A stretch of 64,000 nucleotides of DNA from Pseudomonadota bacterium (GTDB lineage: Bacteria; Pseudomonadota; Alphaproteobacteria; Geminicoccales; Geminicoccaceae): assembly GCA_030549795.1 (NCBI GenBank), contig JAUQQO010000009.1, positions 1 through 64,000 on the forward strand. Reading direction: 5' to 3'. How positions within the stretch are numbered: position 1 is the first letter of the stretch; each line of letters starts with the position of its first letter. Positions 1 through 64,000 of this stretch are shown one piece after another. The notes beneath the pieces are model-generated. The model made no database searches. It worked only from the letters and a program-made list of their open reading frames with translations, and was not told where the DNA came from. The position numbers and the translations under genes were made by a program.

Positions 1-708
1 GACGTCCCGCATCGAGGCCACGAGCTGCTCGATGCGCTCGAGCATGGCGTTGAGGTTCTGGGCGAGCTCGTCGAACTCGTCGCCACCACCCTCCACCGCG
101 ATACGGCGGCCGAGGTGACCGGCCATGATCGCCGAGGTGGTCCGGTTGATCCGCTCGAGCCGGCCGATCGTCCAGCGGGAAAGGGCGAAGCCGCCGAGAA
201 GCCCGAGCAACAGCATAAGCGCCGTGCCGCCGGCAATCGCGTTTTTGAGCAGGCTCTGGGTGTGCAGCTTGTCGTTGATGTCGCGCCCGACCAATAGCCG
301 CGCGCCGCTTTCGAGTTCGAACGCGCGGGCGAGGATCTGGCGCGGCCGCCGCGGGTCGTCGCCCTCCACGAGCGCCATCCGCCAGAAGCCCTGGGCATCG
401 GCCGGTTCGTGCGGCCAGGCGGGAAATTTGCCCGCGAGGTGGCGGCCAGCGGCATCGACCACGAGATAGACGCTCGCCCGGTCGGGATCGTAGGCCGAGC
501 GCAGATCGACCAGCTCAACCAGAGCGTGAACGCCGCCCCACTCGTGGGCCTCGATCAGTCCCTGCGCATCCGTCTCGATCGTCTCCCGCACCTGCTGTTC
601 CATATATTCGACAGCGGCGACGTAGACGAAGGTTAAAAGTGCGAGCGCAGAGGCCCCGAAGGCGAACCCATACGCCAGGGTCAGGCGAAAAACCGAAGAA
701 CTAAGCAG
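1..708 (-). CDS. Sensor histidine kinase, N-terminal part (cut by window edge)
   Basis: Reading the minus strand below the response regulator gives an open frame that runs off the window. It shows a first membrane helix (LTLAYGFAFGAS and onward), a periplasmic sensor stretch of about 100 residues, a second helix (NAIAGGTALMLLLGLLGG), and a HAMP segment ending in GGGDEFDELAQNLNAMLERI. The HisKA and ATPase domains would lie beyond position 1. The frame overlaps or abuts the regulator stop at 701-703, so the two are co-transcribed, and the kinase presumably phosphorylates that regulator. No ATG lies near the start. The frame continues upstream to a GTG at 781-783, and the end given here is a CTG codon chosen only as a conservative limit. 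The kinase identity is firm; the start and the signal sensed are unknown. Confidence 0.8.
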   Translation of the reverse strand, partial: MLSSSVFRLTLAYGFAFGASALALLTFVYVAAVEYMEQQVRETIETDAQGLIEAHEWGGVHALVELVDLRSAYDPDRASVYLVVDAAGRHLAGKFPAWPHEPADAQGFWRMALVEGDDPRRPRQILARAFELESGARLLVGRDINDKLHTQSLLKNAIAGGTALMLLLGLLGGFALSRWTIGRLERINRTTSAIMAGHLGRRIAVEGGGDEFDELAQNLNAMLERIEQLVASMRDV

Positions 709-1414
709 CCTTGTCCCGGTCGGGCGCGCGGAGACTGTAGCCGGCGCCGCGGACGGTGTGGATGAGTGGGAAGTCGAAACCACGGTCGATCTTCTGTCTC
801 AGGCGGCTGATGTGCACGTCGATCACATTGGTCTGCGGATCGAAGCGATAGTCCCAGACCTTCTCGAGCAACATGGTGCGAGTCATCACCTGGCCGGCAT
901 GGCGCATGAGCACTTCGAGGATCTTGAACTCGCGCGGCTGCAGATCGATCTCGCGTCCGGCTCGCTCCACCCGCCGGGCGAGCAGATCCATGGTGAGATC
1001 GGCATAGCGCAAAACCGTCTCCCGCCCGTCGGCGGCTTCCCCCTGTCGGCGGCGCAACAGCGCCTCGATCCGCGCCAACAGCTCGCTGAAGGCGTAAGGT
1101 TTGACGAGATAGTCGTCGCCTCCCGCTTTGAGCCCCTTGACCCGGTCGTCGACCTCGCCCAGGGCGGAGAGGAAGAGCACGGGTGCGCGATTGCCGGTGG
1201 CGCGCAGGGTGCGCACCACCGACAGTCCGTCGAGCCCCGGCAGCATCCGGTCGACGATCAACAGATCGTGCGAGCCCGTAGCGGCGAGCAACAGACCTTG
1301 CTTGCCGTCGTGGGCGACGTCCACCGTGTAGCCGCTCTCGCTGAGGCCCTTGGCCATGTACGCGGCGGCGTCCTTGTCGTCTTCGATGATGAGGATGCGA
1401 ATGGCCATCGCCAT
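701..1414 (-). CDS. OmpR/PhoB-family response regulator
   Basis: A 237-residue two-component regulator. The receiver has the acidic pocket E11-D12-D13, the phosphoacceptor D55 (in LLIVDRMLPGLDG) and the switch Lys in the YLVKPY motif. The C-terminal half is a winged-helix DNA-binding domain (LQPREFKILEVLMRH, then NVIDVHISRLRQKID). Two in-frame Met codons (residues 1 and 3) compete for the start. It sits between the HtrA protease gene (63 bp upstream) and the histidine kinase it overlaps, all on the minus strand. This order suggests an envelope-stress two-component operon. That the pair regulates the protease gene is inference. Confidence 0.93.
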   Translation of the reverse strand: MAMAIRILIIEDDKDAAAYMAKGLSESGYTVDVAHDGKQGLLLAATGSHDLLIVDRMLPGLDGLSVVRTLRATGNRAPVLFLSALGEVDDRVKGLKAGGDDYLVKPYAFSELLARIEALLRRRQGEAADGRETVLRYADLTMDLLARRVERAGREIDLQPREFKILEVLMRHAGQVMTRTMLLEKVWDYRFDPQTNVIDVHISRLRQKIDRGFDFPLIHTVRGAGYSLRAPDRDKAA

Positions 1415-1477
1415 GGTTCCCGCTTTTAAGGCCTCGTGCCGTCGCCAAACGCGCCGTTGCCCATCTGCCCCGCGGCG

Positions 1478-2977
1478 CTAGGAAACCGCGATCGGGATCG
1501 CCACAAAGCGCGGCTCGCCATCGCGCCAGAGCTGCACGAGCACGGTCTTGCGGCCTTCGGCGTGGGCCTTTTTGACCGCATCGGCGACCTCGCGCGGCGA
1601 GCGCACCGGCTTGCCCGCTATCGCCATGATCACATCGCCCTCCTGCACGCCCTTCTCGGCCGCCGGGCCGTCGGGATCGACCTCGCGCACGAGCACGCCC
1701 TGCACGCTCGGATCGATTCCGTACTGCTCGCGCAGGGCCGGGGTGAGCGACGCCAATGAGAGGCCGAGGCGCGGCTGGCCCTTGCTCGGCTCGCTCGGCT
1801 CGGCCCGCGCCACCTGCTCGCCACCGGGCATGCGGCCGATCTCCACCGTCACCCGCTTTTCCTTGCCCTCGGCGAAGACCACAAGGGTGGCCTTAGAGCC
1901 GGGAGTCGCTGCCGCCACCGCCCGGGTGAGCGTGCGCAGCCGATCGATCGGGGTGCCGTTGAACTCGCGGATCACCCACCCCGCCTCGATCCCCGCTTTA
2001 TCGGCCGGGCTTCCCGGTTCGACGCGCGCCACGAGCGCACCCTTGGTATCCGGAAGCCCGAGGCTTTTGGCGAGGTCCTCATCGATGGGCTGAATCGACA
2101 CGCCGAGCCAGCCGCGCTCGACGGTGCCCTTTTCGATGAGTTGCGCGACCACCTGCTTGGCGGTGTTGGCGGAGATGGCAAAGCCGATGCCGATGTTGCC
2201 GCCGGTGGGCGAGAAGATCATGCTGTTGACCCCCACCACCTCGCCATCGAGGTTGAAGGTGGGGCCACCGGAGTTGCCGCGGTTGATGGGCGCGTCGATC
2301 TGGATGAAGTCGTCGTAGGGACCGGCACCGATCTCGCGGCCGGTGGAGGAGACGATGCCCGCCGTCACCGTGCCGCCGAGCCCAAAGGGGTTGCCCACGG
2401 CGATGACCTTATCACCCACCCGCACTTTCGAGCTGTCACCGAACTCGACCCAGGTCACCGGCCCCTTGGGATCGACTTTGAGCACCGCGAGATCGCTGCG
2501 CTCGTCGATGCCGACGATGCGAGCAGGAAGCCGGGTGCCGTCCTGCAGCGTCACGCTCACCTTATCGGCCCCTGCCACCACATGCGCGTTGGTCACGATG
2601 TGCCCCTTGCCGTCGATGAAAAAGCCCGAGCCCTCGCCGCGGGCACGAAAGCGCGGCTGACGCTCGGGTGCCGGCATGGGCATGCCGAAGAAGCGCTCGA
2701 AGAAGCGGCGGAAGTCGGGATCGAGGAAGGGTGCGGGGATGCCGGGCGCGCGCTCGGTCCGCTCGACCTGCACATTGACCACCGCCGGCAAAAGCTTCTC
2801 GACGAGATCGGCATAGGAGCGCTCGAGATCGGCCCGGCTCAATCGGCCGCGCAGCTCTTGGGTGGCAGAGCCGGGCGCAGCTGAGCCGGGAAGCGCGAGC
2901 GCTAAGGCCGAAACCAAGGCGAGCGCGGCGACAAGCCCGCGTCCGCCGGGCAGGACGAGCGGTCGGGTACGGGACAT
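1478..2977 (-). CDS. HtrA/DegP-family periplasmic serine protease
   Basis: A 499-residue trypsin-like protease with two PDZ domains that degrades or refolds damaged envelope proteins. The first 34 residues form a signal peptide (hydrophobic LVAALALVSALALALPG). The catalytic triad is visible as H132 (TNAHVV), D162 (SDLAVLKV) and S236 (GNSGGP). PDZ1 covers roughly 285-370 and PDZ2 roughly 405-495. A purine-rich ribosome site (GGGGAAG) lies 7 bases before the ATG. Length and architecture fit DegP/DegQ/MucD. The linked downstream two-component genes fit a role in envelope-stress response. Confidence 0.95.
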   Translation of the reverse strand: MSRTRPLVLPGGRGLVAALALVSALALALPGSAAPGSATQELRGRLSRADLERSYADLVEKLLPAVVNVQVERTERAPGIPAPFLDPDFRRFFERFFGMPMPAPERQPRFRARGEGSGFFIDGKGHIVTNAHVVAGADKVSVTLQDGTRLPARIVGIDERSDLAVLKVDPKGPVTWVEFGDSSKVRVGDKVIAVGNPFGLGGTVTAGIVSSTGREIGAGPYDDFIQIDAPINRGNSGGPTFNLDGEVVGVNSMIFSPTGGNIGIGFAISANTAKQVVAQLIEKGTVERGWLGVSIQPIDEDLAKSLGLPDTKGALVARVEPGSPADKAGIEAGWVIREFNGTPIDRLRTLTRAVAAATPGSKATLVVFAEGKEKRVTVEIGRMPGGEQVARAEPSEPSKGQPRLGLSLASLTPALREQYGIDPSVQGVLVREVDPDGPAAEKGVQEGDVIMAIAGKPVRSPREVADAVKKAHAEGRKTVLVQLWRDGEPRFVAIPIAVS

Positions 2978-3107
2978 CGCAAGACTTCCCCTTCATGCGC
3001 GACGCGCGAAAATCACGCCCTTCAATATAGGGCATCAAGCTCGCCCCCGCTTGTCCCTCTTGTGACATTTGCGTTAGTCGCGCGCCAAGTCGAGACGGCG
3101 AGGGCTG

Positions 3108-3908
3108 ATGCGGGTCGCGGTCCTGTGGGCGCCAGCCGAGGCAAGGGACGAGCGAAGCCGATGGTCTTCGCTTGCGGCGCAAGCGGAACGCGCTCGCGCT
3201 GCGGGTGCCGATCTTCTCCTCTTGCCCGAGCTTGCCCTCTTCGATCCGCAACGCCCGATCACACCACAGGCGGGCGAACCGTCCGATGGGCCCTGCGCGC
3301 ACACGCTCGCGGCGATCGCGCGCGCGCACGAGCTCGCGCTCGTCGCCGGCTATCTCGAGGCTTGCTCGGGCAAGCTCTTCAGCGCTGCGCTCGTCGTCTC
3401 CGCCCATGGGGTGGCGATCGCCAACTATCGGCGCACGCATCTGCGCGCCGGCGAGCGGCCTTTGCTCTCGGCCGGTGCCTGGCTTTCCCTCGTGCCCTTT
3501 GGCGATCGAAAGCTCGGGCTTTTGATCGGCTATGATCTCCACTTTCCCGAGGTGGCGCGGCTGCTCGTGCTCGAAGGCGCGGATGGGCTTTTGGTGCTCG
3601 GCGCGCGCGCGCGTGAACCGCGCCATGCGGTTGAGACCTTGTTGCGCGCCCGGGCGCTCGAGAACGGGGTGCCGGTGGCCTATGCCGGCTGGGCGAGCGC
3701 CGATGCCGCCCCGGCTGCGCTCTTCGGCCCCGAGGGAGGGCTGCTCGCGCGCGCCGAGCGGCCCGACAGCTGGGCTTGCGCCGAACTGCCCGCCCCTGAT
3801 CCGCGCGCGGCAGGATTGGCGGAGCGCCGCCCGCGGCTCTATCAAGGGCTCATGTGTGAGCTGAGCCGCATTTCCGGCTCGAGCGACCGCGAAGGGAGCA
3901 CGGCGTGA
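3108..3908 (+). CDS. Nitrilase-fold protein lacking the catalytic Cys (likely pseudoenzyme)
   Basis: A 266-residue carbon-nitrogen hydrolase homologue. The catalytic Glu is present (E41 in LLLPEL). The catalytic Lys position of the YRKxHL motif holds Arg (R109, NYRRTHL). The nucleophilic Cys of the ICYDxxFPE motif is Gly (G141, LIGYDLHFPE, codon GGC). With two of three triad residues replaced, hydrolysis or amidase activity is not expected, although the rest of the fold is well conserved and the frame is intact. The start follows a GAGGG ribosome site. Its stop overlaps the next gene, a universal stress protein, by 4 nt (GTGA), so the two are translationally coupled. A binding or regulatory role is possible. 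A second, intact family member lies at 47767-48591. Confidence 0.85.
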   Translation: MRVAVLWAPAEARDERSRWSSLAAQAERARAAGADLLLLPELALFDPQRPITPQAGEPSDGPCAHTLAAIARAHELALVAGYLEACSGKLFSAALVVSAHGVAIANYRRTHLRAGERPLLSAGAWLSLVPFGDRKLGLLIGYDLHFPEVARLLVLEGADGLLVLGARAREPRHAVETLLRARALENGVPVAYAGWASADAAPAALFGPEGGLLARAERPDSWACAELPAPDPRAAGLAERRPRLYQGLMCELSRISGSSDREGSTA

Positions 3909-4753
3909 AGACGATCCTCGCCCATATCGAGCCGGGGCCGGGCCTCGATTCGGTGCTCCGCTGCGCGCTCCTCGTGGCGCGTCAGTTCGAATCCCACATC
4001 GAAGGCCTCCACCTCGAGCCCGGCCAACCGGATGTGATCGCCGCTGGGGCGGATGGCTTCATCGCTGCCGCCCCCGATCTTCTGGCCGGGTTCGAGCGGG
4101 AGATGCGCGAGCGGGCGGAGCGCGCCCGGCGCGCCTTCGAAGCCTTCGCAAGCGAAGCCGAACTCGAACCACCTCATCCCGGCTCGCGCGGGCCGAGCGC
4201 ACGGATGCGCATCGAACGCGCCGGACAGCTCGCCTTGGGCTCGATCGGCCGCGTCTTCGATCTCATCGTGGTCGGCCGCCCGCAGCGCGATTCGGTCACC
4301 CCGAGCATGGCGGCGCTCGAAGCGGCACTCTTCGAATCGGGGCGGCTGTTGCTCGTCGCTCCCCCCACCCCGCCCACCGCTCTGGGCGAGCATGTGGTGA
4401 TCGCCTGGAACCAGTCGACCGAGACCGCCCGCACCGTGGCCCTTGCGATGCCCTTTCTCGCCAAAGCGCGCACGGTCACCGTCCTCACCGTAACCGGTGC
4501 TACGGTTCCCGGGCCAACCGGTGCGCAGCTGGCCGAGAATTTGCGAATGCATGGCCTTACCTGCTCGGCGGTTGAATGCGACCCGCGCGGTCGTCCCTCG
4601 GGCCAGGCGATGCTCGAGGAGGCAGCGGCGCTCGGCGGTGATCTCTTGGTCAAGGGGGCCTATACCCAAAGCCGCTTGCGCCAGATGATCTTCGGTGGCG
4701 CCACCAGCCACATCTTGGCCCACGCCGAAATGCCGGTTCTCATGGCGCACTGA
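3905..4753 (+). CDS. Universal stress protein, UspA family
   Basis: A 282-residue tandem Usp-type protein starting at GTG behind GAAGGGAG. The N-terminal half begins KTILAHIEPG, the usual first beta strand of the fold. The C-terminal half carries the nucleotide-binding-type ending GAYTQSRLRQMIFGGATSHIL. It is typical of alphaproteobacterial two-domain UspA proteins, which bind ATP or respond to stress. It overlaps the degenerate nitrilase-fold gene by 4 nt and is the last gene before a short gap. Specific ligand and trigger are unknown. Confidence 0.9.
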   Translation: MKTILAHIEPGPGLDSVLRCALLVARQFESHIEGLHLEPGQPDVIAAGADGFIAAAPDLLAGFEREMRERAERARRAFEAFASEAELEPPHPGSRGPSARMRIERAGQLALGSIGRVFDLIVVGRPQRDSVTPSMAALEAALFESGRLLLVAPPTPPTALGEHVVIAWNQSTETARTVALAMPFLAKARTVTVLTVTGATVPGPTGAQLAENLRMHGLTCSAVECDPRGRPSGQAMLEEAAALGGDLLVKGAYTQSRLRQMIFGGATSHILAHAEMPVLMAH

Positions 4754-4838
4754 ATACGCGGCCCGTGTGGCTTGACGCTCTAAAAGGCGCGCGGAACATC
4801 GCCCCAAAGGGCTAATGTCTCGGCGGGGAGGAACGAGC

Positions 4839-6293
4839 ATGGCGCACCCGCGCGCCCATAAGCGAGAACGGAACGCTTTTGCCGCGAGTCTCGTGCTCGC
4901 CGGGCTCGTCTTGAGCGCTACGGCCACCGCGCAGGCGCCGAGCGGTGGGGTGCAGCCGCCCGCTACCGAACAGCTGCGCCAAGCGATCGAGGAGATCAAA
5001 AAACGCATCGCGCGCCCACCCGAGACCAGCACGGGTCTGGCCAGCTCGCTTGCCCGCGAACTCGAATCGGCGCACGCGCGAGTTGCCGAGCTCGCCGCTA
5101 CGCTCGAGCGCGTGCGCGGCGAGCGCGATCGCCTCAAAGAGGAACGCGACCGGCTCGAAGCCGAGCTCGCGAACGCGCGCGCGGAGGGACAGCGGCTCGA
5201 GACACTGCTTGCCGAGCGCGACGAGCGCCTGCGCGCGCTCGATGGGCGTCTTGCCACGCTCGCCGAGAGCGTGCGCAGCGAGCAAGCCCGCCTCGAGCAG
5301 GCGCTCGCCGAAGCACACGCCCGCGCCGAAACAGCCGAGCAGACCGCAAGCGAGCGGGCGCAGCAGATCGCCGCACTCGAGGGTGAACAGCAGCGCCTGC
5401 GCGAGATTCTGGCGGAACGCGAGCGCGCGTTGGCCGAGCTCAGCGCCCGAAGCGAGAAGATCGCGCGCGAGCGCGACGGGCTGCGCGGCGAATTGTCCGC
5501 TCTCGTCGAACGCTTGGGTGAACTCGAAGGCGAACTCAAGCGCGAGCGCACGCAAGCCGAAAGCCGTCTGAGCGCGTTGCAGCAGGAAAACGAAGAGCTG
5601 CGCCAACTGGCGGCGCTCTCGGTGGAAGAGCTGCAGAGCTTGGGCGAGACCTTGGTACGCACGCTCGCCGAGCAGCAGGCGCTCATCCAGAGCTTGCAAC
5701 AGATCAGCGCCGGGCGGGAGGCAGCCGAGCGTGAACTCGCTGCCGCGCGGCGCGAGGTGGAGCTCTACGCCGCCGAAGCGGCGCAGCTGCGGGCGCGCTT
5801 GGGCGCCCTCGAACAGCCCGCTGCGGGCAACGCGCCGCTTGCCAAGCTCGAGGCCAGTCCCGAGCCCTCCCCACGCCCCGCGCGCCCTCTGCCCGAAGCG
5901 ATCCGGTTGCAACTCGCGCAGTTGCGCGCGAGCGAAACCCCGGATGGGGCGATCCTCACCGTGGTCGAGGGCAACGCCTTCGAATTCGGTTCCGAACGCT
6001 TCACCGAGGCGGCGAACGCGACCCTGGCACGGGTCGCGCGGCTCATCGAGCTCGCCGAGCCCAAGCGCATCCGCATCGTCGGTCACACGGATGCGCAGGG
6101 CGATGAGGAGGCCAACCGGCGTTTGAGCCTGCGCCGCGCCCAGGCGGTGCGCGATTGGCTCGTGCGCAACCGTGGCCTCGATCCGGCCAAGACAACTGTC
6201 GAAGGGCGCGGCAAGGACCAGCCGATCGCCTCCAACGACACGCCCGAGGGGCGCCGCGCCAACCGGCGCGTCGAGGTCTTCCTCGAGCGCTAG
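4839..6293 (+). CDS. OmpA-family peptidoglycan-binding protein with long coiled coil
   Basis: A 484-residue exported protein. The ATG at 4839 is preferred over the in-frame ATG at 4815 because it follows GGGGAGGA at good spacing. A signal peptide (AASLVLAGLVLSATATAQA) is followed by roughly 300 residues of Glu/Arg/Leu/Ala-rich heptads, a long periplasmic coiled coil. A C-terminal OmpA domain (about 375-484) has the peptidoglycan-binding pattern VGHTDAQGDEEANRRLSLRRA and ANRRVEVFL. It probably tethers the envelope to peptidoglycan. The repetitive composition explains a long antisense open frame, which I reject. Confidence 0.9.
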   Translation: MAHPRAHKRERNAFAASLVLAGLVLSATATAQAPSGGVQPPATEQLRQAIEEIKKRIARPPETSTGLASSLARELESAHARVAELAATLERVRGERDRLKEERDRLEAELANARAEGQRLETLLAERDERLRALDGRLATLAESVRSEQARLEQALAEAHARAETAEQTASERAQQIAALEGEQQRLREILAERERALAELSARSEKIARERDGLRGELSALVERLGELEGELKRERTQAESRLSALQQENEELRQLAALSVEELQSLGETLVRTLAEQQALIQSLQQISAGREAAERELAAARREVELYAAEAAQLRARLGALEQPAAGNAPLAKLEASPEPSPRPARPLPEAIRLQLAQLRASETPDGAILTVVEGNAFEFGSERFTEAANATLARVARLIELAEPKRIRIVGHTDAQGDEEANRRLSLRRAQAVRDWLVRNRGLDPAKTTVEGRGKDQPIASNDTPEGRRANRRVEVFLER

Positions 6294-6384
6294 GGCGAGC
6301 CGAAACGGTACTTCTGCGCTTGCGAGACTTGCCGAGACCGGAGGGTTGCGGCAGTGCTGCGCCGCCGGGTGAAGGGAACAGCGG

Positions 6385-7023
6385 ATGATCACAGGCGAGC
6401 TCGCCGCTCAGCTTACCGCGCTGGGCCAGGTGGTTCTGATCGACATCGTGCTCGCGGGCGACAATGCGGTGGTGATCGGCACCGCAGCCGCCGGCTTACC
6501 GCCCACCAAGCAACGCCAAGTGATCTTTTTGGGCGCTAGTCTTGCGCTCTTGATGCGCATCGCCTTCGCCCTGATTGCCACCCAGCTGCTCGCCATCATC
6601 GGCTTGCTCTTGGCCGGTGGGATTTTGCTCTTGTGGGTGGCGTGGAAGATGTGGCGCGAGTTGCAGGCGCAAAAAGCGGTCGAACGCCGCGAGATCCCGG
6701 CCGTGATCCCGGGCGCGCACGCCGCCGCGCCCGGCCAGAAGACCTTCTTCTCCGCCGTCACGCAGGTGGCGATCGCGGATGTGTCGATGTCGCTCGACAA
6801 TGTACTCGCGGTCGCCGGGGCGGCGCGCGAGCACCCCTACATCATGGCCTTTGGCCTCTTGCTCTCGATCGCGCTCATGGCGATAGCGGCCGGCTACATC
6901 GCGCGGCTGATCGAGCGCCACCGCTGGATCGCCTATGTCGGGCTCGTGATCATCCTGTGGGTAGCGCTCGAGATGATCTACAAGGGCGGCCGCGACGTGT
7001 GGCTGGCGCTCAACGCCGTGTGA
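6385..7023 (+). CDS. TerC/YjbE-family integral membrane protein
   Basis: A 212-residue polytopic membrane protein with the two Asp-containing signature helices of the TerC family (VLAGDNAVVIG near the N-terminus and MSLDNVLAVAG in the second half). A basic cytoplasmic loop lies between them. Family members are linked to tellurite resistance, and some export manganese to metallate secreted enzymes. Which ion this one moves cannot be told. A GAAGGGAA ribosome site precedes the ATG. It faces the HugZ-like gene convergently with only 7 bp between stops. Confidence 0.92.
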   Translation: MITGELAAQLTALGQVVLIDIVLAGDNAVVIGTAAAGLPPTKQRQVIFLGASLALLMRIAFALIATQLLAIIGLLLAGGILLLWVAWKMWRELQAQKAVERREIPAVIPGAHAAAPGQKTFFSAVTQVAIADVSMSLDNVLAVAGAAREHPYIMAFGLLLSIALMAIAAGYIARLIERHRWIAYVGLVIILWVALEMIYKGGRDVWLALNAV

Positions 7024-7030
7024 GCTCGCC

Positions 7031-7768
7031 CTAGCCCGATGCCGCGCGGGCGCGCTTGACCAGCCGCACGAGCTCGACCCGGCAGCTCTCGGCGTCGTGC
7101 ACCGGCTTGTCGAACCACAGCCGCGCCGATTCGCCCTCGCGCAACAGATCCGCCCCTTCGGGATCGACGCCGACCAGCTTCCAGCCCCCGCCTTGGCGCC
7201 CCAACAGCCGCTCGGCGTAGAGCTGAACGGCATCGGCATGGTCCTCGTTCATGTGCGCGACGATCTCGGCTTCGGCTTGTGCGAGCGCCTGCGCGCCTTG
7301 GGTGTCGAACAGCACCTCCTTGGCCTCGAGCCAGTGGATGCGCCCGAAGCCGGCGACGAGATGCACCTGCTCCACCTCGACTTTGAAGAGGTGGAAGTCC
7401 TTGAACCCGAAATAGAGCTCAGAATCGGGATGGTGGGCGCGATAGCGCTGCTTGAGGCGCTCATCGCCGTCGATACAGCGCACGCGCCCTTGCACCGTGG
7501 CGCGCGCCCCGGTCAACGGCACCGCAAGCCCGAGCGTGCCGTCGAAGAGCAGCGACACGCGCGGATCGGCACGGATGTTGCGGGTGTGGTCGGCGAGATC
7601 GGAGAGCAGGAGCAGGGGCGAGGCGTCATGGTCGACGCAGACCATCGCGAGCGAGACATAGGGTGCGCCCGAGTCGGCGAGCAGCGTGCCGAGGGCTGCG
7701 CGGCGCTGCTCGCGCAACAGGCGCCGCACCGTGAGGCCGGGATGCTCGCTCTCGCGCGAAGATTGCAT
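7031..7768 (-). CDS. HugZ-like pyridoxamine-5'-phosphate-oxidase-fold protein with DUF2470 tail
   Basis: A 245-residue protein. The N-terminal two thirds match the split-barrel flavin/haem-binding fold (TLLADSGAPYVSLAMVCVDHDASPLLLLSDLADHTRNI). The C-terminal part matches DUF2470 (AEIVAHMNEDHADAVQLYAERL), the arrangement of HugZ haem-utilisation proteins. The ATG at 7766-7768 is chosen over an ATG 27 bases upstream because GGGAGGAACC sits directly before it. It is divergent from the MBL hydrolase gene. A role in haem degradation or binding is a family inference; no haem-uptake genes are nearby. Confidence 0.87.
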   Translation of the reverse strand: MQSSRESEHPGLTVRRLLREQRRAALGTLLADSGAPYVSLAMVCVDHDASPLLLLSDLADHTRNIRADPRVSLLFDGTLGLAVPLTGARATVQGRVRCIDGDERLKQRYRAHHPDSELYFGFKDFHLFKVEVEQVHLVAGFGRIHWLEAKEVLFDTQGAQALAQAEAEIVAHMNEDHADAVQLYAERLLGRQGGGWKLVGVDPEGADLLREGESARLWFDKPVHDAESCRVELVRLVKRARAASG

Positions 7769-7863
7769 GGTTCCTCCCTTTCGCACCGCAGCCATCGGCT
7801 GGGTACGGGTTGTTGACCCGCCGGGCTCCCGTTATCGACGCTGCGACGTCGATGGAGTGAAAG

Positions 7864-8937
7864 GTGGTGCAGATCCCCCATCCGGTCGAGAGCGGCGATT
7901 TCACGCGCGAAGTGGTTTGGGCAGCGGCCGCTCCGCCCCTGGCCGAGCCGGTTACGGTGGCCGAGGGTATCTTGTGGCTGCGCTTGGCGCTGCCTTTTAA
8001 GCTCGACCACATCAACCTGTGGCTGCTCGACGACGGCGACGGCTGGACCCTCGTCGACACCGGCTATGGCGATGCGCGCACGAGCGCGATCTGGGACGGC
8101 CTGCTGGCGGCGGGCAAGTTCGCGGGCAAGCCGCTTGCGCGGATCCTCGTCACCCACTTCCACCCCGACCATCTCGGCCAAGCCGGGCGGCTCTGCCGGC
8201 GCTTCGATCTGCCGCTTTTCATGACCCGCACCGAATGGCTCACCGGGCGGATGCTCCAGCTCGATGTGAGCGAGGAGTTCATCGCCGCGGGAATCGCGCA
8301 GGACCGCCGCGCCGGTCTCTCTCCCGAACTGCTCGAGCGGCGGCGCGACCGCGGCAACGCCTACCGCCCGGGGGTGACGCCGGTGCCGGCGTCGATCGAG
8401 ATCCTCGAGGCGGGCGATGCGTTCGTTGCCGGCGGCACGCGATGGGAGGTGATGGTCGGCCGCGGCCATTCGCCCGAGATGGTCACCCTTTTTTCCCGCG
8501 AGCGGAACATCCTCATCGGTGGCGACCAGCTGTTGCCGCGCATCACTCCGGTGGTGGGCTTGTGGCCCACTTCCCCCGAACGGGACCCCTTGGGCGTGTT
8601 CGTTGCGAGCATCGACCAATATGACGCGCTTCCCGAGGACGTCTTGGTGCTGCCCTCGCACGAGCGGCCCTACCGCGGCCTCAAGGTGCGGCTCGCGCAA
8701 CTGCGCGCCCACCACCGGGCCCGGCTGGACGAGACCGAGGCCCTCTGCCGGGTGCCCACAACCGCGGCGCAGGTCATGGCCGGGCTCTTCCCCAAGGACC
8801 TCGATCTCCATCAACTCGGGTTCGCGCTCGCCGAAACGCTCGCCCATCTCGTGGCGCTCGAGCGCGCTGGACGTGTGGTACGCCACCGCCGCGCCGATGG
8901 GGTGGAGATCTGGCAGAGCACGGGGCGCGCTGGCTGA
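7864..8937 (+). CDS. MBL-fold metallo-hydrolase
   Basis: A 357-residue metallo-beta-lactamase-fold hydrolase. The zinc motif HFHPDH is present (THFHPDHLGQAG), with a second His in GRGHSPEM, an Asp in GGDQLL and a late His in PSHERPYRG. The start is one of two adjacent GTG codons after a GGAG. Proteins of this length with a C-terminal helical extension are often annotated as glyoxalase II- or lactonase-like hydrolases; the substrate here is unknown. It ends 10 bp from the convergent AlaX gene. Confidence 0.9.
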   Translation: MVQIPHPVESGDFTREVVWAAAAPPLAEPVTVAEGILWLRLALPFKLDHINLWLLDDGDGWTLVDTGYGDARTSAIWDGLLAAGKFAGKPLARILVTHFHPDHLGQAGRLCRRFDLPLFMTRTEWLTGRMLQLDVSEEFIAAGIAQDRRAGLSPELLERRRDRGNAYRPGVTPVPASIEILEAGDAFVAGGTRWEVMVGRGHSPEMVTLFSRERNILIGGDQLLPRITPVVGLWPTSPERDPLGVFVASIDQYDALPEDVLVLPSHERPYRGLKVRLAQLRAHHRARLDETEALCRVPTTAAQVMAGLFPKDLDLHQLGFALAETLAHLVALERAGRVVRHRRADGVEIWQSTGRAG

Positions 8938-8947
8938 AAAGCTGCGC

Positions 8948-9658
8948 TTAGGGCGCGATGGCGATCGCCACGCGGCGGTTCTGCCGCCCTTTCTTCTCGA
9001 TCTTGACGATGCGCACGCGGCCGATCTCGCCCGTGCGGCGCACATGGGTGCCGCCGCAGGCTTGCAGATCCACCCCTTCGATCTCCACGAGGCGGATTTG
9101 CCCCACACCCTTGGGCGGTCGCACCCACATCGTCTTGACGAGCTCGGGGCGCCGTTCGAGCTCGGCCTCCTCAATCCACAGCGCCCGCACCGGCAGATCG
9201 GCTTCGACCCACGCCACGAGCTTCGCCTCGATCGCTGCGCGGTCGGGAGGCTCCGGCAGGTCGAAGTCGAGCCTTCCTTCGAGCTCGCCCACGGCGCCAC
9301 CGGTGACCGGTGCGGCCACCGCCGCTGAGAGCAGGTGGAGCGCCGTGTGGGCGCGCATGAGCCGATAGCGCCGCTCCCAGTCGATCACCGCCTCAACGCG
9401 CATCCCACAAATGAGCGGTTCGCTCCCTTCCACCGGGACGTGCACGATGAGCGCGTCCTCGCCCTTGCGGGTGTCGACGATCGCCACCTTCCGCCCGTCT
9501 TCGAGGAGGAGATGGCCGCGATCACCCGGCTGCCCGCCGCCAGCGGGATAGAAGACGGTGCGGTCGAGAACGATCCCTTCGGGGCGAACCGCGCAGATGC
9601 GCGCGCTGCAGGCGCGCGCGTACGGATCGTCGCGAAAGAGCGCTTCGCTCACCGTCAC
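8948..9658 (-). CDS. alaX: Alanyl-tRNA editing protein AlaX
   Basis: A 236-residue free-standing editing domain that hydrolyses Ser or Gly mis-attached to tRNA-Ala. Both zinc-binding elements of the AlaRS editing fold are present: HTALHLL (HxxxH) and CGGTHV (CxxxH). The N-terminal beta-barrel with YPAGGGQPGDRG identifies the AlaX-M type. A GTG start follows GAGGACG. It is divergent from the ABC ATPase gene. Confidence 0.93.
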   Translation of the reverse strand: MTVSEALFRDDPYARACSARICAVRPEGIVLDRTVFYPAGGGQPGDRGHLLLEDGRKVAIVDTRKGEDALIVHVPVEGSEPLICGMRVEAVIDWERRYRLMRAHTALHLLSAAVAAPVTGGAVGELEGRLDFDLPEPPDRAAIEAKLVAWVEADLPVRALWIEEAELERRPELVKTMWVRPPKGVGQIRLVEIEGVDLQACGGTHVRRTGEIGRVRIVKIEKKGRQNRRVAIAIAP

Positions 9659-9760
9659 CGTCCTCGGTTTCGCAAGCGGCGCCGTTTACAGCCGGGCTCT
9701 GATCGGTCTAGCCCTCGCCGAGCGAGAGAAGAAGAGGAGCGGAGATCGGCGCCCATCGCC

Positions 9761-10849
<1,089 letters not shown>

Positions 10850-10926
10850 CAGGCCCCTTGCACCGTTGGCGCTGGCGAACGCCGAAGTGTGTGCGTTAGC
10901 CTCGCCTCGATCGCAAAGGACCGCCC

Positions 10927-11583
10927 ATGACCGGCCACGACACACTCACCGCACGGCTTGCCCGCTGCTACACCGGGGTCGTGCACGATGCGATGCGAGC
11001 TTTGGGGCTCGCGAACTTCGTCTTGCCGCCCGAGATCCGCCTTTTCGACACCTCGCGCCGGCTGGCGGGCCCGGTTCAGACCGCCACCGGCCATCTCGAT
11101 GAGCGAGCGGACCCGCACACGACCCTTCTCGCCTGGACGGGCCTTCTCGCGCAGGCCAAGCCCGGCCATGTGCTGGTCTGCCAACCGCACACCCATGCGC
11201 TCGCGCTCATGGGCGAGCTCTCGGCCGAAACGTTGCAGCGCAAGGGCATGCTCGGTTATGTGGTCGATGGAGCGGCGCGCGATCTCGCATCGATCGCCCG
11301 CATCGGCTTTCCGATCGCCTTTCGCCACGCCACCCCCGCCGACATCGTCGGACGCTGGCTCGTGGATGCCTTGGATGTGCCGATCGTCATCGGCGAAGTG
11401 CGCATCTTGCCCGGCGATTATCTCTTGGCCGATGCCGATGGCATCGTGGTGATTCCCCAAGCGCGCGTACAGGACGTGGTCGGCGAAGCCGAACGCGCCA
11501 TGGGAGCCGAGGATCTCGTGCGCCAAGCCATCCTCGACGGCATGGACCCGCAAGAAGCCTACCGCCGCTACGGCAAGTTCTAA
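10927..11583 (+). CDS. RraA / class II aldolase-like (HMG/CHA aldolase) family protein
   Basis: A 218-residue protein of the RraA fold. The G-x(20)-R-D metal and pyruvate-binding signature is visible (GELSAETLQRKG, then VVDGAARDLASI). This family includes HMG/CHA aldolases and oxaloacetate decarboxylases as well as RNase E inhibitors. The intact catalytic Arg-Asp pair favours an aldolase or decarboxylase here. No aromatic-degradation genes are close by. It converges on the AsmA-like gene. Confidence 0.88.
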   Translation: MTGHDTLTARLARCYTGVVHDAMRALGLANFVLPPEIRLFDTSRRLAGPVQTATGHLDERADPHTTLLAWTGLLAQAKPGHVLVCQPHTHALALMGELSAETLQRKGMLGYVVDGAARDLASIARIGFPIAFRHATPADIVGRWLVDALDVPIVIGEVRILPGDYLLADADGIVVIPQARVQDVVGEAERAMGAEDLVRQAILDGMDPQEAYRRYGKF

Positions 11584-11607
11584 ACGCACACAGAGCTTCA
11601 CCGTCGC

Positions 11608-11630
11608 GATCGAAAACGGCCCTTTTCGCG
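11608..11630. terminator. Weak dyad between convergent genes
   Basis: CGAAAA and TTTTCG arms with a 6-nt loop lie between the RraA-type gene and the convergent AsmA-like gene. The run of A on one side and T on the other could serve both strands, but the stem is short. Confidence 0.3.
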
Positions 11631-11649
11631 TCGGGGGATCGAAAGAACG

Positions 11650-13779
11650 TCAATCCTCGCGCGCTTCGATCGCAAGCCCGAGCGTCTTGGCCGCTTGCCC
11701 GGGCGTTGCGAGCATGCCCAAGAACGCCGCCATGAAGCTTACCGGTTGCGCCGGAGCGAGACGGACCACCAACACCCGTGGCTTGAGGAGGAACTTTTCG
11801 AGTTCACTTGTGCGCTTTTGATCGAGAAGCGAGCGCAGGGGCTCTTCGGCCCTAAGATCGCGGATCAATTGTTTGACGAAATCAGCGCGTTTCTTGCCGG
11901 CTTCCCGAGCCATGGCCTCGATCCGGCGATCCACGAGCCCCCGATCGAGAAGACGCAGCTCGGCGCGAATGAGCTTGGCATCGGTGGATGCGGTGACCGG
12001 ATCGACCGCCGGATCGGCTCCGAGCTTGCCCAAAAGGCTCATGCGCAAGCCGAACAGCCCGAGGGCGTCGAGCTCAAGCGGATCGAGGGCGAAAGCGAGC
12101 GTCGCTTCGTCGTATGAGGAAAGCAGGCGCAAGCCCATGCGCAGTCGGTCGACGCCGGCGATCGCGAGCGCTGCCTGCAATTCCTCCACCTCGAGGACCT
12201 CGGGGTCGAGCACGAGATCGGTGAGATGGAACTCTCCGCGCTTGTTGCTCGCCTGCTGATCGAGACGCAGCGCCAGGCGCTCGAACCCGAAGCCGATGCG
12301 GTCGTCTTTGCGGAAGGTGAACCCGGCAAGGAGGGTGCGGCTGTCCCACATGAGCCGCGCGAGCTCGGCCTGCAGCGCCTGCAGCCCTTCTTGGGTGCGC
12401 GGGGCGGCCTCGAGCCGCGTGGCGAAGTCGGGCGGCATCATCGTCACCGCGCTCTGCTCGAAGCGCGCAAGATCGAGCTCGCTTCCGTCTTCGTTGTGGA
12501 TCCGCAGACCCGCAAGCTCGATTGCCCCGAGGCGATTCGCGACAAGCCCGTCCCAGCGTAGGCGCGCGAGCGCAACGCCCGACCCCTGGCTGTCGAAGGC
12601 CTCTAGCTCTTCAAGGCGCACCGGCCCGACCGCAAAGCGGCCGAGTTCGGCGGCGAACTCGAGGGCCGCGAAGCTGTGCGCGAGCTCTTCGTCTTCGGCG
12701 CCGTCCTCACCTGCGGGGGCCGGCTCGGCCTCCGCAGCGACCGCGTCCTCGCTCGCTCGCTCGGATTCCGCCCCCGTTTCCTGCATCACCCGCACAAGAG
12801 TATCGCCAAGGAGTTCTCCTGCGCGTACGAGGCGCTCGAAGCGGACCCGGCTCCAATCCACGTGCGCGAGCTCCACGAGCGCGACGCCAAAGCGGCCATC
12901 GCTCTCTTTGATGGCGAGATCCTCGAGACGAAACCGCTCAAGGCGACCATCGCCCAGGTGCGCGAGTTCGAAGCCGGCAAGCGTCATTCGGCCATCGCTC
13001 GATTCGAGGGCGAGCCGGGCGAGCCGAACTCCCGATAAACGGAGGCGATCGAGCGCTGCGAACAAGGCGCTTGGATCCTCTGCGGCGCGGGCGACGAGCT
13101 CGGGATCGAAATCGCGCAGATCGAGAAGGTCGAGAGCGAGGGATTCGAGCGCGAGGCGCTCATCCGGCGTTGTGCGCACCGCAAGGCGTTCGAGCGTGAA
13201 GCCCTCAAGGCGCTCTTGGGCAAAGCGGGCGATGACAAGGCGCGCCGCATCGGCGCGCACATCCGGCCCTTCAAAGTGCAGGTCTTCGAGGGTGAGGGGT
13301 CCGAGCGTCGAGCGGGCGAGCGCCTCCTGCGGCGCTTCGGCCGCAAGCGCCGCCGTCAAGGCTTCGATGTCGACCCGCGCGCCCTCGATCGCCCCGATGC
13401 GGAGCGTGCCGCGCTCTTGCGCCAACTGCACGACCACCGCTTGGGCGCGGGCGGAAGCGCTGCGCCCCAGCTCCGCAAGGCTCCCGACTTGCGCGAGCTC
13501 GACCATGCCCGCCTCGAGCGTTCGCACCGGAGCGGAGGCGGGCAGCTCGAGGCGCACTCCCTCCACCGCCACGCTAAGCCAGAAGGGTCGAGCATCGAGC
13601 CGCTGCCAACTCAGCCGCGCCCCCTCCGGCAGCCTGCGGCCGGCTTCTTCGAGCGCGAAGACGGCGCGCGTCTCCATCCACGCCTCGAGCGCGGCGTGCG
13701 CCGCGAACAGCCCCAGCGAGAGGAGCACGCCCCCAGAGACCACGCGCCGCATCGCACCGCCCCACCATCGCGTTTGCAT
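11650..13779 (-). CDS. Large AsmA-like exported or inner-membrane-anchored protein of unknown function
   Basis: A 709-residue protein. An N-terminal signal anchor (RRVVSGGVLLSLGLFAAHAAL) is followed by a long periplasmic region built from repeated short units such as LEDLHFEG, LERLAVRT, LEDLAIKE and LERLALRL. This is the leucine-rich beta-strand rhythm seen in AsmA/DUF945-type proteins. The ATG at 13779 is preferred because the longer frame would run into the upstream hydrolase gene; an ATG at 13752 is also possible. It is the last gene of a run with cfa and the hydrolase. AsmA-like proteins are linked to phospholipid transport and envelope assembly, which would suit the cfa neighbour, but the assignment rests on pattern only. 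Confidence 0.7.
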   Translation of the reverse strand: MQTRWWGGAMRRVVSGGVLLSLGLFAAHAALEAWMETRAVFALEEAGRRLPEGARLSWQRLDARPFWLSVAVEGVRLELPASAPVRTLEAGMVELAQVGSLAELGRSASARAQAVVVQLAQERGTLRIGAIEGARVDIEALTAALAAEAPQEALARSTLGPLTLEDLHFEGPDVRADAARLVIARFAQERLEGFTLERLAVRTTPDERLALESLALDLLDLRDFDPELVARAAEDPSALFAALDRLRLSGVRLARLALESSDGRMTLAGFELAHLGDGRLERFRLEDLAIKESDGRFGVALVELAHVDWSRVRFERLVRAGELLGDTLVRVMQETGAESERASEDAVAAEAEPAPAGEDGAEDEELAHSFAALEFAAELGRFAVGPVRLEELEAFDSQGSGVALARLRWDGLVANRLGAIELAGLRIHNEDGSELDLARFEQSAVTMMPPDFATRLEAAPRTQEGLQALQAELARLMWDSRTLLAGFTFRKDDRIGFGFERLALRLDQQASNKRGEFHLTDLVLDPEVLEVEELQAALAIAGVDRLRMGLRLLSSYDEATLAFALDPLELDALGLFGLRMSLLGKLGADPAVDPVTASTDAKLIRAELRLLDRGLVDRRIEAMAREAGKKRADFVKQLIRDLRAEEPLRSLLDQKRTSELEKFLLKPRVLVVRLAPAQPVSFMAAFLGMLATPGQAAKTLGLAIEARED

Positions 13780-13825
13780 CGCAGCGAGTGTGCCAAAGGC
13801 CGCGCGCGCACTGCAAGCTTTGTGA

Positions 13826-14623
13826 TCAGGCCGGGGGTAGGAAGCGATCGAGGAGAGCGCGCAGCTCTTCGGCTGCATCGACGTGCACCCAGTGTCCCGC
13901 ATCGGGCAGCGTGACGAGCTCGAGAGCGGGAAACAGGCGGCGAAAAACCGCCTCGTGCTCGTCCAGCACATACTGCGAGCGGCCGCCCCTGATCACAAGC
14001 GTGGGCAGATCCGGCGGAGCCGGCGGAAGCGAAGCGGGAAATCCGACGATCGCGGGCATCGCCTCAAGCAGCACGGGCAGATTGGGCAGCCAGGCGAGGC
14101 GGCCCGCCCGCGAATCGAGGTTGCTTGCGAGAAAGGCGCGCAGGCGCGGATCGCCGATCGCGGAAGCGAGCGCGGCTTCGACTTCGGCGCGGCGGGTAAA
14201 GCGTGCGGGGTCGATGGCCAGCATGCTGCGCATATAGGCCTCGAATTCGGGCCGAGGCCCATAGTCGACGGGTGCTATGTCGACCACCACCAGCCGCTCG
14301 ACCCGCCGCGGGCGGGTGAGGGCGAAGGTCATCGCCGCCTTGCCGCCCATGCTGTGGCCGAGCAGCGAAGCGCGTTTGAGATGCAGCCGGTCGAGCAGCA
14401 CCTCGAGGTCGGCCGCCATCGCCAAATAGTCCATCACCGGGTGGTGCGGCGAGCGGCCGTGGTTGCGCAGATCGACGAGGATCAAGCGGCGCCGAGCCGC
14501 CAGGGTTTTGCCGAGGCTCACCCAATTGCGGCCTTGACCGAGCAGGCCGTGGAGAACGAGGGTCGGCGGTCCTGCGCCCAGCTCGTGGAAGGCGAGCGCG
14601 ACCGGCTCGTGCGAACCGCTCAC
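13826..14623 (-). CDS. Alpha/beta hydrolase (YbfF-like esterase family)
   Basis: A 265-residue hydrolase. The oxyanion-hole motif HGLLGQGRNW, the nucleophile elbow GHSMGG, and a late His in DAGHWVHVD form the expected fold. The start is a GTG overlapping the cfa stop by 4 nt (GTGA); the open frame extends further upstream into cfa, but this is a shadow. Translational coupling to cfa suggests a lipid or ester substrate. The nearest family match is YbfF-type acyl-esterases. Confidence 0.9.
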   Translation of the reverse strand: MSGSHEPVALAFHELGAGPPTLVLHGLLGQGRNWVSLGKTLAARRRLILVDLRNHGRSPHHPVMDYLAMAADLEVLLDRLHLKRASLLGHSMGGKAAMTFALTRPRRVERLVVVDIAPVDYGPRPEFEAYMRSMLAIDPARFTRRAEVEAALASAIGDPRLRAFLASNLDSRAGRLAWLPNLPVLLEAMPAIVGFPASLPPAPPDLPTLVIRGGRSQYVLDEHEAVFRRLFPALELVTLPDAGHWVHVDAAEELRALLDRFLPPA

Positions 14624-15864
14624 TCGGCCGCGCGCAGCTGCGCCGAGCGCTCGGCGGCCACGAGTTCGCGCTCGCGATCGACCATGTAGTCGCGTACGAG
14701 CGGCACGGCCTTCCTGTCCTTGGCGATCTGCAGATGGAAGACCATGATGTCGCCGACGCGGAAGGAGAGCTCGCTGCCGATCAGGTAGAACTCCCACATG
14801 CGGCAGAAGCGCTCGTCGTAGATTTCGCGAATGCGCGCGCGGTTGCGGTTGAATTTTTCGCGCCACAGCCGCAGCGTCTCGGCATAGTGCAAGCGCAAAA
14901 TCTCGCAGTCGGTGAGCCAGAGGCCGGAGCGCTCGAGCGCTGGGATGACCTCGGAGAGCGCGGGAATGTAGCCGCCCGGGAAGATGTATTTGCGGATCCA
15001 GGGGTTGGGGAAATGCGGTCCGCCCATGTGGCCCATGGAGTGGATGAGGACCACGCCGTCGGGGGTTAACAGCTCCTTAATCTTGGCGAAGAGCTCGCCA
15101 TAATGAGCGCGGCCGACATGTTCGAGCATGCCGACCGAGACGATGCGGTCGAAGCGTCCTTGGACCTCGCGATAGTCTTGGTAGAGGAAGCGGCAGCGGT
15201 CGGCGAGGCCTTCGCGCCGGGCGCGCTCGTTCGCATAGGCGACTTGTTCTTTGGAGAGCGTGACCCCGGTCACATCGACGCCGAAGGTGCGGGCGAGATA
15301 GCGACCCAGCGCGCCCCAGCCGCAGCCCATGTCCAACACCTTCATGCCCGGCTCGAGCAAGAGCTTGGCGGCGATGTGGCGCTCTTTGGCACGCTGGGCC
15401 TCTTCGAGGTCGCAATCGGGGTGCGGGAAATAAGCGCAAGTATACTCGCGCTCACTGTCCAAGAACAACTCATAGAGCTCGCCCGAGAGATCGTAATGAT
15501 GGGCGATGTTGCGCTTGGCACGCCAGATCGGGTTGCGGTCGTAAGCAAAGCGCAGGAAGTTGAGACCGCCCTGCACCCACCGCACCCAACCGCGGCGGTC
15601 GTTGCGGGCGACGTTGCCCATCAACAGTTCCAGAAGGTCGTAAAGACTGCCCTCCTCGATCGTGAGCCGCCCATCCATATAGGCTTCGCCGACGGCGAGT
15701 TCGGCATCGAAGAGAAGGCGCCATTCGATCGCTCGATCGTGCAAGCGGATCGTCACCTTGGGTCCATCAGAAGATCCGGAAAAGCTATGGCGCGCGCCCG
15801 AGGCGTCGATCACCGTAAGCGTGCCCCATAAGACGAACCGGTCGAGGAGGCCTTTGACGAGCAT
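14620..15864 (-). CDS. cfa: Cyclopropane-fatty-acyl-phospholipid synthase
   Basis: A 414-residue SAM-dependent enzyme that methylenates unsaturated acyl chains of membrane phospholipids. The SAM-binding motif VLDMGCGWGALGRYLA is present, followed by SVGMLEHVG and the family end region (MWEFYLIGSELSFR). The ATG at 15864 is chosen over an upstream ATG because GGGAGA lies just before it and the extra N-terminus is not family-like. It leads a run with the overlapping hydrolase and the AsmA-like gene. A candidate sigma-70 promoter lies just upstream. Confidence 0.94.
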   Translation of the reverse strand: MLVKGLLDRFVLWGTLTVIDASGARHSFSGSSDGPKVTIRLHDRAIEWRLLFDAELAVGEAYMDGRLTIEEGSLYDLLELLMGNVARNDRRGWVRWVQGGLNFLRFAYDRNPIWRAKRNIAHHYDLSGELYELFLDSEREYTCAYFPHPDCDLEEAQRAKERHIAAKLLLEPGMKVLDMGCGWGALGRYLARTFGVDVTGVTLSKEQVAYANERARREGLADRCRFLYQDYREVQGRFDRIVSVGMLEHVGRAHYGELFAKIKELLTPDGVVLIHSMGHMGGPHFPNPWIRKYIFPGGYIPALSEVIPALERSGLWLTDCEILRLHYAETLRLWREKFNRNRARIREIYDERFCRMWEFYLIGSELSFRVGDIMVFHLQIAKDRKAVPLVRDYMVDRERELVAAERSAQLRAAE

Positions 15865-15920
15865 GGCGTTCTCCCGAACTCCCGCGCCGCGGCGCCGCTT
15901 TCCCTTGGAATTGCTTGAAA

Positions 15921-15948
15921 ATTCTAGCCGGATGGCGGGATGCGACAA
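15921..15948 (-). promoter_or_regulatory. Candidate sigma-70 promoter for cfa
   Basis: On the minus strand TTGTCG, a 16-nt spacer and TAGAAT stand about 57-84 bases before the cfa ATG. The -10 box matches five of six consensus bases and the -35 box four. cfa can therefore be transcribed separately from the alg44-like gene upstream. Confidence 0.5.
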
Positions 15949-15994
15949 GCGCTGACGTCACGCCGCTTCGGCATTGGTGCGCCGCGGCAGCACC

Positions 15995-17032
15995 CTACTC
16001 GAACCGCACCTCCACCGGCGCGCCGAGGAGCTCGAAGTCGAGCGGCCGTTCCGGTCGGATCAACACCGAAAGCGGCCGCCGGCCGGCGGCGAGCGGATCC
16101 CCGGCGGAAAGCGCCAACAGTTGCGGGCGCAAATCGATCCGCTCGATGCGCCCGCCCACCGTTCCAAGACCATAGGGAAGGCTGATCTGCGCGCGATCGC
16201 CGAGCGCAAGACGGCGGGCGGCGGCGGGGGAAACGCTCGCGCGCACCACAAGCGGCCGATCGACAGTGGCAAAGAGCGCTACCGGCTCACCGGCCACAAC
16301 CGGTTGCCCAGGCTCCACGAGCCAGCTCACAAGCGCGCATTCGCAAGGGCTTGTGAGCGCGACGTCACGTCCGTCCGCAACGCGCAGGGTGGCAAAAGGG
16401 GCACCGTAAGCGAGCACGGGCTCGATCTCGCGCGGCTCGAGAAGGCCTGAAGCGGGAGCGGGAACCCGCACCACCGGCGCTTCCACCACCGCTCCTTCCG
16501 CCCGCACGATGAGCCAGCGCTCGCGGAAGCCGAGATACGCAATGGCTGCGAGCACAACAGCAGCCAGCCCGACGAGCGCGGAGCCCATGATCCGGCGCGC
16601 CTTTTTCGGACGCGCAGCGAGCTCGGGTTCGGAAAAGAGTTGACGGCGTTTTTCGCCGATCGTCACGGCGATGAGCTCATCAGCACCGATGATCTCGCCG
16701 GCGAGATAGGCCTCGACCACGCGCCGGAAGACCGCGAGCTGCCCAGCGGAAAGGCGAACGAACCGACAACCGAAGCGGGATTGGTCCTCGAGTCGATAGA
16801 CGAGCTCGGCCTCGAGATCGAGGCTTAGCTCGAAATCTTCGAAAGGCAATATGAGGCGAACGGCAAACCGTTCTCCGGGTTGCCGCCTGGGCAGTGCTGC
16901 GAGCACGCCGAACCCACCGATCGACCAATCATCGACCGAATAGCGCTGACCGTCGATCTCGACCGTGATCGGAATGCGCAGTCGGACGTGCTGACGATGG
17001 ATCTCGGTTTCCTGTTCGATCTGCACCGCCAT
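15995..17032 (-). CDS. PilZ-domain membrane-fusion protein, Alg44-like
   Basis: A 345-residue protein. The N-terminal PilZ domain carries both c-di-GMP-binding elements: R13-x3-R17 (RQHVR) and D35-x-S37-x2-G40 (DWSIGG). A single membrane helix follows (MGSALVGLAAVVLAAIAYLGF, about 149-170). The periplasmic part is a HlyD/biotinyl-lipoyl-type fold (VPAPASGLLEPREIEPVLAYG). This is the architecture of Alg44, the c-di-GMP receptor that activates the alginate polymerase Alg8. The Alg8-like gene lies 10 bp upstream. The polymer made is not known. Confidence 0.88.
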   Translation of the reverse strand: MAVQIEQETEIHRQHVRLRIPITVEIDGQRYSVDDWSIGGFGVLAALPRRQPGERFAVRLILPFEDFELSLDLEAELVYRLEDQSRFGCRFVRLSAGQLAVFRRVVEAYLAGEIIGADELIAVTIGEKRRQLFSEPELAARPKKARRIMGSALVGLAAVVLAAIAYLGFRERWLIVRAEGAVVEAPVVRVPAPASGLLEPREIEPVLAYGAPFATLRVADGRDVALTSPCECALVSWLVEPGQPVVAGEPVALFATVDRPLVVRASVSPAAARRLALGDRAQISLPYGLGTVGGRIERIDLRPQLLALSAGDPLAAGRRPLSVLIRPERPLDFELLGAPVEVRFE

Positions 17033-17042
17033 GGCACCTCGG

Positions 17043-18623
17043 CTAGAAGCGGTCGAAGGGCAACAGTGCGGACGGCCACGAGCATAGCCCGGTTGCGAAG
17101 GCTACGGCCGTGATGAGGCTTGCGAGCGCAAGCAGGTGCAGCGCTAAGGATCCGGCCTCACGGGCGAGCGCCGAGCGCGGGCGCGGGCTTGCGATCGCCT
17201 GCCGGGTCCAGCGTTGACGATCGAGGCGGAAGAGCACCCAACCCTTGACGAGCGCGCCAAAGACCTGATCGAGCCAGAGAAGCCAAGGCCAGGTGCCACT
17301 CAACCTGCCGCTTACCACGCCGAGGCCAAGGCTCAAGAGTAGCCGTGTCGCCAGCACCCAAATCACATAAGCATACAGCAAAAGAGGCCCATAGAAGGGA
17401 AGCAACAGCAAGACTGCGATCGGCCCAATAAGCGGTGTCCAAATCGAAATGCGCTGATCAACAAGACACCACCACAAGAAGAAACCGAGGCGGGCCGGTC
17501 CGAGCGCGAGCGCCTTGCGCCCACCGCGCAGCATGTTCCCCGACCAGCGCACGAGAAGAGGCGTGATCGCAGCGAAAAAGCCGGAAGCCGGCGGATGTTC
17601 GACGGTGAGCACGCGCACATCCGGCACATAGAGCATGGGCAAGCCGCGCTCGAGGATCCAAACCCAGGTGGATTTGTCTTCGCCGGTGAGGAAGGCGATG
17701 CGCCCGAGACGCCAATGCGCGAGCCCATCACGCTCGATGCGCGCGATGAGCTCGGGATGGGTGGCGATGGCGGCGCGGTAGATCGCCATGCGCCCGGTCA
17801 CCGCGAGCAACTTTCGCGACATCCCGAGCGAGCAGAACAGGAGATGACGGCGCGCGAAGCGCAAGCGGAACCAGAAGCTCAAAAGCGCAGAGCCATAGGT
17901 CAACGCGTCCTGATCGGTCGTAAGCGCGGCGAGCTCGGGGTCGAGGGCGAAAAAGGGCAAGGTGCGCGAAAGCGAACCCGGTGTCAGCAGCGCGTCGCCG
18001 TCCATGACCACCACCGCCGCGCGCGGGTGGACGCGCCGGCGGGCAACCGCCCGCAGCGCCGCCGCCAGCGCCTGCCGCTTGCCGGTGGGTGGCAGGCGCA
18101 ACAGCACGAGGTGAAGGCGAAGCGCTGGCGGCGCGCTTTGCGCGAGCGCCTTAAGAAGGCGAACATCGGCCGGCTCGACCACGGCCGCGACCAGGGTCGT
18201 GGGCAGACCCGTGCGCGCCGCTTCCGCAAGTGCCGCGCGGATCGCCGCGGCGACCGTCTCGGGGGGGATGCGGTAGATCGTAAAGACGAGCACGAGCTCG
18301 GGTACGAGCGTCGCGAGTCCGTGCGTCTCGACGCATTCATGGGCGCGCTGGCGCAGCTTGGGGAACAGCAAGAAACGATAGCACACCGCGCGCAGGAAAT
18401 GGACAGCACCCCAGCTGTAGCGCCAGACGCCGATGATGCCGAGGAAGATGATAAAACTATGCGCCTTGGGATCGAAAAGCGGCGCCGGTGCGTAAACGAG
18501 AAGGACAGCGAGCAAGCCGAGTTGGATAAGAACGGACACCAGCCTTCCACCGGTTCGGCAGCCGGCATGCACGCCAGGCTGAGCCGTGGCCGAGGACTTA
18601 GCGGTTTGTGGTGCACGAGGCAA
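17043..18623 (-). CDS. Processive family 2 glycosyltransferase, Alg8-like
   Basis: A 526-residue inner-membrane polysaccharide synthase. Two N-terminal helices are followed by a cytoplasmic GT2 domain with the D208-G-D210 metal site, the GEDKSTW block (314-320) and the RWSGNMLRGG segment characteristic of the Alg8 mannuronan synthase family. C-terminal helices follow. Together with the Alg44-like gene it forms a c-di-GMP-activated polymerase pair. No AlgK/E export, epimerase, lyase or acetylase gene is in the window, so the product may not be alginate. It is divergent from the degenerate response regulator gene, whose ATG is 87 bp away. Confidence 0.88.
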   Translation of the reverse strand: MPRAPQTAKSSATAQPGVHAGCRTGGRLVSVLIQLGLLAVLLVYAPAPLFDPKAHSFIIFLGIIGVWRYSWGAVHFLRAVCYRFLLFPKLRQRAHECVETHGLATLVPELVLVFTIYRIPPETVAAAIRAALAEAARTGLPTTLVAAVVEPADVRLLKALAQSAPPALRLHLVLLRLPPTGKRQALAAALRAVARRRVHPRAAVVVMDGDALLTPGSLSRTLPFFALDPELAALTTDQDALTYGSALLSFWFRLRFARRHLLFCSLGMSRKLLAVTGRMAIYRAAIATHPELIARIERDGLAHWRLGRIAFLTGEDKSTWVWILERGLPMLYVPDVRVLTVEHPPASGFFAAITPLLVRWSGNMLRGGRKALALGPARLGFFLWWCLVDQRISIWTPLIGPIAVLLLLPFYGPLLLYAYVIWVLATRLLLSLGLGVVSGRLSGTWPWLLWLDQVFGALVKGWVLFRLDRQRWTRQAIASPRPRSALAREAGSLALHLLALASLITAVAFATGLCSWPSALLPFDRF

Positions 18624-18709
18624 AAGCTCGTTGCTGCTCAGCGAGCGCTCTTCCGAGCCGGATGTCGGTCGGCTAGGCTTGCGGCCGCTTGGCGTGCCGA
18701 GCCCGGATC

Positions 18710-19399
18710 ATGAGCGCGAGCCCCAAGATCCTCTTGGTCGAAAGCGACGCCGAGTTGCGCCGGGAACTCGCCGATCAGTTGCGCCTGCACGAGGGCTTCG
18801 CGGTCGAACAAGCCGGCGGGGCGCGGGAAGCGCGCGCGTGCCTGCGCCGCGAGAGCTTCGATGCCATCCTCATCGCGGCGCGGCTTCCCGACGGCGACGG
18901 GGCTGCGCTCTGCCGCGCCTTGCGCGCCGAGGGCGTGCGCTGTCCGATCTTCCTCATCCTCGAGGGCGACCAAAAGGCCGGCACCGCGGGCGCCGCGGGG
19001 CTAGAGGTCGACGGCTATATCGCCCGTCCCGTCCGTCTGGCCGCCTTGATGGCGCAGCTGCGTGCGCACCTTGCGCCTTTTGACCGAGCGCAGAGCGCGA
19101 GCTTTCCCATCGGGCCCTACTGTTTTCAACCCGCGCGCAAGCTGCTCCTGCGCGGGGAACAGCAGATCCGGCTCACCGAGAAGGAGGCGGCGCTGCTCGA
19201 ATATCTGTGCCGGATGGGTGATCGACCGGTGCCGCGCGCGGTGCTGTTGGGCGCGGTTTGGGGCTATGGAGCCGAGGTGAGCACCCGCACCCTCGAAACC
19301 CACATCTACCGCTTGCGCCAAAAGCTAAAGCCGGAGCCCGGCCAACACCAACTGTTGGTCACCGAGCCCGAAGGTTATCGGCTCGTGCGCTCGCCTTGA
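18710..19399 (+). CDS. OmpR-type regulator with degenerate receiver (no phosphoacceptor Asp)
   Basis: A 229-residue regulator. The receiver position that should hold the phosphorylated Asp is Ala (A56 in AILIAARLPDGDG). The conserved switch Lys is Arg (R106 in YIARPVRL), and the Thr/Ser switch is not seen. The acidic pocket keeps E11 and D13 with Ser between. The C-terminal winged helix is intact (IRLTEKEAALLEYLCRM, then TLETHIYRLRQKLK). It probably works without phosphorylation, as an atypical regulator. Its ATG lies 87 bp from the divergent alg8-like gene, an obvious candidate target. The last 25 bp overlap panE on the other strand. Confidence 0.88.
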   Translation: MSASPKILLVESDAELRRELADQLRLHEGFAVEQAGGAREARACLRRESFDAILIAARLPDGDGAALCRALRAEGVRCPIFLILEGDQKAGTAGAAGLEVDGYIARPVRLAALMAQLRAHLAPFDRAQSASFPIGPYCFQPARKLLLRGEQQIRLTEKEAALLEYLCRMGDRPVPRAVLLGAVWGYGAEVSTRTLETHIYRLRQKLKPEPGQHQLLVTEPEGYRLVRSP

Positions 19400-20325
19400 G
19401 CTCGGTGTGCGCGCGCCAAGCGCTCCTGCAAGTCCGCAAATATTGCGCGGCTGGTCGGCACCGCGACCCCCGCTGCCTCGCCCATCCGCACCACCGCCCC
19501 CAAAAGCCAGGCGAGCTCGAGCGGACGGCCGGCTTCGTAATCCGCGAGCATGGACGAGCGCATCGAAGCCGGTAGGGCGCGCATAAGGGCCAAACAGTCG
19601 GCGACGATGTCGGCGGGTAGCAAGCCCCCCCGCGCGCGGCCGACTGCTGCCGCTTCTTCGACCAGGGCCTCAAGCCGCGCCCAAAGGGTGGGATCTTCGC
19701 GCACCCGACCGATCGGCGCCTTGGCCCAAGTGGTGATGGCAGAAAAAGGCGCAAGGAAGACGAACTTGCGCCACAGCTCGACGGTCATAGCGGTGCTCTT
19801 GCGATGGTCGATCCCGGCCCGGCTGCACCACTGCGCCAGGGCCACAAGCAAGGGATCACAACCGCCGTCGATGGCTCCGAAGACGAGCCGGGCGAGCGTG
19901 CCGGTGTGACGGATCACACCGGGCGCCTCGATATGGGCGCCGATATAGGCCACCCCGGCGGCAATGCGCCGACCAGGAAGGCGCGCAGCCAAGAGATCCG
20001 GCGCTTCGACCCCGTTCTCAAGCGGGAGCACGAGGCTTTGGGAATGAAGATGGCGCGCAAGCTCCCGCGCCGCTTCGTCGAGGTCGTAGAGCTTGACCGC
20101 GACGAGGACCAGATCCGCCGGCCGATCGAAAGGATCACCGGGCGTAAAAACGCGCAACGGCGCCAGCTGCAGGTCTCCTAAGGGCGAGCGGAGGATGAGC
20201 CCCCGCGCGCGCAGGGCGCGCGCCTGCGCCCCACGGGCGAGAAAGGCGACATCGGCCCCTGCCGCTGCAAGCCGCGCTCCGAAATAGCCACCAACGGCAC
20301 CGGCGCCGACAATGAGGATCCGCAC
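19375..20325 (-). CDS. panE: 2-dehydropantoate 2-reductase
   Basis: A 316-residue NADPH-dependent reductase that converts ketopantoate to pantoate in coenzyme A synthesis. The Rossmann motif GAGAVGGYFGARL is at the N-terminus, with the catalytic Lys region STAMTVELWRKFVFLAPFSA. The last 25 bp overlap the 3' end of the convergent regulator gene. It follows xthA on the same strand with about 200 bp between, so it may have its own promoter. ApbA/PanE homologues acting on other 2-oxo acids cannot be excluded. Confidence 0.9.
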   Translation of the reverse strand: MRILIVGAGAVGGYFGARLAAAGADVAFLARGAQARALRARGLILRSPLGDLQLAPLRVFTPGDPFDRPADLVLVAVKLYDLDEAARELARHLHSQSLVLPLENGVEAPDLLAARLPGRRIAAGVAYIGAHIEAPGVIRHTGTLARLVFGAIDGGCDPLLVALAQWCSRAGIDHRKSTAMTVELWRKFVFLAPFSAITTWAKAPIGRVREDPTLWARLEALVEEAAAVGRARGGLLPADIVADCLALMRALPASMRSSMLADYEAGRPLELAWLLGAVVRMGEAAGVAVPTSRAIFADLQERLARAHRAQGERTSR

Positions 20326-20352
20326 AGCCGTTAGCCTTTAAGTCTGCTCGTG

Positions 20353-20368
20353 GCGAACATGCGTTCGC
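20353..20368. promoter_or_regulatory. Perfect inverted repeat upstream of panE
   Basis: GCGAAC-ATGC-GTTCGC lies 28 bases before the panE start, where an operator could overlap a promoter. No matching -10/-35 pair is convincing, so function is uncertain. Confidence 0.3.
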
Positions 20369-20529
20369 GCCCCATCACTTGGTTTTACGATTGCTTAACC
20401 CAACTGCGCCACGCTTAGGCGCGGAGGGCTTCCCCCATGCTGCTCGTGCTCCTTCTCCTGTCCTGGCTCGCTCTCGGCTCTGGGCTGCGCGCCTTCCTTA
20501 GGCAGAGCGTCCTTCGGGTAGCCGCGGCC

Positions 20530-21327
20530 TTACAGCTCGAGGTCGACCGTGACGGGAACATGGTCGGAGGGCTCTTCCCAACCGCGCGCTTCGCGGCGCA
20601 CTTCGGCGCCGCGCAGCGCTTGCGCGAGAGCGGGCGAGAGCCAGATGTGATCGAGGCGGCGGCCGCGATCGGAGGCCGCCCAGTCGCGCGCGCGATAGGA
20701 CCACCAGGTGTACAGTTTGCGCTCCGGCGGGATCACGGTGCGCACGGCATCGATGAACCCGTAGGCCCGTTGCAGGGCGAGCAAGGCTTCGGTCTCGACC
20801 GGGGTGTGCGAGACGACCTCGAGCAGCGCCTTGTGGTTCCACACGTCGTTCTCCAAAGGCGCGATATTGAGGTCGCCGACGAGAACGAGCTTGGCACCAT
20901 CCCCGCGCCGATCGGCGAAGTAGCTGCGCAGCTCGCGCAACATGGCGAGCTTGTGGGCGAACTTGGGATTGACCTCGGGATCGGGCACGTCGCCGCCCGC
21001 CGGCACGTAGAGATCGTGGAGCTCGATACCGCCGGGAAGGCGACAGACGGCGTGCCGACAGTCCTCGACGCCGCACCATTTGAGCGCGCGCGGCTCTTCG
21101 AGCGGCAGTTTGGAGAGGATCGCCACGCCATGGTAGGCTTTTTGACCATGGACCCAGCGATAGGGAAAGCCGAGCTCGGCTGCGAGCGCGTGGGGAAATT
21201 GCGAATCTTCGACTTTGGTCTCCTGCAGGCACAGGACATCGGGGGCGATCTCGCGCACGATGCGCCGCAGGGCCTTCTCGCGCTTGCGAATCGAATTGGC
21301 GTTCCAGGTGGTGATGCGCAGCCGCAT
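20530..21327 (-). CDS. xthA: Exodeoxyribonuclease III (AP endonuclease)
   Basis: A 265-residue Mg-dependent endonuclease for base-excision repair. The family blocks are in order: TWNANSIRKR at the N-terminus, DVLCLQETKVED with the metal-binding Glu, LVGDLNIAPLENDVWNHK, and the C-terminal RLDHIWLSP and SDHVPVTVDL with the catalytic Asp-His. Length matches the family. A long opposite-strand open frame over this gene is a shadow. Confidence 0.95.
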   Translation of the reverse strand: MRLRITTWNANSIRKREKALRRIVREIAPDVLCLQETKVEDSQFPHALAAELGFPYRWVHGQKAYHGVAILSKLPLEEPRALKWCGVEDCRHAVCRLPGGIELHDLYVPAGGDVPDPEVNPKFAHKLAMLRELRSYFADRRGDGAKLVLVGDLNIAPLENDVWNHKALLEVVSHTPVETEALLALQRAYGFIDAVRTVIPPERKLYTWWSYRARDWAASDRGRRLDHIWLSPALAQALRGAEVRREARGWEEPSDHVPVTVDLEL

Positions 21328-21511
21328 CCAACCTCTCCCAAGGCTTCGCGCCGAGCCGCCCGCCGGCTAACGACGAGATATGGAGCGGGCAAGCCCGCAC
21401 ATCGCGGCGGGGGATTGCGCCGCCGTCGCGCTCGCTCGATGTCTCGACCGCGCGACGGTCCCTCGAGCAACCCATCGGAGAAGGGACGAGTGCCGCCGAG
21501 TGGAGCAGGCG

Positions 21512-22534
21512 ATGGAGTCCCGCGCGCCTCTTGTAAGCGTGCTCGTGCCGGCCTGGAACGCCGCTCGGTGGCTCGGCGACGCCCTGCGCTCGGCGCTCGC
21601 GCAGACCCTCGTCGACATCGAGGTCATCCTGGTGGACGACGCGTCGCGCGATGCCACCTTCGCCATCGCACAACAGCTCGCGGCCCGGGATCGCCGCCTG
21701 CGGTTGTTCCGGCGCGCCACGAACGGGGGCCCGGCGCTTGCGCGCAACGACGCGCTCGCCCGCGCGCGCGGCACGTGGATCGCGGTCCTCGATGCCGACG
21801 ATTGGATGGCGGCGGAGCGGCTGGCACAGCTGGTCGCGGTGGCCGAGCAGGAAGGGGCGGTGTGGATCGCCGACGACCAGTGGATCGAGCTCGAACCGCC
21901 GAGCGGGCGCCCGGCGCGGCTGTTGTGGCGGGAGCCGGAACCGGTGGCGGTCCTCGATGCGGTGCGCTTTCTCGACCGCGATCCGCCGGAAGCGATCGGC
22001 TACGGCACGCTCAAGCCGCTCATCCGCCGCAGCTTTTTAGAACAGCACGAGCTTTATTGGCGGCCCGAGGCAGTGCGCGCGGAGGATTTCATCTTCACGC
22101 TCGAATGCCTTTTGCACGGAGCACCAGCGCTCCTCCTCAACCAACCACTCTATTTCTATCGGCTGCGCGCGGGCTCGCAGGTCACCGGTCTCGATCCGCT
22201 TGCCACTCTCGCCCGCGTGGCGGCGGCGCAAGAGCTCGCCGAGCGGCTTTGCGCGCCCTTCCCCGATCCGGCGCTCAAGGCCGCGCTCGCGCGGCGCCGG
22301 GCGCGCATCGAGGCCGCCTCCGCCTACCGAGCCCTTCTCGCGGCGCTGCGCGGGGGGCGGCCAGCCGCTGCCGCGGCGATGCTCGCGCGCCGTCCGGCTC
22401 TCGCCCCGGCGCTCGCCGCCGGGGCTCTCGAGGCGCTCCGCCGGCGCCTGATCCCCGCGCGCCCGCCCACCCTCGCCGAGCGCCAATGGTTTCTCGCGAG
22501 CCTCGACCGCATCGCGGCGCGCGGTGCGGGATGA
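21512..22534 (+). CDS. Family 2 glycosyltransferase
   Basis: A 340-residue GT-A glycosyltransferase. The start VSVLVPAWNAARWL, the nucleotide-sugar site ILVDDASRDAT, and the metal-binding DADDW motif are seen, followed by an ED motif (VRAEDFIFTLE). The C-terminus is Ala/Arg-rich and helical. The ATG follows GGAG at 7-8 nt; the longer frame upstream is not family-like. It stands alone beside a gene-free kilobase, so the glycan it acts on is unknown. The 184 bp between it and divergent xthA must hold both promoters. Confidence 0.88.
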   Translation: MESRAPLVSVLVPAWNAARWLGDALRSALAQTLVDIEVILVDDASRDATFAIAQQLAARDRRLRLFRRATNGGPALARNDALARARGTWIAVLDADDWMAAERLAQLVAVAEQEGAVWIADDQWIELEPPSGRPARLLWREPEPVAVLDAVRFLDRDPPEAIGYGTLKPLIRRSFLEQHELYWRPEAVRAEDFIFTLECLLHGAPALLLNQPLYFYRLRAGSQVTGLDPLATLARVAAAQELAERLCAPFPDPALKAALARRRARIEAASAYRALLAALRGGRPAAAAAMLARRPALAPALAAGALEALRRRLIPARPPTLAERQWFLASLDRIAARGAG

Positions 22535-23556
22535 GCCGCTCCGCGGGCGCGAGCCATCGATTTCGGCGGCAGCCGGCAGGACAAGGCACGATGCGGGGCG
22601 AGCGAGGCACCGGGCGGCCTTAAGCCTCGGCTCGCGCGCGGCGGATGAGCGCAGCGAGCGATACGGCAGCGCAAGGGGCGCGCCCACGACCAGCCGAGCT
22701 CCAGCATCCGCTGCACGCGTGTCATCTTGCCGTGCCGCGCGCTTCGTGCCCCGAAGCGCCCATCCGTCCGCCTCCGCTCCAACACGCGCGTGCGCGCATC
22801 GGTGATCGCAACGCGCTGGGTTCGGCGCCCGGCACGCTGCCGCGCACGCCTCTTTTCGCGCGCTTAAGCATAGGAGCGGGCGCCGCACGCGCGCCGGGCG
22901 AGACGCGAAGCGTGTTCGCAATCGCCCATGCCGGCAAGTGACCGCGCGGGCTATTTCGCCCGCTTCGGCAGCGTTTTTGCTCGAAAATGCGGCACAAGCG
23001 CAGACAAAGGCGCGATTGAAGGCACGGCATGGCGCGGATGGTGCGCCGCGCGTGCGATCCGCAACGCCGCTGTCGGCTCATCGGCATCGCTCCTGCCCTG
23101 CCGACCGCGCGGTGCGCCCCATAGAAGGGTCGCGTCCCATGCGCGATACGGCGCACGCGAGGGGGTGCTCGGCCATCCCCGGGAGCAAGCGCTCCCGACG
23201 ACGGCCTTCGTGACCGGCCGTGCCGCACCGCAACGGCCCGCGCGCCGAACGGCGCGGCTCGATCTCCCACGCTCGCATCACGGCCGCTATGTCCGCGCCG
23301 GCTGCAACCCAAGGCGTCGTCCCGCCGCGCGTCTTTGGCGGTTTCCTCGCCGGCCCGTGAACCGCGCGGCGCAGCGCTCCGGAGGCGGCCGGCTAATCGG
23401 CCTGCCCGAGCGTTCGGCTCGGCGTGCGCTGGACCGAGACGCGACGCGCCGCGCCGCCCCGCTTTGCGGTGGCCCGAACGGGTCGCGTTCCCATGCGCTC
23501 GGTCTTCGGGTGTGAGCCGAGCAGCCGTGCTCGCAATCGGCTTGGCGCGGGTGCCG
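22535..23556. other. Gene-free, extremely G+C-rich stretch
   Basis: About 1 kb between the glycosyltransferase stop and the spoVR stop. No reading frame on either strand gives a recognisable protein; the longest (about 195 codons) are Arg/Ala/Pro/Gly-rich without a hydrophobic core or a ribosome site. I see no tRNA, long repeat or terminator with a T-run. It may be a decayed gene, or hold an RNA I cannot recognise. Confidence 0.6.
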
Positions 23557-24960
23557 TCAGACGAGCAGCTTGGCGTCGAAACCGTCGGCGGAAGCGGTCA
23601 AGAGCGCCGGGCGGCCCTTGAGCTTGGTCTCGAGGTGCACCTTGTGGCCCCAAAGCGTGCGCACATGCGCGAGGGTCTTTTCCGCCGCCGCTATATCGAG
23701 GTCGCGGCCGTCGTGCTCGTGGCGCAAATAGAGGGTGCGGGTACCGCGATAATCCGCGTCGACCACCACGATCACCGGGATGGAGCCGGCGCCCACCTGT
23801 TTGATGAGCGCCGCTTTGACGTTCTCCCACCCCTCCTCGTCGCTGATCTCGGCGACCACCAGATGCTCGCCGCGCGGCTTCCAGGTGAAGAGGTCGAGTT
23901 CCTCCATGAGCTCGCGCGTCAGGAAGCGGCGCAAGAAGGACTGGTCGCGTTCGCTCTCGCGCACCGCCATGAGTTTGGCGCGCGCCTCTTTGGAGCCCTC
24001 GCCGCCGAAGCGACGCTCGATGTCGCGCCAGATCATGAACCCGAGGTGATAGGGGTTGATCCCGCCCCGCAGTGGGCTCACCACCTGATTGTGGCGAACC
24101 AGGAATTCGAGGTGCAGTTCCTGTGGTAGCTCGAGCGACGTCAAAATGCGGTGATGCCAGAAACTGGCCCAACCCTCGTTCATGATCTTGGTTTCGATCT
24201 GCGGCAGAAAATAGCGCGCTTCTTCGTCGACGATCGTCAACAAGTCTTTTTGCCAGTCGGTGAGTTCGCGGTTGTGGTCGCGGATGAAGAGCAAGAGATC
24301 CGGGTCGGGTTCGAGCGGCACCCGGTTGAGTTCGGGTTCCACCCGCTTCGGGCGCTTGTGGATCTCGGCGAAGGGATCGGGGCGCGGCTCGGCCTGTTCG
24401 AGCAGGCGGCGTTTTTGCGCTTCGGGGTCGAGCTTGCGGATGCTGGGATTACGGTTGCGATTGAAAGCGAGCGCATGCGCCGCATCCAAGATGCGCTCGA
24501 CCGCCTCGAGCCCGATCGAGGGATCCTCGATATAGCGGCGGACGCGATCGGCGCGGGTTTTGAACGCCGAGATGGTCTCCGAGGCGCACGTCGCGGTGCG
24601 GAACAGGAAATTGTTTTTAAAGAAGTCATTGTGGCCGTACACATGCGCGATGGTCAAGATCTGCAGAAGAAGGCTGTTTTCGCGCATGAGGTACGCAAGG
24701 CAAGGATTGCTGTTGATCACGAGCTCGTAGGGTAAACCGGTTACCCCGTGCTCGTAGAGGGTTTTGATCTGTTCATAGGCCTTGCCGTAGGACCAGTGCG
24801 GATAGTGGGCCGGCATGCCGTGATAGGCCATGTAGCCGAACATGGCGTTGTGGTCGCAGATTTCGAACTCTTGCGGGTAACAGTCGAGCCCGAATTCGGC
24901 GACCTTTTCCCGGATGCGTTCGTCCCACTCTTCGAGCTCGCGCAGCGTCCACCCGCTCAC
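23557..24960 (-). CDS. spoVR: SpoVR/YcgB family protein
   Basis: A 467-residue protein of the SpoVR family (EFEICDHNAMFGYMAYHGMPAHYPHWSYGKAYE region near the N-terminus, GHNDFFKNN, and RTLYLRHEHDGRDLD near the C-terminus). The start is GTG overlapping the upstream yeaH-like stop by 4 nt; a longer open frame into that gene is a shadow. The family is linked to spore cortex formation in Bacillus and to stress or nitrogen starvation in non-sporing bacteria, but its biochemical role is unknown. It is the last gene of the conserved prkA-yeaH-spoVR operon. Confidence 0.93.
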   Translation of the reverse strand: MSGWTLRELEEWDERIREKVAEFGLDCYPQEFEICDHNAMFGYMAYHGMPAHYPHWSYGKAYEQIKTLYEHGVTGLPYELVINSNPCLAYLMRENSLLLQILTIAHVYGHNDFFKNNFLFRTATCASETISAFKTRADRVRRYIEDPSIGLEAVERILDAAHALAFNRNRNPSIRKLDPEAQKRRLLEQAEPRPDPFAEIHKRPKRVEPELNRVPLEPDPDLLLFIRDHNRELTDWQKDLLTIVDEEARYFLPQIETKIMNEGWASFWHHRILTSLELPQELHLEFLVRHNQVVSPLRGGINPYHLGFMIWRDIERRFGGEGSKEARAKLMAVRESERDQSFLRRFLTRELMEELDLFTWKPRGEHLVVAEISDEEGWENVKAALIKQVGAGSIPVIVVVDADYRGTRTLYLRHEHDGRDLDIAAAEKTLAHVRTLWGHKVHLETKLKGRPALLTASADGFDAKLLV

Positions 24961-26141
24961 GCCGCCACCTCCCGTTCCTTCGCGATCAGTTGACGGAACG
25001 CCGGCCACACGTCCTCGCGCCGCTCGATCAGCACCGCGTGGAAGTTGTCGGCGTCTAGGCGTTTGAACAGATCCAGCATCGACCCGTCGTAATAGTGCGA
25101 GCCTAAAGGCTTGATCTCCCCGTAGCCGAAGAGATTGCACACCGCGCACAGTTTTCGCGCGGCTTCCAGAGCGGCCGGGTTGTCGCTCTCGAAATTGTCC
25201 CCGTCCGAGCAGTGGAATGCATAGATATTCCAAAGATCAGGGTGGTAGCGATTCTCGATGATCTCTAGAGCTTTCTTATAGCCGGACGATATCAATGTAC
25301 CTCCGGATTCGCCTTTGTGGAAGAACTCGTGCTCGCTCACCTCCTTGGCCTCGGTATGATGCGCGATGAACACGATATCGGTATTCTCATATTTGCAACG
25401 CACGAACTGGTAGAGCAGGAAGAAAAAGCTGCGCGCCAAATATTTCTTGAGCCTGTCCATGGACCCTGATGTGTCCATGATGCAGATCACGACGGCGTTA
25501 CTTTCTTCTCGCGGTTCCTCCACCAGTCGACGGAAGACGAGATCCTCTTTGCGAAAGCCGAAACCCTCGGTTTCTTCCTCGTCCTCGCGCGGAGCGGGCA
25601 CTCCCGCCGCGATCCGCCGGCGGATCTTGGCGCGCACCGTGCGCCGCCGGTCGAGATGCACGCGGATCCCCTGTTTCTTATAGCCCTGCCGTTTGGCGGT
25701 GCGTTCCGAAGGCAATTGGCGCAAGATCTTGCGCTCGAGATCCGGCAGTTCGAGATCATCGAACATGATCTCGACCAGTTCATCGAGCGTGATCTCGGTC
25801 TCGTAATAGTCCACCCCCGGCTCCGAGCCCGCCGGCCCGATACCTCCTTCGCCGCGTTGACCCGCTTTGCCGATGATCTGTCCCGGCCGGGTCGAGCCGT
25901 CGCCGGTTCCCACGCCGCCCTCGTTGTCGCCGAAGACGAACCGATATTCCTTGATGCCGCGGATCGGGACCTTGATGATGCGGTCGCGATCGCGCCCGAT
26001 AATACTCTCTTCGGCGATGATGTCGGCGATGTTCTCTTTGAGCGCCCGTCGCAGCTTTTCGCGGTGACGCTGGCGGTCGGCGGCGCTGCGGTCCGACCGC
26101 AGCGCCTCGCTCTCTTCATAGGGCCGGAAGACCGTGGTCAT
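24957..26141 (-). CDS. yeaH: YeaH/DUF444 family protein (VWA-like)
   Basis: A 394-residue protein. The N-terminus is charged (YEESEALRSDRSAADRQRHREKL), followed by the DUF444 core with FVFGDN. A von Willebrand-type segment has the metal-site motif DTSGSMD (ICIMDTSGSMDRLKKYLARS) and a later SGYKKALEII. It lies 39 bp after prkA and overlaps spoVR by 4 nt. Family members work with the PrkA kinase in stress survival; the exact task is not known. Confidence 0.93.
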   Translation of the reverse strand: MTTVFRPYEESEALRSDRSAADRQRHREKLRRALKENIADIIAEESIIGRDRDRIIKVPIRGIKEYRFVFGDNEGGVGTGDGSTRPGQIIGKAGQRGEGGIGPAGSEPGVDYYETEITLDELVEIMFDDLELPDLERKILRQLPSERTAKRQGYKKQGIRVHLDRRRTVRAKIRRRIAAGVPAPREDEEETEGFGFRKEDLVFRRLVEEPREESNAVVICIMDTSGSMDRLKKYLARSFFFLLYQFVRCKYENTDIVFIAHHTEAKEVSEHEFFHKGESGGTLISSGYKKALEIIENRYHPDLWNIYAFHCSDGDNFESDNPAALEAARKLCAVCNLFGYGEIKPLGSHYYDGSMLDLFKRLDADNFHAVLIERREDVWPAFRQLIAKEREVAA

Positions 26142-26180
26142 CCCGCTCGCCCCTTCACCGCAACCTTCGCCAACTCCCGG

Positions 26181-28109
26181 TTAGTCCTTCCAGAGATGGT
26201 TCGCGGCATATTTGAGGATCGTATCGATGCTGTCTTCGGGATAGCCCTGTGCCAGCAAATTCTGCACCATGGCGTCGTATTTCTGCTTCTGCTCCTCGTT
26301 GCGCGTGCGCGCCTTGGTGATGATGCGGCTGATGTCGCGCACCGAGTTCATGAGCTTCTTCTCGATCGCTTCCTTAAGTGGCTCGTAGGCCGTATAAGTG
26401 AGCGTCTCGCCACGCCGCATCGCCGACCACAAGTACGCGATCACCTCCTGGCGGAAACCGTCCGCCGCCGGACCGATGATGGCGATCTGCTCCTCGATCG
26501 ACTTCAAGAACGCCTCATCCGGGTGCATCTCCTCGCCCGTCACCGGATCCTTGACCTTGGAGCGGGTGACATAGGCCTCGGCGTGGTCGAGATAGTTGTG
26601 GAACAGCGTCTCCGCCTGCTCGCGGAAACTGTACACGAAAGCCTTGGTGATGTCCTTCTCGAGCAGCTCGAGATAGACTTTGTGCAGCGTGTCCTGCAAG
26701 AATTCGAGGTACTGCTTTTTGACGTCGTCCGGGAAGTCACTCTCCTTGACCATCCCGATCAACGCTTCGCGCACGTTGATGGGATGGATCGAACCGTTGT
26801 TGCGGGTGAGCGCGAGGTCCAAGGCCTTCATGATGAAGCGGGTGGAGATGCCGAACAGCCCCTCGCGCTTGGCGTCTTCGCGCAGTTCCTGAGCGGTGAG
26901 CTTCTTCGGTCGCCCCTTCTCGAGCACTTCCTCGCCGTTGTAGATCTTGAGCTTGGTCAAGAGATCGCACTTGGGCGTCGGCTCGAGACGCGAGAGGATC
27001 GCGAACATGGAGGCGATCTCGAGCGTGTGCGGCGCGATCCGAGCATTGAATTGCGAGCGCCGCAGATGCTTTTGGTAAATCTTGACCTCTTCCGAGAGAC
27101 GCAGATTGTAGGGAACCTTGACCACGACGATGCGATCGAGGATCGCTTCGTTGGTGTGATCGGATTTGAACTTTTGCCACTCCGCCTCGTTGCTGTGGGC
27201 GATGATCACCGTGTCCACATAGACCATGCCGTGCCGCCCGGGCGCCGGCACCATCTTCTCCTGCGTGGCGGTGATCATCGTGTGCAGATATTCGGTCTCG
27301 TTCTTGAAAACCTCGATGAATTCCACCATGCCCCGGTTGCCGACGTTGAAGGCACCGTTGAGCTCCAGCACCCGGGGATCGCCCTCGCTGTATTTGTCGA
27401 GCTTGGAGATGTCTTCGGAACCGATGAGCACTGACGTGTCTTGGTTGTTGGGATCGACCGGCGGCACCACCCCGATCCCGCGCCGCCCGCGGACCGAAAA
27501 AGTCATGGTCACCACCGGCATCTTCTCATATTCGCCCTTGAACTCGTGGATGAGCCGCCAGCGCGTGACCGGATCGATGTCACCCTCGATCCGCACGCCC
27601 AACATCTCCTCGAACGCCGGCCGCAGATGGCGGGGGATCAGGCAGAGCGGATTGGCGAAGGTAGGCGAGCCTTCGATCACATAGATCGGGTCGAGCTCCT
27701 CAAGCCCGCGCTTTAAGCGCTCGACGAGCGAACTCTTGCCGGAGCCCACCGGTCCCATCAGGTAAAGAACCTGGCGCGCCTCTTCCCCGCCCATCGCCGC
27801 CGACTGGAAATAGCGAACGATCTTGTCGATCGTCCGCTCCATGCCGAAGAACTCGTCTTTGAAAAAGTTGTAGATGCGAATTTGCTGACCGCCGAACAGC
27901 CGCTTGGCGCGCGGATCCGATTCCACGTCCAGCTCTTGAACACCAGCGCTGATGATCATATCGTACATGCGCTGGTGCGCATTGTAAGCGAGTTTTGGGT
28001 TTTGCTTGACCAGCTCGAGATAATCGAGAAGCGTTCCACGCCAAGACTTTTTCATCTTGGCCTGGCGATCCTGCTCGATGAGAGTCTGGAACTCGATCTT
28101 AGAGGTCAT
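26181..28109 (-). CDS. prkA: PrkA-family serine protein kinase / AAA+ protein
   Basis: A 642-residue protein. An AAA+ part with Walker A GPVGSGKS (119-126) is followed by the kinase-like C-terminal region of PrkA. The ATG at 28109 is chosen over one 18 bases upstream because GAGAGG sits at better spacing. The product (YeaG in Escherichia coli) phosphorylates proteins or acts as a AAA+ protease during starvation. It is the first gene of a tight operon with yeaH and spoVR. A sigma-54 promoter match lies about 100 bp upstream. Confidence 0.95.
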   Translation of the reverse strand: MTSKIEFQTLIEQDRQAKMKKSWRGTLLDYLELVKQNPKLAYNAHQRMYDMIISAGVQELDVESDPRAKRLFGGQQIRIYNFFKDEFFGMERTIDKIVRYFQSAAMGGEEARQVLYLMGPVGSGKSSLVERLKRGLEELDPIYVIEGSPTFANPLCLIPRHLRPAFEEMLGVRIEGDIDPVTRWRLIHEFKGEYEKMPVVTMTFSVRGRRGIGVVPPVDPNNQDTSVLIGSEDISKLDKYSEGDPRVLELNGAFNVGNRGMVEFIEVFKNETEYLHTMITATQEKMVPAPGRHGMVYVDTVIIAHSNEAEWQKFKSDHTNEAILDRIVVVKVPYNLRLSEEVKIYQKHLRRSQFNARIAPHTLEIASMFAILSRLEPTPKCDLLTKLKIYNGEEVLEKGRPKKLTAQELREDAKREGLFGISTRFIMKALDLALTRNNGSIHPINVREALIGMVKESDFPDDVKKQYLEFLQDTLHKVYLELLEKDITKAFVYSFREQAETLFHNYLDHAEAYVTRSKVKDPVTGEEMHPDEAFLKSIEEQIAIIGPAADGFRQEVIAYLWSAMRRGETLTYTAYEPLKEAIEKKLMNSVRDISRIITKARTRNEEQKQKYDAMVQNLLAQGYPEDSIDTILKYAANHLWKD

Positions 28110-28207
28110 CCTACCGCACCTCTCCACTCGCTTCCGATCGCTCGCGCCATCCCCCCGCTACCTGCAATGCTTCCGCTCGCCTGATGTCTCCCCCGGGCAC
28201 GCGATCT

Positions 28208-28224
28208 TGCAAAATCGGCGCCAA
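28208..28224 (-). promoter_or_regulatory. Sigma-54 (RpoN) promoter for the prkA operon
   Basis: On the minus strand TTGGCGCCGATTTTGCA matches the -24/-12 consensus (TGGCAC-N5-TTGCW): GG and GC are exactly 10 nt apart, and both flanking T and A bases fit. It lies about 100 bases before the prkA ATG. The homologous yeaGH operon of E. coli is known to be sigma-54 dependent, which supports the call. Confidence 0.7.
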
Positions 28225-28298
28225 GGCGCAAAACGGGCTGCGCGCCACCCGCGATTGGTTTCTTCGAAAAGGGGAGACGTCGATTACCAACCGTTACC

Positions 28299-28321
28299 CC
28301 CGAGGTCCGACCCGCCTCGGG
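28299..28321. promoter_or_regulatory. Dyad upstream of the sigma-54 promoter (possible enhancer site)
   Basis: CCCGAGG, 9 nt, CCTCGGG. It lies roughly 80-110 bp upstream of the sigma-54 match, where enhancer-binding proteins such as NtrC usually sit. It does not match the NtrC consensus, so the binder is unknown. A terminator is unlikely because no T-run follows. Confidence 0.35.
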
Positions 28322-28727
28322 TCACCGGCTGATATCGGATAATCCACGATTGAAAGAGGCCCCACTCGGCGCGGATCCGGGGCCGACCCGAGAACTCGGC
28401 GCGAGATGGTTTCGGTGCTTGCGCCCGATGCTCGTCACCTGCGAGATCGAGCCGGCCATAGGCCGACGCCGCGACGACCATCGGCTCGTGAACCGAACGC
28501 CCTCCGCCGATCTCCAGCTCCACACTGTGCAGTCTAGAAAAGAGCTGCGCCGCGTCAAGCCGATGCCGGCACTTTTTCAGCCCTCAAGAGCGCGCATTTC
28601 CCCTTTGGAGCGAACGCGCTTGGCGCAGCCGCCGGTGCAAGCTAACAGCACTCTACGCGCGCGCAGTGCCGACCCCGCGAGCGCGAGCGGGACCCTCGGC
28701 AGCGACGGCGCTTAAGGGAGGCTCACC

Positions 28728-29714
28728 ATGCTCACCACAGCGCGGCGGCGCAGCTGCCTTCGTATCGGCCTCATCGCGACCACGCTCCTCGCCTTCGGCC
28801 AAGCGGCTCTGGCAGCCTGGCCCCAGCGCCCGATCACCCTCGTGGTTCCCTGGGCGGCAGGTGGCGGCACGGATGCCACGGCGCGGATCATCGCCAAACT
28901 CATGGAGCCCGAGCTCGGCGTGCCGGTAAACGTCGTCAACCGAACCGGCGGTGCGGGCGTCGTCGGCCATTCCGCCATCGCCACTGCCTCACCCGACGGC
29001 TACACCATCGGTCTTATCACCTTCGAGATCGGCGCCATGCACTGGCAGGGGCTCACCGAGCTGTCCTGGAAGGACTACACGCCGATCGCGCTCATGAACG
29101 AGGACCCAGCCGGGGTCATCGTCCGCGCCGATTCGCCTTTTCGGACGGCGAAGGAGCTTTTGGACGCGATCAGAGCAGCGCCCAAAGGCCAGTTCAAGGC
29201 CTCCGGCACCGGGCAGGGCGGCAGCTGGCACATCGCCTTAGGGGGTATGCTCGCCGCCGCCGGCATGCCGGCCGACCAGGTGCAATGGGTTCCCTCCACC
29301 GGGGCCGCAACCGCGCTTCAAGACCTGGTGGCGGGCGGAGTCGACTTCGTCACCTGCTCGGTGCCCGAGGCGAAGGCGCTTATGGATGCCGGCAAAGTCC
29401 GCGCGCTTGCGATCATGGGCAAGGAGCGCAACCCGACCTTCCCGGACGTCCCCACCCTCAAAGAGGCGGCCGGCATCGACTTCGAGCTCGGCGCTTGGCG
29501 CGGCCTCGCGGGTCCTAAGGGCCTGCCCAAAGAGGTCACCGACCGGCTCGTGCCGCTCGCCAAGAAGGTCTTCGACAGCAAGGAATTCCAAGACTTCATG
29601 GCGAGCCGCGGTTTCGCCACCGTTTATCTGCCACCCGAAGAGTTCGCCATTTTCATGAAAGCGCGCGACGAATCGACGGGCGCAGTGATGAAAGCGCTCG
29701 GGCTCGCCAAATAA
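28728..29714 (+). CDS. tctC: TctC/Bug-family periplasmic solute-binding protein
   Basis: A 328-residue binding protein. A signal peptide (IGLIATTLLAFGQAALA) is followed by the Bug-family opening WPQRPITLVVPWAAGGGTDATAR and SPDGYTIGL. It follows a GGGAGG ribosome site. It captures a carboxylated solute in the periplasm and delivers it to the TctAB membrane proteins encoded directly after it. Tricarboxylates are the archetype, but Bug proteins vary widely and the ligand cannot be told. Confidence 0.95.
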   Translation: MLTTARRRSCLRIGLIATTLLAFGQAALAAWPQRPITLVVPWAAGGGTDATARIIAKLMEPELGVPVNVVNRTGGAGVVGHSAIATASPDGYTIGLITFEIGAMHWQGLTELSWKDYTPIALMNEDPAGVIVRADSPFRTAKELLDAIRAAPKGQFKASGTGQGGSWHIALGGMLAAAGMPADQVQWVPSTGAATALQDLVAGGVDFVTCSVPEAKALMDAGKVRALAIMGKERNPTFPDVPTLKEAAGIDFELGAWRGLAGPKGLPKEVTDRLVPLAKKVFDSKEFQDFMASRGFATVYLPPEEFAIFMKARDESTGAVMKALGLAK

Positions 29715-29741
29715 ACGGAAATCGCGGGCGGGGAGGAGAGG

Positions 29742-30218
29742 ATGCGGGTCCACGACGCCGTCTTGGGGATCCTCTTGCTCCTCCTCGCCGGCTTCATGGC
29801 GCACGCGGCGGCGGGCTTTCCGCCCATGCCCGGGCAACGCTTCGGCCCGGCACTCGTTCCCTTCCTGCTCGCCGCCGGCTTTGCGCTTTCGGGCCTCGTG
29901 CTGCTCGCAAGCGGCCTGCTTTCCGGACGTAGCCAGCCGCTTGTGAGCCTCGAGGGCTGGGGCGAACCGAAAAGCCGGCTTGTGGATGTCGCGCTCGTCT
30001 TGGGCGGCCTCGTCCTGCTCATCGTCTTTTGGCACACGCTCGGCTTTCTCATAAGCGCGACGCTCTATGCCACGCTCCTTGCGGGACGCTTGCGCGGCGG
30101 CCGCTATGCTTCTGCCCTGTTCGTCTGCGCCCCGCTCTGCTTTATCGTCGACTGGGTTTTCCGCCGCATCCTCCTCGTGCCTCTGCCCCAGGGCCCGCTC
30201 ACGGGGCTTTACTGGTAG
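29742..30218 (+). CDS. tctB: TctB-family small membrane protein
   Basis: A 158-residue protein with four predicted helices (VLGILLLLLAGFMAHAA; LVPFLLAAGFALSGLVLLAS; LVDVALVLGGLVLLIVFW; CFIVDWVFRRILLVPLP). It lies between tctC and tctA with a GGGGAGGAGAGG ribosome site. It is the small membrane subunit of the tripartite transporter. Confidence 0.92.
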   Translation: MRVHDAVLGILLLLLAGFMAHAAAGFPPMPGQRFGPALVPFLLAAGFALSGLVLLASGLLSGRSQPLVSLEGWGEPKSRLVDVALVLGGLVLLIVFWHTLGFLISATLYATLLAGRLRGGRYASALFVCAPLCFIVDWVFRRILLVPLPQGPLTGLYW

Positions 30219-30233
30219 ACCTCGACCCGTGCG

Positions 30234-31754
30234 ATGACCGCTTTCGAGACCGCTCTTGGCCTCGTCTTCGAGCCCTACACGCTCTCCATGATGCTCCTCG
30301 CCGGCGCCTTCGGCCTGTTCGTGGGGGCCATGCCCGGGCTCACGGCAACCATGGCCACCGCGCTTCTCGTTCCCGTCACCTTCTTCATGCCACCGGTGCC
30401 GGCGATCGCCATGCTGGTGACCGCCACAGCCATGGCCATCTTTGCCGGCGATCTTCCCGGTGCGCTCGTGCGCATCCCCGGCACCCCTGCATCCGCTGCC
30501 TACGTCGAAGAGGCCTATCGCCTCACGCAAAAAGGCCAAGCCGAACTGGTTTTGGGCTGCGGGCTCGTGTTCTCGGTCATCGGCGGTATCTTCGGCAGTC
30601 TCGTGCTCGCGCTCTCAGCCCCGGTCCTCGCCGAGTTCGCCCTCGGCTTTTCGTCGTTCGAATATTTCTGGCTCGCGCTCTTCGGCCTCTCTTGCGCGGT
30701 GTTCATCTCGACCGGTCGGCCGGTGAAGGGTGTGGTCTCGGTGCTCTTGGGTCTTGCGCTCGCCACCGTCGGCATCGATCCCACCGCCGGCTATCCGCGC
30801 TTTACCTTCGGCAGCGTCGAGCTCACCGGCGGTGTGTCCTTCATCCCCGCCATGATCGGCATGTTCGCCATGGCCGAGGTGCTGCGCTGGGTGACCTCGC
30901 CGCGCCGGATCGAGGACCTCGCCGCCCGCCAGAAGCTCGGCAACGTCTTCCGCGGCCAATGGCAGCTCTTCACGCGCTACCGCCTCAACGTCCTGCGCGC
31001 CAATCTCGTCGGCACCGCAATTGGCGTGCTCCCCGGAGCCGGTGCCGATATCGCCGCCTGGGTCACCTATGCGCTCTCCAAGCGTTTCTCCAAGGAGCCG
31101 GAAAAATTCGGCACCGGCCACATCGAGGGCATGGTGGATGCCGGCACCGCCAACAACTCCGCCCTCGCCGGCGCTTGGGTCCCGGCCCTCGTCTTCGGCA
31201 TCCCCGGCGATTCGATCACCGCGATCGTGATCGGCGTGCTGTTTATCAAGGGCATGAACCCGGGACCGACGGTGATGCTGCATAACCCCGAGTTCCTCTA
31301 TGCCATCTTCATCATTTTCGTGCTCGCCAATGTGTTGATGCTGCCCTTGGGTTGGCTCGCCATCAAGATCTTCCGCCAGATTTTGCTCATCCCGCGCGAG
31401 TTCTTGATGCCCTTGATCCTTATACTGTGCGTCGTCGGCTCGTTCGCTATCAACAATTCGGTCTTCGGTGTGGGCATCATGCTCGCCCTCGGCGTGCTCG
31501 GATGGCTCATGGAGGCCAATGGCTTTCCCATTGCGCCGGCGATCTTGGGCCTCGTGCTGGGCGAGATGATCGAGAGTCACTTCATGACCTCGATGATCAA
31601 GGCCAACGGTAACCTGTTGGCCTTCTTCGAACGGCCCGTCTCCGCAGTCCTCGGCGTCGTCACGCTCGTGGTGTGGGGTTGGATCCTCCTCGCCCAGCTG
31701 CGCTCTATGCGCCGCAGCACGCGCCCGCCCCACGATCCCGCTTTGATCCGGTGA
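30234..31754 (+). CDS. tctA: TctA-family large membrane transporter subunit
   Basis: A 506-residue permease with about 12 membrane helices. It has the family blocks GAMPGLTATMATALLVPVTF near the N-terminus and GTAIGVLPGAGADIAAWVTYAL plus GMVDAGTANNSALAGAWVPAL in the middle. It transports the TctC ligand using an ion gradient. The last 4 nt overlap the next gene (GTGA). Confidence 0.95.
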   Translation: MTAFETALGLVFEPYTLSMMLLAGAFGLFVGAMPGLTATMATALLVPVTFFMPPVPAIAMLVTATAMAIFAGDLPGALVRIPGTPASAAYVEEAYRLTQKGQAELVLGCGLVFSVIGGIFGSLVLALSAPVLAEFALGFSSFEYFWLALFGLSCAVFISTGRPVKGVVSVLLGLALATVGIDPTAGYPRFTFGSVELTGGVSFIPAMIGMFAMAEVLRWVTSPRRIEDLAARQKLGNVFRGQWQLFTRYRLNVLRANLVGTAIGVLPGAGADIAAWVTYALSKRFSKEPEKFGTGHIEGMVDAGTANNSALAGAWVPALVFGIPGDSITAIVIGVLFIKGMNPGPTVMLHNPEFLYAIFIIFVLANVLMLPLGWLAIKIFRQILLIPREFLMPLILILCVVGSFAINNSVFGVGIMLALGVLGWLMEANGFPIAPAILGLVLGEMIESHFMTSMIKANGNLLAFFERPVSAVLGVVTLVVWGWILLAQLRSMRRSTRPPHDPALIR

Positions 31755-33031
31755 GCGCGCTTCCCCGCCCCCTCGCCGAACGGGACTTTGCGCTCTTCTT
31801 CGTGGCCCGTCTTGTAAGCGGCGTGGCGCTGCAGATCGCCCATGTCGGGCTCGGTTGGCTCGTCTGGGAGCGCACCGCCGATCCCTTTGCCCTAGGCTTG
31901 TTGGGCCTGCTCGCTTTCGTGCCCTCCCTCTTCCTCGTGCTTCCCGCCGGCCACCTCGCCGACCGCGTGGACCGCCGCCTGCTCGCCGCCGCCGGCTGGT
32001 CGCTCGCGGCGATCGCCATGGTCGGCCTTTTTGCCCTTGCGCTTTCGAGCACGCTTAGGGTGTGGCCAGTCTTTGCGCTTGCCTTTCTCTTGGGCTGTGC
32101 CCGCAGCCTCGCGATGCCGAGCCAAGCGGCGATCGTCCCGAGCCTGGTGCCACCGGCTCAGTTGCGCGAAGCGATCGCCCTTTCCTCGATGGCGTTCCAG
32201 ACCTCGCTCGTTGCCGGCCCCGCACTCGGCGGTCTGTTGTGGCTCTTGGGCGGCGCCGCGGTCTTTGCCGCTGCACTTTGTGGCTTTCTTATCGCCTCGT
32301 GCTTGATGCTGGCGATCGCCCCAAGACCCCTCGCGCGCTCCGGCGAGCCCGCGAGCCTTCAACGGCTGTTGCTCGGTTTTCGCTTCATCCGCGCCAATCG
32401 GGTGATCTTGGGCGCCATCTCGCTCGATATGGTGGCGGTGATGCTGGGCGGGGCCACCGCGCTTTTGCCCATCTTTGCCAAGGACGTCTTGGATGTGGGG
32501 CCGTTGGGCTTGGGGGCGCTGCGCGCCGCTCCAGCCGTGGGTGCGCTCGCCACCGCTGCCTTCCTCGCCCGCTTCCCGCTCGAGCGTCGGGTGGGGCGCC
32601 GGATGCTCACCGCCGTCGCGGTCTTCGGCCTCGCCATGGCCGGCTTCGGCCTCTCCAGGAGCTTTCCCCTTTCCCTTCTCCTGCTCGCGCTCGCCGGTGC
32701 GGCCGATATGGTGAGCGTGGTCGTCCGCCAAACCCTCATCCAACTCGAGACGCCGGATGCGCTGCGCGGCCGGGTGGCGGCGGTAAACTCCCTTTTCATC
32801 GGCGCGTCCAACGAGCTCGGCGAGTTCGAATCGGGCGTGGTTGCCGGTCTTATCGGCGCAGTACCGGCAACCGTGCTCGGCGGGCTCGGCACAATAGCCG
32901 CAGCTCTTGTGTGGGCGCGGCTGTTTCCCGAGCTCGCCCATCGCGACCGGTTCGATGCCAAGAGCTCGGCTGCGCGCTCAACCCACTGCGAAAATGAGAA
33001 GGGCAGGGCCGACGCCCTGCCCTCTTCGTGA
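31751..33031 (+). CDS. MFS transporter (EntS-like exporter family)
   Basis: A 426-residue major facilitator with 12 helices. The start is GTG overlapping the tctA stop by 4 nt. The first cytoplasmic loop carries the MFS signature (AGHLADRVDRRLL), and the central half-repeat begins near LLGFRFIRANRVILGAI. It resembles EntS/DUF894-type exporters rather than sugar symporters. Coupling to the tct genes suggests it exports a product or analogue of the imported acid, but this is inference. The C-terminus overlaps a terminator hairpin. Confidence 0.88.
   Translation: MSALPRPLAERDFALFFVARLVSGVALQIAHVGLGWLVWERTADPFALGLLGLLAFVPSLFLVLPAGHLADRVDRRLLAAAGWSLAAIAMVGLFALALSSTLRVWPVFALAFLLGCARSLAMPSQAAIVPSLVPPAQLREAIALSSMAFQTSLVAGPALGGLLWLLGGAAVFAAALCGFLIASCLMLAIAPRPLARSGEPASLQRLLLGFRFIRANRVILGAISLDMVAVMLGGATALLPIFAKDVLDVGPLGLGALRAAPAVGALATAAFLARFPLERRVGRRMLTAVAVFGLAMAGFGLSRSFPLSLLLLALAGAADMVSVVVRQTLIQLETPDALRGRVAAVNSLFIGASNELGEFESGVVAGLIGAVPATVLGGLGTIAAALVWARLFPELAHRDRFDAKSSAARSTHCENEKGRADALPSS
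33001..33022. terminator. Hairpin terminator shared by convergent genes
   Basis: GGGCAGGGC-CGAC-GCCCTGCCC, a perfect 9-bp stem, followed by TCTTC on the plus strand and preceded by AAAATGAGAA. It lies inside the last codons of the MFS gene and faces the alkaline phosphatase gene, so it can stop transcription from both sides. Confidence 0.65.
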
Positions 33032-33053
33032 TCGCGGTAGCGGCCGAGAGCGC

Positions 33054-34529
33054 TCAGTTGGCGCGCGCCCGCTGCTCGGCTGCGACCGCGGCGATGACGA
33101 GCCGGCCGATGTCGGTGTTGTCGTGGTAGCGCCGGATGTCGCCGAAACCCACGAGCGCCGTGTGAGGATCCTCCTTGGTGGTCAAGGCGAGCAGCTGCTC
33201 CGCACCGGGCCCCGCTGCCCACACCGGCACGAGCTCGTTGGTGTGCGTATCATAGTGCCAGCTGACCTCCGGCACCTGCCCCTTGCCGCGGTTGACGATC
33301 GGTTGGAAGGCGAAGCGGTCGCTTTCCGGTCCATAGAGCATGCCGTTGCCGTGGTCGGTGGTGACGATCACGAGATTCTCGGCGAAGCCGCCGTTCGCTT
33401 CGATCCAGCGCACGACGGCGCGCACGGCACGGTTGAAATCGACCTGTTCTTCTATCAAGCGCTCGATGTCGTTGGCGTGCGCCGCCCAGTCGACGGCTCC
33501 TCCTTCGATCATCAAGAAGAAGCCACGCTCATTTTTGGAAAGGACATTGAGCGCCGCCAGGCTCATGGTCGCGAGATCGGGCACATTGGCGTTGAGATTG
33601 CCCATACCTTTACCCGAACGATTGAACTGTAACGTATTGTGGACCTGTGCCACACCTAAGACTTTGGGTTTATCGAGCTTGAGTTCGCCTTTGGCCAATT
33701 TCTCGAAATCAGCCTTGGTCTCGATCCACTGGTAGGAAGTGCGCCCGGTCACGGCTTTGAAGTAGGTATCGGGTCCGCCCACATATTGGAACGCCTTGTC
33801 GCCCGCCGGGGTGCGGTAGCGGCCGTCATTGTCGAACATGGGATGGCCGGCACCGATGATGACATCGCACAGACCATCCTCGATCATCTCACGTCCGATC
33901 TCGGCATAGTTGTTGCGGCTGATGTTGTGAGCAGCAAATGCAGCCGGCGTCGCATGACTGATCTGCACCGAACTCACCACACCGGTGCTCTTGCCAGCGG
34001 ATTTGGCGAAGTCTGCTACCATCTTGACCGGCTTGCCGTTATTGTCGAAGTTGATGGAATTGTTGTAGGTTTTGATACCCGCGGAGAGCGCCGTACCCGC
34101 CGCCGCGCTATCCGTGTAATTTTTCTTGACGTATTCATAACCCGCGAAATAATTTTGGTACTTTTTCTTGGTGATTTCACCGCCCAGATCGCCCTGGCCG
34201 GGCAAGAGCGACCAGGCCGCCGCCGGGTCGTAGGAGACTTTCGGCGTCTGATCGTTGGTCGGTTTGTCGCTCGTGTTGAGGGGATAAGTCGTCATGAGCG
34301 TCTTGACCGGAAAACGGTCGTAGACCTGCTCGCCCAGCTTGCCGAACTCGAAATAGCTCGCAGCATTCCAGGTGTGGAAACCGGCACCGTCACTGATCAT
34401 CAGGATGACATTCTTGGGCCGCGAGCCCTGCCAGCCTTGAGCGGAAGCGAGGCGAATGACCGCCGGAGCGGCAAGAGCGGTGGCAGCGGCAGTCGACAGA
34501 AGCGCAAAGCGTCGACGGGAGAGATTCAT
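33054..34529 (-). CDS. Alkaline phosphatase, Tat-exported
   Basis: A 491-residue phosphatase. The twin-arginine signal SRRRFALLS at the N-terminus implies folded, cofactor-loaded export. The nucleophile is S141 in YTDSAAAGTALSAG. The metal-site motifs follow the family order: MISDGAG, MIEGGAVDWAAHAND, TTDHGNG and THTNELVPV. It releases phosphate from organic esters in the periplasm. The middle of the gene uses visibly more A/T-ending codons than its neighbours, which may mean recent acquisition. Ribosome site GAGAGGAG precedes the ATG. Confidence 0.93.
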   Translation of the reverse strand: MNLSRRRFALLSTAAATALAAPAVIRLASAQGWQGSRPKNVILMISDGAGFHTWNAASYFEFGKLGEQVYDRFPVKTLMTTYPLNTSDKPTNDQTPKVSYDPAAAWSLLPGQGDLGGEITKKKYQNYFAGYEYVKKNYTDSAAAGTALSAGIKTYNNSINFDNNGKPVKMVADFAKSAGKSTGVVSSVQISHATPAAFAAHNISRNNYAEIGREMIEDGLCDVIIGAGHPMFDNDGRYRTPAGDKAFQYVGGPDTYFKAVTGRTSYQWIETKADFEKLAKGELKLDKPKVLGVAQVHNTLQFNRSGKGMGNLNANVPDLATMSLAALNVLSKNERGFFLMIEGGAVDWAAHANDIERLIEEQVDFNRAVRAVVRWIEANGGFAENLVIVTTDHGNGMLYGPESDRFAFQPIVNRGKGQVPEVSWHYDTHTNELVPVWAAGPGAEQLLALTTKEDPHTALVGFGDIRRYHDNTDIGRLVIAAVAAEQRARAN

Positions 34530-34917
34530 GGGGCAGCTCCTCTCGAACTCCGCACGCTTCTTTAACCAGCGATGTCAACCATCTCGTGACAACCAAAGAG
34601 GCTCGCTTGGCGGGCTCGTCGCCAACGCGAGCTGCGGCACTTGGGTGGGTTGTTGCGATCGGTGCGGCGCGATCGGCCGAAGGCTCCTGGTCCGGTGATT
34701 TGCCCTTTTGAGGATCGCTGCGGGCGCCGGGATGCGCTCCAAAGCTCAGGCCAGGCGCGCCCCAGCTGCTTTGGGGCCCGCACTTGGCTTTGACCGGCCT
34801 TTAAAGAGGTGCCATCGCACCGCGCGGCACGGGCCGGCCCGAAGTGCTCACTCGGTTCTTGACCGGTGCGCGCGCGGCGTGCACGCGCGCGACTGAAAAG
34901 TGGCTGGAGCGCTGAGC
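34530..34917. other. Intergenic region upstream of alkaline phosphatase and gtrA-like gene
   Basis: Divergent promoter region of 388 bp. No protein-coding frame is convincing. The phosphatase side carries three TGGTT-type repeats (described separately). The gtrA side is G+C-rich with CG runs near 34867-34891. Confidence 0.6.
34559..34595 (-). promoter_or_regulatory. Three direct repeats upstream of alkaline phosphatase
   Basis: On the minus strand TGGTTGTCAC, TGGTTGACAT and TGGTTAAAGA follow each other at 13-14 nt, ending 30 bases before the ATG. The middle one contains TTGACA and could be a -35 box. The period differs from the 11 nt of a classical PHO box, so a different phosphate- or redox-type regulator is possible. 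Confidence 0.4.
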
Positions 34918-35355
34918 GTGGCGCATCGGGAAAGGGGGATGGGCATCGAACGGGGGCGACACCGCCCACTCGTGCGCCAGATCCGGCGCTTTGCGAGCAC
35001 CGGGGTGGTCGCAGCCGTCGGCCATTACGGGACGCTTGTGCTCGCGGTCGAGCTTTTGCGCCTCGCCCCCGCCGCTGCGGCGGCGGCTGGTTATGTGGTG
35101 GGCGGGGTGATCGCCTATCTCTTGAACCGGAACTGGACCTTCGAGAGCAAGGCTAAGCACGAGCGCGCGATCCCGCGATTTCTTCTCGCCAATGCGGTTG
35201 CCCTTGCGCTGACCGCTGCGCTCATGGCTCTTTTTACAGGTCCTTGGGGGGTGCACTATCTGCCCGCCCAGCTCGTCACCACGGGGGTGGTGATGGTGTG
35301 GAACTTCCTCGCCTATCGTTATTGGACCTTCGCTGTCCCGGCGCGGCGGGATTAA
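34918..35355 (+). CDS. GtrA-family membrane protein
   Basis: A 145-residue protein with four helices (VVAAVGHYGTLVLAVELL; AAAAAAGYVVGGVIAYLLNR; LLANAVALALTAALMALF; QLVTTGVVMVWNFLAYRYW). The NRNWTFES and YRYWTF motifs are the GtrA signature. GtrA proteins are thought to flip an undecaprenyl-phosphate-linked sugar. The GTG at 34918 has GGAG at 8 nt; an ATG at 34939 is possible. The convergent methyltransferase gene overlaps its stop by 4 bp. Confidence 0.88.
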   Translation: MAHRERGMGIERGRHRPLVRQIRRFASTGVVAAVGHYGTLVLAVELLRLAPAAAAAAGYVVGGVIAYLLNRNWTFESKAKHERAIPRFLLANAVALALTAALMALFTGPWGVHYLPAQLVTTGVVMVWNFLAYRYWTFAVPARRD

Positions 35356-36170
35356 GGGGTTTTGTATGCGAAAAAGGTCATTCGATTGGGATCAAAGCCG
35401 AGATTGCGCGGGCTGCGCTCGGCTGCAAAACCATTGCTGCGCAGAAGAGCCACGAGATGCTCCGGAGCCCAGCGGGTAAGTCCGAGGCGACGGCGCACGC
35501 GCCCGTATTCGCCGACCGCAAGGGTCACAAGGCCGCCTAAGGCAGCGAAAAGAAAACCGTGCTGCGCAGCGGTACGGAGGAGATTGAACGTATCGGCAAC
35601 AAAAGAGGTATCGGGAGGCAGCACATCTGCCAACACGAGTTTTCCGCCCGGAGCGAGTTTGCGGCGAAAGACGGGGAGAAGGCGCGCGAAATCGTCGTGC
35701 GCGAGATATTGGAGAACCGAGACGACGACCAGAAGATCGAGCGTTTCCTCGCCGACTTGCGGATCGTCGATGCTGCCGATCACGCTGATGCGCGGATGGC
35801 CGGCATAACGCCGCGCGAGGTCGACTCGGATGGGCTCGGCCGCCTCGCACAAGAACAAATGGCGGCAGCGTTCGGCGACCCGATGCGCTTCGAGCGCCTC
35901 TCCGCAACCGAAGTCGAGCACCACCGCCTCATCGCTCGGCACGAGCGCGATGAGCTCGTCGGCGATGCGGGCGTAATGCACCCTGCGGTGTCGTTCGTTG
36001 ACGTAGATGCGGTGCGGCCGGCTCCAAAAGGCGAGCCAGCGCGCCGAAGCGCGCCCAGCGCTCGGCTCCCCCGCTCGCGCGATCGCTCCCTCTTCGCGTC
36101 CAAACGACGCCCGCTTAGCCGCGCAGCCCGGCTTCGCGATCACCGCGCGCTCCATGATGCGCTCGTCCAT
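35352..36170 (-). CDS. SAM-dependent methyltransferase (class I)
   Basis: A 272-residue methyltransferase. SAM motif I is VVLDFGCGEALEAHRVAE, motif II lies near LFLCEAAEPIRVDLARR, and the acidic post-motif is DLLVVVSVLQYLAHDDF. The ATG lies 6 nt after the GtrB-like stop, with AAGG before it; the longer open frame upstream is a shadow of that gene. Its place between glycosyltransferase-type genes suggests a sugar or lipid-linked acceptor, but substrate is unknown. Confidence 0.85.
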   Translation of the reverse strand: MDERIMERAVIAKPGCAAKRASFGREEGAIARAGEPSAGRASARWLAFWSRPHRIYVNERHRRVHYARIADELIALVPSDEAVVLDFGCGEALEAHRVAERCRHLFLCEAAEPIRVDLARRYAGHPRISVIGSIDDPQVGEETLDLLVVVSVLQYLAHDDFARLLPVFRRKLAPGGKLVLADVLPPDTSFVADTFNLLRTAAQHGFLFAALGGLVTLAVGEYGRVRRRLGLTRWAPEHLVALLRSNGFAAERSPRNLGFDPNRMTFFAYKTP

Positions 36171-36175
36171 GTGCC

Positions 36176-37237
36176 TTACGATCCCGGCAGGGCATGCGAG
36201 CTCGTGCGCAGTTCTTCTGCCCGTTCCGCTTGCGGCTGATGGTCGCCGCGATCGAAACCGATCTGCTCGCGTAGGATGAACAGCGGGCGACGCTTCACTT
36301 CGGCGAAGATCCGCCCGAGATATTCGCCGAGCACGCCAAGACCGATGAGCTGCACCCCCGAGAGCAACATGATGGCGACGATGATCGACGGATAACCGGG
36401 AAGATCGGCACCCCACACGAGCGTGCGGACGAGAATCCAACAGCCGAAGGCGATGGCGAGCGCGGAGACGAACAGCCCGAGATAGGACCACACCCGCAAG
36501 GGAATGGTGCTGAAGGCGGTGATCCCGTCGACGGCGTGACGCCAGAGCGACAAGAGGCTGAAGCGCGAGCCGCCATCGGTGCGCTCGCCGACATCGTAGC
36601 TCACCCCGACCTGCTTGAAACCCACCCAGGAATAGAGACCTTTGGTGAAACGGGTGCGCTCTTCCAGTTGGTTCAAGGCATCGACGACCTTACGGTCCAT
36701 GAGCCGGAAATCGCCCGCCCCAAACGGCAAATCGGTCTGGCTCAAAAGCGCGAACAGCCGATAGAAAGCCAAGGACAACCAGCGCCGTAGCACGCCATCG
36801 GTGCGGCGATCGCGACGCTGACCGAAGACCACCTCGAAGCCTTGCCGCCAGAGCTCGACGAAGCGCTCGATGGTCTCGGGAGGATGCTGGAGGTCGGCAT
36901 CCATAAGGACGACGGCGCGTCCGCGCGCGTAGCGCAACCCCGCGGCAAGCGCCGCCTCCTTGCCGAAGTTGCGGCTCAACGAGAGGATCTTGATGCGCGG
37001 ATCGACCGCGCGCAGCAAGCGCAGCATGTCGAGGGTGCCGTCCGTGCTGCCGTCGTCGACGCAGATGATCTCCGCTGGTTCGCCCAGGCGCGCGAGCACA
37101 GCGCAAAGGCGCTCGTGCAAGCGCGCGAGGTTCTTGGCCTCGTTGCGCATCGGCACGACGACGGAAAGCGTGGGCCCGTCGGGCATCCTCTCGACCTGCG
37201 CTGGACGCAAAACAGGCTCCCGCGGGTAAGCGATCAC
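36176..37237 (-). CDS. GtrB/DPMS-like polyprenyl-phosphate glycosyltransferase
   Basis: A 353-residue GT2 enzyme. VSVVVPMRNEAKNL, IICVDDGSTDGT and VLMDADLQHPPE are the catalytic blocks. Two C-terminal helices follow (SYLGLFVSALAIAFGCWILV; SIIVAIMLLSGVQLIGLGVLGEY) with the RIFAEVKRRP end of GtrB/ArnC enzymes. It transfers a sugar from a nucleotide to undecaprenyl phosphate, and GtrA would flip the product. The start is either GTG at 37237, only 4 bp from the divergent deacetylase start, or ATG at 37186; the latter leaves more room for promoters. Confidence 0.92.
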   Translation of the reverse strand: MIAYPREPVLRPAQVERMPDGPTLSVVVPMRNEAKNLARLHERLCAVLARLGEPAEIICVDDGSTDGTLDMLRLLRAVDPRIKILSLSRNFGKEAALAAGLRYARGRAVVLMDADLQHPPETIERFVELWRQGFEVVFGQRRDRRTDGVLRRWLSLAFYRLFALLSQTDLPFGAGDFRLMDRKVVDALNQLEERTRFTKGLYSWVGFKQVGVSYDVGERTDGGSRFSLLSLWRHAVDGITAFSTIPLRVWSYLGLFVSALAIAFGCWILVRTLVWGADLPGYPSIIVAIMLLSGVQLIGLGVLGEYLGRIFAEVKRRPLFILREQIGFDRGDHQPQAERAEELRTSSHALPGS

Positions 37238-37241
37238 GTCA

Positions 37242-38186
37242 ATGGCCTTAAAACACGCATTCTCGACCCTAGGAGCGCGCCCCCTCGTTCTCTGCGCGGA
37301 CGATTACGGCCTGGCACCCGGCGTGGATGCCGGGATCCTCGAGCTCCTCGAAGCCGGACGGCTCTCCGCGGTCTCCTGCATGACCCAAAGCCCGCGCTGG
37401 CCCGAGGCGGCCCGTCTGCTTCGCCCGTGGAGCGGACGGGTGGATTTGGGCTTGCACCTCACGCTCACCGACCAGGAAGCGACAGAGCCGGCACCGCGGC
37501 TCGCTCCCGAGGGACGGCTTCCCACCCTGGCGCGGCTGGCGTGGCTCGTGCGCACTGAAGTGCAGGCGCGCAGCGAAGTGGAACGCGAGCTCGAGCGACA
37601 GCTCGCCGCCTTCGAAGCGGCGCTCGGGCGCCCGCCCGATCACATCGACGGGCACCAGCACGTGCACCTCTTGCCCGGCGTGCGCGAAGCGGTGATCGCA
37701 CAGGCGCAGCGGATCGCGCCGCACCGTCCCGTCTACCTGCGCAGCACCTGGGAGAGGCCGCGGGCGATCGCGAGCCGCGGCGGCGAGCGCGGCAAGGCCC
37801 TCGTGCTCGCGCTTCTCGGTCGCGGTCTGCACCGCAAAGCGGCGGCGGCCGGCATTCCCACCAACGACAGCTTTCGCGGCGTGAGCCGCTTCGCGCCCGG
37901 CCCGCAGTGCCGGGAGGAATTTCGCCGCTTCTTCACCGGTCCGGGCACGCGTCCGCTCGTCATGTGCCATCCCGGCCGGGTCGATCGCGAGCTCGTGCGG
38001 CGCGATCGGTTGACCCAAAGGCGGGAGGACGAGCTGCGCTATCTCGCCAGTCCCACTCTGCTCGCCGATCTCGCCGAAGCGCATGTCTTTCTTGCCCGCT
38101 TCGACGGTACGCCGATAGCCGCGCAGAGCCTCACTAAGGGGGTGAGCCGGCTGCGGCCTACCCTCGTAAGGCCGCGTAACGCGTAG
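37242..38186 (+). CDS. ChbG/HpnK-family (YdjC) carbohydrate deacetylase
   Basis: A 314-residue deacetylase. The metal-binding pattern is seen: CADDYGLAPGVDAGI near the N-terminus, GLHLTLTD, and DHIDGHQHVHLLP. Family members deacetylate chito-oligosaccharides or hopanoid head groups. It is divergent from the GtrB-like gene and could act on the sugar that GtrA/GtrB handle. Nothing else of hopanoid biosynthesis is nearby, so HpnK function is not shown. Confidence 0.87.
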   Translation: MALKHAFSTLGARPLVLCADDYGLAPGVDAGILELLEAGRLSAVSCMTQSPRWPEAARLLRPWSGRVDLGLHLTLTDQEATEPAPRLAPEGRLPTLARLAWLVRTEVQARSEVERELERQLAAFEAALGRPPDHIDGHQHVHLLPGVREAVIAQAQRIAPHRPVYLRSTWERPRAIASRGGERGKALVLALLGRGLHRKAAAAGIPTNDSFRGVSRFAPGPQCREEFRRFFTGPGTRPLVMCHPGRVDRELVRRDRLTQRREDELRYLASPTLLADLAEAHVFLARFDGTPIAAQSLTKGVSRLRPTLVRPRNA

Positions 38187-38306
38187 GAGCCGCTGCATGC
38201 CGCAACCGCACTCAAAGCCGAGCTCGTCGACCGCTTGGAAGGCGGCTGCCGCCCGGCGCACGGAGCAAGCGCCGCACCGTCGAAGCGGCTCTTAAGCTCT
38301 CGCTCC

Positions 38307-38447
38307 ATGCACCCGGGGTTTTTCTTGATCCGCCCACCGCGCGCCGGCGACGGTCCGGTGCCGCGCAATGTTTGGATTCGGCTAGCGCGAGCGCTGGGTG
38401 GGCTTTTTGTCCTTTATCTCCTCGCGACGATGCTCGCGCGGATCTGA
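38307..38447 (+). CDS. Possible small membrane protein (46 residues)
   Basis: A short frame (MHPGFFLIRPPRAGDGPVPR and onward) ends in a single membrane helix (ALGGLFVLYLLATMLARI). No clear ribosome site is seen and no family is recognised. It is listed because the hydrophobic helix is not expected by chance in this arginine-rich composition. Confidence 0.25.
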   Translation: MHPGFFLIRPPRAGDGPVPRNVWIRLARALGGLFVLYLLATMLARI

Positions 38448-38463
38448 TGCCGAAGCCCTCGCA

Positions 38464-40188
<1,725 letters not shown>

Positions 40189-40633
40189 CACACGCCTCCC
40201 CTTTGCCGTGCGGTTAGCTCTGCCCCAAAGCGGGCTCAACTACATCAAAAGAGGACCTGACCTGCGCCCGCGCTGTCTCGTCCTCGGGCGCGGCACAAGG
40301 CGCAGGGAATCGCGCGAAGCCGCCTCGCCTCTGGCCGCTTCGAGCTGTACCGGCGTGGAGCCGGCAGCTCGAGCGGGGCCCTTAGGGCCGCGCGCCGCGC
40401 GCGTTCCGCTACCCATCCTCCGGAAGCGCTCGGCCGAGAACGCAGGTGCCCGCGCGGTCTTCTCAAAAATCTCGAAATGGCGGCTATCGCGCCGCGCGCG
40501 AAAGACGGCAGAGCAGAGCGCCGATCCTTAAACGGCTGGGCTTCAGGCTTTCGAGCATGGTTCCTTTGACAAGCGGGCTCGATCTCTGCCAGCCTCGCAT
40601 CGCGCCAGGATCGCCAACCCGAAGGCAGCAACC
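40189..40633. other. Divergent promoter region between dehydratase and dehydrogenase
   Basis: No gene is supportable in 445 bp. A perfect TTGACA at 40566-40571 lies about 63 bases before the dehydrogenase ATG and may be its -35 box, but no good -10 box is visible. A run rich in CGCGC separates it from the dehydratase. Confidence 0.55.
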
Positions 40634-41686
40634 ATGCCCGAGCATCGCATCGCGGTCATCCCGGGAGACGGCATCGGCAAGGAGGTCGTGCCCGAAGGCC
40701 TGCGCTGCCTCGAAAAAGCCGCCGCGCGCTTCGGCTTCGCGCTCGCCTTTAAAGAGTTCGACTGGGGCTGCGGCTATTTCGAGCGCCACGGGCGCATGAT
40801 GCCGGAAGACGGGCTCGGCCAATTGCGCCAGTTCGACGCCATCTATTTGGGAGCGGTCGGCTGGCCCACGGTCCCCGACCATGTCTCCTTGTGGGGCCTT
40901 CTCATCCCCATCCGCCGCCGCTTCGAGCAATATGTGAACCTGCGCCCCGTGCGGCTGTTTTCCGGCGTGCCGTCGCCCCTTGCGCAGCGTCGCCCGATCG
41001 ACTTCGTCATCGTGCGCGAAAATTGCGAGGGCGAATATTCCGAGATCGGCGGTCGGCTCTACCAGGGAACAGAAGCCGAAATGGCAATACAGACCGCGGT
41101 CTTCACCCGCCGCGGCGTCGACCGTATCTTACGCTTCGCTTTCGAGCTCGCCAAATCGCGGCCAAAGCGACATCTCACTTCAGCCACCAAATCCAACGGC
41201 ATCATCCACACCATGCCGTTTTGGGACGAGCGTTTCAAGGCGATCGCAGCACTCTACCCGGAAGTCGAAACCGCGCAGTACCACATCGACATCTTGTGCG
41301 CGCATTTCGTGCGCTTTCCCGAGCGCTTTGATGTCGTCGTCGCCTCCAACCTCTTCGGCGACATTCTCTCCGATCTCGGGCCTGCGGTGACGGGCACGAT
41401 CGGCATCGCCCCTTCCGCGAACCTCAACCCCGAGCGCGAATATCCCTCGATGTTCGAACCGGTGCACGGCAGCGCCCCCGACATCGCCGGCAAGAAAATC
41501 GCCAACCCGATCGGCCAGATCTGGTCGGGAGCCCTCATGCTCGATCATCTGGGCTATCGGGATGCCGCGCAGGCGATCGTGGCGGCGATCGAGCGGGTGC
41601 TCGCTTCCGGCCGCGTCCTCACCCCGGACATGGGCGGCGAGGCGAGCACCGAAGAGCTCGGCAAAGCGATCGCAAGCGAAATTTAA
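40634..41686 (+). CDS. Tartrate / D-malate dehydrogenase (TtuC/DmlA type)
   Basis: A 350-residue NAD-dependent beta-decarboxylating dehydrogenase. IPGDGIGKEVVPEGL at the N-terminus, the substrate Arg/Lys block VNLRPVRLF, VRENCEGEYSEIGG, and the metal-binding Asp triplet in DILCAHFVRFP and SNLFGDILSDL all fit. YQGTEAEMAIQTAVFTR separates the tartrate/malate branch from leucine-pathway enzymes. It lies 12 bp before a cupin gene on the same strand. Confidence 0.92.
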   Translation: MPEHRIAVIPGDGIGKEVVPEGLRCLEKAAARFGFALAFKEFDWGCGYFERHGRMMPEDGLGQLRQFDAIYLGAVGWPTVPDHVSLWGLLIPIRRRFEQYVNLRPVRLFSGVPSPLAQRRPIDFVIVRENCEGEYSEIGGRLYQGTEAEMAIQTAVFTRRGVDRILRFAFELAKSRPKRHLTSATKSNGIIHTMPFWDERFKAIAALYPEVETAQYHIDILCAHFVRFPERFDVVVASNLFGDILSDLGPAVTGTIGIAPSANLNPEREYPSMFEPVHGSAPDIAGKKIANPIGQIWSGALMLDHLGYRDAAQAIVAAIERVLASGRVLTPDMGGEASTEELGKAIASEI

Positions 41687-41698
41687 AGGAACGCGAAG

Positions 41699-42181
41699 AT
41701 GGCCGAGATCCCCACCTTCGCCGCCTTTGTCGCCGCCCCCGAGATCGACGAACGCTTCAGCTTTCCCGAGCTCGGGATCGAGCAGCGGCTGCGTATCCCC
41801 GCTGCCGCCACCGGGGGACAATTGTGCCTGGTCGAGCAGATCTGCGCCCCCGGCAAGGGACCGCCGCGGCACGTACACATCCGGCAGACGGAGGTACTGC
41901 GCATCCTCGAGGGCGACTTCATGCTCGAGATCGACGGTGCCCCCATCCCCGCACCGCAGGGCACGGTGGCGGTGATCCCACCGGGTCGACCGCACGCGTT
42001 TATCAATCGGAGCTCTGCGACCGGACGCGTACTGTTCCTGCTCACGCCCGGCAGCGACCTCGCTGCCTTTTTCCGCACGCTTAAGGAGCTTTCAGCCGCC
42101 GGCCCGCTCGATCGGGAGCGCTGGAACGAGGCACTCGCCGCCTTCGGCTTTGCGATCACCGGACCGCCGATGGAGGCGTGA
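41699..42181 (+). CDS. Cupin-domain protein
   Basis: A 160-residue single cupin. The metal-binding motif 1 appears as PPRHVHIRQTEVLRILEGDF (two His and a Glu), and motif 2 as IPPGRPHAFINR. It is co-transcribed with the dehydrogenase. Cupins next to sugar-acid enzymes are often isomerases, sensors or dioxygenases; the function here is unknown. Confidence 0.88.
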   Translation: MAEIPTFAAFVAAPEIDERFSFPELGIEQRLRIPAAATGGQLCLVEQICAPGKGPPRHVHIRQTEVLRILEGDFMLEIDGAPIPAPQGTVAVIPPGRPHAFINRSSATGRVLFLLTPGSDLAAFFRTLKELSAAGPLDRERWNEALAAFGFAITGPPMEA

Positions 42182-42258
42182 TCGACGCATAAGGCTGACG
42201 CGTCCAACTCGAGATGCTCGGGCTCGGACGCACGAGCGCGTCGAGGCGCGCGCTCTGC

Positions 42259-42591
42259 TCAATGCCCCGGTGGATGACCGTGGGTTTGCTCGTAGGCTTT
42301 CTCGAACAGCTTCTGCTTCTCCGGGCTCGCCTCGGTCTGGTAGCGCGCCTTCCACTCCTCATAGGGCATGCCGTAGACGATCTCGCGCGCGATCTCATAG
42401 TCGATGGGGAGCCCTTTTTCCTGCGCTGCCGCCGCGTACCATTTGGCAAGGCAATTGCGACAAAATCCGGCGAGATTCATGAGATCGATGTTCTGCACGT
42501 CCGTGCGCTTGCGCAAATGATCCACAAGCGCGCGGAAGGCAGCGGCCTCGAGCTCGATGCGGGTCTTGTCGTCGATCGGCGGCACGGCCAT
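42259..42591 (-). CDS. DUF1244 family protein
   Basis: A 110-residue protein with the DUF1244 signature: AFRALVDHLRKRTDVQNIDLMNLAGFCRNCLAKW and IVYGMPYEEWKARYQ. The two Cys in FCRNCLAKW are conserved. ATG chosen after GGGAGA; the ORF extends upstream but is not family-like there. The family is widespread in alphaproteobacteria and has no known role. It converges on the cupin gene. Confidence 0.9.
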   Translation of the reverse strand: MAVPPIDDKTRIELEAAAFRALVDHLRKRTDVQNIDLMNLAGFCRNCLAKWYAAAAQEKGLPIDYEIAREIVYGMPYEEWKARYQTEASPEKQKLFEKAYEQTHGHPPGH

Positions 42592-42706
42592 CGAAGCTCT
42601 CCCAGGCGCAATCGGCCACACCTGATATGGCACGCGCGACCGCAGGCTCAATAGCTCCCACGCCCACCCACGCGTTCGCAGCGACACACGACGATGCACC
42701 CCGGCC

Positions 42707-45685
42707 TCAGCCCTGGACGCGCGGCAGAACCCGCACTTCGAGCCGGCGCTGCGGATCGAGGTAGCGGGCGGCGAGCGCAGCCAGCTCAGCCGCCGAGAAG
42801 CTCTTCAACTCCGCTTCGAGCGCGAGCGGGCGCGCGAGCTTGAAGGGATGCTGGTGACGACCGGCGAGCACGCCGTCCAGCCAAAAGCCATTCGAGGCCA
42901 AGAGCCGTGCAAGGCGCGCAAGGCGCGGCTCGAGCACGCGCGCGAGCTCTTCGGCGCCGATCGGGCGCCCGCGCAGCTCCTCGAGCAGCGCGTGCAGCTG
43001 CGGTCGGATCTCGTCGATCCGATCCACCGGCAGATCGAGTTGCACCACGAGCCGACCGCGATCCGGAACGACGAGCGAGGCGGCGTGCGCCACCCGCGGA
43101 GCGTAAGTCGCACCCAGCCGCTCGCGCACGAGTGTGCGCACCCGCTCGCGCAGCACATCGGCGAGAAGCTCGAGGCCGAGCGCGCGGCGCGGATCGCGCC
43201 CGTCGGTGGTCTGTTGGTAGACGAGCAGCAGGGCCTGGTCGGCGGCACCGCCGTGGGTGAACGCGACGCTGCCGGTCGGGATCGTGGCGGGTGGCAGCGG
43301 AGCCGGCAACGCGACGCCGGAGGCGTTGAGATGGGCGAGCGTGCGGGAGACCGCGTCGATCGCATCCTCCGGGTCGACATCGCCTACGATCGCGATATCG
43401 ATCGGCCCCGAGGCGATTTCGGCCGCAAGCCAGGCGCGCAGTTCGGCGAGCGTGCGCGCTTCGGCCTCCGCCCGCTCGGGCAGACCAAAGCGCGGATCGC
43501 CGCCATTCAACAGCCGCGCCAGCGGACCGTCGAGGACGGCCGAAGCGACGGTCTCGAGACGGCGGTAGGTGGCCTCGAGCCGCCGGCGCCAGGCCGGCAG
43601 GATATCGGCGCGCAGACCCGGATCTTCGAGCTGAGCCCGCGCGAGTACAAGCGCCGTGAGCAGATGCTGCGGGGCGGTCTCGATCGTCAGCACGAGCGCA
43701 TCTTCTTGGATCGCGAAGGAGGCGCGGATGCGCTTGTCCGCGAGAAAACGGCCGAGCTCTTCAGCCGAATGCCGCCCGAGCCCACCTGCAAGGAATGCCT
43801 CCTCGAGCAAGATGTCGAGACCCGGTTTGTCGAGCGGCAGGCCGAGGCGGCCGCGCCCGAAGCGGATGGCGACCCGCACGGTTCCGGCCTCGAAGTCGGT
43901 GCGCTTGACATCCAACCGCACGCCGCCCGCGAATTGGACGGCGGTGACATCCAGCGCCTCGAGGCGGCTGCGGTCGATGATGGGCGCCGGCACTGCAGCC
44001 GGAGCGTAGGCGAGCGTGACGACCGCCACCGCCTTCGGCGGGTCGACCGCGACCCGCTCCGATTCGCGCCAGGCGGCTTCGACCGCGCCGGCGACCGCCC
44101 CCTCTCCCATCGCCGGCACTTCGGGCAGGACGAGTTCGATAAGCGGCCCCGAACCCGAGAAGAGACGCGCGATCGCGGCTTCAAGAGCAGCCTCGTCGAT
44201 CCCCTCCACGAGCGCGTCGAAGAGCGCGCGCTCAGCTTCAGGGGCCAAGAGCACGCGCTCGTAGCGCGCCGAGCGCAGGATGGTCTCGACGAGGCTGCGC
44301 GAGCTCCGGGTCGAGGCCGTGCGGATGCGGTCCTCGAGCGCAGCACGGCGCACGGCCAAAGCTTCTGCGCGCTCTTCCGGCAACACGCCGAAGCTGCGCA
44401 GCCGGCGCAGCTCCTGCTCGAGCGTCGCAAGCGCCTCCGCCCAGCGGCTGGGCTCGATCGCAGCGCGCAGGATGGTTTCCTCGGCGATATCGCGCCAGCT
44501 GTCGGTTGCCATCCCGGCGCTCGTGAAGGGGGCCTCGGGGCGCGCGGCGATGCGCTCGAGCCGGCGCTCGAGCGCGTGCGTGACCACGAATTCGGCCAAG
44601 GCCTCGGCGCGCAAGGCACGCGAATCCGGCCGCGGATCGAAGGGGCGGTTGAAGCTCACGGCAAGGCTCGCCGGCAAACCCTTCTCGATCGCAACGCGCA
44701 CAGCGAGCCCCCGCGGTAACGGCGCAGTGCGCGCGATCGCGCGCGGCGGCGCCTCGAGGCGGGGCAGATGGGCGAAATGCGCCGCGATGCGCTCGGCCAC
44801 CGCAGCGGGGTCGACATCGCCCGCTATCGCAACGATCATGCGGTCGGGGCGGTAGAAGCGGCGGTAGAGCTCGACCAGCCGAGCACGCGGGGCGGTACGG
44901 ATCACCTCCGGCTCGCCGATCGGCAGCCGATGTGGGACGAGCGTGCCGGGCAGACGGAAGGCGAGCGACTGCTCGAACAACCGCTGGCGCGGGGTGGCGC
45001 GGATGCGCGCTTCGGCGAGCACCACCCCGCGCTCGGCCTCCAGTTCCGCTTCCGGGATCATCAGCCCGCCGGCGATCTCGGCGAGCACGAACAGCGCCGT
45101 ATCGAGCGCCTCCGCGCTGGCGCGCGGGACTTCGAGCATATAAACGGTCGTCTCGAAATCGACCCGCGCGTTGGTATCGGCGCCGAAGGAAAGCCCAACG
45201 CTCCTCAAAAGCGGCAACAGTTCCCCCGGCGGGATGCGCGCCGAGCCGCGAAAGGCCATGTGCTCGAGGAGGTGCACGAGGCCCCGCTCGTCCTCGCGCT
45301 CATCGAGCGAGCCGACTTCGACCATCAAGCGCAGGCTCGCCCCGCCGGGTGGGGTGGCATTCGGCACCACCGCCCAGCGCAGCCCATTGTCGAGCCGCCC
45401 CCAGACGATCCGCGGGTCGGGCTCGGGCAGATCGGCGGCGCGGATCGGCCAGGGCTTTTCTGCCGCGCCCGAAACCGCCGCCCAAAGCGCGACGATCACC
45501 GCGATCAGCCCGCCCAAAAGCCCGCGTCCGAGGCCGGCACGGCTGAGCCAAAGCGGCCTTTGCTGCACGAGCCGGGCCAAGCGGGTGCACGGCCGATGCG
45601 GTGCTGCCGCTCGCCTAGATCCGCGCGCAGGTGGATCGCGAAGCACAGAGCGCATGGCGAGCATCCGAAGCGACGATGCGCTCAA
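42707..45685 (-). CDS. M16-family (pitrilysin-like) zinc metallopeptidase with two M16 domains
   Basis: A 992-residue peptidase. The inverted zinc motif HLLEH (138-142) is followed by the third ligand Glu in EAELEAERGVVLAE. The first M16 pair covers about 90-540. The second covers about 560-990 and lacks HxxEH, as usual for the structural half. A membrane or signal helix (LLGGLIAVIVALWAAVSG, about 56-73) implies periplasmic action. The N-terminus before the helix is long and basic, so the true start may be one of the later Met codons (8 or 11). Possible job: degradation of short peptides in the envelope. Confidence 0.9.
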   Translation of the reverse strand: MSASSLRMLAMRSVLRDPPARGSRRAAAPHRPCTRLARLVQQRPLWLSRAGLGRGLLGGLIAVIVALWAAVSGAAEKPWPIRAADLPEPDPRIVWGRLDNGLRWAVVPNATPPGGASLRLMVEVGSLDEREDERGLVHLLEHMAFRGSARIPPGELLPLLRSVGLSFGADTNARVDFETTVYMLEVPRASAEALDTALFVLAEIAGGLMIPEAELEAERGVVLAEARIRATPRQRLFEQSLAFRLPGTLVPHRLPIGEPEVIRTAPRARLVELYRRFYRPDRMIVAIAGDVDPAAVAERIAAHFAHLPRLEAPPRAIARTAPLPRGLAVRVAIEKGLPASLAVSFNRPFDPRPDSRALRAEALAEFVVTHALERRLERIAARPEAPFTSAGMATDSWRDIAEETILRAAIEPSRWAEALATLEQELRRLRSFGVLPEERAEALAVRRAALEDRIRTASTRSSRSLVETILRSARYERVLLAPEAERALFDALVEGIDEAALEAAIARLFSGSGPLIELVLPEVPAMGEGAVAGAVEAAWRESERVAVDPPKAVAVVTLAYAPAAVPAPIIDRSRLEALDVTAVQFAGGVRLDVKRTDFEAGTVRVAIRFGRGRLGLPLDKPGLDILLEEAFLAGGLGRHSAEELGRFLADKRIRASFAIQEDALVLTIETAPQHLLTALVLARAQLEDPGLRADILPAWRRRLEATYRRLETVASAVLDGPLARLLNGGDPRFGLPERAEAEARTLAELRAWLAAEIASGPIDIAIVGDVDPEDAIDAVSRTLAHLNASGVALPAPLPPATIPTGSVAFTHGGAADQALLLVYQQTTDGRDPRRALGLELLADVLRERVRTLVRERLGATYAPRVAHAASLVVPDRGRLVVQLDLPVDRIDEIRPQLHALLEELRGRPIGAEELARVLEPRLARLARLLASNGFWLDGVLAGRHQHPFKLARPLALEAELKSFSAAELAALAARYLDPQRRLEVRVLPRVQG

Positions 45686-45808
45686 GGATAGCTCGAACCG
45701 CCACCGCTTCCAGAGCTGCGGGCGAAGATGCGCGCACCCTAGCCGCCTTGTCCGCTGAGCCTTGGTTCGTGCGCGTGTAAGAGCGCAGCGGGAAGACGAG
45801 CGTGCGGC

Positions 45809-47644
45809 TCAGCTCGTTTCGGCGCGCGCCGCTTTCGCGGCCCGCTCCGCCTCTTCGCGCAGCTTCTCGCGCGCCACATGGTCGAGCATGATGTGCAGTT
45901 CCTTAAGCTGCTTTTCGCTTACGGGCGAGGGTGCGCCCAACAACAGCTCCTCGGCGCGCTGCGAGAGTGGGAAGGCGGTGATCTCGCGCAGATTCGGCAC
46001 ATCTGCGAGCAGCATCACGATGCGGTCGAGACCCGGCGCGATGCCGCCGTGCGGCGGGGCACCATAGCGCAGGGCACGCATCATGCCAGCAAACCGACGC
46101 TCGAGGTCTTCGCGCGTGTAACCAGCGATCGCGAAGGCTTTTTCCATGATCTCCGGGCGATGGTTGCGGATCGCACCCGATGACAGCTCGACGCCGTTGC
46201 ACACGATGTCGTACTGATAGGCTTTGATCTCGAGAGGATCTTTGGTGAGAAGCGCCTCGAGCCCGCCCTGCGGCATGGAAAAGGGATTGTGGGAGAAGGT
46301 GATCTTCTTTTCCTCTTCGTCCCATTCGTACATGGGGAAGTCGACCACCCAGCAGAAGCGGAAGGTTCGCTTTTCGATGAGATCGAGTTGGCGGCCGACC
46401 TCCTGGCGCACCGCACCGGCGAGCTTGGCAGCCTGTTTGGGTTTGGCGCAGACGAAAAAGACGGCATCGCCGAGCTCAAGACCCGCCGCCGCGCGCAAGC
46501 GGCTAAGGCGCTCCTCGTCGAGGAACTTGGCTATGGGGCCGCGCGGCCCGCTCTCTTCAAAAGCGATCCACGCAAGACCCGCAGCGCCTTGCGTTTGTGC
46601 GAAGGCGACCATGCCATCGAAGAAACTGCGCGGGCGTCCGACCGCGCCGGGAGCGGGTATCGCGCGCACCACCGCCCCTTCCTCGATCGCGGAAGCGAAG
46701 ACCTTAAAAGCCGAGCCGCGGAAGATCGCGCTCACATCGGCAATGCGGATCGGATTGCGCAAATCTGGCTTGTCGGTGCCATAATAGAGCAGCGCATCTT
46801 CGTACGTAATGCGCGGAAACGGTGCCGGGCTCACCGTCCAGCCCGGTTTCTTATGCTCCTCGAACACCCCGACCATCACGGGCTCGATGGCGGCGAACAC
46901 GTCTTCTTGGGTGACGAACGCCATTTCGACATCGAGCTGGTAGAACTCACCGGGGCTTCGATCGGCGCGCGCGTCTTCATCGCGAAAACAGGGCGCGATC
47001 TGGAAATAGCGATCGAAACCCGAGATCATGTAGAGCTGCTTGTATTGCTGCGGCGCTTGCGGCAGCGCGTAGAATTTGCCGGGATGCAGGCGCGAGGGCA
47101 CGAGGAAGTCGCGCGCTCCTTCCGGGCTCGAGGCGGTGAGGATGGGCGTTTGCAACTCGATGAAGCCCTGCTCGTGCATGAGCCGCCGGATGGTGCGGAT
47201 CACCGCCGAGCGCAGGCGGATGTTGCGCTGCATCACCTCGCGGCGCAGATCGAGGAAACGGTAGCGCAGCCGCAATTCTTCGGGCTGCTCGCGATCGGTG
47301 TTGACCTGGATCGGCAAGGGATCGGCAAGCGAGAGCACTTCGAGCGCATCCGCTGCGAGCTCGACCTCTCCCGTAGCCAGCTCGGGATTTACGGTCTCAG
47401 GCGGCCGCGCCACGATGCGTCCGGTAATCGAAACCACGCTCTCAAGGCGCAGCCGCTCGGCCTCGGCGAAAAACGGCCGATCGGGATAGACCACCACCTG
47501 AGTGATCCCGGTGTGGTCGCGCAGATCGAGGAAGAGCAGGCCGCCGTGGTCGCGCTTGCGGTGGATCCAACCCGCGAGTTTGACGGTCGAACCGATATGT
47601 TCGGGGCGCGGTTCGCCGCAACGGTGGGTACGATAGCGGTGCAT
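45809..47644 (-). CDS. aspS: Aspartyl-tRNA synthetase, probably non-discriminating
   Basis: A 611-residue class II synthetase. Anticodon-binding OB-fold ([17 protein letters not shown]), motif 2 ([23 protein letters not shown]) and motif 3 ([14 protein letters not shown]) are present. His at position 33 in the RDHGG loop corresponds to the His that marks non-discriminating AspRS (which also charges tRNA-Asn), where discriminating enzymes such as that of E. coli have Leu. This predicts use of the GatCAB amidotransferase route for Asn-tRNA; it was not tested here. It ends 123 bp from the M16 gene. Confidence 0.94.
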
Positions 47645-47707
47645 GGCTGGCCTCGATAGGAAGGGGCCTGCGCGGCCCGGCGCAGAAGGTCACCGGGCAC
47701 AACGAGC

Positions 47708-47731
47708 TGTCAAGGCGACCGCGCGGTCGCC
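47708..47731 (-). promoter_or_regulatory. TTGACA box with adjoining 18-bp perfect palindrome (aspS/nit intergenic)
   Basis: On the minus strand a perfect -35 sequence TTGACA (47708-47713) lies about 65 nt before the aspS ATG. Directly next to it is GGCGACCGCGCGGTCGCC (47714-47731), an 18-bp perfect palindrome. The likely reading is a repressor or activator site over the aspS promoter, possibly shared with the divergent amidase gene. No convincing -10 box follows. Confidence 0.45.
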
Positions 47732-47766
47732 CTTCTATGAGCTCTATGCGAGAGGGAGACGAGGCG

Positions 47767-48591
47767 GTGCGGGTGAGCGTCATCCAGATGAACGCAGGCG
47801 ACGACAAGGCGGCCAACCTCGCCGCCGCCGAGCGGCTGGTGCGCGAGGCGGTCGCTGCGGACCGGCCGGATCTCGTGGTCTTGCCCGAGGTTTGGACCTG
47901 TCTTGGCGGCAGCGAGGAGACCAAGCGCGCCGCTGCGGAAGTGTTGGGCGAAGAAGGCGAGGCCTATCGGCTGATGCGCGATCTCGCCCGCAGCCATCGC
48001 ATTTGGCTTTACGGCGGCAGTGTGCTCGAGCGCGATCCCAGAGCAGAGAAGCTCTTCAACACGAGCGTGGCGTTCGATCGCGACGGGCGCGAGGTGGCGC
48101 GCTACCGCAAGATCCACCTCTTCGACATCACGGCACCGGATGGGCGCGCCTATCGCGAATCGGCGACCTTCGGGCGCGGCCAGGAGGTCGTGGTCTTCGA
48201 AGCGGAGGGGCTCAAGATCGGCTGCTCGATCTGTTATGATTTGCGTTTCGGCGAGCTCTACCGACGCTTAAGCGCGCGCGGCGCCGAACTTTTGGTGGTA
48301 CCCGCTGCCTTCACCCTGCACACCGGCAAGGACCATTGGGAAGTGCTCACCCGTGCCCGGGCGATCGAGACCCAATGCTATCTCGCCGCAGCCGCCCAGT
48401 GGGGCCCCCATCGCGCCGGCAACGAGGAGCGCTGGAGCTACGGGCACTCGCTGATTGTCGATCCTTGGGGGCTCGTGGTAGCGCAGGTGAGCGACGGCGA
48501 GGGATTCGCAACCGCCCGTATCGAGCGCAGCCGCATCGCGCAAGTGCGCGCGCGCATCCCTGTGCAAGCGCATCGGGTGCTCGCCGGCTAA
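47767..48591 (+). CDS. Nitrilase-superfamily amidase (Nit1/Nit2-like), intact triad
   Basis: A 274-residue C-N hydrolase. The triad is complete: E41 (VLPEVW), K115 (YRKIHLF) and C156 (SICYDLRFGELYR). The pattern fits the deaminated-glutathione amidase / omega-amidase branch, which repairs metabolites. The GTG at 47767 is chosen because AGGGAG sits 8-9 bases upstream; ATG codons at 47737 and 47746 are less well placed. It is divergent from aspS. Confidence 0.9.
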   Translation: MRVSVIQMNAGDDKAANLAAAERLVREAVAADRPDLVVLPEVWTCLGGSEETKRAAAEVLGEEGEAYRLMRDLARSHRIWLYGGSVLERDPRAEKLFNTSVAFDRDGREVARYRKIHLFDITAPDGRAYRESATFGRGQEVVVFEAEGLKIGCSICYDLRFGELYRRLSARGAELLVVPAAFTLHTGKDHWEVLTRARAIETQCYLAAAAQWGPHRAGNEERWSYGHSLIVDPWGLVVAQVSDGEGFATARIERSRIAQVRARIPVQAHRVLAG

Positions 48592-48670
48592 AGCCACGCG
48601 TTGCGGAGAGCCGACCGCTCTCCTAAGTGTGAGAGGGTTGATCACAGCGGGGATCGGGAGGCAGCGGATA

Positions 48671-49300
48671 ATGAGAGGGTTCGCGGCGGGGGCCGCGCTT
48701 GCGACCGCACTTTTGGGCGGTGCGGCGCTGGCTCAGCCGGGCAAAGGCGATCCGGACTGGCCCTGCGGCCAGATCTACAATCCGGATCTCGTGCTCGCCC
48801 ATGTCTGGAAAGGCCCCGATCCGGCGAAGCTCGGTGGTCAGTGGGCGGTGGACGCAGAGGTCGCACCGCTCGTGCCCAAACTCGCCTCGACAGTCTTGCC
48901 GCTCGAGCGCGCGCTTGCGGAGATTGACGCGTTCGCTCAGCGCCTACCCGAGGAGGAGCGGGCGCGCCGCCTGACCCTGCTCGTCGTTGGGCTGCACGAG
49001 TTTTTGGATGCCGAGCGCAAGAAAACCATCGAGGGCCTTTATAAGTTCGGCCGCGCGCAACGCAAACTGGCGCAAGAGATCCGCGAGCGCAACGACCGGC
49101 TCTTAGAGCTGCGCGCGCAGAACGCAACCTCGCCAGAAGCGCAGGAGCTCGAAGAGACGCTTCAGTGGGATCTCAAGATTTTCCAAGATCGCCGCTCGAC
49201 CGTGAACACGATGTGCGCACAACCGGATATGATCGAAAAGCGGTTGTTCGCGCTCGCCAAGCACATCGAGGCGAAACTGGGGGTGGGACAGGGCGGATGA
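48671..49300 (+). CDS. Exported helical protein of unknown function (xox locus)
   Basis: A 209-residue protein. Signal peptide (GFAAGAALATALLGGAALA) is followed by a Cys in DWPCGQIYNPD, a helical middle with an Arg/Glu/Leu coiled-coil-like segment (GRAQRKLAQEIRERNDRLLEL), and a second Cys in NTMCAQPDM. The two Cys may pair in the periplasm. The ATG has GGGAGG nearby. It is the first gene of a coupled run that leads into xoxG and xoxJ, so a role in the methanol oxidation system is inferred from position only. No family is recognised. Confidence 0.8.
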   Translation: MRGFAAGAALATALLGGAALAQPGKGDPDWPCGQIYNPDLVLAHVWKGPDPAKLGGQWAVDAEVAPLVPKLASTVLPLERALAEIDAFAQRLPEEERARRLTLLVVGLHEFLDAERKKTIEGLYKFGRAQRKLAQEIRERNDRLLELRAQNATSPEAQELEETLQWDLKIFQDRRSTVNTMCAQPDMIEKRLFALAKHIEAKLGVGQGG

Positions 49301-49959
49301 GCGCGCGATGCAAGGCGCCAGTACTCGCTCTTCTCCTCTTGGCCGCCGGGGCTGGCAGCACCCGAAGCGAGACGGCGAGCCTCAACGAGCTCCTCTTCGC
49401 ACCCGGGTTCCTCGCTGCCATCCAACAGCCGACCGTGCTGCGCTACCGCTACGAGCTCTCGGGGCGGACCATGGATCGGCCCTATCGCAGCTCGGCCAAG
49501 CTCGAGATCCGCGAGGTCCTGCCCGACGGCCGCAAACAGGTCTGGCTCGACATGTTCGACGGGCCCAACCATCGCCGCACCGGCCCGCTGCCCACCGTCG
49601 ATCAAAACCCGCTTCTTTTCGCCTTCCTGCAGCGCGACACCGTGACCATGGCCAATCTTACCGGCGGCGCACAGGGTTATTTCCAACAGCAGATCCGACG
49701 CGCCTTCGACCGCCCGGTGAGTGTCGAGACTACGACCGTGGTCTGGCGCGGACAGAGCTACCCGGCGCGCACCCTACGTCTCAAACCCTTCCTGAACGAT
49801 CCCGAGATCGCCCGCTTCCCCCAGTTCCGCGACAAGGAATACAGTTTCACGGTAGCGCCCGATCTGCCGGGCGGGCTGTGGCAGATCCGCATCCGACTGC
49901 CCGACAGCTCGGGCACGCCGTTCCTCGAAGAGACCTTGACTTTGGATAGCGTCGAATGA
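49297..49959 (+). CDS. Exported beta-rich protein of unknown function (xox locus)
   Basis: A 220-residue protein. A signal peptide (APVLALLLLAAGAGSTRS) is followed by alternating strands (TVLRYRYELSG, SSAKLEIREVLPDGRKQVWLDMFDG, EYSFTVAPDLPGGLWQIRIRLP). Its ATG overlaps the previous stop by 4 nt (ATGA), and its own end overlaps the next gene by 4 nt. This tight coupling argues for a joint function with the neighbours. It has no Cys in the mature part and no recognised domain. Confidence 0.8.
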   Translation: MSARCKAPVLALLLLAAGAGSTRSETASLNELLFAPGFLAAIQQPTVLRYRYELSGRTMDRPYRSSAKLEIREVLPDGRKQVWLDMFDGPNHRRTGPLPTVDQNPLLFAFLQRDTVTMANLTGGAQGYFQQQIRRAFDRPVSVETTTVVWRGQSYPARTLRLKPFLNDPEIARFPQFRDKEYSFTVAPDLPGGLWQIRIRLPDSSGTPFLEETLTLDSVE

Positions 49960-50351
49960 ACCGCAACCGCCCCTTCTTCCCCGCCTTCCGCGCGCCGGCG
50001 CGCTTACGGCGCGCGACCCTGCTCGCGGCGCTGGTCCTCTCAGGCGCGATCGCCTCGGCTGACGCGGCGCCTGCCGATTATCCGACCGAAGTCCTTGCCG
50101 ACTATGTGATGGCTTGCATGGCGGTCAAGGGACAGACACCGGATGCGCTTCGGCGTTGTTCCTGCTCGATCGACCGCATCGCGGCGCGCCTGCCTTACGA
50201 GGACTATGTCAAGGCCGAGACGGTCTTGCGCATGCGGCGCGAGACCACCGGGCGCGATCAGGTGGTCATGTTCCGCACCTCGCCCTGGGCGCAGGAGATG
50301 GTGGACAAGCTGCGCCGGGCTCAGATCGAGGCCGACCTCGAGTGCTTTTGA
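49956..50351 (+). CDS. Small exported Cys-rich protein of unknown function (xox locus)
   Basis: A 131-residue protein. A signal peptide (ATLLAALVLSGAIASADAA) is followed by a helical domain with four Cys: VMACMAV, RRCSCSID (two) and the penultimate residue (LECF). There is no CxxCH haem motif, so it is not a c-type cytochrome; two disulfides or a metal site are possible. It overlaps the preceding gene by 4 nt and stands 110 bp before xoxG. Confidence 0.8.
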   Translation: MNRNRPFFPAFRAPARLRRATLLAALVLSGAIASADAAPADYPTEVLADYVMACMAVKGQTPDALRRCSCSIDRIAARLPYEDYVKAETVLRMRRETTGRDQVVMFRTSPWAQEMVDKLRRAQIEADLECF

Positions 50352-50461
50352 GCACCGGGTGCGCGCCCTTTAGGCTTGGCGCGGCGCGATCGCGAACTAT
50401 AGTCGCGCACAGCCGAAGGCCCAAGGCTTCGGATTAGAGATCTGGCTTTACAGGGAGGTCG

Positions 50462-50911
50462 ATGATGCGTCCTGTCGGCGGCAGCCGCCTGATCCTCTGT
50501 GCCTCGTTTCTCCTTCTCGCCGCTGCGGGAACGGGTTCGGCTCAGCAAGCCGCCGACGACGAGGCCTATGAGCGTCCCTACACGATCTGCGGCCCCAACC
50601 AGGTCGATCGCGGCACCTACAACGGCTACCGCCGCTATCACGCCTTCTGCCATGTCTGCCACGGACCCGACGGGCTCGGCAGCAGCTACGCGCCCAATCT
50701 CGTCGAATCGCTCAAGGTCATGAAGCGCGACGATTTCGCGCAAGTGGTAGCGGGCGGTCGCCAGAACATCGCCGCTGGCAAGGAGAGCGTGATGCCGGCT
50801 TTCTATGAGGTGGCCGATGTCATGAACTATCTCGAAGACATCTACTCCTATCTCAAGGCCCGCTCCGACGGCAAGCTCGGCCGCGGTCGGCCGGAGCGCT
50901 GTCCCTCGTGA
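50462..50911 (+). CDS. xoxG: c-type cytochrome, methanol-oxidation type (XoxG-like)
   Basis: A 149-residue monohaem cytochrome. Signal peptide is followed by the haem motif C63-H-V-C66-H67, with M111 in ESVMPAF as likely axial ligand. Two extra Cys (C43 in TICGPN and C147 in ERCPS) match the four-Cys cytochromes found with methanol dehydrogenases. It accepts electrons from PQQ in XoxF and passes them on. Ribosome site GGGAGG; a second Met directly follows the first. Its stop overlaps xoxJ. Confidence 0.9.
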   Translation: MMRPVGGSRLILCASFLLLAAAGTGSAQQAADDEAYERPYTICGPNQVDRGTYNGYRRYHAFCHVCHGPDGLGSSYAPNLVESLKVMKRDDFAQVVAGGRQNIAAGKESVMPAFYEVADVMNYLEDIYSYLKARSDGKLGRGRPERCPS

Positions 50912-51801
50912 TGCGGCAGCGCGCCCAGCGACGCGGGCTGTTCGCGCTCGGCCTCGCCGGCCTGCTCGCGCTCGGCATCGCCTTCCCGGGGCCGAGCCTC
51001 GCGCGCGATCCGAGCAAGGGCGAGCTGCGCTCGCAGATCGCCTTTCGGGTGTGCGCCGATCCCGACAACCTTCCCTTCTCCAACGACAAGGGCGAAGGGT
51101 TCGAGAACAAGATCGCCGAGCTCTTCGCCCAGTCGCTCGGACTACCTGTTCACTATACCTGGCATCCGCAAACCCTAGGCTTCGTGCGCAACACTCTGGG
51201 CTCGCAGCTGTGCGACGTGATCATGGCGATCAACGCCGCCCACGAGCTCGTCCAAAATACCCGTTTTTACTATCGATCGACCTATGTGCTCGTCTATCGC
51301 GCCAAGGACCGCGGCACCTTCGACAGCCTCGATTCCCCGATGGCGGCGATTGCGCGCATCGGTGTGGTCGCCAATACGCCGCCGGCCGTCTTGCTCACCC
51401 GCCGCGGGCTGATCAACAACGTCGTTTCTTACGGATTGATCGTCGATACCCGAGTGGAGCATCCGGCCAAGGACGCTCTCGACGATCTGGCCAATGGCCG
51501 CATCGACATGGCCCTCATCTGGGGGCCGATCGCCGGCTATTGGGTGCAGCGCAGCCCCGTGCCGCTCGAATGGGTGCCGCTGCGCCCCGATCCCGGGCTC
51601 ACCACGCCCATGGACTTCCGCATCTCCATGGGCGTGCGCTATGGCGAGACCGAGTGGCTCGATACCCTCAACCGGCTGATCCGCGAAAAGCAGCGCGACA
51701 TCGACCGTATCCTCAACGAGTATGGCGTGCCGCTGTTGGACGCCGCCGGCCGGCTCATCAACCCACCACCCTGGCTGCAGCCGGCAGCCGCCCGCAACTG
51801 A
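50908..51801 (+). CDS. xoxJ: Quinoprotein-dehydrogenase-associated periplasmic binding protein (XoxJ)
   Basis: A 297-residue SBP_bac_3-type protein. A signal peptide (GLFALGLAGLLALGIAFPGPSLA) is followed by the binding-protein opening FRVCADPDNLPFSNDKGEGFENKIAELFA, typical of XoxJ/MxaJ. Family members are thought to help mature or activate the dehydrogenase. The start is GTG at 50908 or the next codon ATG, both overlapping the xoxG stop. It is the last gene of the rightward run and converges on the DUF2380-like gene. Confidence 0.92.
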   Translation: MMRQRAQRRGLFALGLAGLLALGIAFPGPSLARDPSKGELRSQIAFRVCADPDNLPFSNDKGEGFENKIAELFAQSLGLPVHYTWHPQTLGFVRNTLGSQLCDVIMAINAAHELVQNTRFYYRSTYVLVYRAKDRGTFDSLDSPMAAIARIGVVANTPPAVLLTRRGLINNVVSYGLIVDTRVEHPAKDALDDLANGRIDMALIWGPIAGYWVQRSPVPLEWVPLRPDPGLTTPMDFRISMGVRYGETEWLDTLNRLIREKQRDIDRILNEYGVPLLDAAGRLINPPPWLQPAAARN

Positions 51802-51985
51802 GCTCACCACAGGCGCGTGCAGACGCGATGCGCCGTGTTTTCGCGCCGCGAGCGTGAAAGCGTAGCAGGCGCGGGCTCACTGAACGCGCGCGGCGCGCGC
51901 TGACCGCCCATAAACCTTGCGCGATGCAGCAGGCTGTGCGCGCGCGGGGCCGCCGCGTCGGCCGCGGGCGCGCGACGCGGCGGGA

Positions 51986-52483
51986 TCAAGGCCGGGTCGC
52001 GAAGACGACATTGTCGATGAGATAGCGCACCCCGCGCAGCCAGCTCTCATCCGTATTGCTGCGGATCGCAACCGAACCCTTGTGCACGAGCCGGCCCGTG
52101 TGTGCGTCCGCGATGCGCAGCGTGATGTCGAGGATGAGGTTGCTCGTTTTGCCGACCCAGGCGAGTGCCGCCTGCTCGGCGCTGAGCTCGCGGGCGAGGT
52201 CGAGTTCGCAGCCGTTGCACTCGCGCAGGCTCGCATAGAACGCGACCTTGGCCAGGACGGGCGCGGGATCGACGAGCGCGTACCCTTTCGCCGCGAGGAG
52301 ACGGCGCAGCTCGGCTTCGGCAAGGCGCAGGCGCAGCCGTTCGTCCTCGCGTACGGGCTCGAGGCTGTAATTGACGAACTCGAGCGGAAAGAGGACCAGC
52401 CGCACCGCCTCTTGGGCCGCGGCGGTGGTCGCGCTCGGGCCAAAGAGCAAAGCAAAGAGGAAAGCGAAGCTCGTAATCCGCAC
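51986..52483 (-). CDS. DUF2380/DUF3280-like exported protein
   Basis: A 165-residue protein with an N-terminal signal peptide (ITSFAFLFALLFGPSATTAAAQ). The mature part (AVRLVLFPLEFVNYSLEPVRED, AWVGKTSNLILDITLRIADAHTG, then VRYLIDNVVFATRP) resembles the DUF2380 family seen beside quinoprotein dehydrogenases in alphaproteobacteria. The start must lie after the xoxF terminator (52505-52539), so an upstream ATG at 52543 inside it is rejected; the GTG at 52483 is chosen without a strong ribosome site. Function unknown. Confidence 0.75.
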   Translation of the reverse strand: MRITSFAFLFALLFGPSATTAAAQEAVRLVLFPLEFVNYSLEPVREDERLRLRLAEAELRRLLAAKGYALVDPAPVLAKVAFYASLRECNGCELDLARELSAEQAALAWVGKTSNLILDITLRIADAHTGRLVHKGSVAIRSNTDESWLRGVRYLIDNVVFATRP

Positions 52484-52504
52484 CGGCGTGTCTCGTTGCC
52501 TCAA

Positions 52505-52539
52505 GAAAAAGGACCCGGCGTCGGGCCGACGCCGGGTCC
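52505..52539 (-). terminator. Strong Rho-independent terminator of xoxF
   Basis: On the minus strand GGACCCGGCGTCGG and its complement form a near-perfect 12-14 bp stem with a tiny loop, followed by TTTTTCTTG. It begins about 24 nt after the xoxF stop and separates xoxF from the DUF2380-like gene. Confidence 0.92.
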
Positions 52540-52563
52540 CCACCGCGAAGTTAGGTGATCAGC

Positions 52564-54357
52564 TCACGGCAAGCTGAAGACGGTGAGCTGGCCGCCGAGC
52601 TGGGTGTAGTTGGAGAGCGCCTTGTACGCGCCCACGGCACCCAGGCCGGCCGTGTCCTCGGTCAGACCCGCGGCGAGGCCGATGCCGGCCCAACCGCCGA
52701 TGCCCGAGAGCACCGCCATGTACTGCTTGCCGCCGTGCAGGTAGGTCATCACGTTGCCGATAATGCCCGACGGCGTCTTGAAGCGGTACAGCTCGCGACC
52801 CGTATCGGCGTCGAGAACCTTGAAGTAGCCCTCGAGCGTGCCGTAGGCGACGATGTCGCCGGCGGTGGCGAGCACGCCCGACCACACCGAGAAGGGTTCG
52901 ATGTTGAGCCACTTGTGACCGCCGTTGATGGGATCCCAAGCGCCGATGGCACCGAGCGTATCGCCACCGGGGGCCGGGTACATCGACACGGTCGCACCGA
53001 CATAGGGCTGACCGGCGGTATACGTCACCCGGAAGGGCTCATAGTCCATGCACACCGTGTTGTAGGGGATGTACATGAGCCCGGTCTTGGGGCTGTAGGC
53101 CGCCGGCTGCTGGTCCTTGGTGCCGAGCGCCGCCGGGCAGATGCCCTTGGTGTTGACGTCCTCGCCATTCGCATGGGTCGAATAGCGCGGATCGACGTTC
53201 GGCCGCCCGGTCTTGAGGTCGACATGCGTCGCCCAATTCACCCACGGGAAGGACTTGTCGGCGCGCAACAGCTCGCCCGTCACCCGATCGAGGGTGTAGC
53301 TGAACCCGTTACGGTCGTGGTGGAACAGCAGCTTGCGCGGCCGGCCCTGCCAGTTGGCGTCGAAGAGGATCATCTCGTTGACGCCGTCATAGTCCCACTC
53401 GTCATGCGGCGTCATCTGGTAGACCCACTTCGCCATGCCGGTGTCGGCGTCGCGGGCGAAGATAGTCATCGACCACTTGTTGTCGCCCGGCCGCTGCACG
53501 GGGTTCCAGGTGCCCGGGTTACCGGAGCCGTAGTAGATCAAATTGAGCTCCGGATCGACCGAGATCCAGCCCCAGGTGCAACCACCGCCGATCTTCCACT
53601 GATCGCCCTGCCAAGTCTTGAGGCTCGAGTCCTTGCCGACCGGCTTGCCGAGCTCAGTGGTCTTCTCCGGATCGACGAGAATCTCGTTGTCCGGACCCAT
53701 GGAATAGCCGCGCCAGACCCGCTTGCCGGTCTTGATATCGTAGGCAGTGAGGTGGCAGCGGACGCCGAACTCGCCGCCTGAGATACCGACGTAGACCTTG
53801 TCCTTGTAGACGAGCGGCGCCGAGGTGCCGGTCTCGCCCTTGGACGGATCGCCGTTCTTCACCTGCCAAACGACCTTGCCGGTCTTGGCATCGAGCGCAA
53901 CGAGCGTGGTATCGGCCTGGTGCAGGAAGATCTTGCCGTCACCGTAGGCGACGCCGCGATTGACGGTGTCGCAGCACATCACCGGGATGACGTTGGGATC
54001 CTGTTTCGGCTCATACTTCCAAATGACCCGCCCATCCGCGTTGAGGTCCAACGCATAGACGATGTTGGGGAACGGCGTGTGCACATACATCACATTGCCG
54101 ATCACGAGCGGGCCGCCCTCGTGGCCGCGCAACACGCCGGTAGAAAAGGTCCACGCCACGCGCAAATCCTTGGCGTTGTTCTTGTTGATTTGCGCGAGCT
54201 GGCTGTAACGATGGTGATAGTAATTACCCCCCTGCATGACCCAGAACGCTGGGTTCTGCTGGAGCAGCAAGAGCTCTTCGTTCGCTTCGGCGAGCGATAG
54301 CCCAGCGAGCAACGCCGCCGTCGCGACGCCGCAACCGAGCACGACCTTAGACTTCAC
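52564..54357 (-). CDS. xoxF: Lanthanide-dependent PQQ methanol dehydrogenase XoxF
   Basis: A 597-residue periplasmic quinoprotein that oxidises methanol. The eight-bladed propeller carries the vicinal disulfide C128-C129 (VMCCDT), metal-binding E196 (GGEFGVRC) and N280 (YGSGNPG), catalytic D322, and the extra D324 of the XoxF signature (EWDYDGVN), which coordinates a lanthanide and is Ala in Ca-dependent MxaF. The GTG at 54357 is chosen because TGGAGG precedes it and it opens a good signal peptide; an ATG 45 bases upstream lacks this. The partner xoxG and xoxJ genes face it from 50.4 kb. An inverted repeat lies in its promoter region. Confidence 0.95.
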
Positions 54358-54519
54358 GACCTTGCCTCCACAGTTGATATCGTCCTTTGGTCGCTTCCGC
54401 ACGCCGATCGGAACCGCCCTCCCTCCCCGCCGGCACGCCCTTGCTCCTCTGGGTGTGGCGCCCCGGCCCTCCGACCGTTTCGTGTGAGCAAGGATTACTC
54501 TAGGACCCTACGCATGCCG

Positions 54520-54535
54520 GCGCAAGCCGTTGCGC
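54520..54535. promoter_or_regulatory. Inverted repeat in the xoxF promoter region
   Basis: GCGCAA-CGGC-TTGCGC, perfect 6-bp arms, about 165 bp before xoxF. A possible promoter overlaps it on the minus strand (TTGCGC, 17 nt, TAGAGT). A regulator site is plausible; a terminator for the GYD gene is unlikely because no T-run follows. Confidence 0.4.
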
Positions 54536-54548
54536 ATTGACCCAGGTC

Positions 54549-54842
54549 TTAGCGCAAACTGCTAATAATCTCGCGGTAGGCGCTCTCCGGATAGGCCTTC
54601 ATCGTGAGCGTTCGCACATTGCCTTGGCGTACGAGCTGCAGCGTCCAGCGCGCTGCGACCGCGTCATCGGGCGTCTCGTAGACGATCACGAGGTCATAGG
54701 GCCCCATCGTCATGAACAGATGCAGGATCCGACCGCCCATCGCCTCGAGCATCGCCTTCGCCTCATCAAAGCGCGCGGGCGAACGCTCGACGGTGCGGAT
54801 CCCCTGCTCGGTCCAGCTCACGAGCGCCACGAACAGCGTCAT
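54549..54842 (-). CDS. GYD-domain protein
   Basis: A 97-residue protein of the GYD family (FVALVSWTEQGIRTVERSPARFDEAKAMLEAMGGRI, then TMGPYDLVIVYETPDD with the GPYD version of the name-giving motif). The role of the family is unknown. It stands upstream of xoxF on the same strand, about 190 bp away. Confidence 0.92.
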   Translation of the reverse strand: MTLFVALVSWTEQGIRTVERSPARFDEAKAMLEAMGGRILHLFMTMGPYDLVIVYETPDDAVAARWTLQLVRQGNVRTLTMKAYPESAYREIISSLR

Positions 54843-54992
54843 CTCCGGCCTCCCCTGATCTCAGCTGCGATGTCCCAATGAAACCTACCATGCCCGAGTG
54901 AACTCATCATGCCCGAGCGCGGCCGCCCGCGGCTTGCAGCCGCGAGGCGCGCAGGCAAGGATCGCCGCGGTCGAGCTGCACCGGGGGCGAGC

Positions 54993-55892
54993 ATGGAGGC
55001 AAAGCGCATCGGCTTCATCGGGCTTGGGGCGATGGGCGCGCCCATGGCGCGCAATCTTCTCCGCAAGGGTTTTTCCGTGCGCGGCTGTGATCTCTCAGCG
55101 CAGGCACGCGCCGCCTTCGCCGCCGCCGGCGGAGAAGCCGTCCCCGACCCAGAAGCCGCAGCGCGCGACGCCGATTTCCTGCTCATCGCTGTTGCCACCG
55201 CCGAACAGGTGCGCGCCGTGCTCGACGCGGCGCTTTCTTCCCTGCCGCCAAAAGCGGTCGTCGTCCTCCACGCCACCGTCGCGCCGAGCTTCGCGCGCGC
55301 GCTCGGCGCGGAACTCGACAGATCCGGCCATCTTTTCCTCGACGCCCCGATCTCGGGCGGGCGCGCCAAGGCGGAAGCGGGCGAGCTCGTGATCATGGCG
55401 AGCGGTGCGGAGACGGCCTTCACGGCAGCAAAACCTTTGCTCGACGCGATGGCGAGCAAAATCTACTATTTGGGCAGCGAGCCGGGCATCGCCTCCACCG
55501 TCAAGATGATCAACCAGCATTTGGCGGGCGTGCACATCGCCGCCGCCTGCGAAGCGATGGCGCTGGGCGTGCGCGCCGGTGCCGATCCCGATGTCCTCTT
55601 CGAAGTGATCAGCGAGAGCGCGGGAAGCTCGTGGATGTTCCGCAACCGCGTGCCGCACATCTTGGCACGCGATTTCACCCCGCTTTCGGCGGTCGAGATC
55701 TTCGTCAAAGATCTCGGCATCGTGCTCGATGCCGGTCGTGCCCTGCGCTTTCCCTTGCCGCTTGCCGCTGCTGCCCACCAACAGTTCCTCGCCGCCGCCG
55801 CGGCCGGCTTCGGCCGCGAGGACGATTCGGCGGTGGTCAAGGTCTACGAGCGGCTCGCCGGCATCGAGGTGAAGGGACGGACGCCGGGCTGA
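54993..55892 (+). CDS. NAD(P)-dependent beta-hydroxyacid dehydrogenase, LtnD-like
   Basis: A 299-residue dehydrogenase. GFIGLGAMGAPMARNLL is the Rossmann motif, DAPISGGRAKAEAGEL the substrate-binding block, and K in STVKMINQHLAGVHI the catalytic Lys region. SRV-like NRVPHIL and SAVEIFVKDLGIVLDAGR resemble L-threonate dehydrogenase LtnD. Neither an LtnE/LtnC kinase nor an isomerase is next to it, so a different 3-hydroxy acid is possible. Its stop overlaps the permease ATG by one base (TGATG). Confidence 0.88.
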   Translation: MEAKRIGFIGLGAMGAPMARNLLRKGFSVRGCDLSAQARAAFAAAGGEAVPDPEAAARDADFLLIAVATAEQVRAVLDAALSSLPPKAVVVLHATVAPSFARALGAELDRSGHLFLDAPISGGRAKAEAGELVIMASGAETAFTAAKPLLDAMASKIYYLGSEPGIASTVKMINQHLAGVHIAAACEAMALGVRAGADPDVLFEVISESAGSSWMFRNRVPHILARDFTPLSAVEIFVKDLGIVLDAGRALRFPLPLAAAAHQQFLAAAAAGFGREDDSAVVKVYERLAGIEVKGRTPG

Positions 55893-56962
55893 TGCGCCTG
55901 GCCGATCCCAGAGTCGAGCTCGCGCTCGCTCTTGTCGTCCTCGCCGCGCTCGGCTTCGGCATCCTCCTCGTCCTCTTGCCCTTCGCCTCGGCACTTTTGT
56001 GGGCCGGTATCCTCGCCTTTGCCGTGTGGCCGCTGCATGCCCGGCTCGTTCGCCTGTTGCGCGGGCGTGCCGGGCTCGCGGCCGGCTTTGCCACCACCTT
56101 ACTCGCCGTGGCGCTCTTGTTACCGCTCGTCCTCGTCGGTCGGCAGATCGCCGATGCGATCACGCTGCTTCTCGAAACCGTCCGCCAGCTGCTCGAGCTG
56201 GGCATGCCGCCGCCGCCGGAGTGGCTCTTCGACCTGCCCGTGTTCGGGCCCGAGCTCGTCGACGCCTGGAACCGCCTGGCGCAGGACCTGCGCGATCTCC
56301 CAAGCCTCGTCCAACCCTGGCTCGCCACCGCGCGCGATCTCGCCATCCGCGCCGGTCTCGCGCTCGGCCAGGGGCTGTTCGATCTGTCGATCTCGCTTAC
56401 CGCCGTCTTCTTTTTCCTGCGCGATGGACGGGCGCTCATCGATCAGGCGCGTCGCGCCGGCGAACGGATCTTGGGCGAGCGAACGCAACACTTCCTCGAT
56501 GTGGCGAGTGCCACCATCCGCGGCGTGGTCTATGGCTTCGTTGGGACCGCGTTGGTCCAGGGGGTGGTCGCCACCATCGGCTTCTTGCTCGTGGGCCTGC
56601 CGGCTGCGCTCGTACTCGGCGTGCTCACCTTTTTTGCCGCGCTTTTGCCGGTCATCGGGCCGTTTTTGGTGTGGCTGCCGCTTGCCGGCTGGCTCCTCGT
56701 CCAAGGACAGACGATGGCCGGCATCTTTCTTTTCGTTTATGGTTTTGTGGTCATCAGCGGGATCGACAATCTCATCCGGCCCTGGTTGATCTCGCGCGAG
56801 AGCAATCTCTCCTTCCTTCTCACCTTCCTTGGAGTGTTCGGCGGCGCTGCCGCCTTCGGTTTCCTCGGTATCTTCATCGGTCCCGTGCTCTTGGCTCTCG
56901 GCCGCGCTCTGCTCGAAGATTGGGTGCGGCCACCGGACGCGAGCGCGGGCGGCGCGCCTTAG
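55892..56962 (+). CDS. AI-2E/PerM-family transporter
   Basis: A 356-residue membrane protein. Paired N-terminal helices (LALALVVLAALGFGILLVLLPFASALLWAGILAFAVW), a middle region, then the typical C-terminal block (GFVGTALVQGVVATIGFLLVGLP, FLVWLPLAGWLLVQGQ and SGIDNLIRPWLI). Members export varied small molecules; the substrate here is unknown. It is coupled to the dehydrogenase by TGATG. Confidence 0.9.
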   Translation: MRLADPRVELALALVVLAALGFGILLVLLPFASALLWAGILAFAVWPLHARLVRLLRGRAGLAAGFATTLLAVALLLPLVLVGRQIADAITLLLETVRQLLELGMPPPPEWLFDLPVFGPELVDAWNRLAQDLRDLPSLVQPWLATARDLAIRAGLALGQGLFDLSISLTAVFFFLRDGRALIDQARRAGERILGERTQHFLDVASATIRGVVYGFVGTALVQGVVATIGFLLVGLPAALVLGVLTFFAALLPVIGPFLVWLPLAGWLLVQGQTMAGIFLFVYGFVVISGIDNLIRPWLISRESNLSFLLTFLGVFGGAAAFGFLGIFIGPVLLALGRALLEDWVRPPDASAGGAP

Positions 56963-57024
56963 CCGAGCACTGGACAGGCCGCCCGCCTTGTGGGAAGGCG
57001 AGCCGCGCTTTTGGAGCGCAGGGC

Positions 57025-58749
57025 ATGCGCAGTCTCCTCTCGATTTTCTTTTCCGCCCCCGGGGCTCGGCCCTGGCTGTTGATCGCAGCCCTTCTCGTTG
57101 CGACGCTCGTCGAAGGGGTCGGTTTTGCCACGCTTCTTCCCCTCATCGGAGCAGCTGCCGAGAGTTCCGCTTCCGAGCTTTCGCCGCTCAACCGCGCTGT
57201 TCGCGAATTCCTCTCAGTGCTTGGCCTTCCGCTCGAGGTCGGCACGCTGTTGATCGTCGTCGTTTTGGTCCTCGTCTTGCGGTCTTTGCTGCGCCTTGCC
57301 GCCATGATCTATGTCGGCACTGCCACCGCAGTGGTTACGACCGGGATCCGTCGCACCCTGATCGACACGCTTTTAAAGGTCCGCTGGCGCTTTTTCGTGA
57401 GCCAGCCGCTCGGGCGGATCGCCAATATCGCAAGCGGCGAGGCGATGCGCGCCGGTCGCGCCTTTACCCTGGTCGCCGAACTCCTCGCACTCCTGATCCA
57501 AAGCGCGGTCATGGCGGTCATCGCCCTGCTCATTTCGTGGCAACTGGCCCTCGGCGCAGCGGTGATCGGTCTTCTCATGACGGGATCACTTGCCACTTTT
57601 GTCCGCAGTACGCGCCGCACCGGGCGCAAACAGGTGTTCCGTACCAAAGATCTTTTGGTCTACCTCGCCGATACGCTCAGCAATGTCAAACCGGTGCGGG
57701 CGATGGCGCGCGAAGACGCCTTCGCCCGCTTGTTCGAGCGGCGCATTCAACGGCTGCACAAGACGATCCGTCGGCAAGTGATCAACCGAGAGGCCATCAA
57801 CAATCTGCAAGATGTGGTCATGGCACTGGCGCTCGGGGTCGGCTTTTGGATCGCCTATGCGCTCTTAAAGGTGCCAGTAGCCGAAATCGTCGTGCTTGGC
57901 ATCGTCCTCCATCGCTCCGTGGCCTCGATCGGAAAGCTGCAGAAGGCCTACCAAACCGCGCTCGAGATGGAAGCTTCCTGGCACCACTGTACCCAGCTCA
58001 TCGCCGAAGCGGCGCGCGACCCCGAACCCAACCCGGGACAGCTGACACCGCGCTTCGAGCGTGCCATCGCCTTCGAACGGGTCTGCTTCGCCTATGACCA
58101 TCATCGCGTGTTGGACGAGCTCGATCTCGAGATCCGCGCCGGCTCGCTTACCGTGCTCACCGGTCCTTCGGGCGCCGGCAAGACCACGCTGATCGATCTC
58201 GTGCTCGGCCTGCATCGCCCCGAGCGGGGGCGGATCCTCGTGGACGGCGTTTCCCTCAACGACATCGATTTGATCGCTTGGCGCCGGATGATCGGCTACG
58301 TGCCGCAAGAAACAGTCCTCTTCCACGACACCATCCGCGCCAATCTCGCCTTGGGCGACGACAGCTTTTCAGATCAAGAACTGCGCACCGCACTCGAGAT
58401 CGCCCAAGCCTGGGACTTTGTTGCCGCTCTGCCGGATGGTCTTGATACGGTCGTGGGCGAAAAAGGCGCTCGGCTCTCGGGCGGGCAGCGCCAGCGCATC
58501 GCTCTCGCGCGGGCCCTTTTAGGCCGGCCGCGGCTTTTGATCCTCGATGAAGTGACGAGCGCTCTTGACCCCGAAACCGCGAGCGAGATCGCCCGCAACG
58601 TGCGTGAGCTGGCTCGACACGCCACCGTCCTCGCCGTCACCCACCGCGCCGAGTTCCTCGAGATCGCCGACCGCATCTACCGGATCGAGAACGGCAAGGC
58701 GTTCCTCGAGGAACGCCAACCCACACCAAAGGTTCCGCAAGCGGTGTGA
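57025..58749 (+). CDS. ABC exporter, MsbA-like fused permease-ATPase
   Basis: A 574-residue half-transporter. The N-terminal part has about six helices (LLIAALLVATLVEGVGFATLLPLIGAA onward). The ATPase has Walker A GPSGAGKTT, signature LSGGQRQRIALARALL, Walker B LLILDEVTSALD and H-loop VTHRAE. Such proteins move lipids or lipid-linked glycans across the inner membrane or export peptides and toxins. A GGAG precedes the ATG. The genes that follow (sulfotransferase, glycosyltransferase fusion, hydroxylase, acyltransferase) suggest a lipid or glycan substrate. Confidence 0.9.
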   Translation: MRSLLSIFFSAPGARPWLLIAALLVATLVEGVGFATLLPLIGAAAESSASELSPLNRAVREFLSVLGLPLEVGTLLIVVVLVLVLRSLLRLAAMIYVGTATAVVTTGIRRTLIDTLLKVRWRFFVSQPLGRIANIASGEAMRAGRAFTLVAELLALLIQSAVMAVIALLISWQLALGAAVIGLLMTGSLATFVRSTRRTGRKQVFRTKDLLVYLADTLSNVKPVRAMAREDAFARLFERRIQRLHKTIRRQVINREAINNLQDVVMALALGVGFWIAYALLKVPVAEIVVLGIVLHRSVASIGKLQKAYQTALEMEASWHHCTQLIAEAARDPEPNPGQLTPRFERAIAFERVCFAYDHHRVLDELDLEIRAGSLTVLTGPSGAGKTTLIDLVLGLHRPERGRILVDGVSLNDIDLIAWRRMIGYVPQETVLFHDTIRANLALGDDSFSDQELRTALEIAQAWDFVAALPDGLDTVVGEKGARLSGGQRQRIALARALLGRPRLLILDEVTSALDPETASEIARNVRELARHATVLAVTHRAEFLEIADRIYRIENGKAFLEERQPTPKVPQAV

Positions 58750-58848
58750 AGAGCAAGCCGAGGCCCAAAACGCCGTGCAGACCATACAAAAGAACCACTC
58801 GGATCGAAGGCACCAGCCGACATTCGAGGACAGATCAAGGCAAAGCGG

Positions 58849-59730
58849 ATGTTTGGCACGTTGGGATCACTACGTCGGTGGCTGATCGATCATAGACGCG
58901 CCTTCAAACGTCGGCGCAAGTTCGCGCGCAGCGACGTAATCGTGGTCAGCCACGCCAAGAGCGGGCGCACCTGGCTCGCCACCATGATCTCGCACCTCTA
59001 CCATCAACGCTACGGTCTGCCCGCGAGCGAGATTATCCAGTTCGACAATTTCCATCGCCGCGAGCCGCGCGTGCCCCGCATCCTCTTCGTTCACGACAAC
59101 GTCAAAAAAGGACCGGACGTCGGGCTCGTGCCACTGCCCATCTACGCGCGCAAAAAAGTCGTCTTGCTCGTGCGCGATCCGCGTGACGTCGCCGTTTCGG
59201 CCTGGTTCCAAAAGAAGCGAAACCAGCGCAAAGGGCAGGAGCGAACGGTACCTTCGATCGACGGTCGGCCGCTGACCATCGAAGACTATGTGATCGAAAT
59301 GAAACTTCCGCGCGTGATCGCGTTCTTGCGCCGGTGGGCCGAGTGGGCCGATCGCATACCGCAGCTGCTGCTCGTCCGCTACGAGGATCTGCACCGGTAT
59401 CCGCACGAAGAGCTCGCGCGGGTGACGGCCTTCATCAACGGCGCCCCGGCGCAGCCGGACGAGATCGCAGGCGCGGTCGCCTTCGCCGCCTTCGACCGCT
59501 TGCGGGAAAAAGAGGCCGCCGGCTTTTTCGCCACCGACAAGCTTCGCCCCGGTGCCCTCGACGATCCCGACAGTTTCAAAGTCCGCCGCGGAAAGGTCGG
59601 CGGATGGCGCGACTCTTTCGGCCCACAGGACATCGCCCGCATCGAAGTGCTCATGCGCGAGCCCGCGCTTGCCCGCTTCGGCGATCGTCCGTTAGGGGCC
59701 GAGCCCGGATCTTCGGCGGCGTGCGCCTAG
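58849..59730 (+). CDS. Sulfotransferase-domain protein
   Basis: A 293-residue PAPS-dependent sulfotransferase. The 5'-phosphosulfate loop is SHAKSGRTWLATM (34-46), the 3'-phosphate site VRDPRDVAVSAW, and the C-terminal RRGKVGGWRDSF block closes the PAPS pocket. It puts sulfate on a hydroxyl of a lipid or glycan. It lies between the ABC exporter and the fusion protein gene, with 99 and 96 bp gaps, all on the plus strand. Confidence 0.9.
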   Translation: MFGTLGSLRRWLIDHRRAFKRRRKFARSDVIVVSHAKSGRTWLATMISHLYHQRYGLPASEIIQFDNFHRREPRVPRILFVHDNVKKGPDVGLVPLPIYARKKVVLLVRDPRDVAVSAWFQKKRNQRKGQERTVPSIDGRPLTIEDYVIEMKLPRVIAFLRRWAEWADRIPQLLLVRYEDLHRYPHEELARVTAFINGAPAQPDEIAGAVAFAAFDRLREKEAAGFFATDKLRPGALDDPDSFKVRRGKVGGWRDSFGPQDIARIEVLMREPALARFGDRPLGAEPGSSAACA

Positions 59731-59826
59731 CGCCGTAAAGCGCGGGCTGCGGCAGCGCTTCGGATTGACGCGCCGCCGCCGAACCGCGAAGAGGCCGCGG
59801 CAGCGGCGCGGGGTGCGAGATCGACC

Positions 59827-62184
59827 ATGGCGGAAACGATGGCAACCAGCTGGCCCTACTTTCGGCGCGATCCCGAGTGCGTAGTGCTCGAACCCAAGCC
59901 CGGCGTGGTTCCGAGCGACAAGCCGCCGGTGCGCATCTTCCTGGGCACCGAGCCGGCCCAGTACCGGGGCGAGCGGATCTTCTTCTGGTCGATCGAGAAG
60001 CACCGCGACCCCGCGCGGCGCTACGAGATCTACCGGATGAGCGATCTCCTCGGTTTCGACCGCAAGGGCTGGCGAACCGGTTTTACCAAGTACCGCTTCG
60101 CCATTCCAGAGTTCGCCGGGGGCAGCGGCCGCGCCATCTACAACGACGTCGATCAGATCTACCTCACCGATCCTGCCGAGCTCTTCGATCTGGACATGGG
60201 AGATCACGGCTATCTCGCCATTTCTCCCGAAGAGACCTCGGTGATGCTCATCGACTGCGCCAAGATGCTGCCCTATTGGAACCGGGCGAGCGCAGCCCGC
60301 GAGGGCAAGCACGCGCTCATCAAGAAACCCGCCGCGGTTGCTGGTCTTTGGGGCCCCTGTGACCCCCACTGGAACGCCCGCGATCAAGAATATGTCGAGG
60401 GACGCACCAAGTGCCTGCACTACACAGCCCTCCATCAACAGCCATGGGAACCCTTCCCGGAGGACTATTCCTACCATCCCAATCCGCTCGCCTATATCTG
60501 GCACGATCTCGAGCGCGAGGCGGACGCCGCCGGCTATCAGATCTTCGGCCCCGACCGTCCCTCGCCCACTTTTTGTGATCTCATCGCCCGCAACGAGCCC
60601 CTTGGAGCGAACGAGCCCGTCTTTTTGTCCGAGCGCGCGCACGCGCTTTTGGCGGACCTCGGCGTGCGCCGGCTCCTGCTCGTCGGGTTCGGTCACGCAC
60701 CCGAGCTCGTTGGGCCGGCCAAGGACCTGAGTTGGGCGTCCGTCGATCTGGCCCGTGATCCAAAACTCGCGCAAGCCGGTCCGAGCGATGCGGTCGTTGC
60801 GAGCGGACTGTTCGACCGGTTGCCGCCCGCCGACATCGCTTGGGTCCTCGACCTCTTGTTCGCGCGCGCTCAGCGCCTCGTGCTCGTGGACCTGCGCGCC
60901 CGTGCTGTGGAGGGCTTTGCCAGCCCCGCCTGGTGGCGCCGACGCCTCGCGGAAGCCGCCGCGCGGCGGCCCGGCCCGAGCTGGCATCTCGAGGTGCGCC
61001 CCGACCCTCGCTATGCCGCATCCGGTCCGCGCAGTTTCACCGTTTTGCGCACAGCCGATCTCGGCGCGCCCAAGGTTTGGGTGCTCACCACCGGCGACGA
61101 GCGCTACGACCGCCAAGGCCTCGAGCTCGCCCGCGCGCTTAGCTGGCCCTTCGAGACCCGCCGGCTCGTCCTCAACCGCCTGCGCCGGCTGCCCAACCTC
61201 GTGCTCGGAGCGAGCCTCATAAGCGTCGATCGGCGCGAAAGCGACCGCCTTGCGCCGCCCTGGCCCGATCTCGTGATCACGAGCGGCCGCAAGAGCGTCC
61301 CCGCCGCTCTTTGGATCCGTAAGCAATCGGGCGGACGCACGCGGCTCGTGCAGATCGGGCGGCCGCGCGCGCCTTTCGCGCTCTTCGACCTCATCGTCAG
61401 CTTTCCGGGCTCGCGTCTGCCGTTGCGCGACAACGTCCTCTCGGTGGCGGCACCGCTTGCCGGTATTCCGCGCGCGCAGCTCGAAGCCGCCAAGGCGCAG
61501 TGGGCCGAACGCCTGACACCGCTGCCCGAGCCGCGCACGCTCTTTGTGATCGGACGCGGTCGCGACGGCTATCGCGTCGATCCCGCGGCGATCGCCCGTG
61601 CCGCGTCACGGCTCGCCGCCGAGCTTCGCCGCGACGGTGGCTCACTTCTCGTGCTCCTCGACCGCAAGGCGCCGCGTGCCGCCGAGACGGCGGTGCGGGA
61701 GGCGCTCGCGGATCTGCCCGCCCTGATCGTGCGCGAGGACGCGCATGCTCGGGATGCGCGCGCCGCGCTTCTCGCCGCCGCCGCTCGGGTGGCGGTCACC
61801 GCCGACGAGATCGCAGCGCTCGCCGAAGCCTGTCTTGCTGGCAAGCCGGCGTTGCTCGTCGAGCTGCCCCGCTGGTACGAGCGCTATCCAGGCGGGCGGG
61901 CGCTCGCGCAGGGGCTGCGTTTTCTGTGGGGCGGCGGCACCACCTACCGCGGCACGCCGCACCAGCAGCACGCACTCGCGCGCTTCCTCGATCATCTCGC
62001 CACCCGCGGACTGATCAACCTGCCGCGCGATCCGCGGCAGCTGCACGAGGCGCTGGTCGCCCGCGGCCTCGTACAAAGACTGGACGGACCGCCGCCGGTG
62101 GCGCGCCCGCATCCCCTCGACGATCTCGCCCGGGTGGTCGAACGGGTGCGGCGGCTGATGGCGGAACTGCCGAGCGCGGCGTAA
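59827..62184 (+). CDS. Three-part fusion: glycosyltransferase-like / methyltransferase-like / ELM1-like
   Basis: A 785-residue protein. Residues about 35-265 look like a GT-A glycosyltransferase with a D107-V-D109 motif (YNDVDQIYLTDPAELF). Residues about 268-415 have the layout of a Rossmann/SAM-methyltransferase (LLLVGFGHAPELV, VVASGLFDRL), but key motifs are weak. Residues about 418-700 resemble the ELM1/GtrOC1 family (VWVLTTGDERYDRQGLELARAL, DLVITSGRKSVPAALWIRKQ, LVQIGRPRAPFALFDL), now viewed as GT-B glycosyltransferases. A helical tail follows. No membrane helix or signal. The combination is unusual; two sugars may be added in sequence. Confidence 0.82.
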   Translation: MAETMATSWPYFRRDPECVVLEPKPGVVPSDKPPVRIFLGTEPAQYRGERIFFWSIEKHRDPARRYEIYRMSDLLGFDRKGWRTGFTKYRFAIPEFAGGSGRAIYNDVDQIYLTDPAELFDLDMGDHGYLAISPEETSVMLIDCAKMLPYWNRASAAREGKHALIKKPAAVAGLWGPCDPHWNARDQEYVEGRTKCLHYTALHQQPWEPFPEDYSYHPNPLAYIWHDLEREADAAGYQIFGPDRPSPTFCDLIARNEPLGANEPVFLSERAHALLADLGVRRLLLVGFGHAPELVGPAKDLSWASVDLARDPKLAQAGPSDAVVASGLFDRLPPADIAWVLDLLFARAQRLVLVDLRARAVEGFASPAWWRRRLAEAAARRPGPSWHLEVRPDPRYAASGPRSFTVLRTADLGAPKVWVLTTGDERYDRQGLELARALSWPFETRRLVLNRLRRLPNLVLGASLISVDRRESDRLAPPWPDLVITSGRKSVPAALWIRKQSGGRTRLVQIGRPRAPFALFDLIVSFPGSRLPLRDNVLSVAAPLAGIPRAQLEAAKAQWAERLTPLPEPRTLFVIGRGRDGYRVDPAAIARAASRLAAELRRDGGSLLVLLDRKAPRAAETAVREALADLPALIVREDAHARDARAALLAAAARVAVTADEIAALAEACLAGKPALLVELPRWYERYPGGRALAQGLRFLWGGGTTYRGTPHQQHALARFLDHLATRGLINLPRDPRQLHEALVARGLVQRLDGPPPVARPHPLDDLARVVERVRRLMAELPSAA

Positions 62185-62266
62185 ATCCGAGGCGAGACTT
62201 GTGCGCGCCGCAAGCCGCGCCTACCTGCTTGGCGCGGGTGGGCGAACCGCAAGAGAGGACGTGGCG

Positions 62267-63028
62267 ATGGCGGTCTCTTGGCGGCCTTGGATCCACAAGC
62301 GCTACCAGCTCGACAAAATGTCCCTGCGCGAGCTCGTAATCGCCTATTTCACTCATTATTCCATCATCGTCTATTATCTGCTCGCCTCGCTCTCGCTCGC
62401 TGCTGCGATCCGCTGGGCCGAGAATTGGACGGGACCGCTTCTGGCAGTCGGGCTTACCCTGCTCGTCTACCCCTTCGCGGAATATCTCTTGCACCGCTTC
62501 GTGCTGCACAGCCGCTTCCTCTACCGCTCGCCGCTCACGGCACGGATCTGGAAGCGCATCCACTACGACCACCACAGCGATCCGCACGATCTCTCGGTGC
62601 TGTTCGGGGCGCTTTACACCACGCTTCCGACCATCGCGCTTTTGGCTTTGCCCTTGGGCTGGCTGGTCGGCGGTGCGGCGGGAGCGGCGAGCGCCTTTGC
62701 CACTGGCTTGTTGCTGTTCGCCGGCTACGAGTTCTGCCACTGCGTCCAGCACCTGCCGTTTACGCCTAAGAACCGGTGGCTGCGTGAGATCAAAAAGCGC
62801 CATCTCGCCCACCACTTCCACAACGAGCAGGGCAACTTCGGAATCACGAGCGGGATCGTGGATCGGCTCTTCGGCACCTTTTACGAGCACCCGCGCGCCG
62901 TGCCCAAGAGTCCGACCACCTTCAACCTCGGCTATACGGGCGAAGAGCGCAGGCGTTATCCCTGGGTGGCCCTGTCCTCGCCGAGCGAGAGCGAGCTCGC
63001 CCGTCGTCGGAGCCGGCGTGCCGCGTAG
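62267..63028 (+). CDS. Fatty-acid-hydroxylase / sterol-desaturase family membrane enzyme
   Basis: A 253-residue integral di-iron enzyme. His boxes are in order: HRFVLH, HYDHH, HCVQH and HLAHHFH. Helices flank them (IIVYYLLASLSLAAAIRW; LAVGLTLLVYPFAEYLL; AASAFATGLLLFAGYEF). It hydroxylates or desaturates a lipid. The ATG at 62267 is chosen after GAGGACG; an ATG 66 bases upstream has a poorer site. Its end overlaps the following gene by 11 nt. Confidence 0.88.
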   Translation: MAVSWRPWIHKRYQLDKMSLRELVIAYFTHYSIIVYYLLASLSLAAAIRWAENWTGPLLAVGLTLLVYPFAEYLLHRFVLHSRFLYRSPLTARIWKRIHYDHHSDPHDLSVLFGALYTTLPTIALLALPLGWLVGGAAGAASAFATGLLLFAGYEFCHCVQHLPFTPKNRWLREIKKRHLAHHFHNEQGNFGITSGIVDRLFGTFYEHPRAVPKSPTTFNLGYTGEERRRYPWVALSSPSESELARRRSRRAA

Positions 63029-64000
63029 CGACGCGCGTCCCGTCGTCGTTGAGCGGGTGGAAGGCCGCAGGGGCCTTGTGCGCTTCCTCGCCGTGCCGGA
63101 TGCGCTCTACCGTGACGATCCGAATTGGATCAAACCGCTCGATTTCGAGCGGCGGGAACATCTGAACCCGGCTAAGAATCCCTTTCTTTCCCGCATCACC
63201 ATGGCCCTCTTCATCGCCCGACGGGGAGACCGCGACGTCGGGCGCATCTCCGCGCAGGTCAATCACGCCCACCTCGAGCGCTACGGTGATGCCACCGGCC
63301 ATTTCGGCTTCTTCGAAACCGAAGACGACCCGCAAGTGGCGGCTGCCCTCGTGCGCGCCGCCGAGAGCTGGCTGCGCGCGCAGGGACTGCGGCGGATTGC
63401 CGGCCCCTTCGATCCCTCGATCAACGACAGCTGCGGGCTGCTCGTCGAAGGCTTCGAGCGGCCGCCGAGCATCATGATGGGCCACCACCGGCCGTGGTAC
63501 GCGACGAGACTCGAGGAACTCGGCTTTCGCAAGGAGAAGGATCTTTATTGTTATTGGTTCGACTTCGAAAGACCTCTGCCGGCTGAAGCGGAAACCTTGC
63601 TCGCGCGGGCTCGCCGCTCGGCTCGCTTGACCGTGCGCGCGATCGACATGCGCCGTTATGTCGACGAGATCCGCACGATTTGCGACATTTTCAACGACGC
63701 CTGGTCCGAGAACTGGGGCTTCCTGCCCTTCCGCGAAGAGGAAGCGCTCTATCTTGCGCGCACCATCCGGCCACTTGTGCGCGCGCAGGATTTCGCCATC
63801 GCCGAGGTCGACGGCACGCCCGCCGCCATGGTGGTCGTTCTCCCCAACCTCAACCTCGCGATCCGCGACCTCAAGGGGCGCCTGTTGCCCTGGGGTTGGG
63901 CGAAGCTCTTGTGGCGGCTGAAAGTGCGCGGCATCCCGGAATGGCGCCTGCCGCTTTTGGGGGTGCGCAAGGCCTTTCAGCGCGGACCGCTCGGGGCGGC
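63018..64000 (+). CDS. GNAT-like protein, partial (runs off window end)
   Basis: An open frame with no stop before the window end (at least 327 codons), so it is easily missed. It starts at GTG with GGAG 5 nt before it and overlaps the hydroxylase gene by 11 nt. Visible sequence: LVRFLAVPDALYRDDPNWIKPLDFERREHL, then IARRGDRDVGRISAQVNHAHLE, GHFGFFETEDDPQVAAAL and GPFDPSINDSCGLLVEGF. This fits the GNAT-fold YghO-like family, whose substrate is unknown. In this run an N- or O-acyl transfer to a lipid or sugar is possible but unproved. Confidence 0.82.
   Translation, partial: MPRSDARPVVVERVEGRRGLVRFLAVPDALYRDDPNWIKPLDFERREHLNPAKNPFLSRITMALFIARRGDRDVGRISAQVNHAHLERYGDATGHFGFFETEDDPQVAAALVRAAESWLRAQGLRRIAGPFDPSINDSCGLLVEGFERPPSIMMGHHRPWYATRLEELGFRKEKDLYCYWFDFERPLPAEAETLLARARRSARLTVRAIDMRRYVDEIRTICDIFNDAWSENWGFLPFREEEALYLARTIRPLVRAQDFAIAEVDGTPAAMVVVLPNLNLAIRDLKGRLLPWGWAKLLWRLKVRGIPEWRLPLLGVRKAFQRGPLGA

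Follow-up and report, generated by a model that had tools for sequence, protein, structure and literature searches.

Gene layout of the locus

The window (the whole 64,000-nucleotide stretch of DNA that was analyzed) contains three consecutive genes for exported proteins, which we call O1, O2, and O3, followed by xoxG and xoxJ and, on the opposite strand, xoxF. The features of the locus are as follows.

48671-49300, + strand: O1 (protein 1), 209 aa; exported, mainly helical; LutG-type
49297-49300, + strand: stop/start overlap of O1 and O2, ATGA
49297-49959, + strand: O2 (protein 2), 220 aa; exported; predicted LolA/RseB-like fold; Orf7-type (AM1 META1p1747)
49956-49959, + strand: stop/start overlap of O2 and O3, ATGA
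49956-50351, + strand: O3 (protein 3), 131 aa; exported, small, helical; Orf6-type (AM1 META1p1746)
50462-50911, + strand: xoxG, cytochrome c partner of XoxF (TIGR03874, E 8e-42, 142 bits, below the 161.75-bit cutoff)
50908-51801, + strand: xoxJ, periplasmic binding-protein-like (TIGR03871, 298 bits, above the cutoff)
51986-52543, - strand: DUF3280 (PF11684) exported protein, a recurrent neighbor of xox and lut genes
52564-54402, - strand: xoxF (TIGR03075, 751 bits), with the WDYDG motif of lanthanide-type enzymes and a Cys-Cys pair

The coordinates and the sequence confirmed what the first-pass annotation had described: two ATGA overlaps, three signal peptides, and a position of the trio 5' of xoxG/xoxJ. 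By eye, the N termini of all three proteins are hydrophobic export signals (for example, ...LLGGAALA before QPG and ...AIASADA before APADYP). The xoxG and xoxJ genes overlap by GTGA (50908-50911), and xoxF is convergent to the trio-xoxG-xoxJ set. The gap between O3 and xoxG is 110 bp and contains a promoter-like site (50376-50403, + strand), which suggests that xoxG-xoxJ could have its own promoter. Thus, coupling by overlap is established for O1-O2-O3 only; the earlier claim that the trio is coupled to xoxG-xoxJ stands for the gene order and the ATGA overlaps within the trio but not across the gap.

A carbon-nitrogen hydrolase gene (47737-48591, + strand) ends 79 bp 5' of O1 on the same strand and is possibly cotranscribed with it; this position next to O1 is conserved within the genus only. 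The DUF3280 protein is another unstudied family linked to Xox and Lut, with relatives that are divergent to a LutA-type gene in Methylorubrum-like loci (L178, L183, and L185) and near xox genes elsewhere. A pentapeptide-repeat gene (PedD-like), which stands between xoxJ and xoxF in the related loci L021, L023, L024, L025, and L026, was not found in the window.

Conserved neighborhoods and correspondence with Methylorubrum extorquens AM1

We found O2 in 18 genomes out of 60 relatives, all 18 within the family of the window, and most of these carry O1, O2, and O3 consecutively. The consecutive trio lies 5' of xoxG-xoxJ, 5' of a LysR gene and pqqBCE, or 3' of LutA-/LutB-type genes, and O1 is apart from O2-O3 in three genomes (G008, G009, and G021). 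Searching named genomes with a profile of O3 gave 563 relatives, the best 80 of which are alphaproteobacterial (Geminicoccaceae, Rhodobacterales, Rhizobiales, and others). Among these best 80, O2 and O3 are same-strand neighbors in 73 of the 73 loci that hold both, so their adjacency goes beyond chance, and a xox, pqq, lut/ped, or formaldehyde oxidation marker, called by family scans, lies at most 10 kb away in 73 of the 80 loci. Genes recurring around the trio include xoxFGJ, pqqBCE, LutA/B/E/F-type genes, genes for SoxYZ-like carriers, and formaldehyde oxidation genes. Paracoccus alcaliphilus has the order xoxG-xoxJ-(SBP)-(beta-propeller)-hypothetical-PepSY-ABC-permease-O1-kinase-regulator-O2-O3 beside xoxF, and the betaproteobacterium Azoarcus has xoxF-xoxG-xoxJ-O2-O3-metallohydrolase-SoxYZ-like; in the gammaproteobacterium Thiodictyon, O2, O3, and O1 with ABC genes are close to fae. 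These betaproteobacterial and gammaproteobacterial loci lie on plasmids.

In M. extorquens AM1, the relevant designations are xoxF1 (1740), xoxG, xoxJ (1742), orf6 (1746), orf7 (1747), and pqqE (1748), with lutA-H at 1778-1785 and lanM at 1786 (PMC7391723). We compared this numbering with genome G342, which is Methylorubrum-like and has a lanmodulin with 99% identity to that of AM1 (versus PDB 6mi5). Its genes run xoxF-xoxG-xoxJ-folK-folB-folP-O3-O2-pqqE and, about 30 kb further, lutA-lutB-lutC-lutD-lutE-lutF-O1-TonB receptor-lanM, the fol, TonB-receptor, and LutD names being taken from translations. The three genes folK-folB-folP exactly fill AM1 numbers 1743-1745. Therefore, O3 corresponds to Orf6, O2 to Orf7, and O1 to LutG, an assignment made through the gene order of this close relative and through homology to its proteins. 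The window proteins share 35% (O1, E 1e-37), 27% (O2, E 3e-20), and 48% (O3, E 4e-30) identity with their Methylorubrum-like homologues. O1 is present in 99 of 99 genomes of the genus of G342, although two of the 99 give no more than a weak or partial match. Its homologue sits between the LutF permease and LutH/LanM in Methylorubrum-like loci (L178 and L185), which is not so in the window, and the O3-O2 homologue pair sits between xoxFGJ-folKBP and pqqE in L180 and L144. TMED127 bacteria have the order lutABEFCG (PMC12542740), and loci L148 and L158 fit it. A LutC-type exported protein (L178, about 8600-9060; cluster c22 in L139, L140, L148, and L158) recurs across Alphaproteobacteria, where it adjoins a LutB-type beta-propeller or a permease; it matched no NCBIfam family at the threshold applied.

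The first-pass annotation had proposed deleting each gene and growing the mutants on methanol with La3+, and for the AM1 homologues this experiment is already published: in that organism, growth was impaired by loss of lutG, orf6, or orf7 (PMC7391723). On methanol with La3+, the wild type grew at 0.16 per hour, the Δorf6 mutant at 0.03 per hour, the Δorf7 mutant at 0.08 per hour with a 9-h lag, and the ΔlutG mutant at 0.03 per hour with a 12-h lag (PMC7391723). Orf6 and orf7 were reported to be needed only when La3+ was given, and the lutG mutants, which could be complemented, behaved like those of lutA and lutB (PMC7391723).

Co-occurrence with XoxF

We compared the distribution of the trio with those of XoxF, other PQQ dehydrogenases, and the transporter across 289 Alphaproteobacteria genomes. 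XoxF was called at no less than 57% identity. Strong matches to O3 occur in 18 of the 289 genomes and XoxF also in 18, with 16 in common, 2 that have O3 alone, and 2 that have XoxF alone; the Fisher value of 3e-22 is indicative only, because the XoxF threshold was set after seeing a gap between 57% and 53% in the match list and because the genomes are related rather than independent samples. The O3 counts omit weak matches in G173, G229, and G271 (E about 1e-5), which have the pattern of another small Cys protein. O1 is found in 15 of the 289 genomes, 13 with XoxF and 2 without, and 5 genomes have XoxF and no O1. None of the 53 genomes carrying only other PQQ dehydrogenases has O1 or O3. The first-pass annotation had named, as an outcome that would speak against its proposal, homologues mostly in genomes without xoxF; what we found is the opposite, with XoxF in 16 of the 18 O3-positive genomes.

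The two genomes with XoxF and no O3 are G038, whose xox contig ends nearby, and G053, which is 71% complete. The trio without detected XoxF occurs in G160 and G184, both of which retain a Lut-type ABC beside O1; G184 is 79% complete, and either an assembly gap or another lanthanide enzyme may account for the two cases. These two genomes (loci L193, L194, L151, and L152) are 1.0-1.4 Mb in size.

One explanation of these data is that O1, as LutG, is a mere accessory subunit of a lanthanide ABC importer and that O2 and O3 ride along in the operon. Methylorubrum-like and Paracoccus loci have O1 directly 3' of the LutF/PedC permease gene. The TMED127-like loci also have O1 beside the permease gene, where it follows a LutC-type gene. 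PedC/LutF is present in 15 of the 15 O1-positive genomes, and the growth of the ΔlutG mutant is like that of ΔlutA and ΔlutB mutants (PMC7391723). However, of the 40 genomes (among 289) with PedC/LutF, 24 lack XoxF, and O1 or O3 is present in just 2 of these 24. Further, the PedC-type ABC of the window's own genome is on another contig (G000:C46), beside a different PQQ dehydrogenase. The transporter is thus wider than XoxF, and the trio marks XoxF and not the Lut/Ped ABC transporter. Since the O1 profile likewise tracks XoxF rather than PedC/LutF, a plain uptake-subunit role for O1 is weakened, and we consider it unlikely. The region on the other contig (G000:C46:110000-127000, L192) is a second PQQ-dehydrogenase cluster without O1-O3, and it contains a beta-propeller, a substrate-binding protein, a LutC-like protein, a PedB/PedC-type ABC, and a PQQ dehydrogenase with WDYDG.

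The trio could also be a set of hitchhikers on methylotrophy islands, with an unrelated envelope function. Such islands are co-inherited and also hold unrelated folK-folB-folP and hopanoid genes (PMC12542740). However, the trio follows XoxF even where the two are unlinked, as in G017, with the trio on C1 near 0.58 Mb and xoxF on C3, and mutants in the homologues have La3+-dependent phenotypes (PMC7391723). We regard this explanation as disfavored and very improbable.

Predicted structures and a probable periplasmic role

We found no significant family for O1, O2, or O3 in Pfam or NCBIfam and no PDB sequence match for O2 or O3. For O1, the PDB search gave designed helical bundles only (E 4e-4), which we dismissed as a coiled-coil-like chance match. 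The first-pass annotation, which recognized no known domain, thus holds for the Pfam, NCBIfam, and PDB sequence searches, while O2 has a LolA/RseB-like fold by prediction. Its cysteine counts of two in O1 and four in O3 are borne out, as is its description of O2 as beta-rich, the model being a beta sheet with helices; mature O2 has no cysteine.

The O2 model (pLDDT 88) matches LolA in Foldseek at E 3e-6 but with low TM-scores (0.38-0.44). VIA aligns it, at middling Z values, with a YmcC-like protein (Z 9.1), with RseB/MucB (Z 8.5-8.8), and with Pseudomonas aeruginosa LolA (Z 7.4). O2 is therefore predicted to have a LolA/RseB-like carrier fold, which is a resemblance of fold in a model and not a functional proof. 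Known members of the LolA/RseB half-barrel bind lipids, lipoproteins, or envelope-stress signals. O1 has two cysteines in the motifs DWPC.Q ... C.xP, both 100% conserved in 72-73 aligned relatives, and WPC plus one further W are kept in all aligned relatives. In O3, C54, C68, C70, and C130 (including a CxC) and Asp73 are invariant in 102 aligned sequences. The O3 model is all helix (pLDDT 83), and its fold search gave nothing above Z 4.7. The O1 and O2 alignments lack the conserved acidic-residue cluster typical of classical lanthanide binders, and DxDxDG-type loops of the EF-hand lanthanide binder lanmodulin are not conserved in the alignments of O1, O2, or O3. O3 shows neither a haem motif nor the fold of a known redox protein, and we therefore downgraded an electron-transfer role for it and give that role little weight.

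Another explanation is a thiol or sulfur relay, in which O2 and O3 would act with a SoxYZ-like carrier, SoxH-like metallohydrolases, and a CXXCW rhodanese to protect or form the Cys-Cys disulfide of XoxF or to protect its PQQ. SoxYZ-like and metallohydrolase genes adjoin O2-O3 in many loci, the four O3 cysteines include a CxC, and XoxF has a Cys-Cys pair; such roles have been proposed for the neighbor genes (PMC12997753). However, the same neighbors occur in the Pseudomonas putida ped cluster, whose gene table, in the part covered, has no protein of the O1-O3 type (PMC12997753). Moreover, the O3 cysteines may be purely structural disulfides of an exported protein, and a thioredoxin-like fold was not found. 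A relay of this kind is conceivable, but we doubt it.

We conclude that O1-O2-O3, the counterparts of LutG, Orf7, and Orf6, very probably serve XoxF, the lanthanide-dependent methanol dehydrogenase, as dedicated accessory proteins in the periplasm. This conclusion draws on the conserved operon, the export signals, the co-occurrence with XoxF, synteny, and the predicted fold of O2; that the M. extorquens genes are needed on methanol with La3+ comes from published AM1 genetics. The trio are real parts of a known system. The first-pass annotation had suggested that the proteins may serve in the periplasm to load lanthanide or PQQ, to mature XoxF, or to transfer electrons; the co-occurrence with XoxF and the AM1 phenotypes support that direction. 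As XoxF accessory proteins, the trio would most likely work at a periplasmic step that follows lanthanide uptake and precedes active XoxF, where they would handle the metal, its chelate, or PQQ. O2 could be a LolA-like carrier, O3 its disulfide-stabilized helical partner, and O1 a helical adaptor tying the step to the Lut transport proteins. We offer this carrier mechanism tentatively in its details; what is carried, that the proteins form a complex, and how the steps follow one another are inferred. Also doubtful is a dedicated loading complex in which O2, as the LolA-fold carrier, would help deliver a lanthanide, a lanthanide-chelator, or a PQQ complex to apo-XoxF; if true, it would be the missing insertion machinery of lanthanide enzymes.

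The La3+-methanol defects of the AM1 homologues are already known. The finding is sound and a useful unification, but as an element of a known system it is not categorically new. New here are that lutG/orf7/orf6-type genes form a single operon in Geminicoccaceae, that the distribution of the trio follows XoxF and not the Lut/Ped ABC transporter, and that O2 has a predicted LolA/RseB-like carrier fold. The three genes, which had been separate hits of a single genetic screen, are thereby brought together as one XoxF-specific operon in another bacterial family. This bears on how lanthanides and PQQ reach XoxF and gives a concrete set of proteins for joint purification and testing. With 563 O3 relatives from the profile scan, "hypothetical proteins" numbering in the hundreds become nameable as markers of lanthanide-dependent methylotrophy.

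Among known systems, the LolA/RseB(MucB)/LppX half-barrel is the fold that the O2 model resembles (VIA Z 8.8 for MucB), whereas sequence similarity is absent (9-17% over the structural alignments) and the TM-scores are low. PedA1A2BC and the ped cluster of P. putida have ABC transporter, beta-propeller, SoxYZ-like, and metallohydrolase genes in common with the trio neighborhoods but differ in the trio itself, as noted above for the published gene table. AM1 LutG (META1p1784) shares with the O1 homologue the position between the LutF permease and LutH-lanM and the DWPC.Q and C.xP motifs, whereas window O1, at 35% identity, lies outside a lut cluster and heads the O1-O2-O3 operon before xoxG-xoxJ. 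Orf7 (META1p1747) is exported and occupies the same slot beside pqqE as the O2 homologue; window O2 is 27% identical, and the LolA/RseB-like fold is predicted for the window protein, with no fold seen assigned to Orf7 in PMC7391723. Orf6 (META1p1746) is in the same slot as the O3 homologue, with 48% identity and four cysteines, but the window gene adjoins xoxG-xoxJ, whereas the Orf6-type gene adjoins the fol genes and pqqE.
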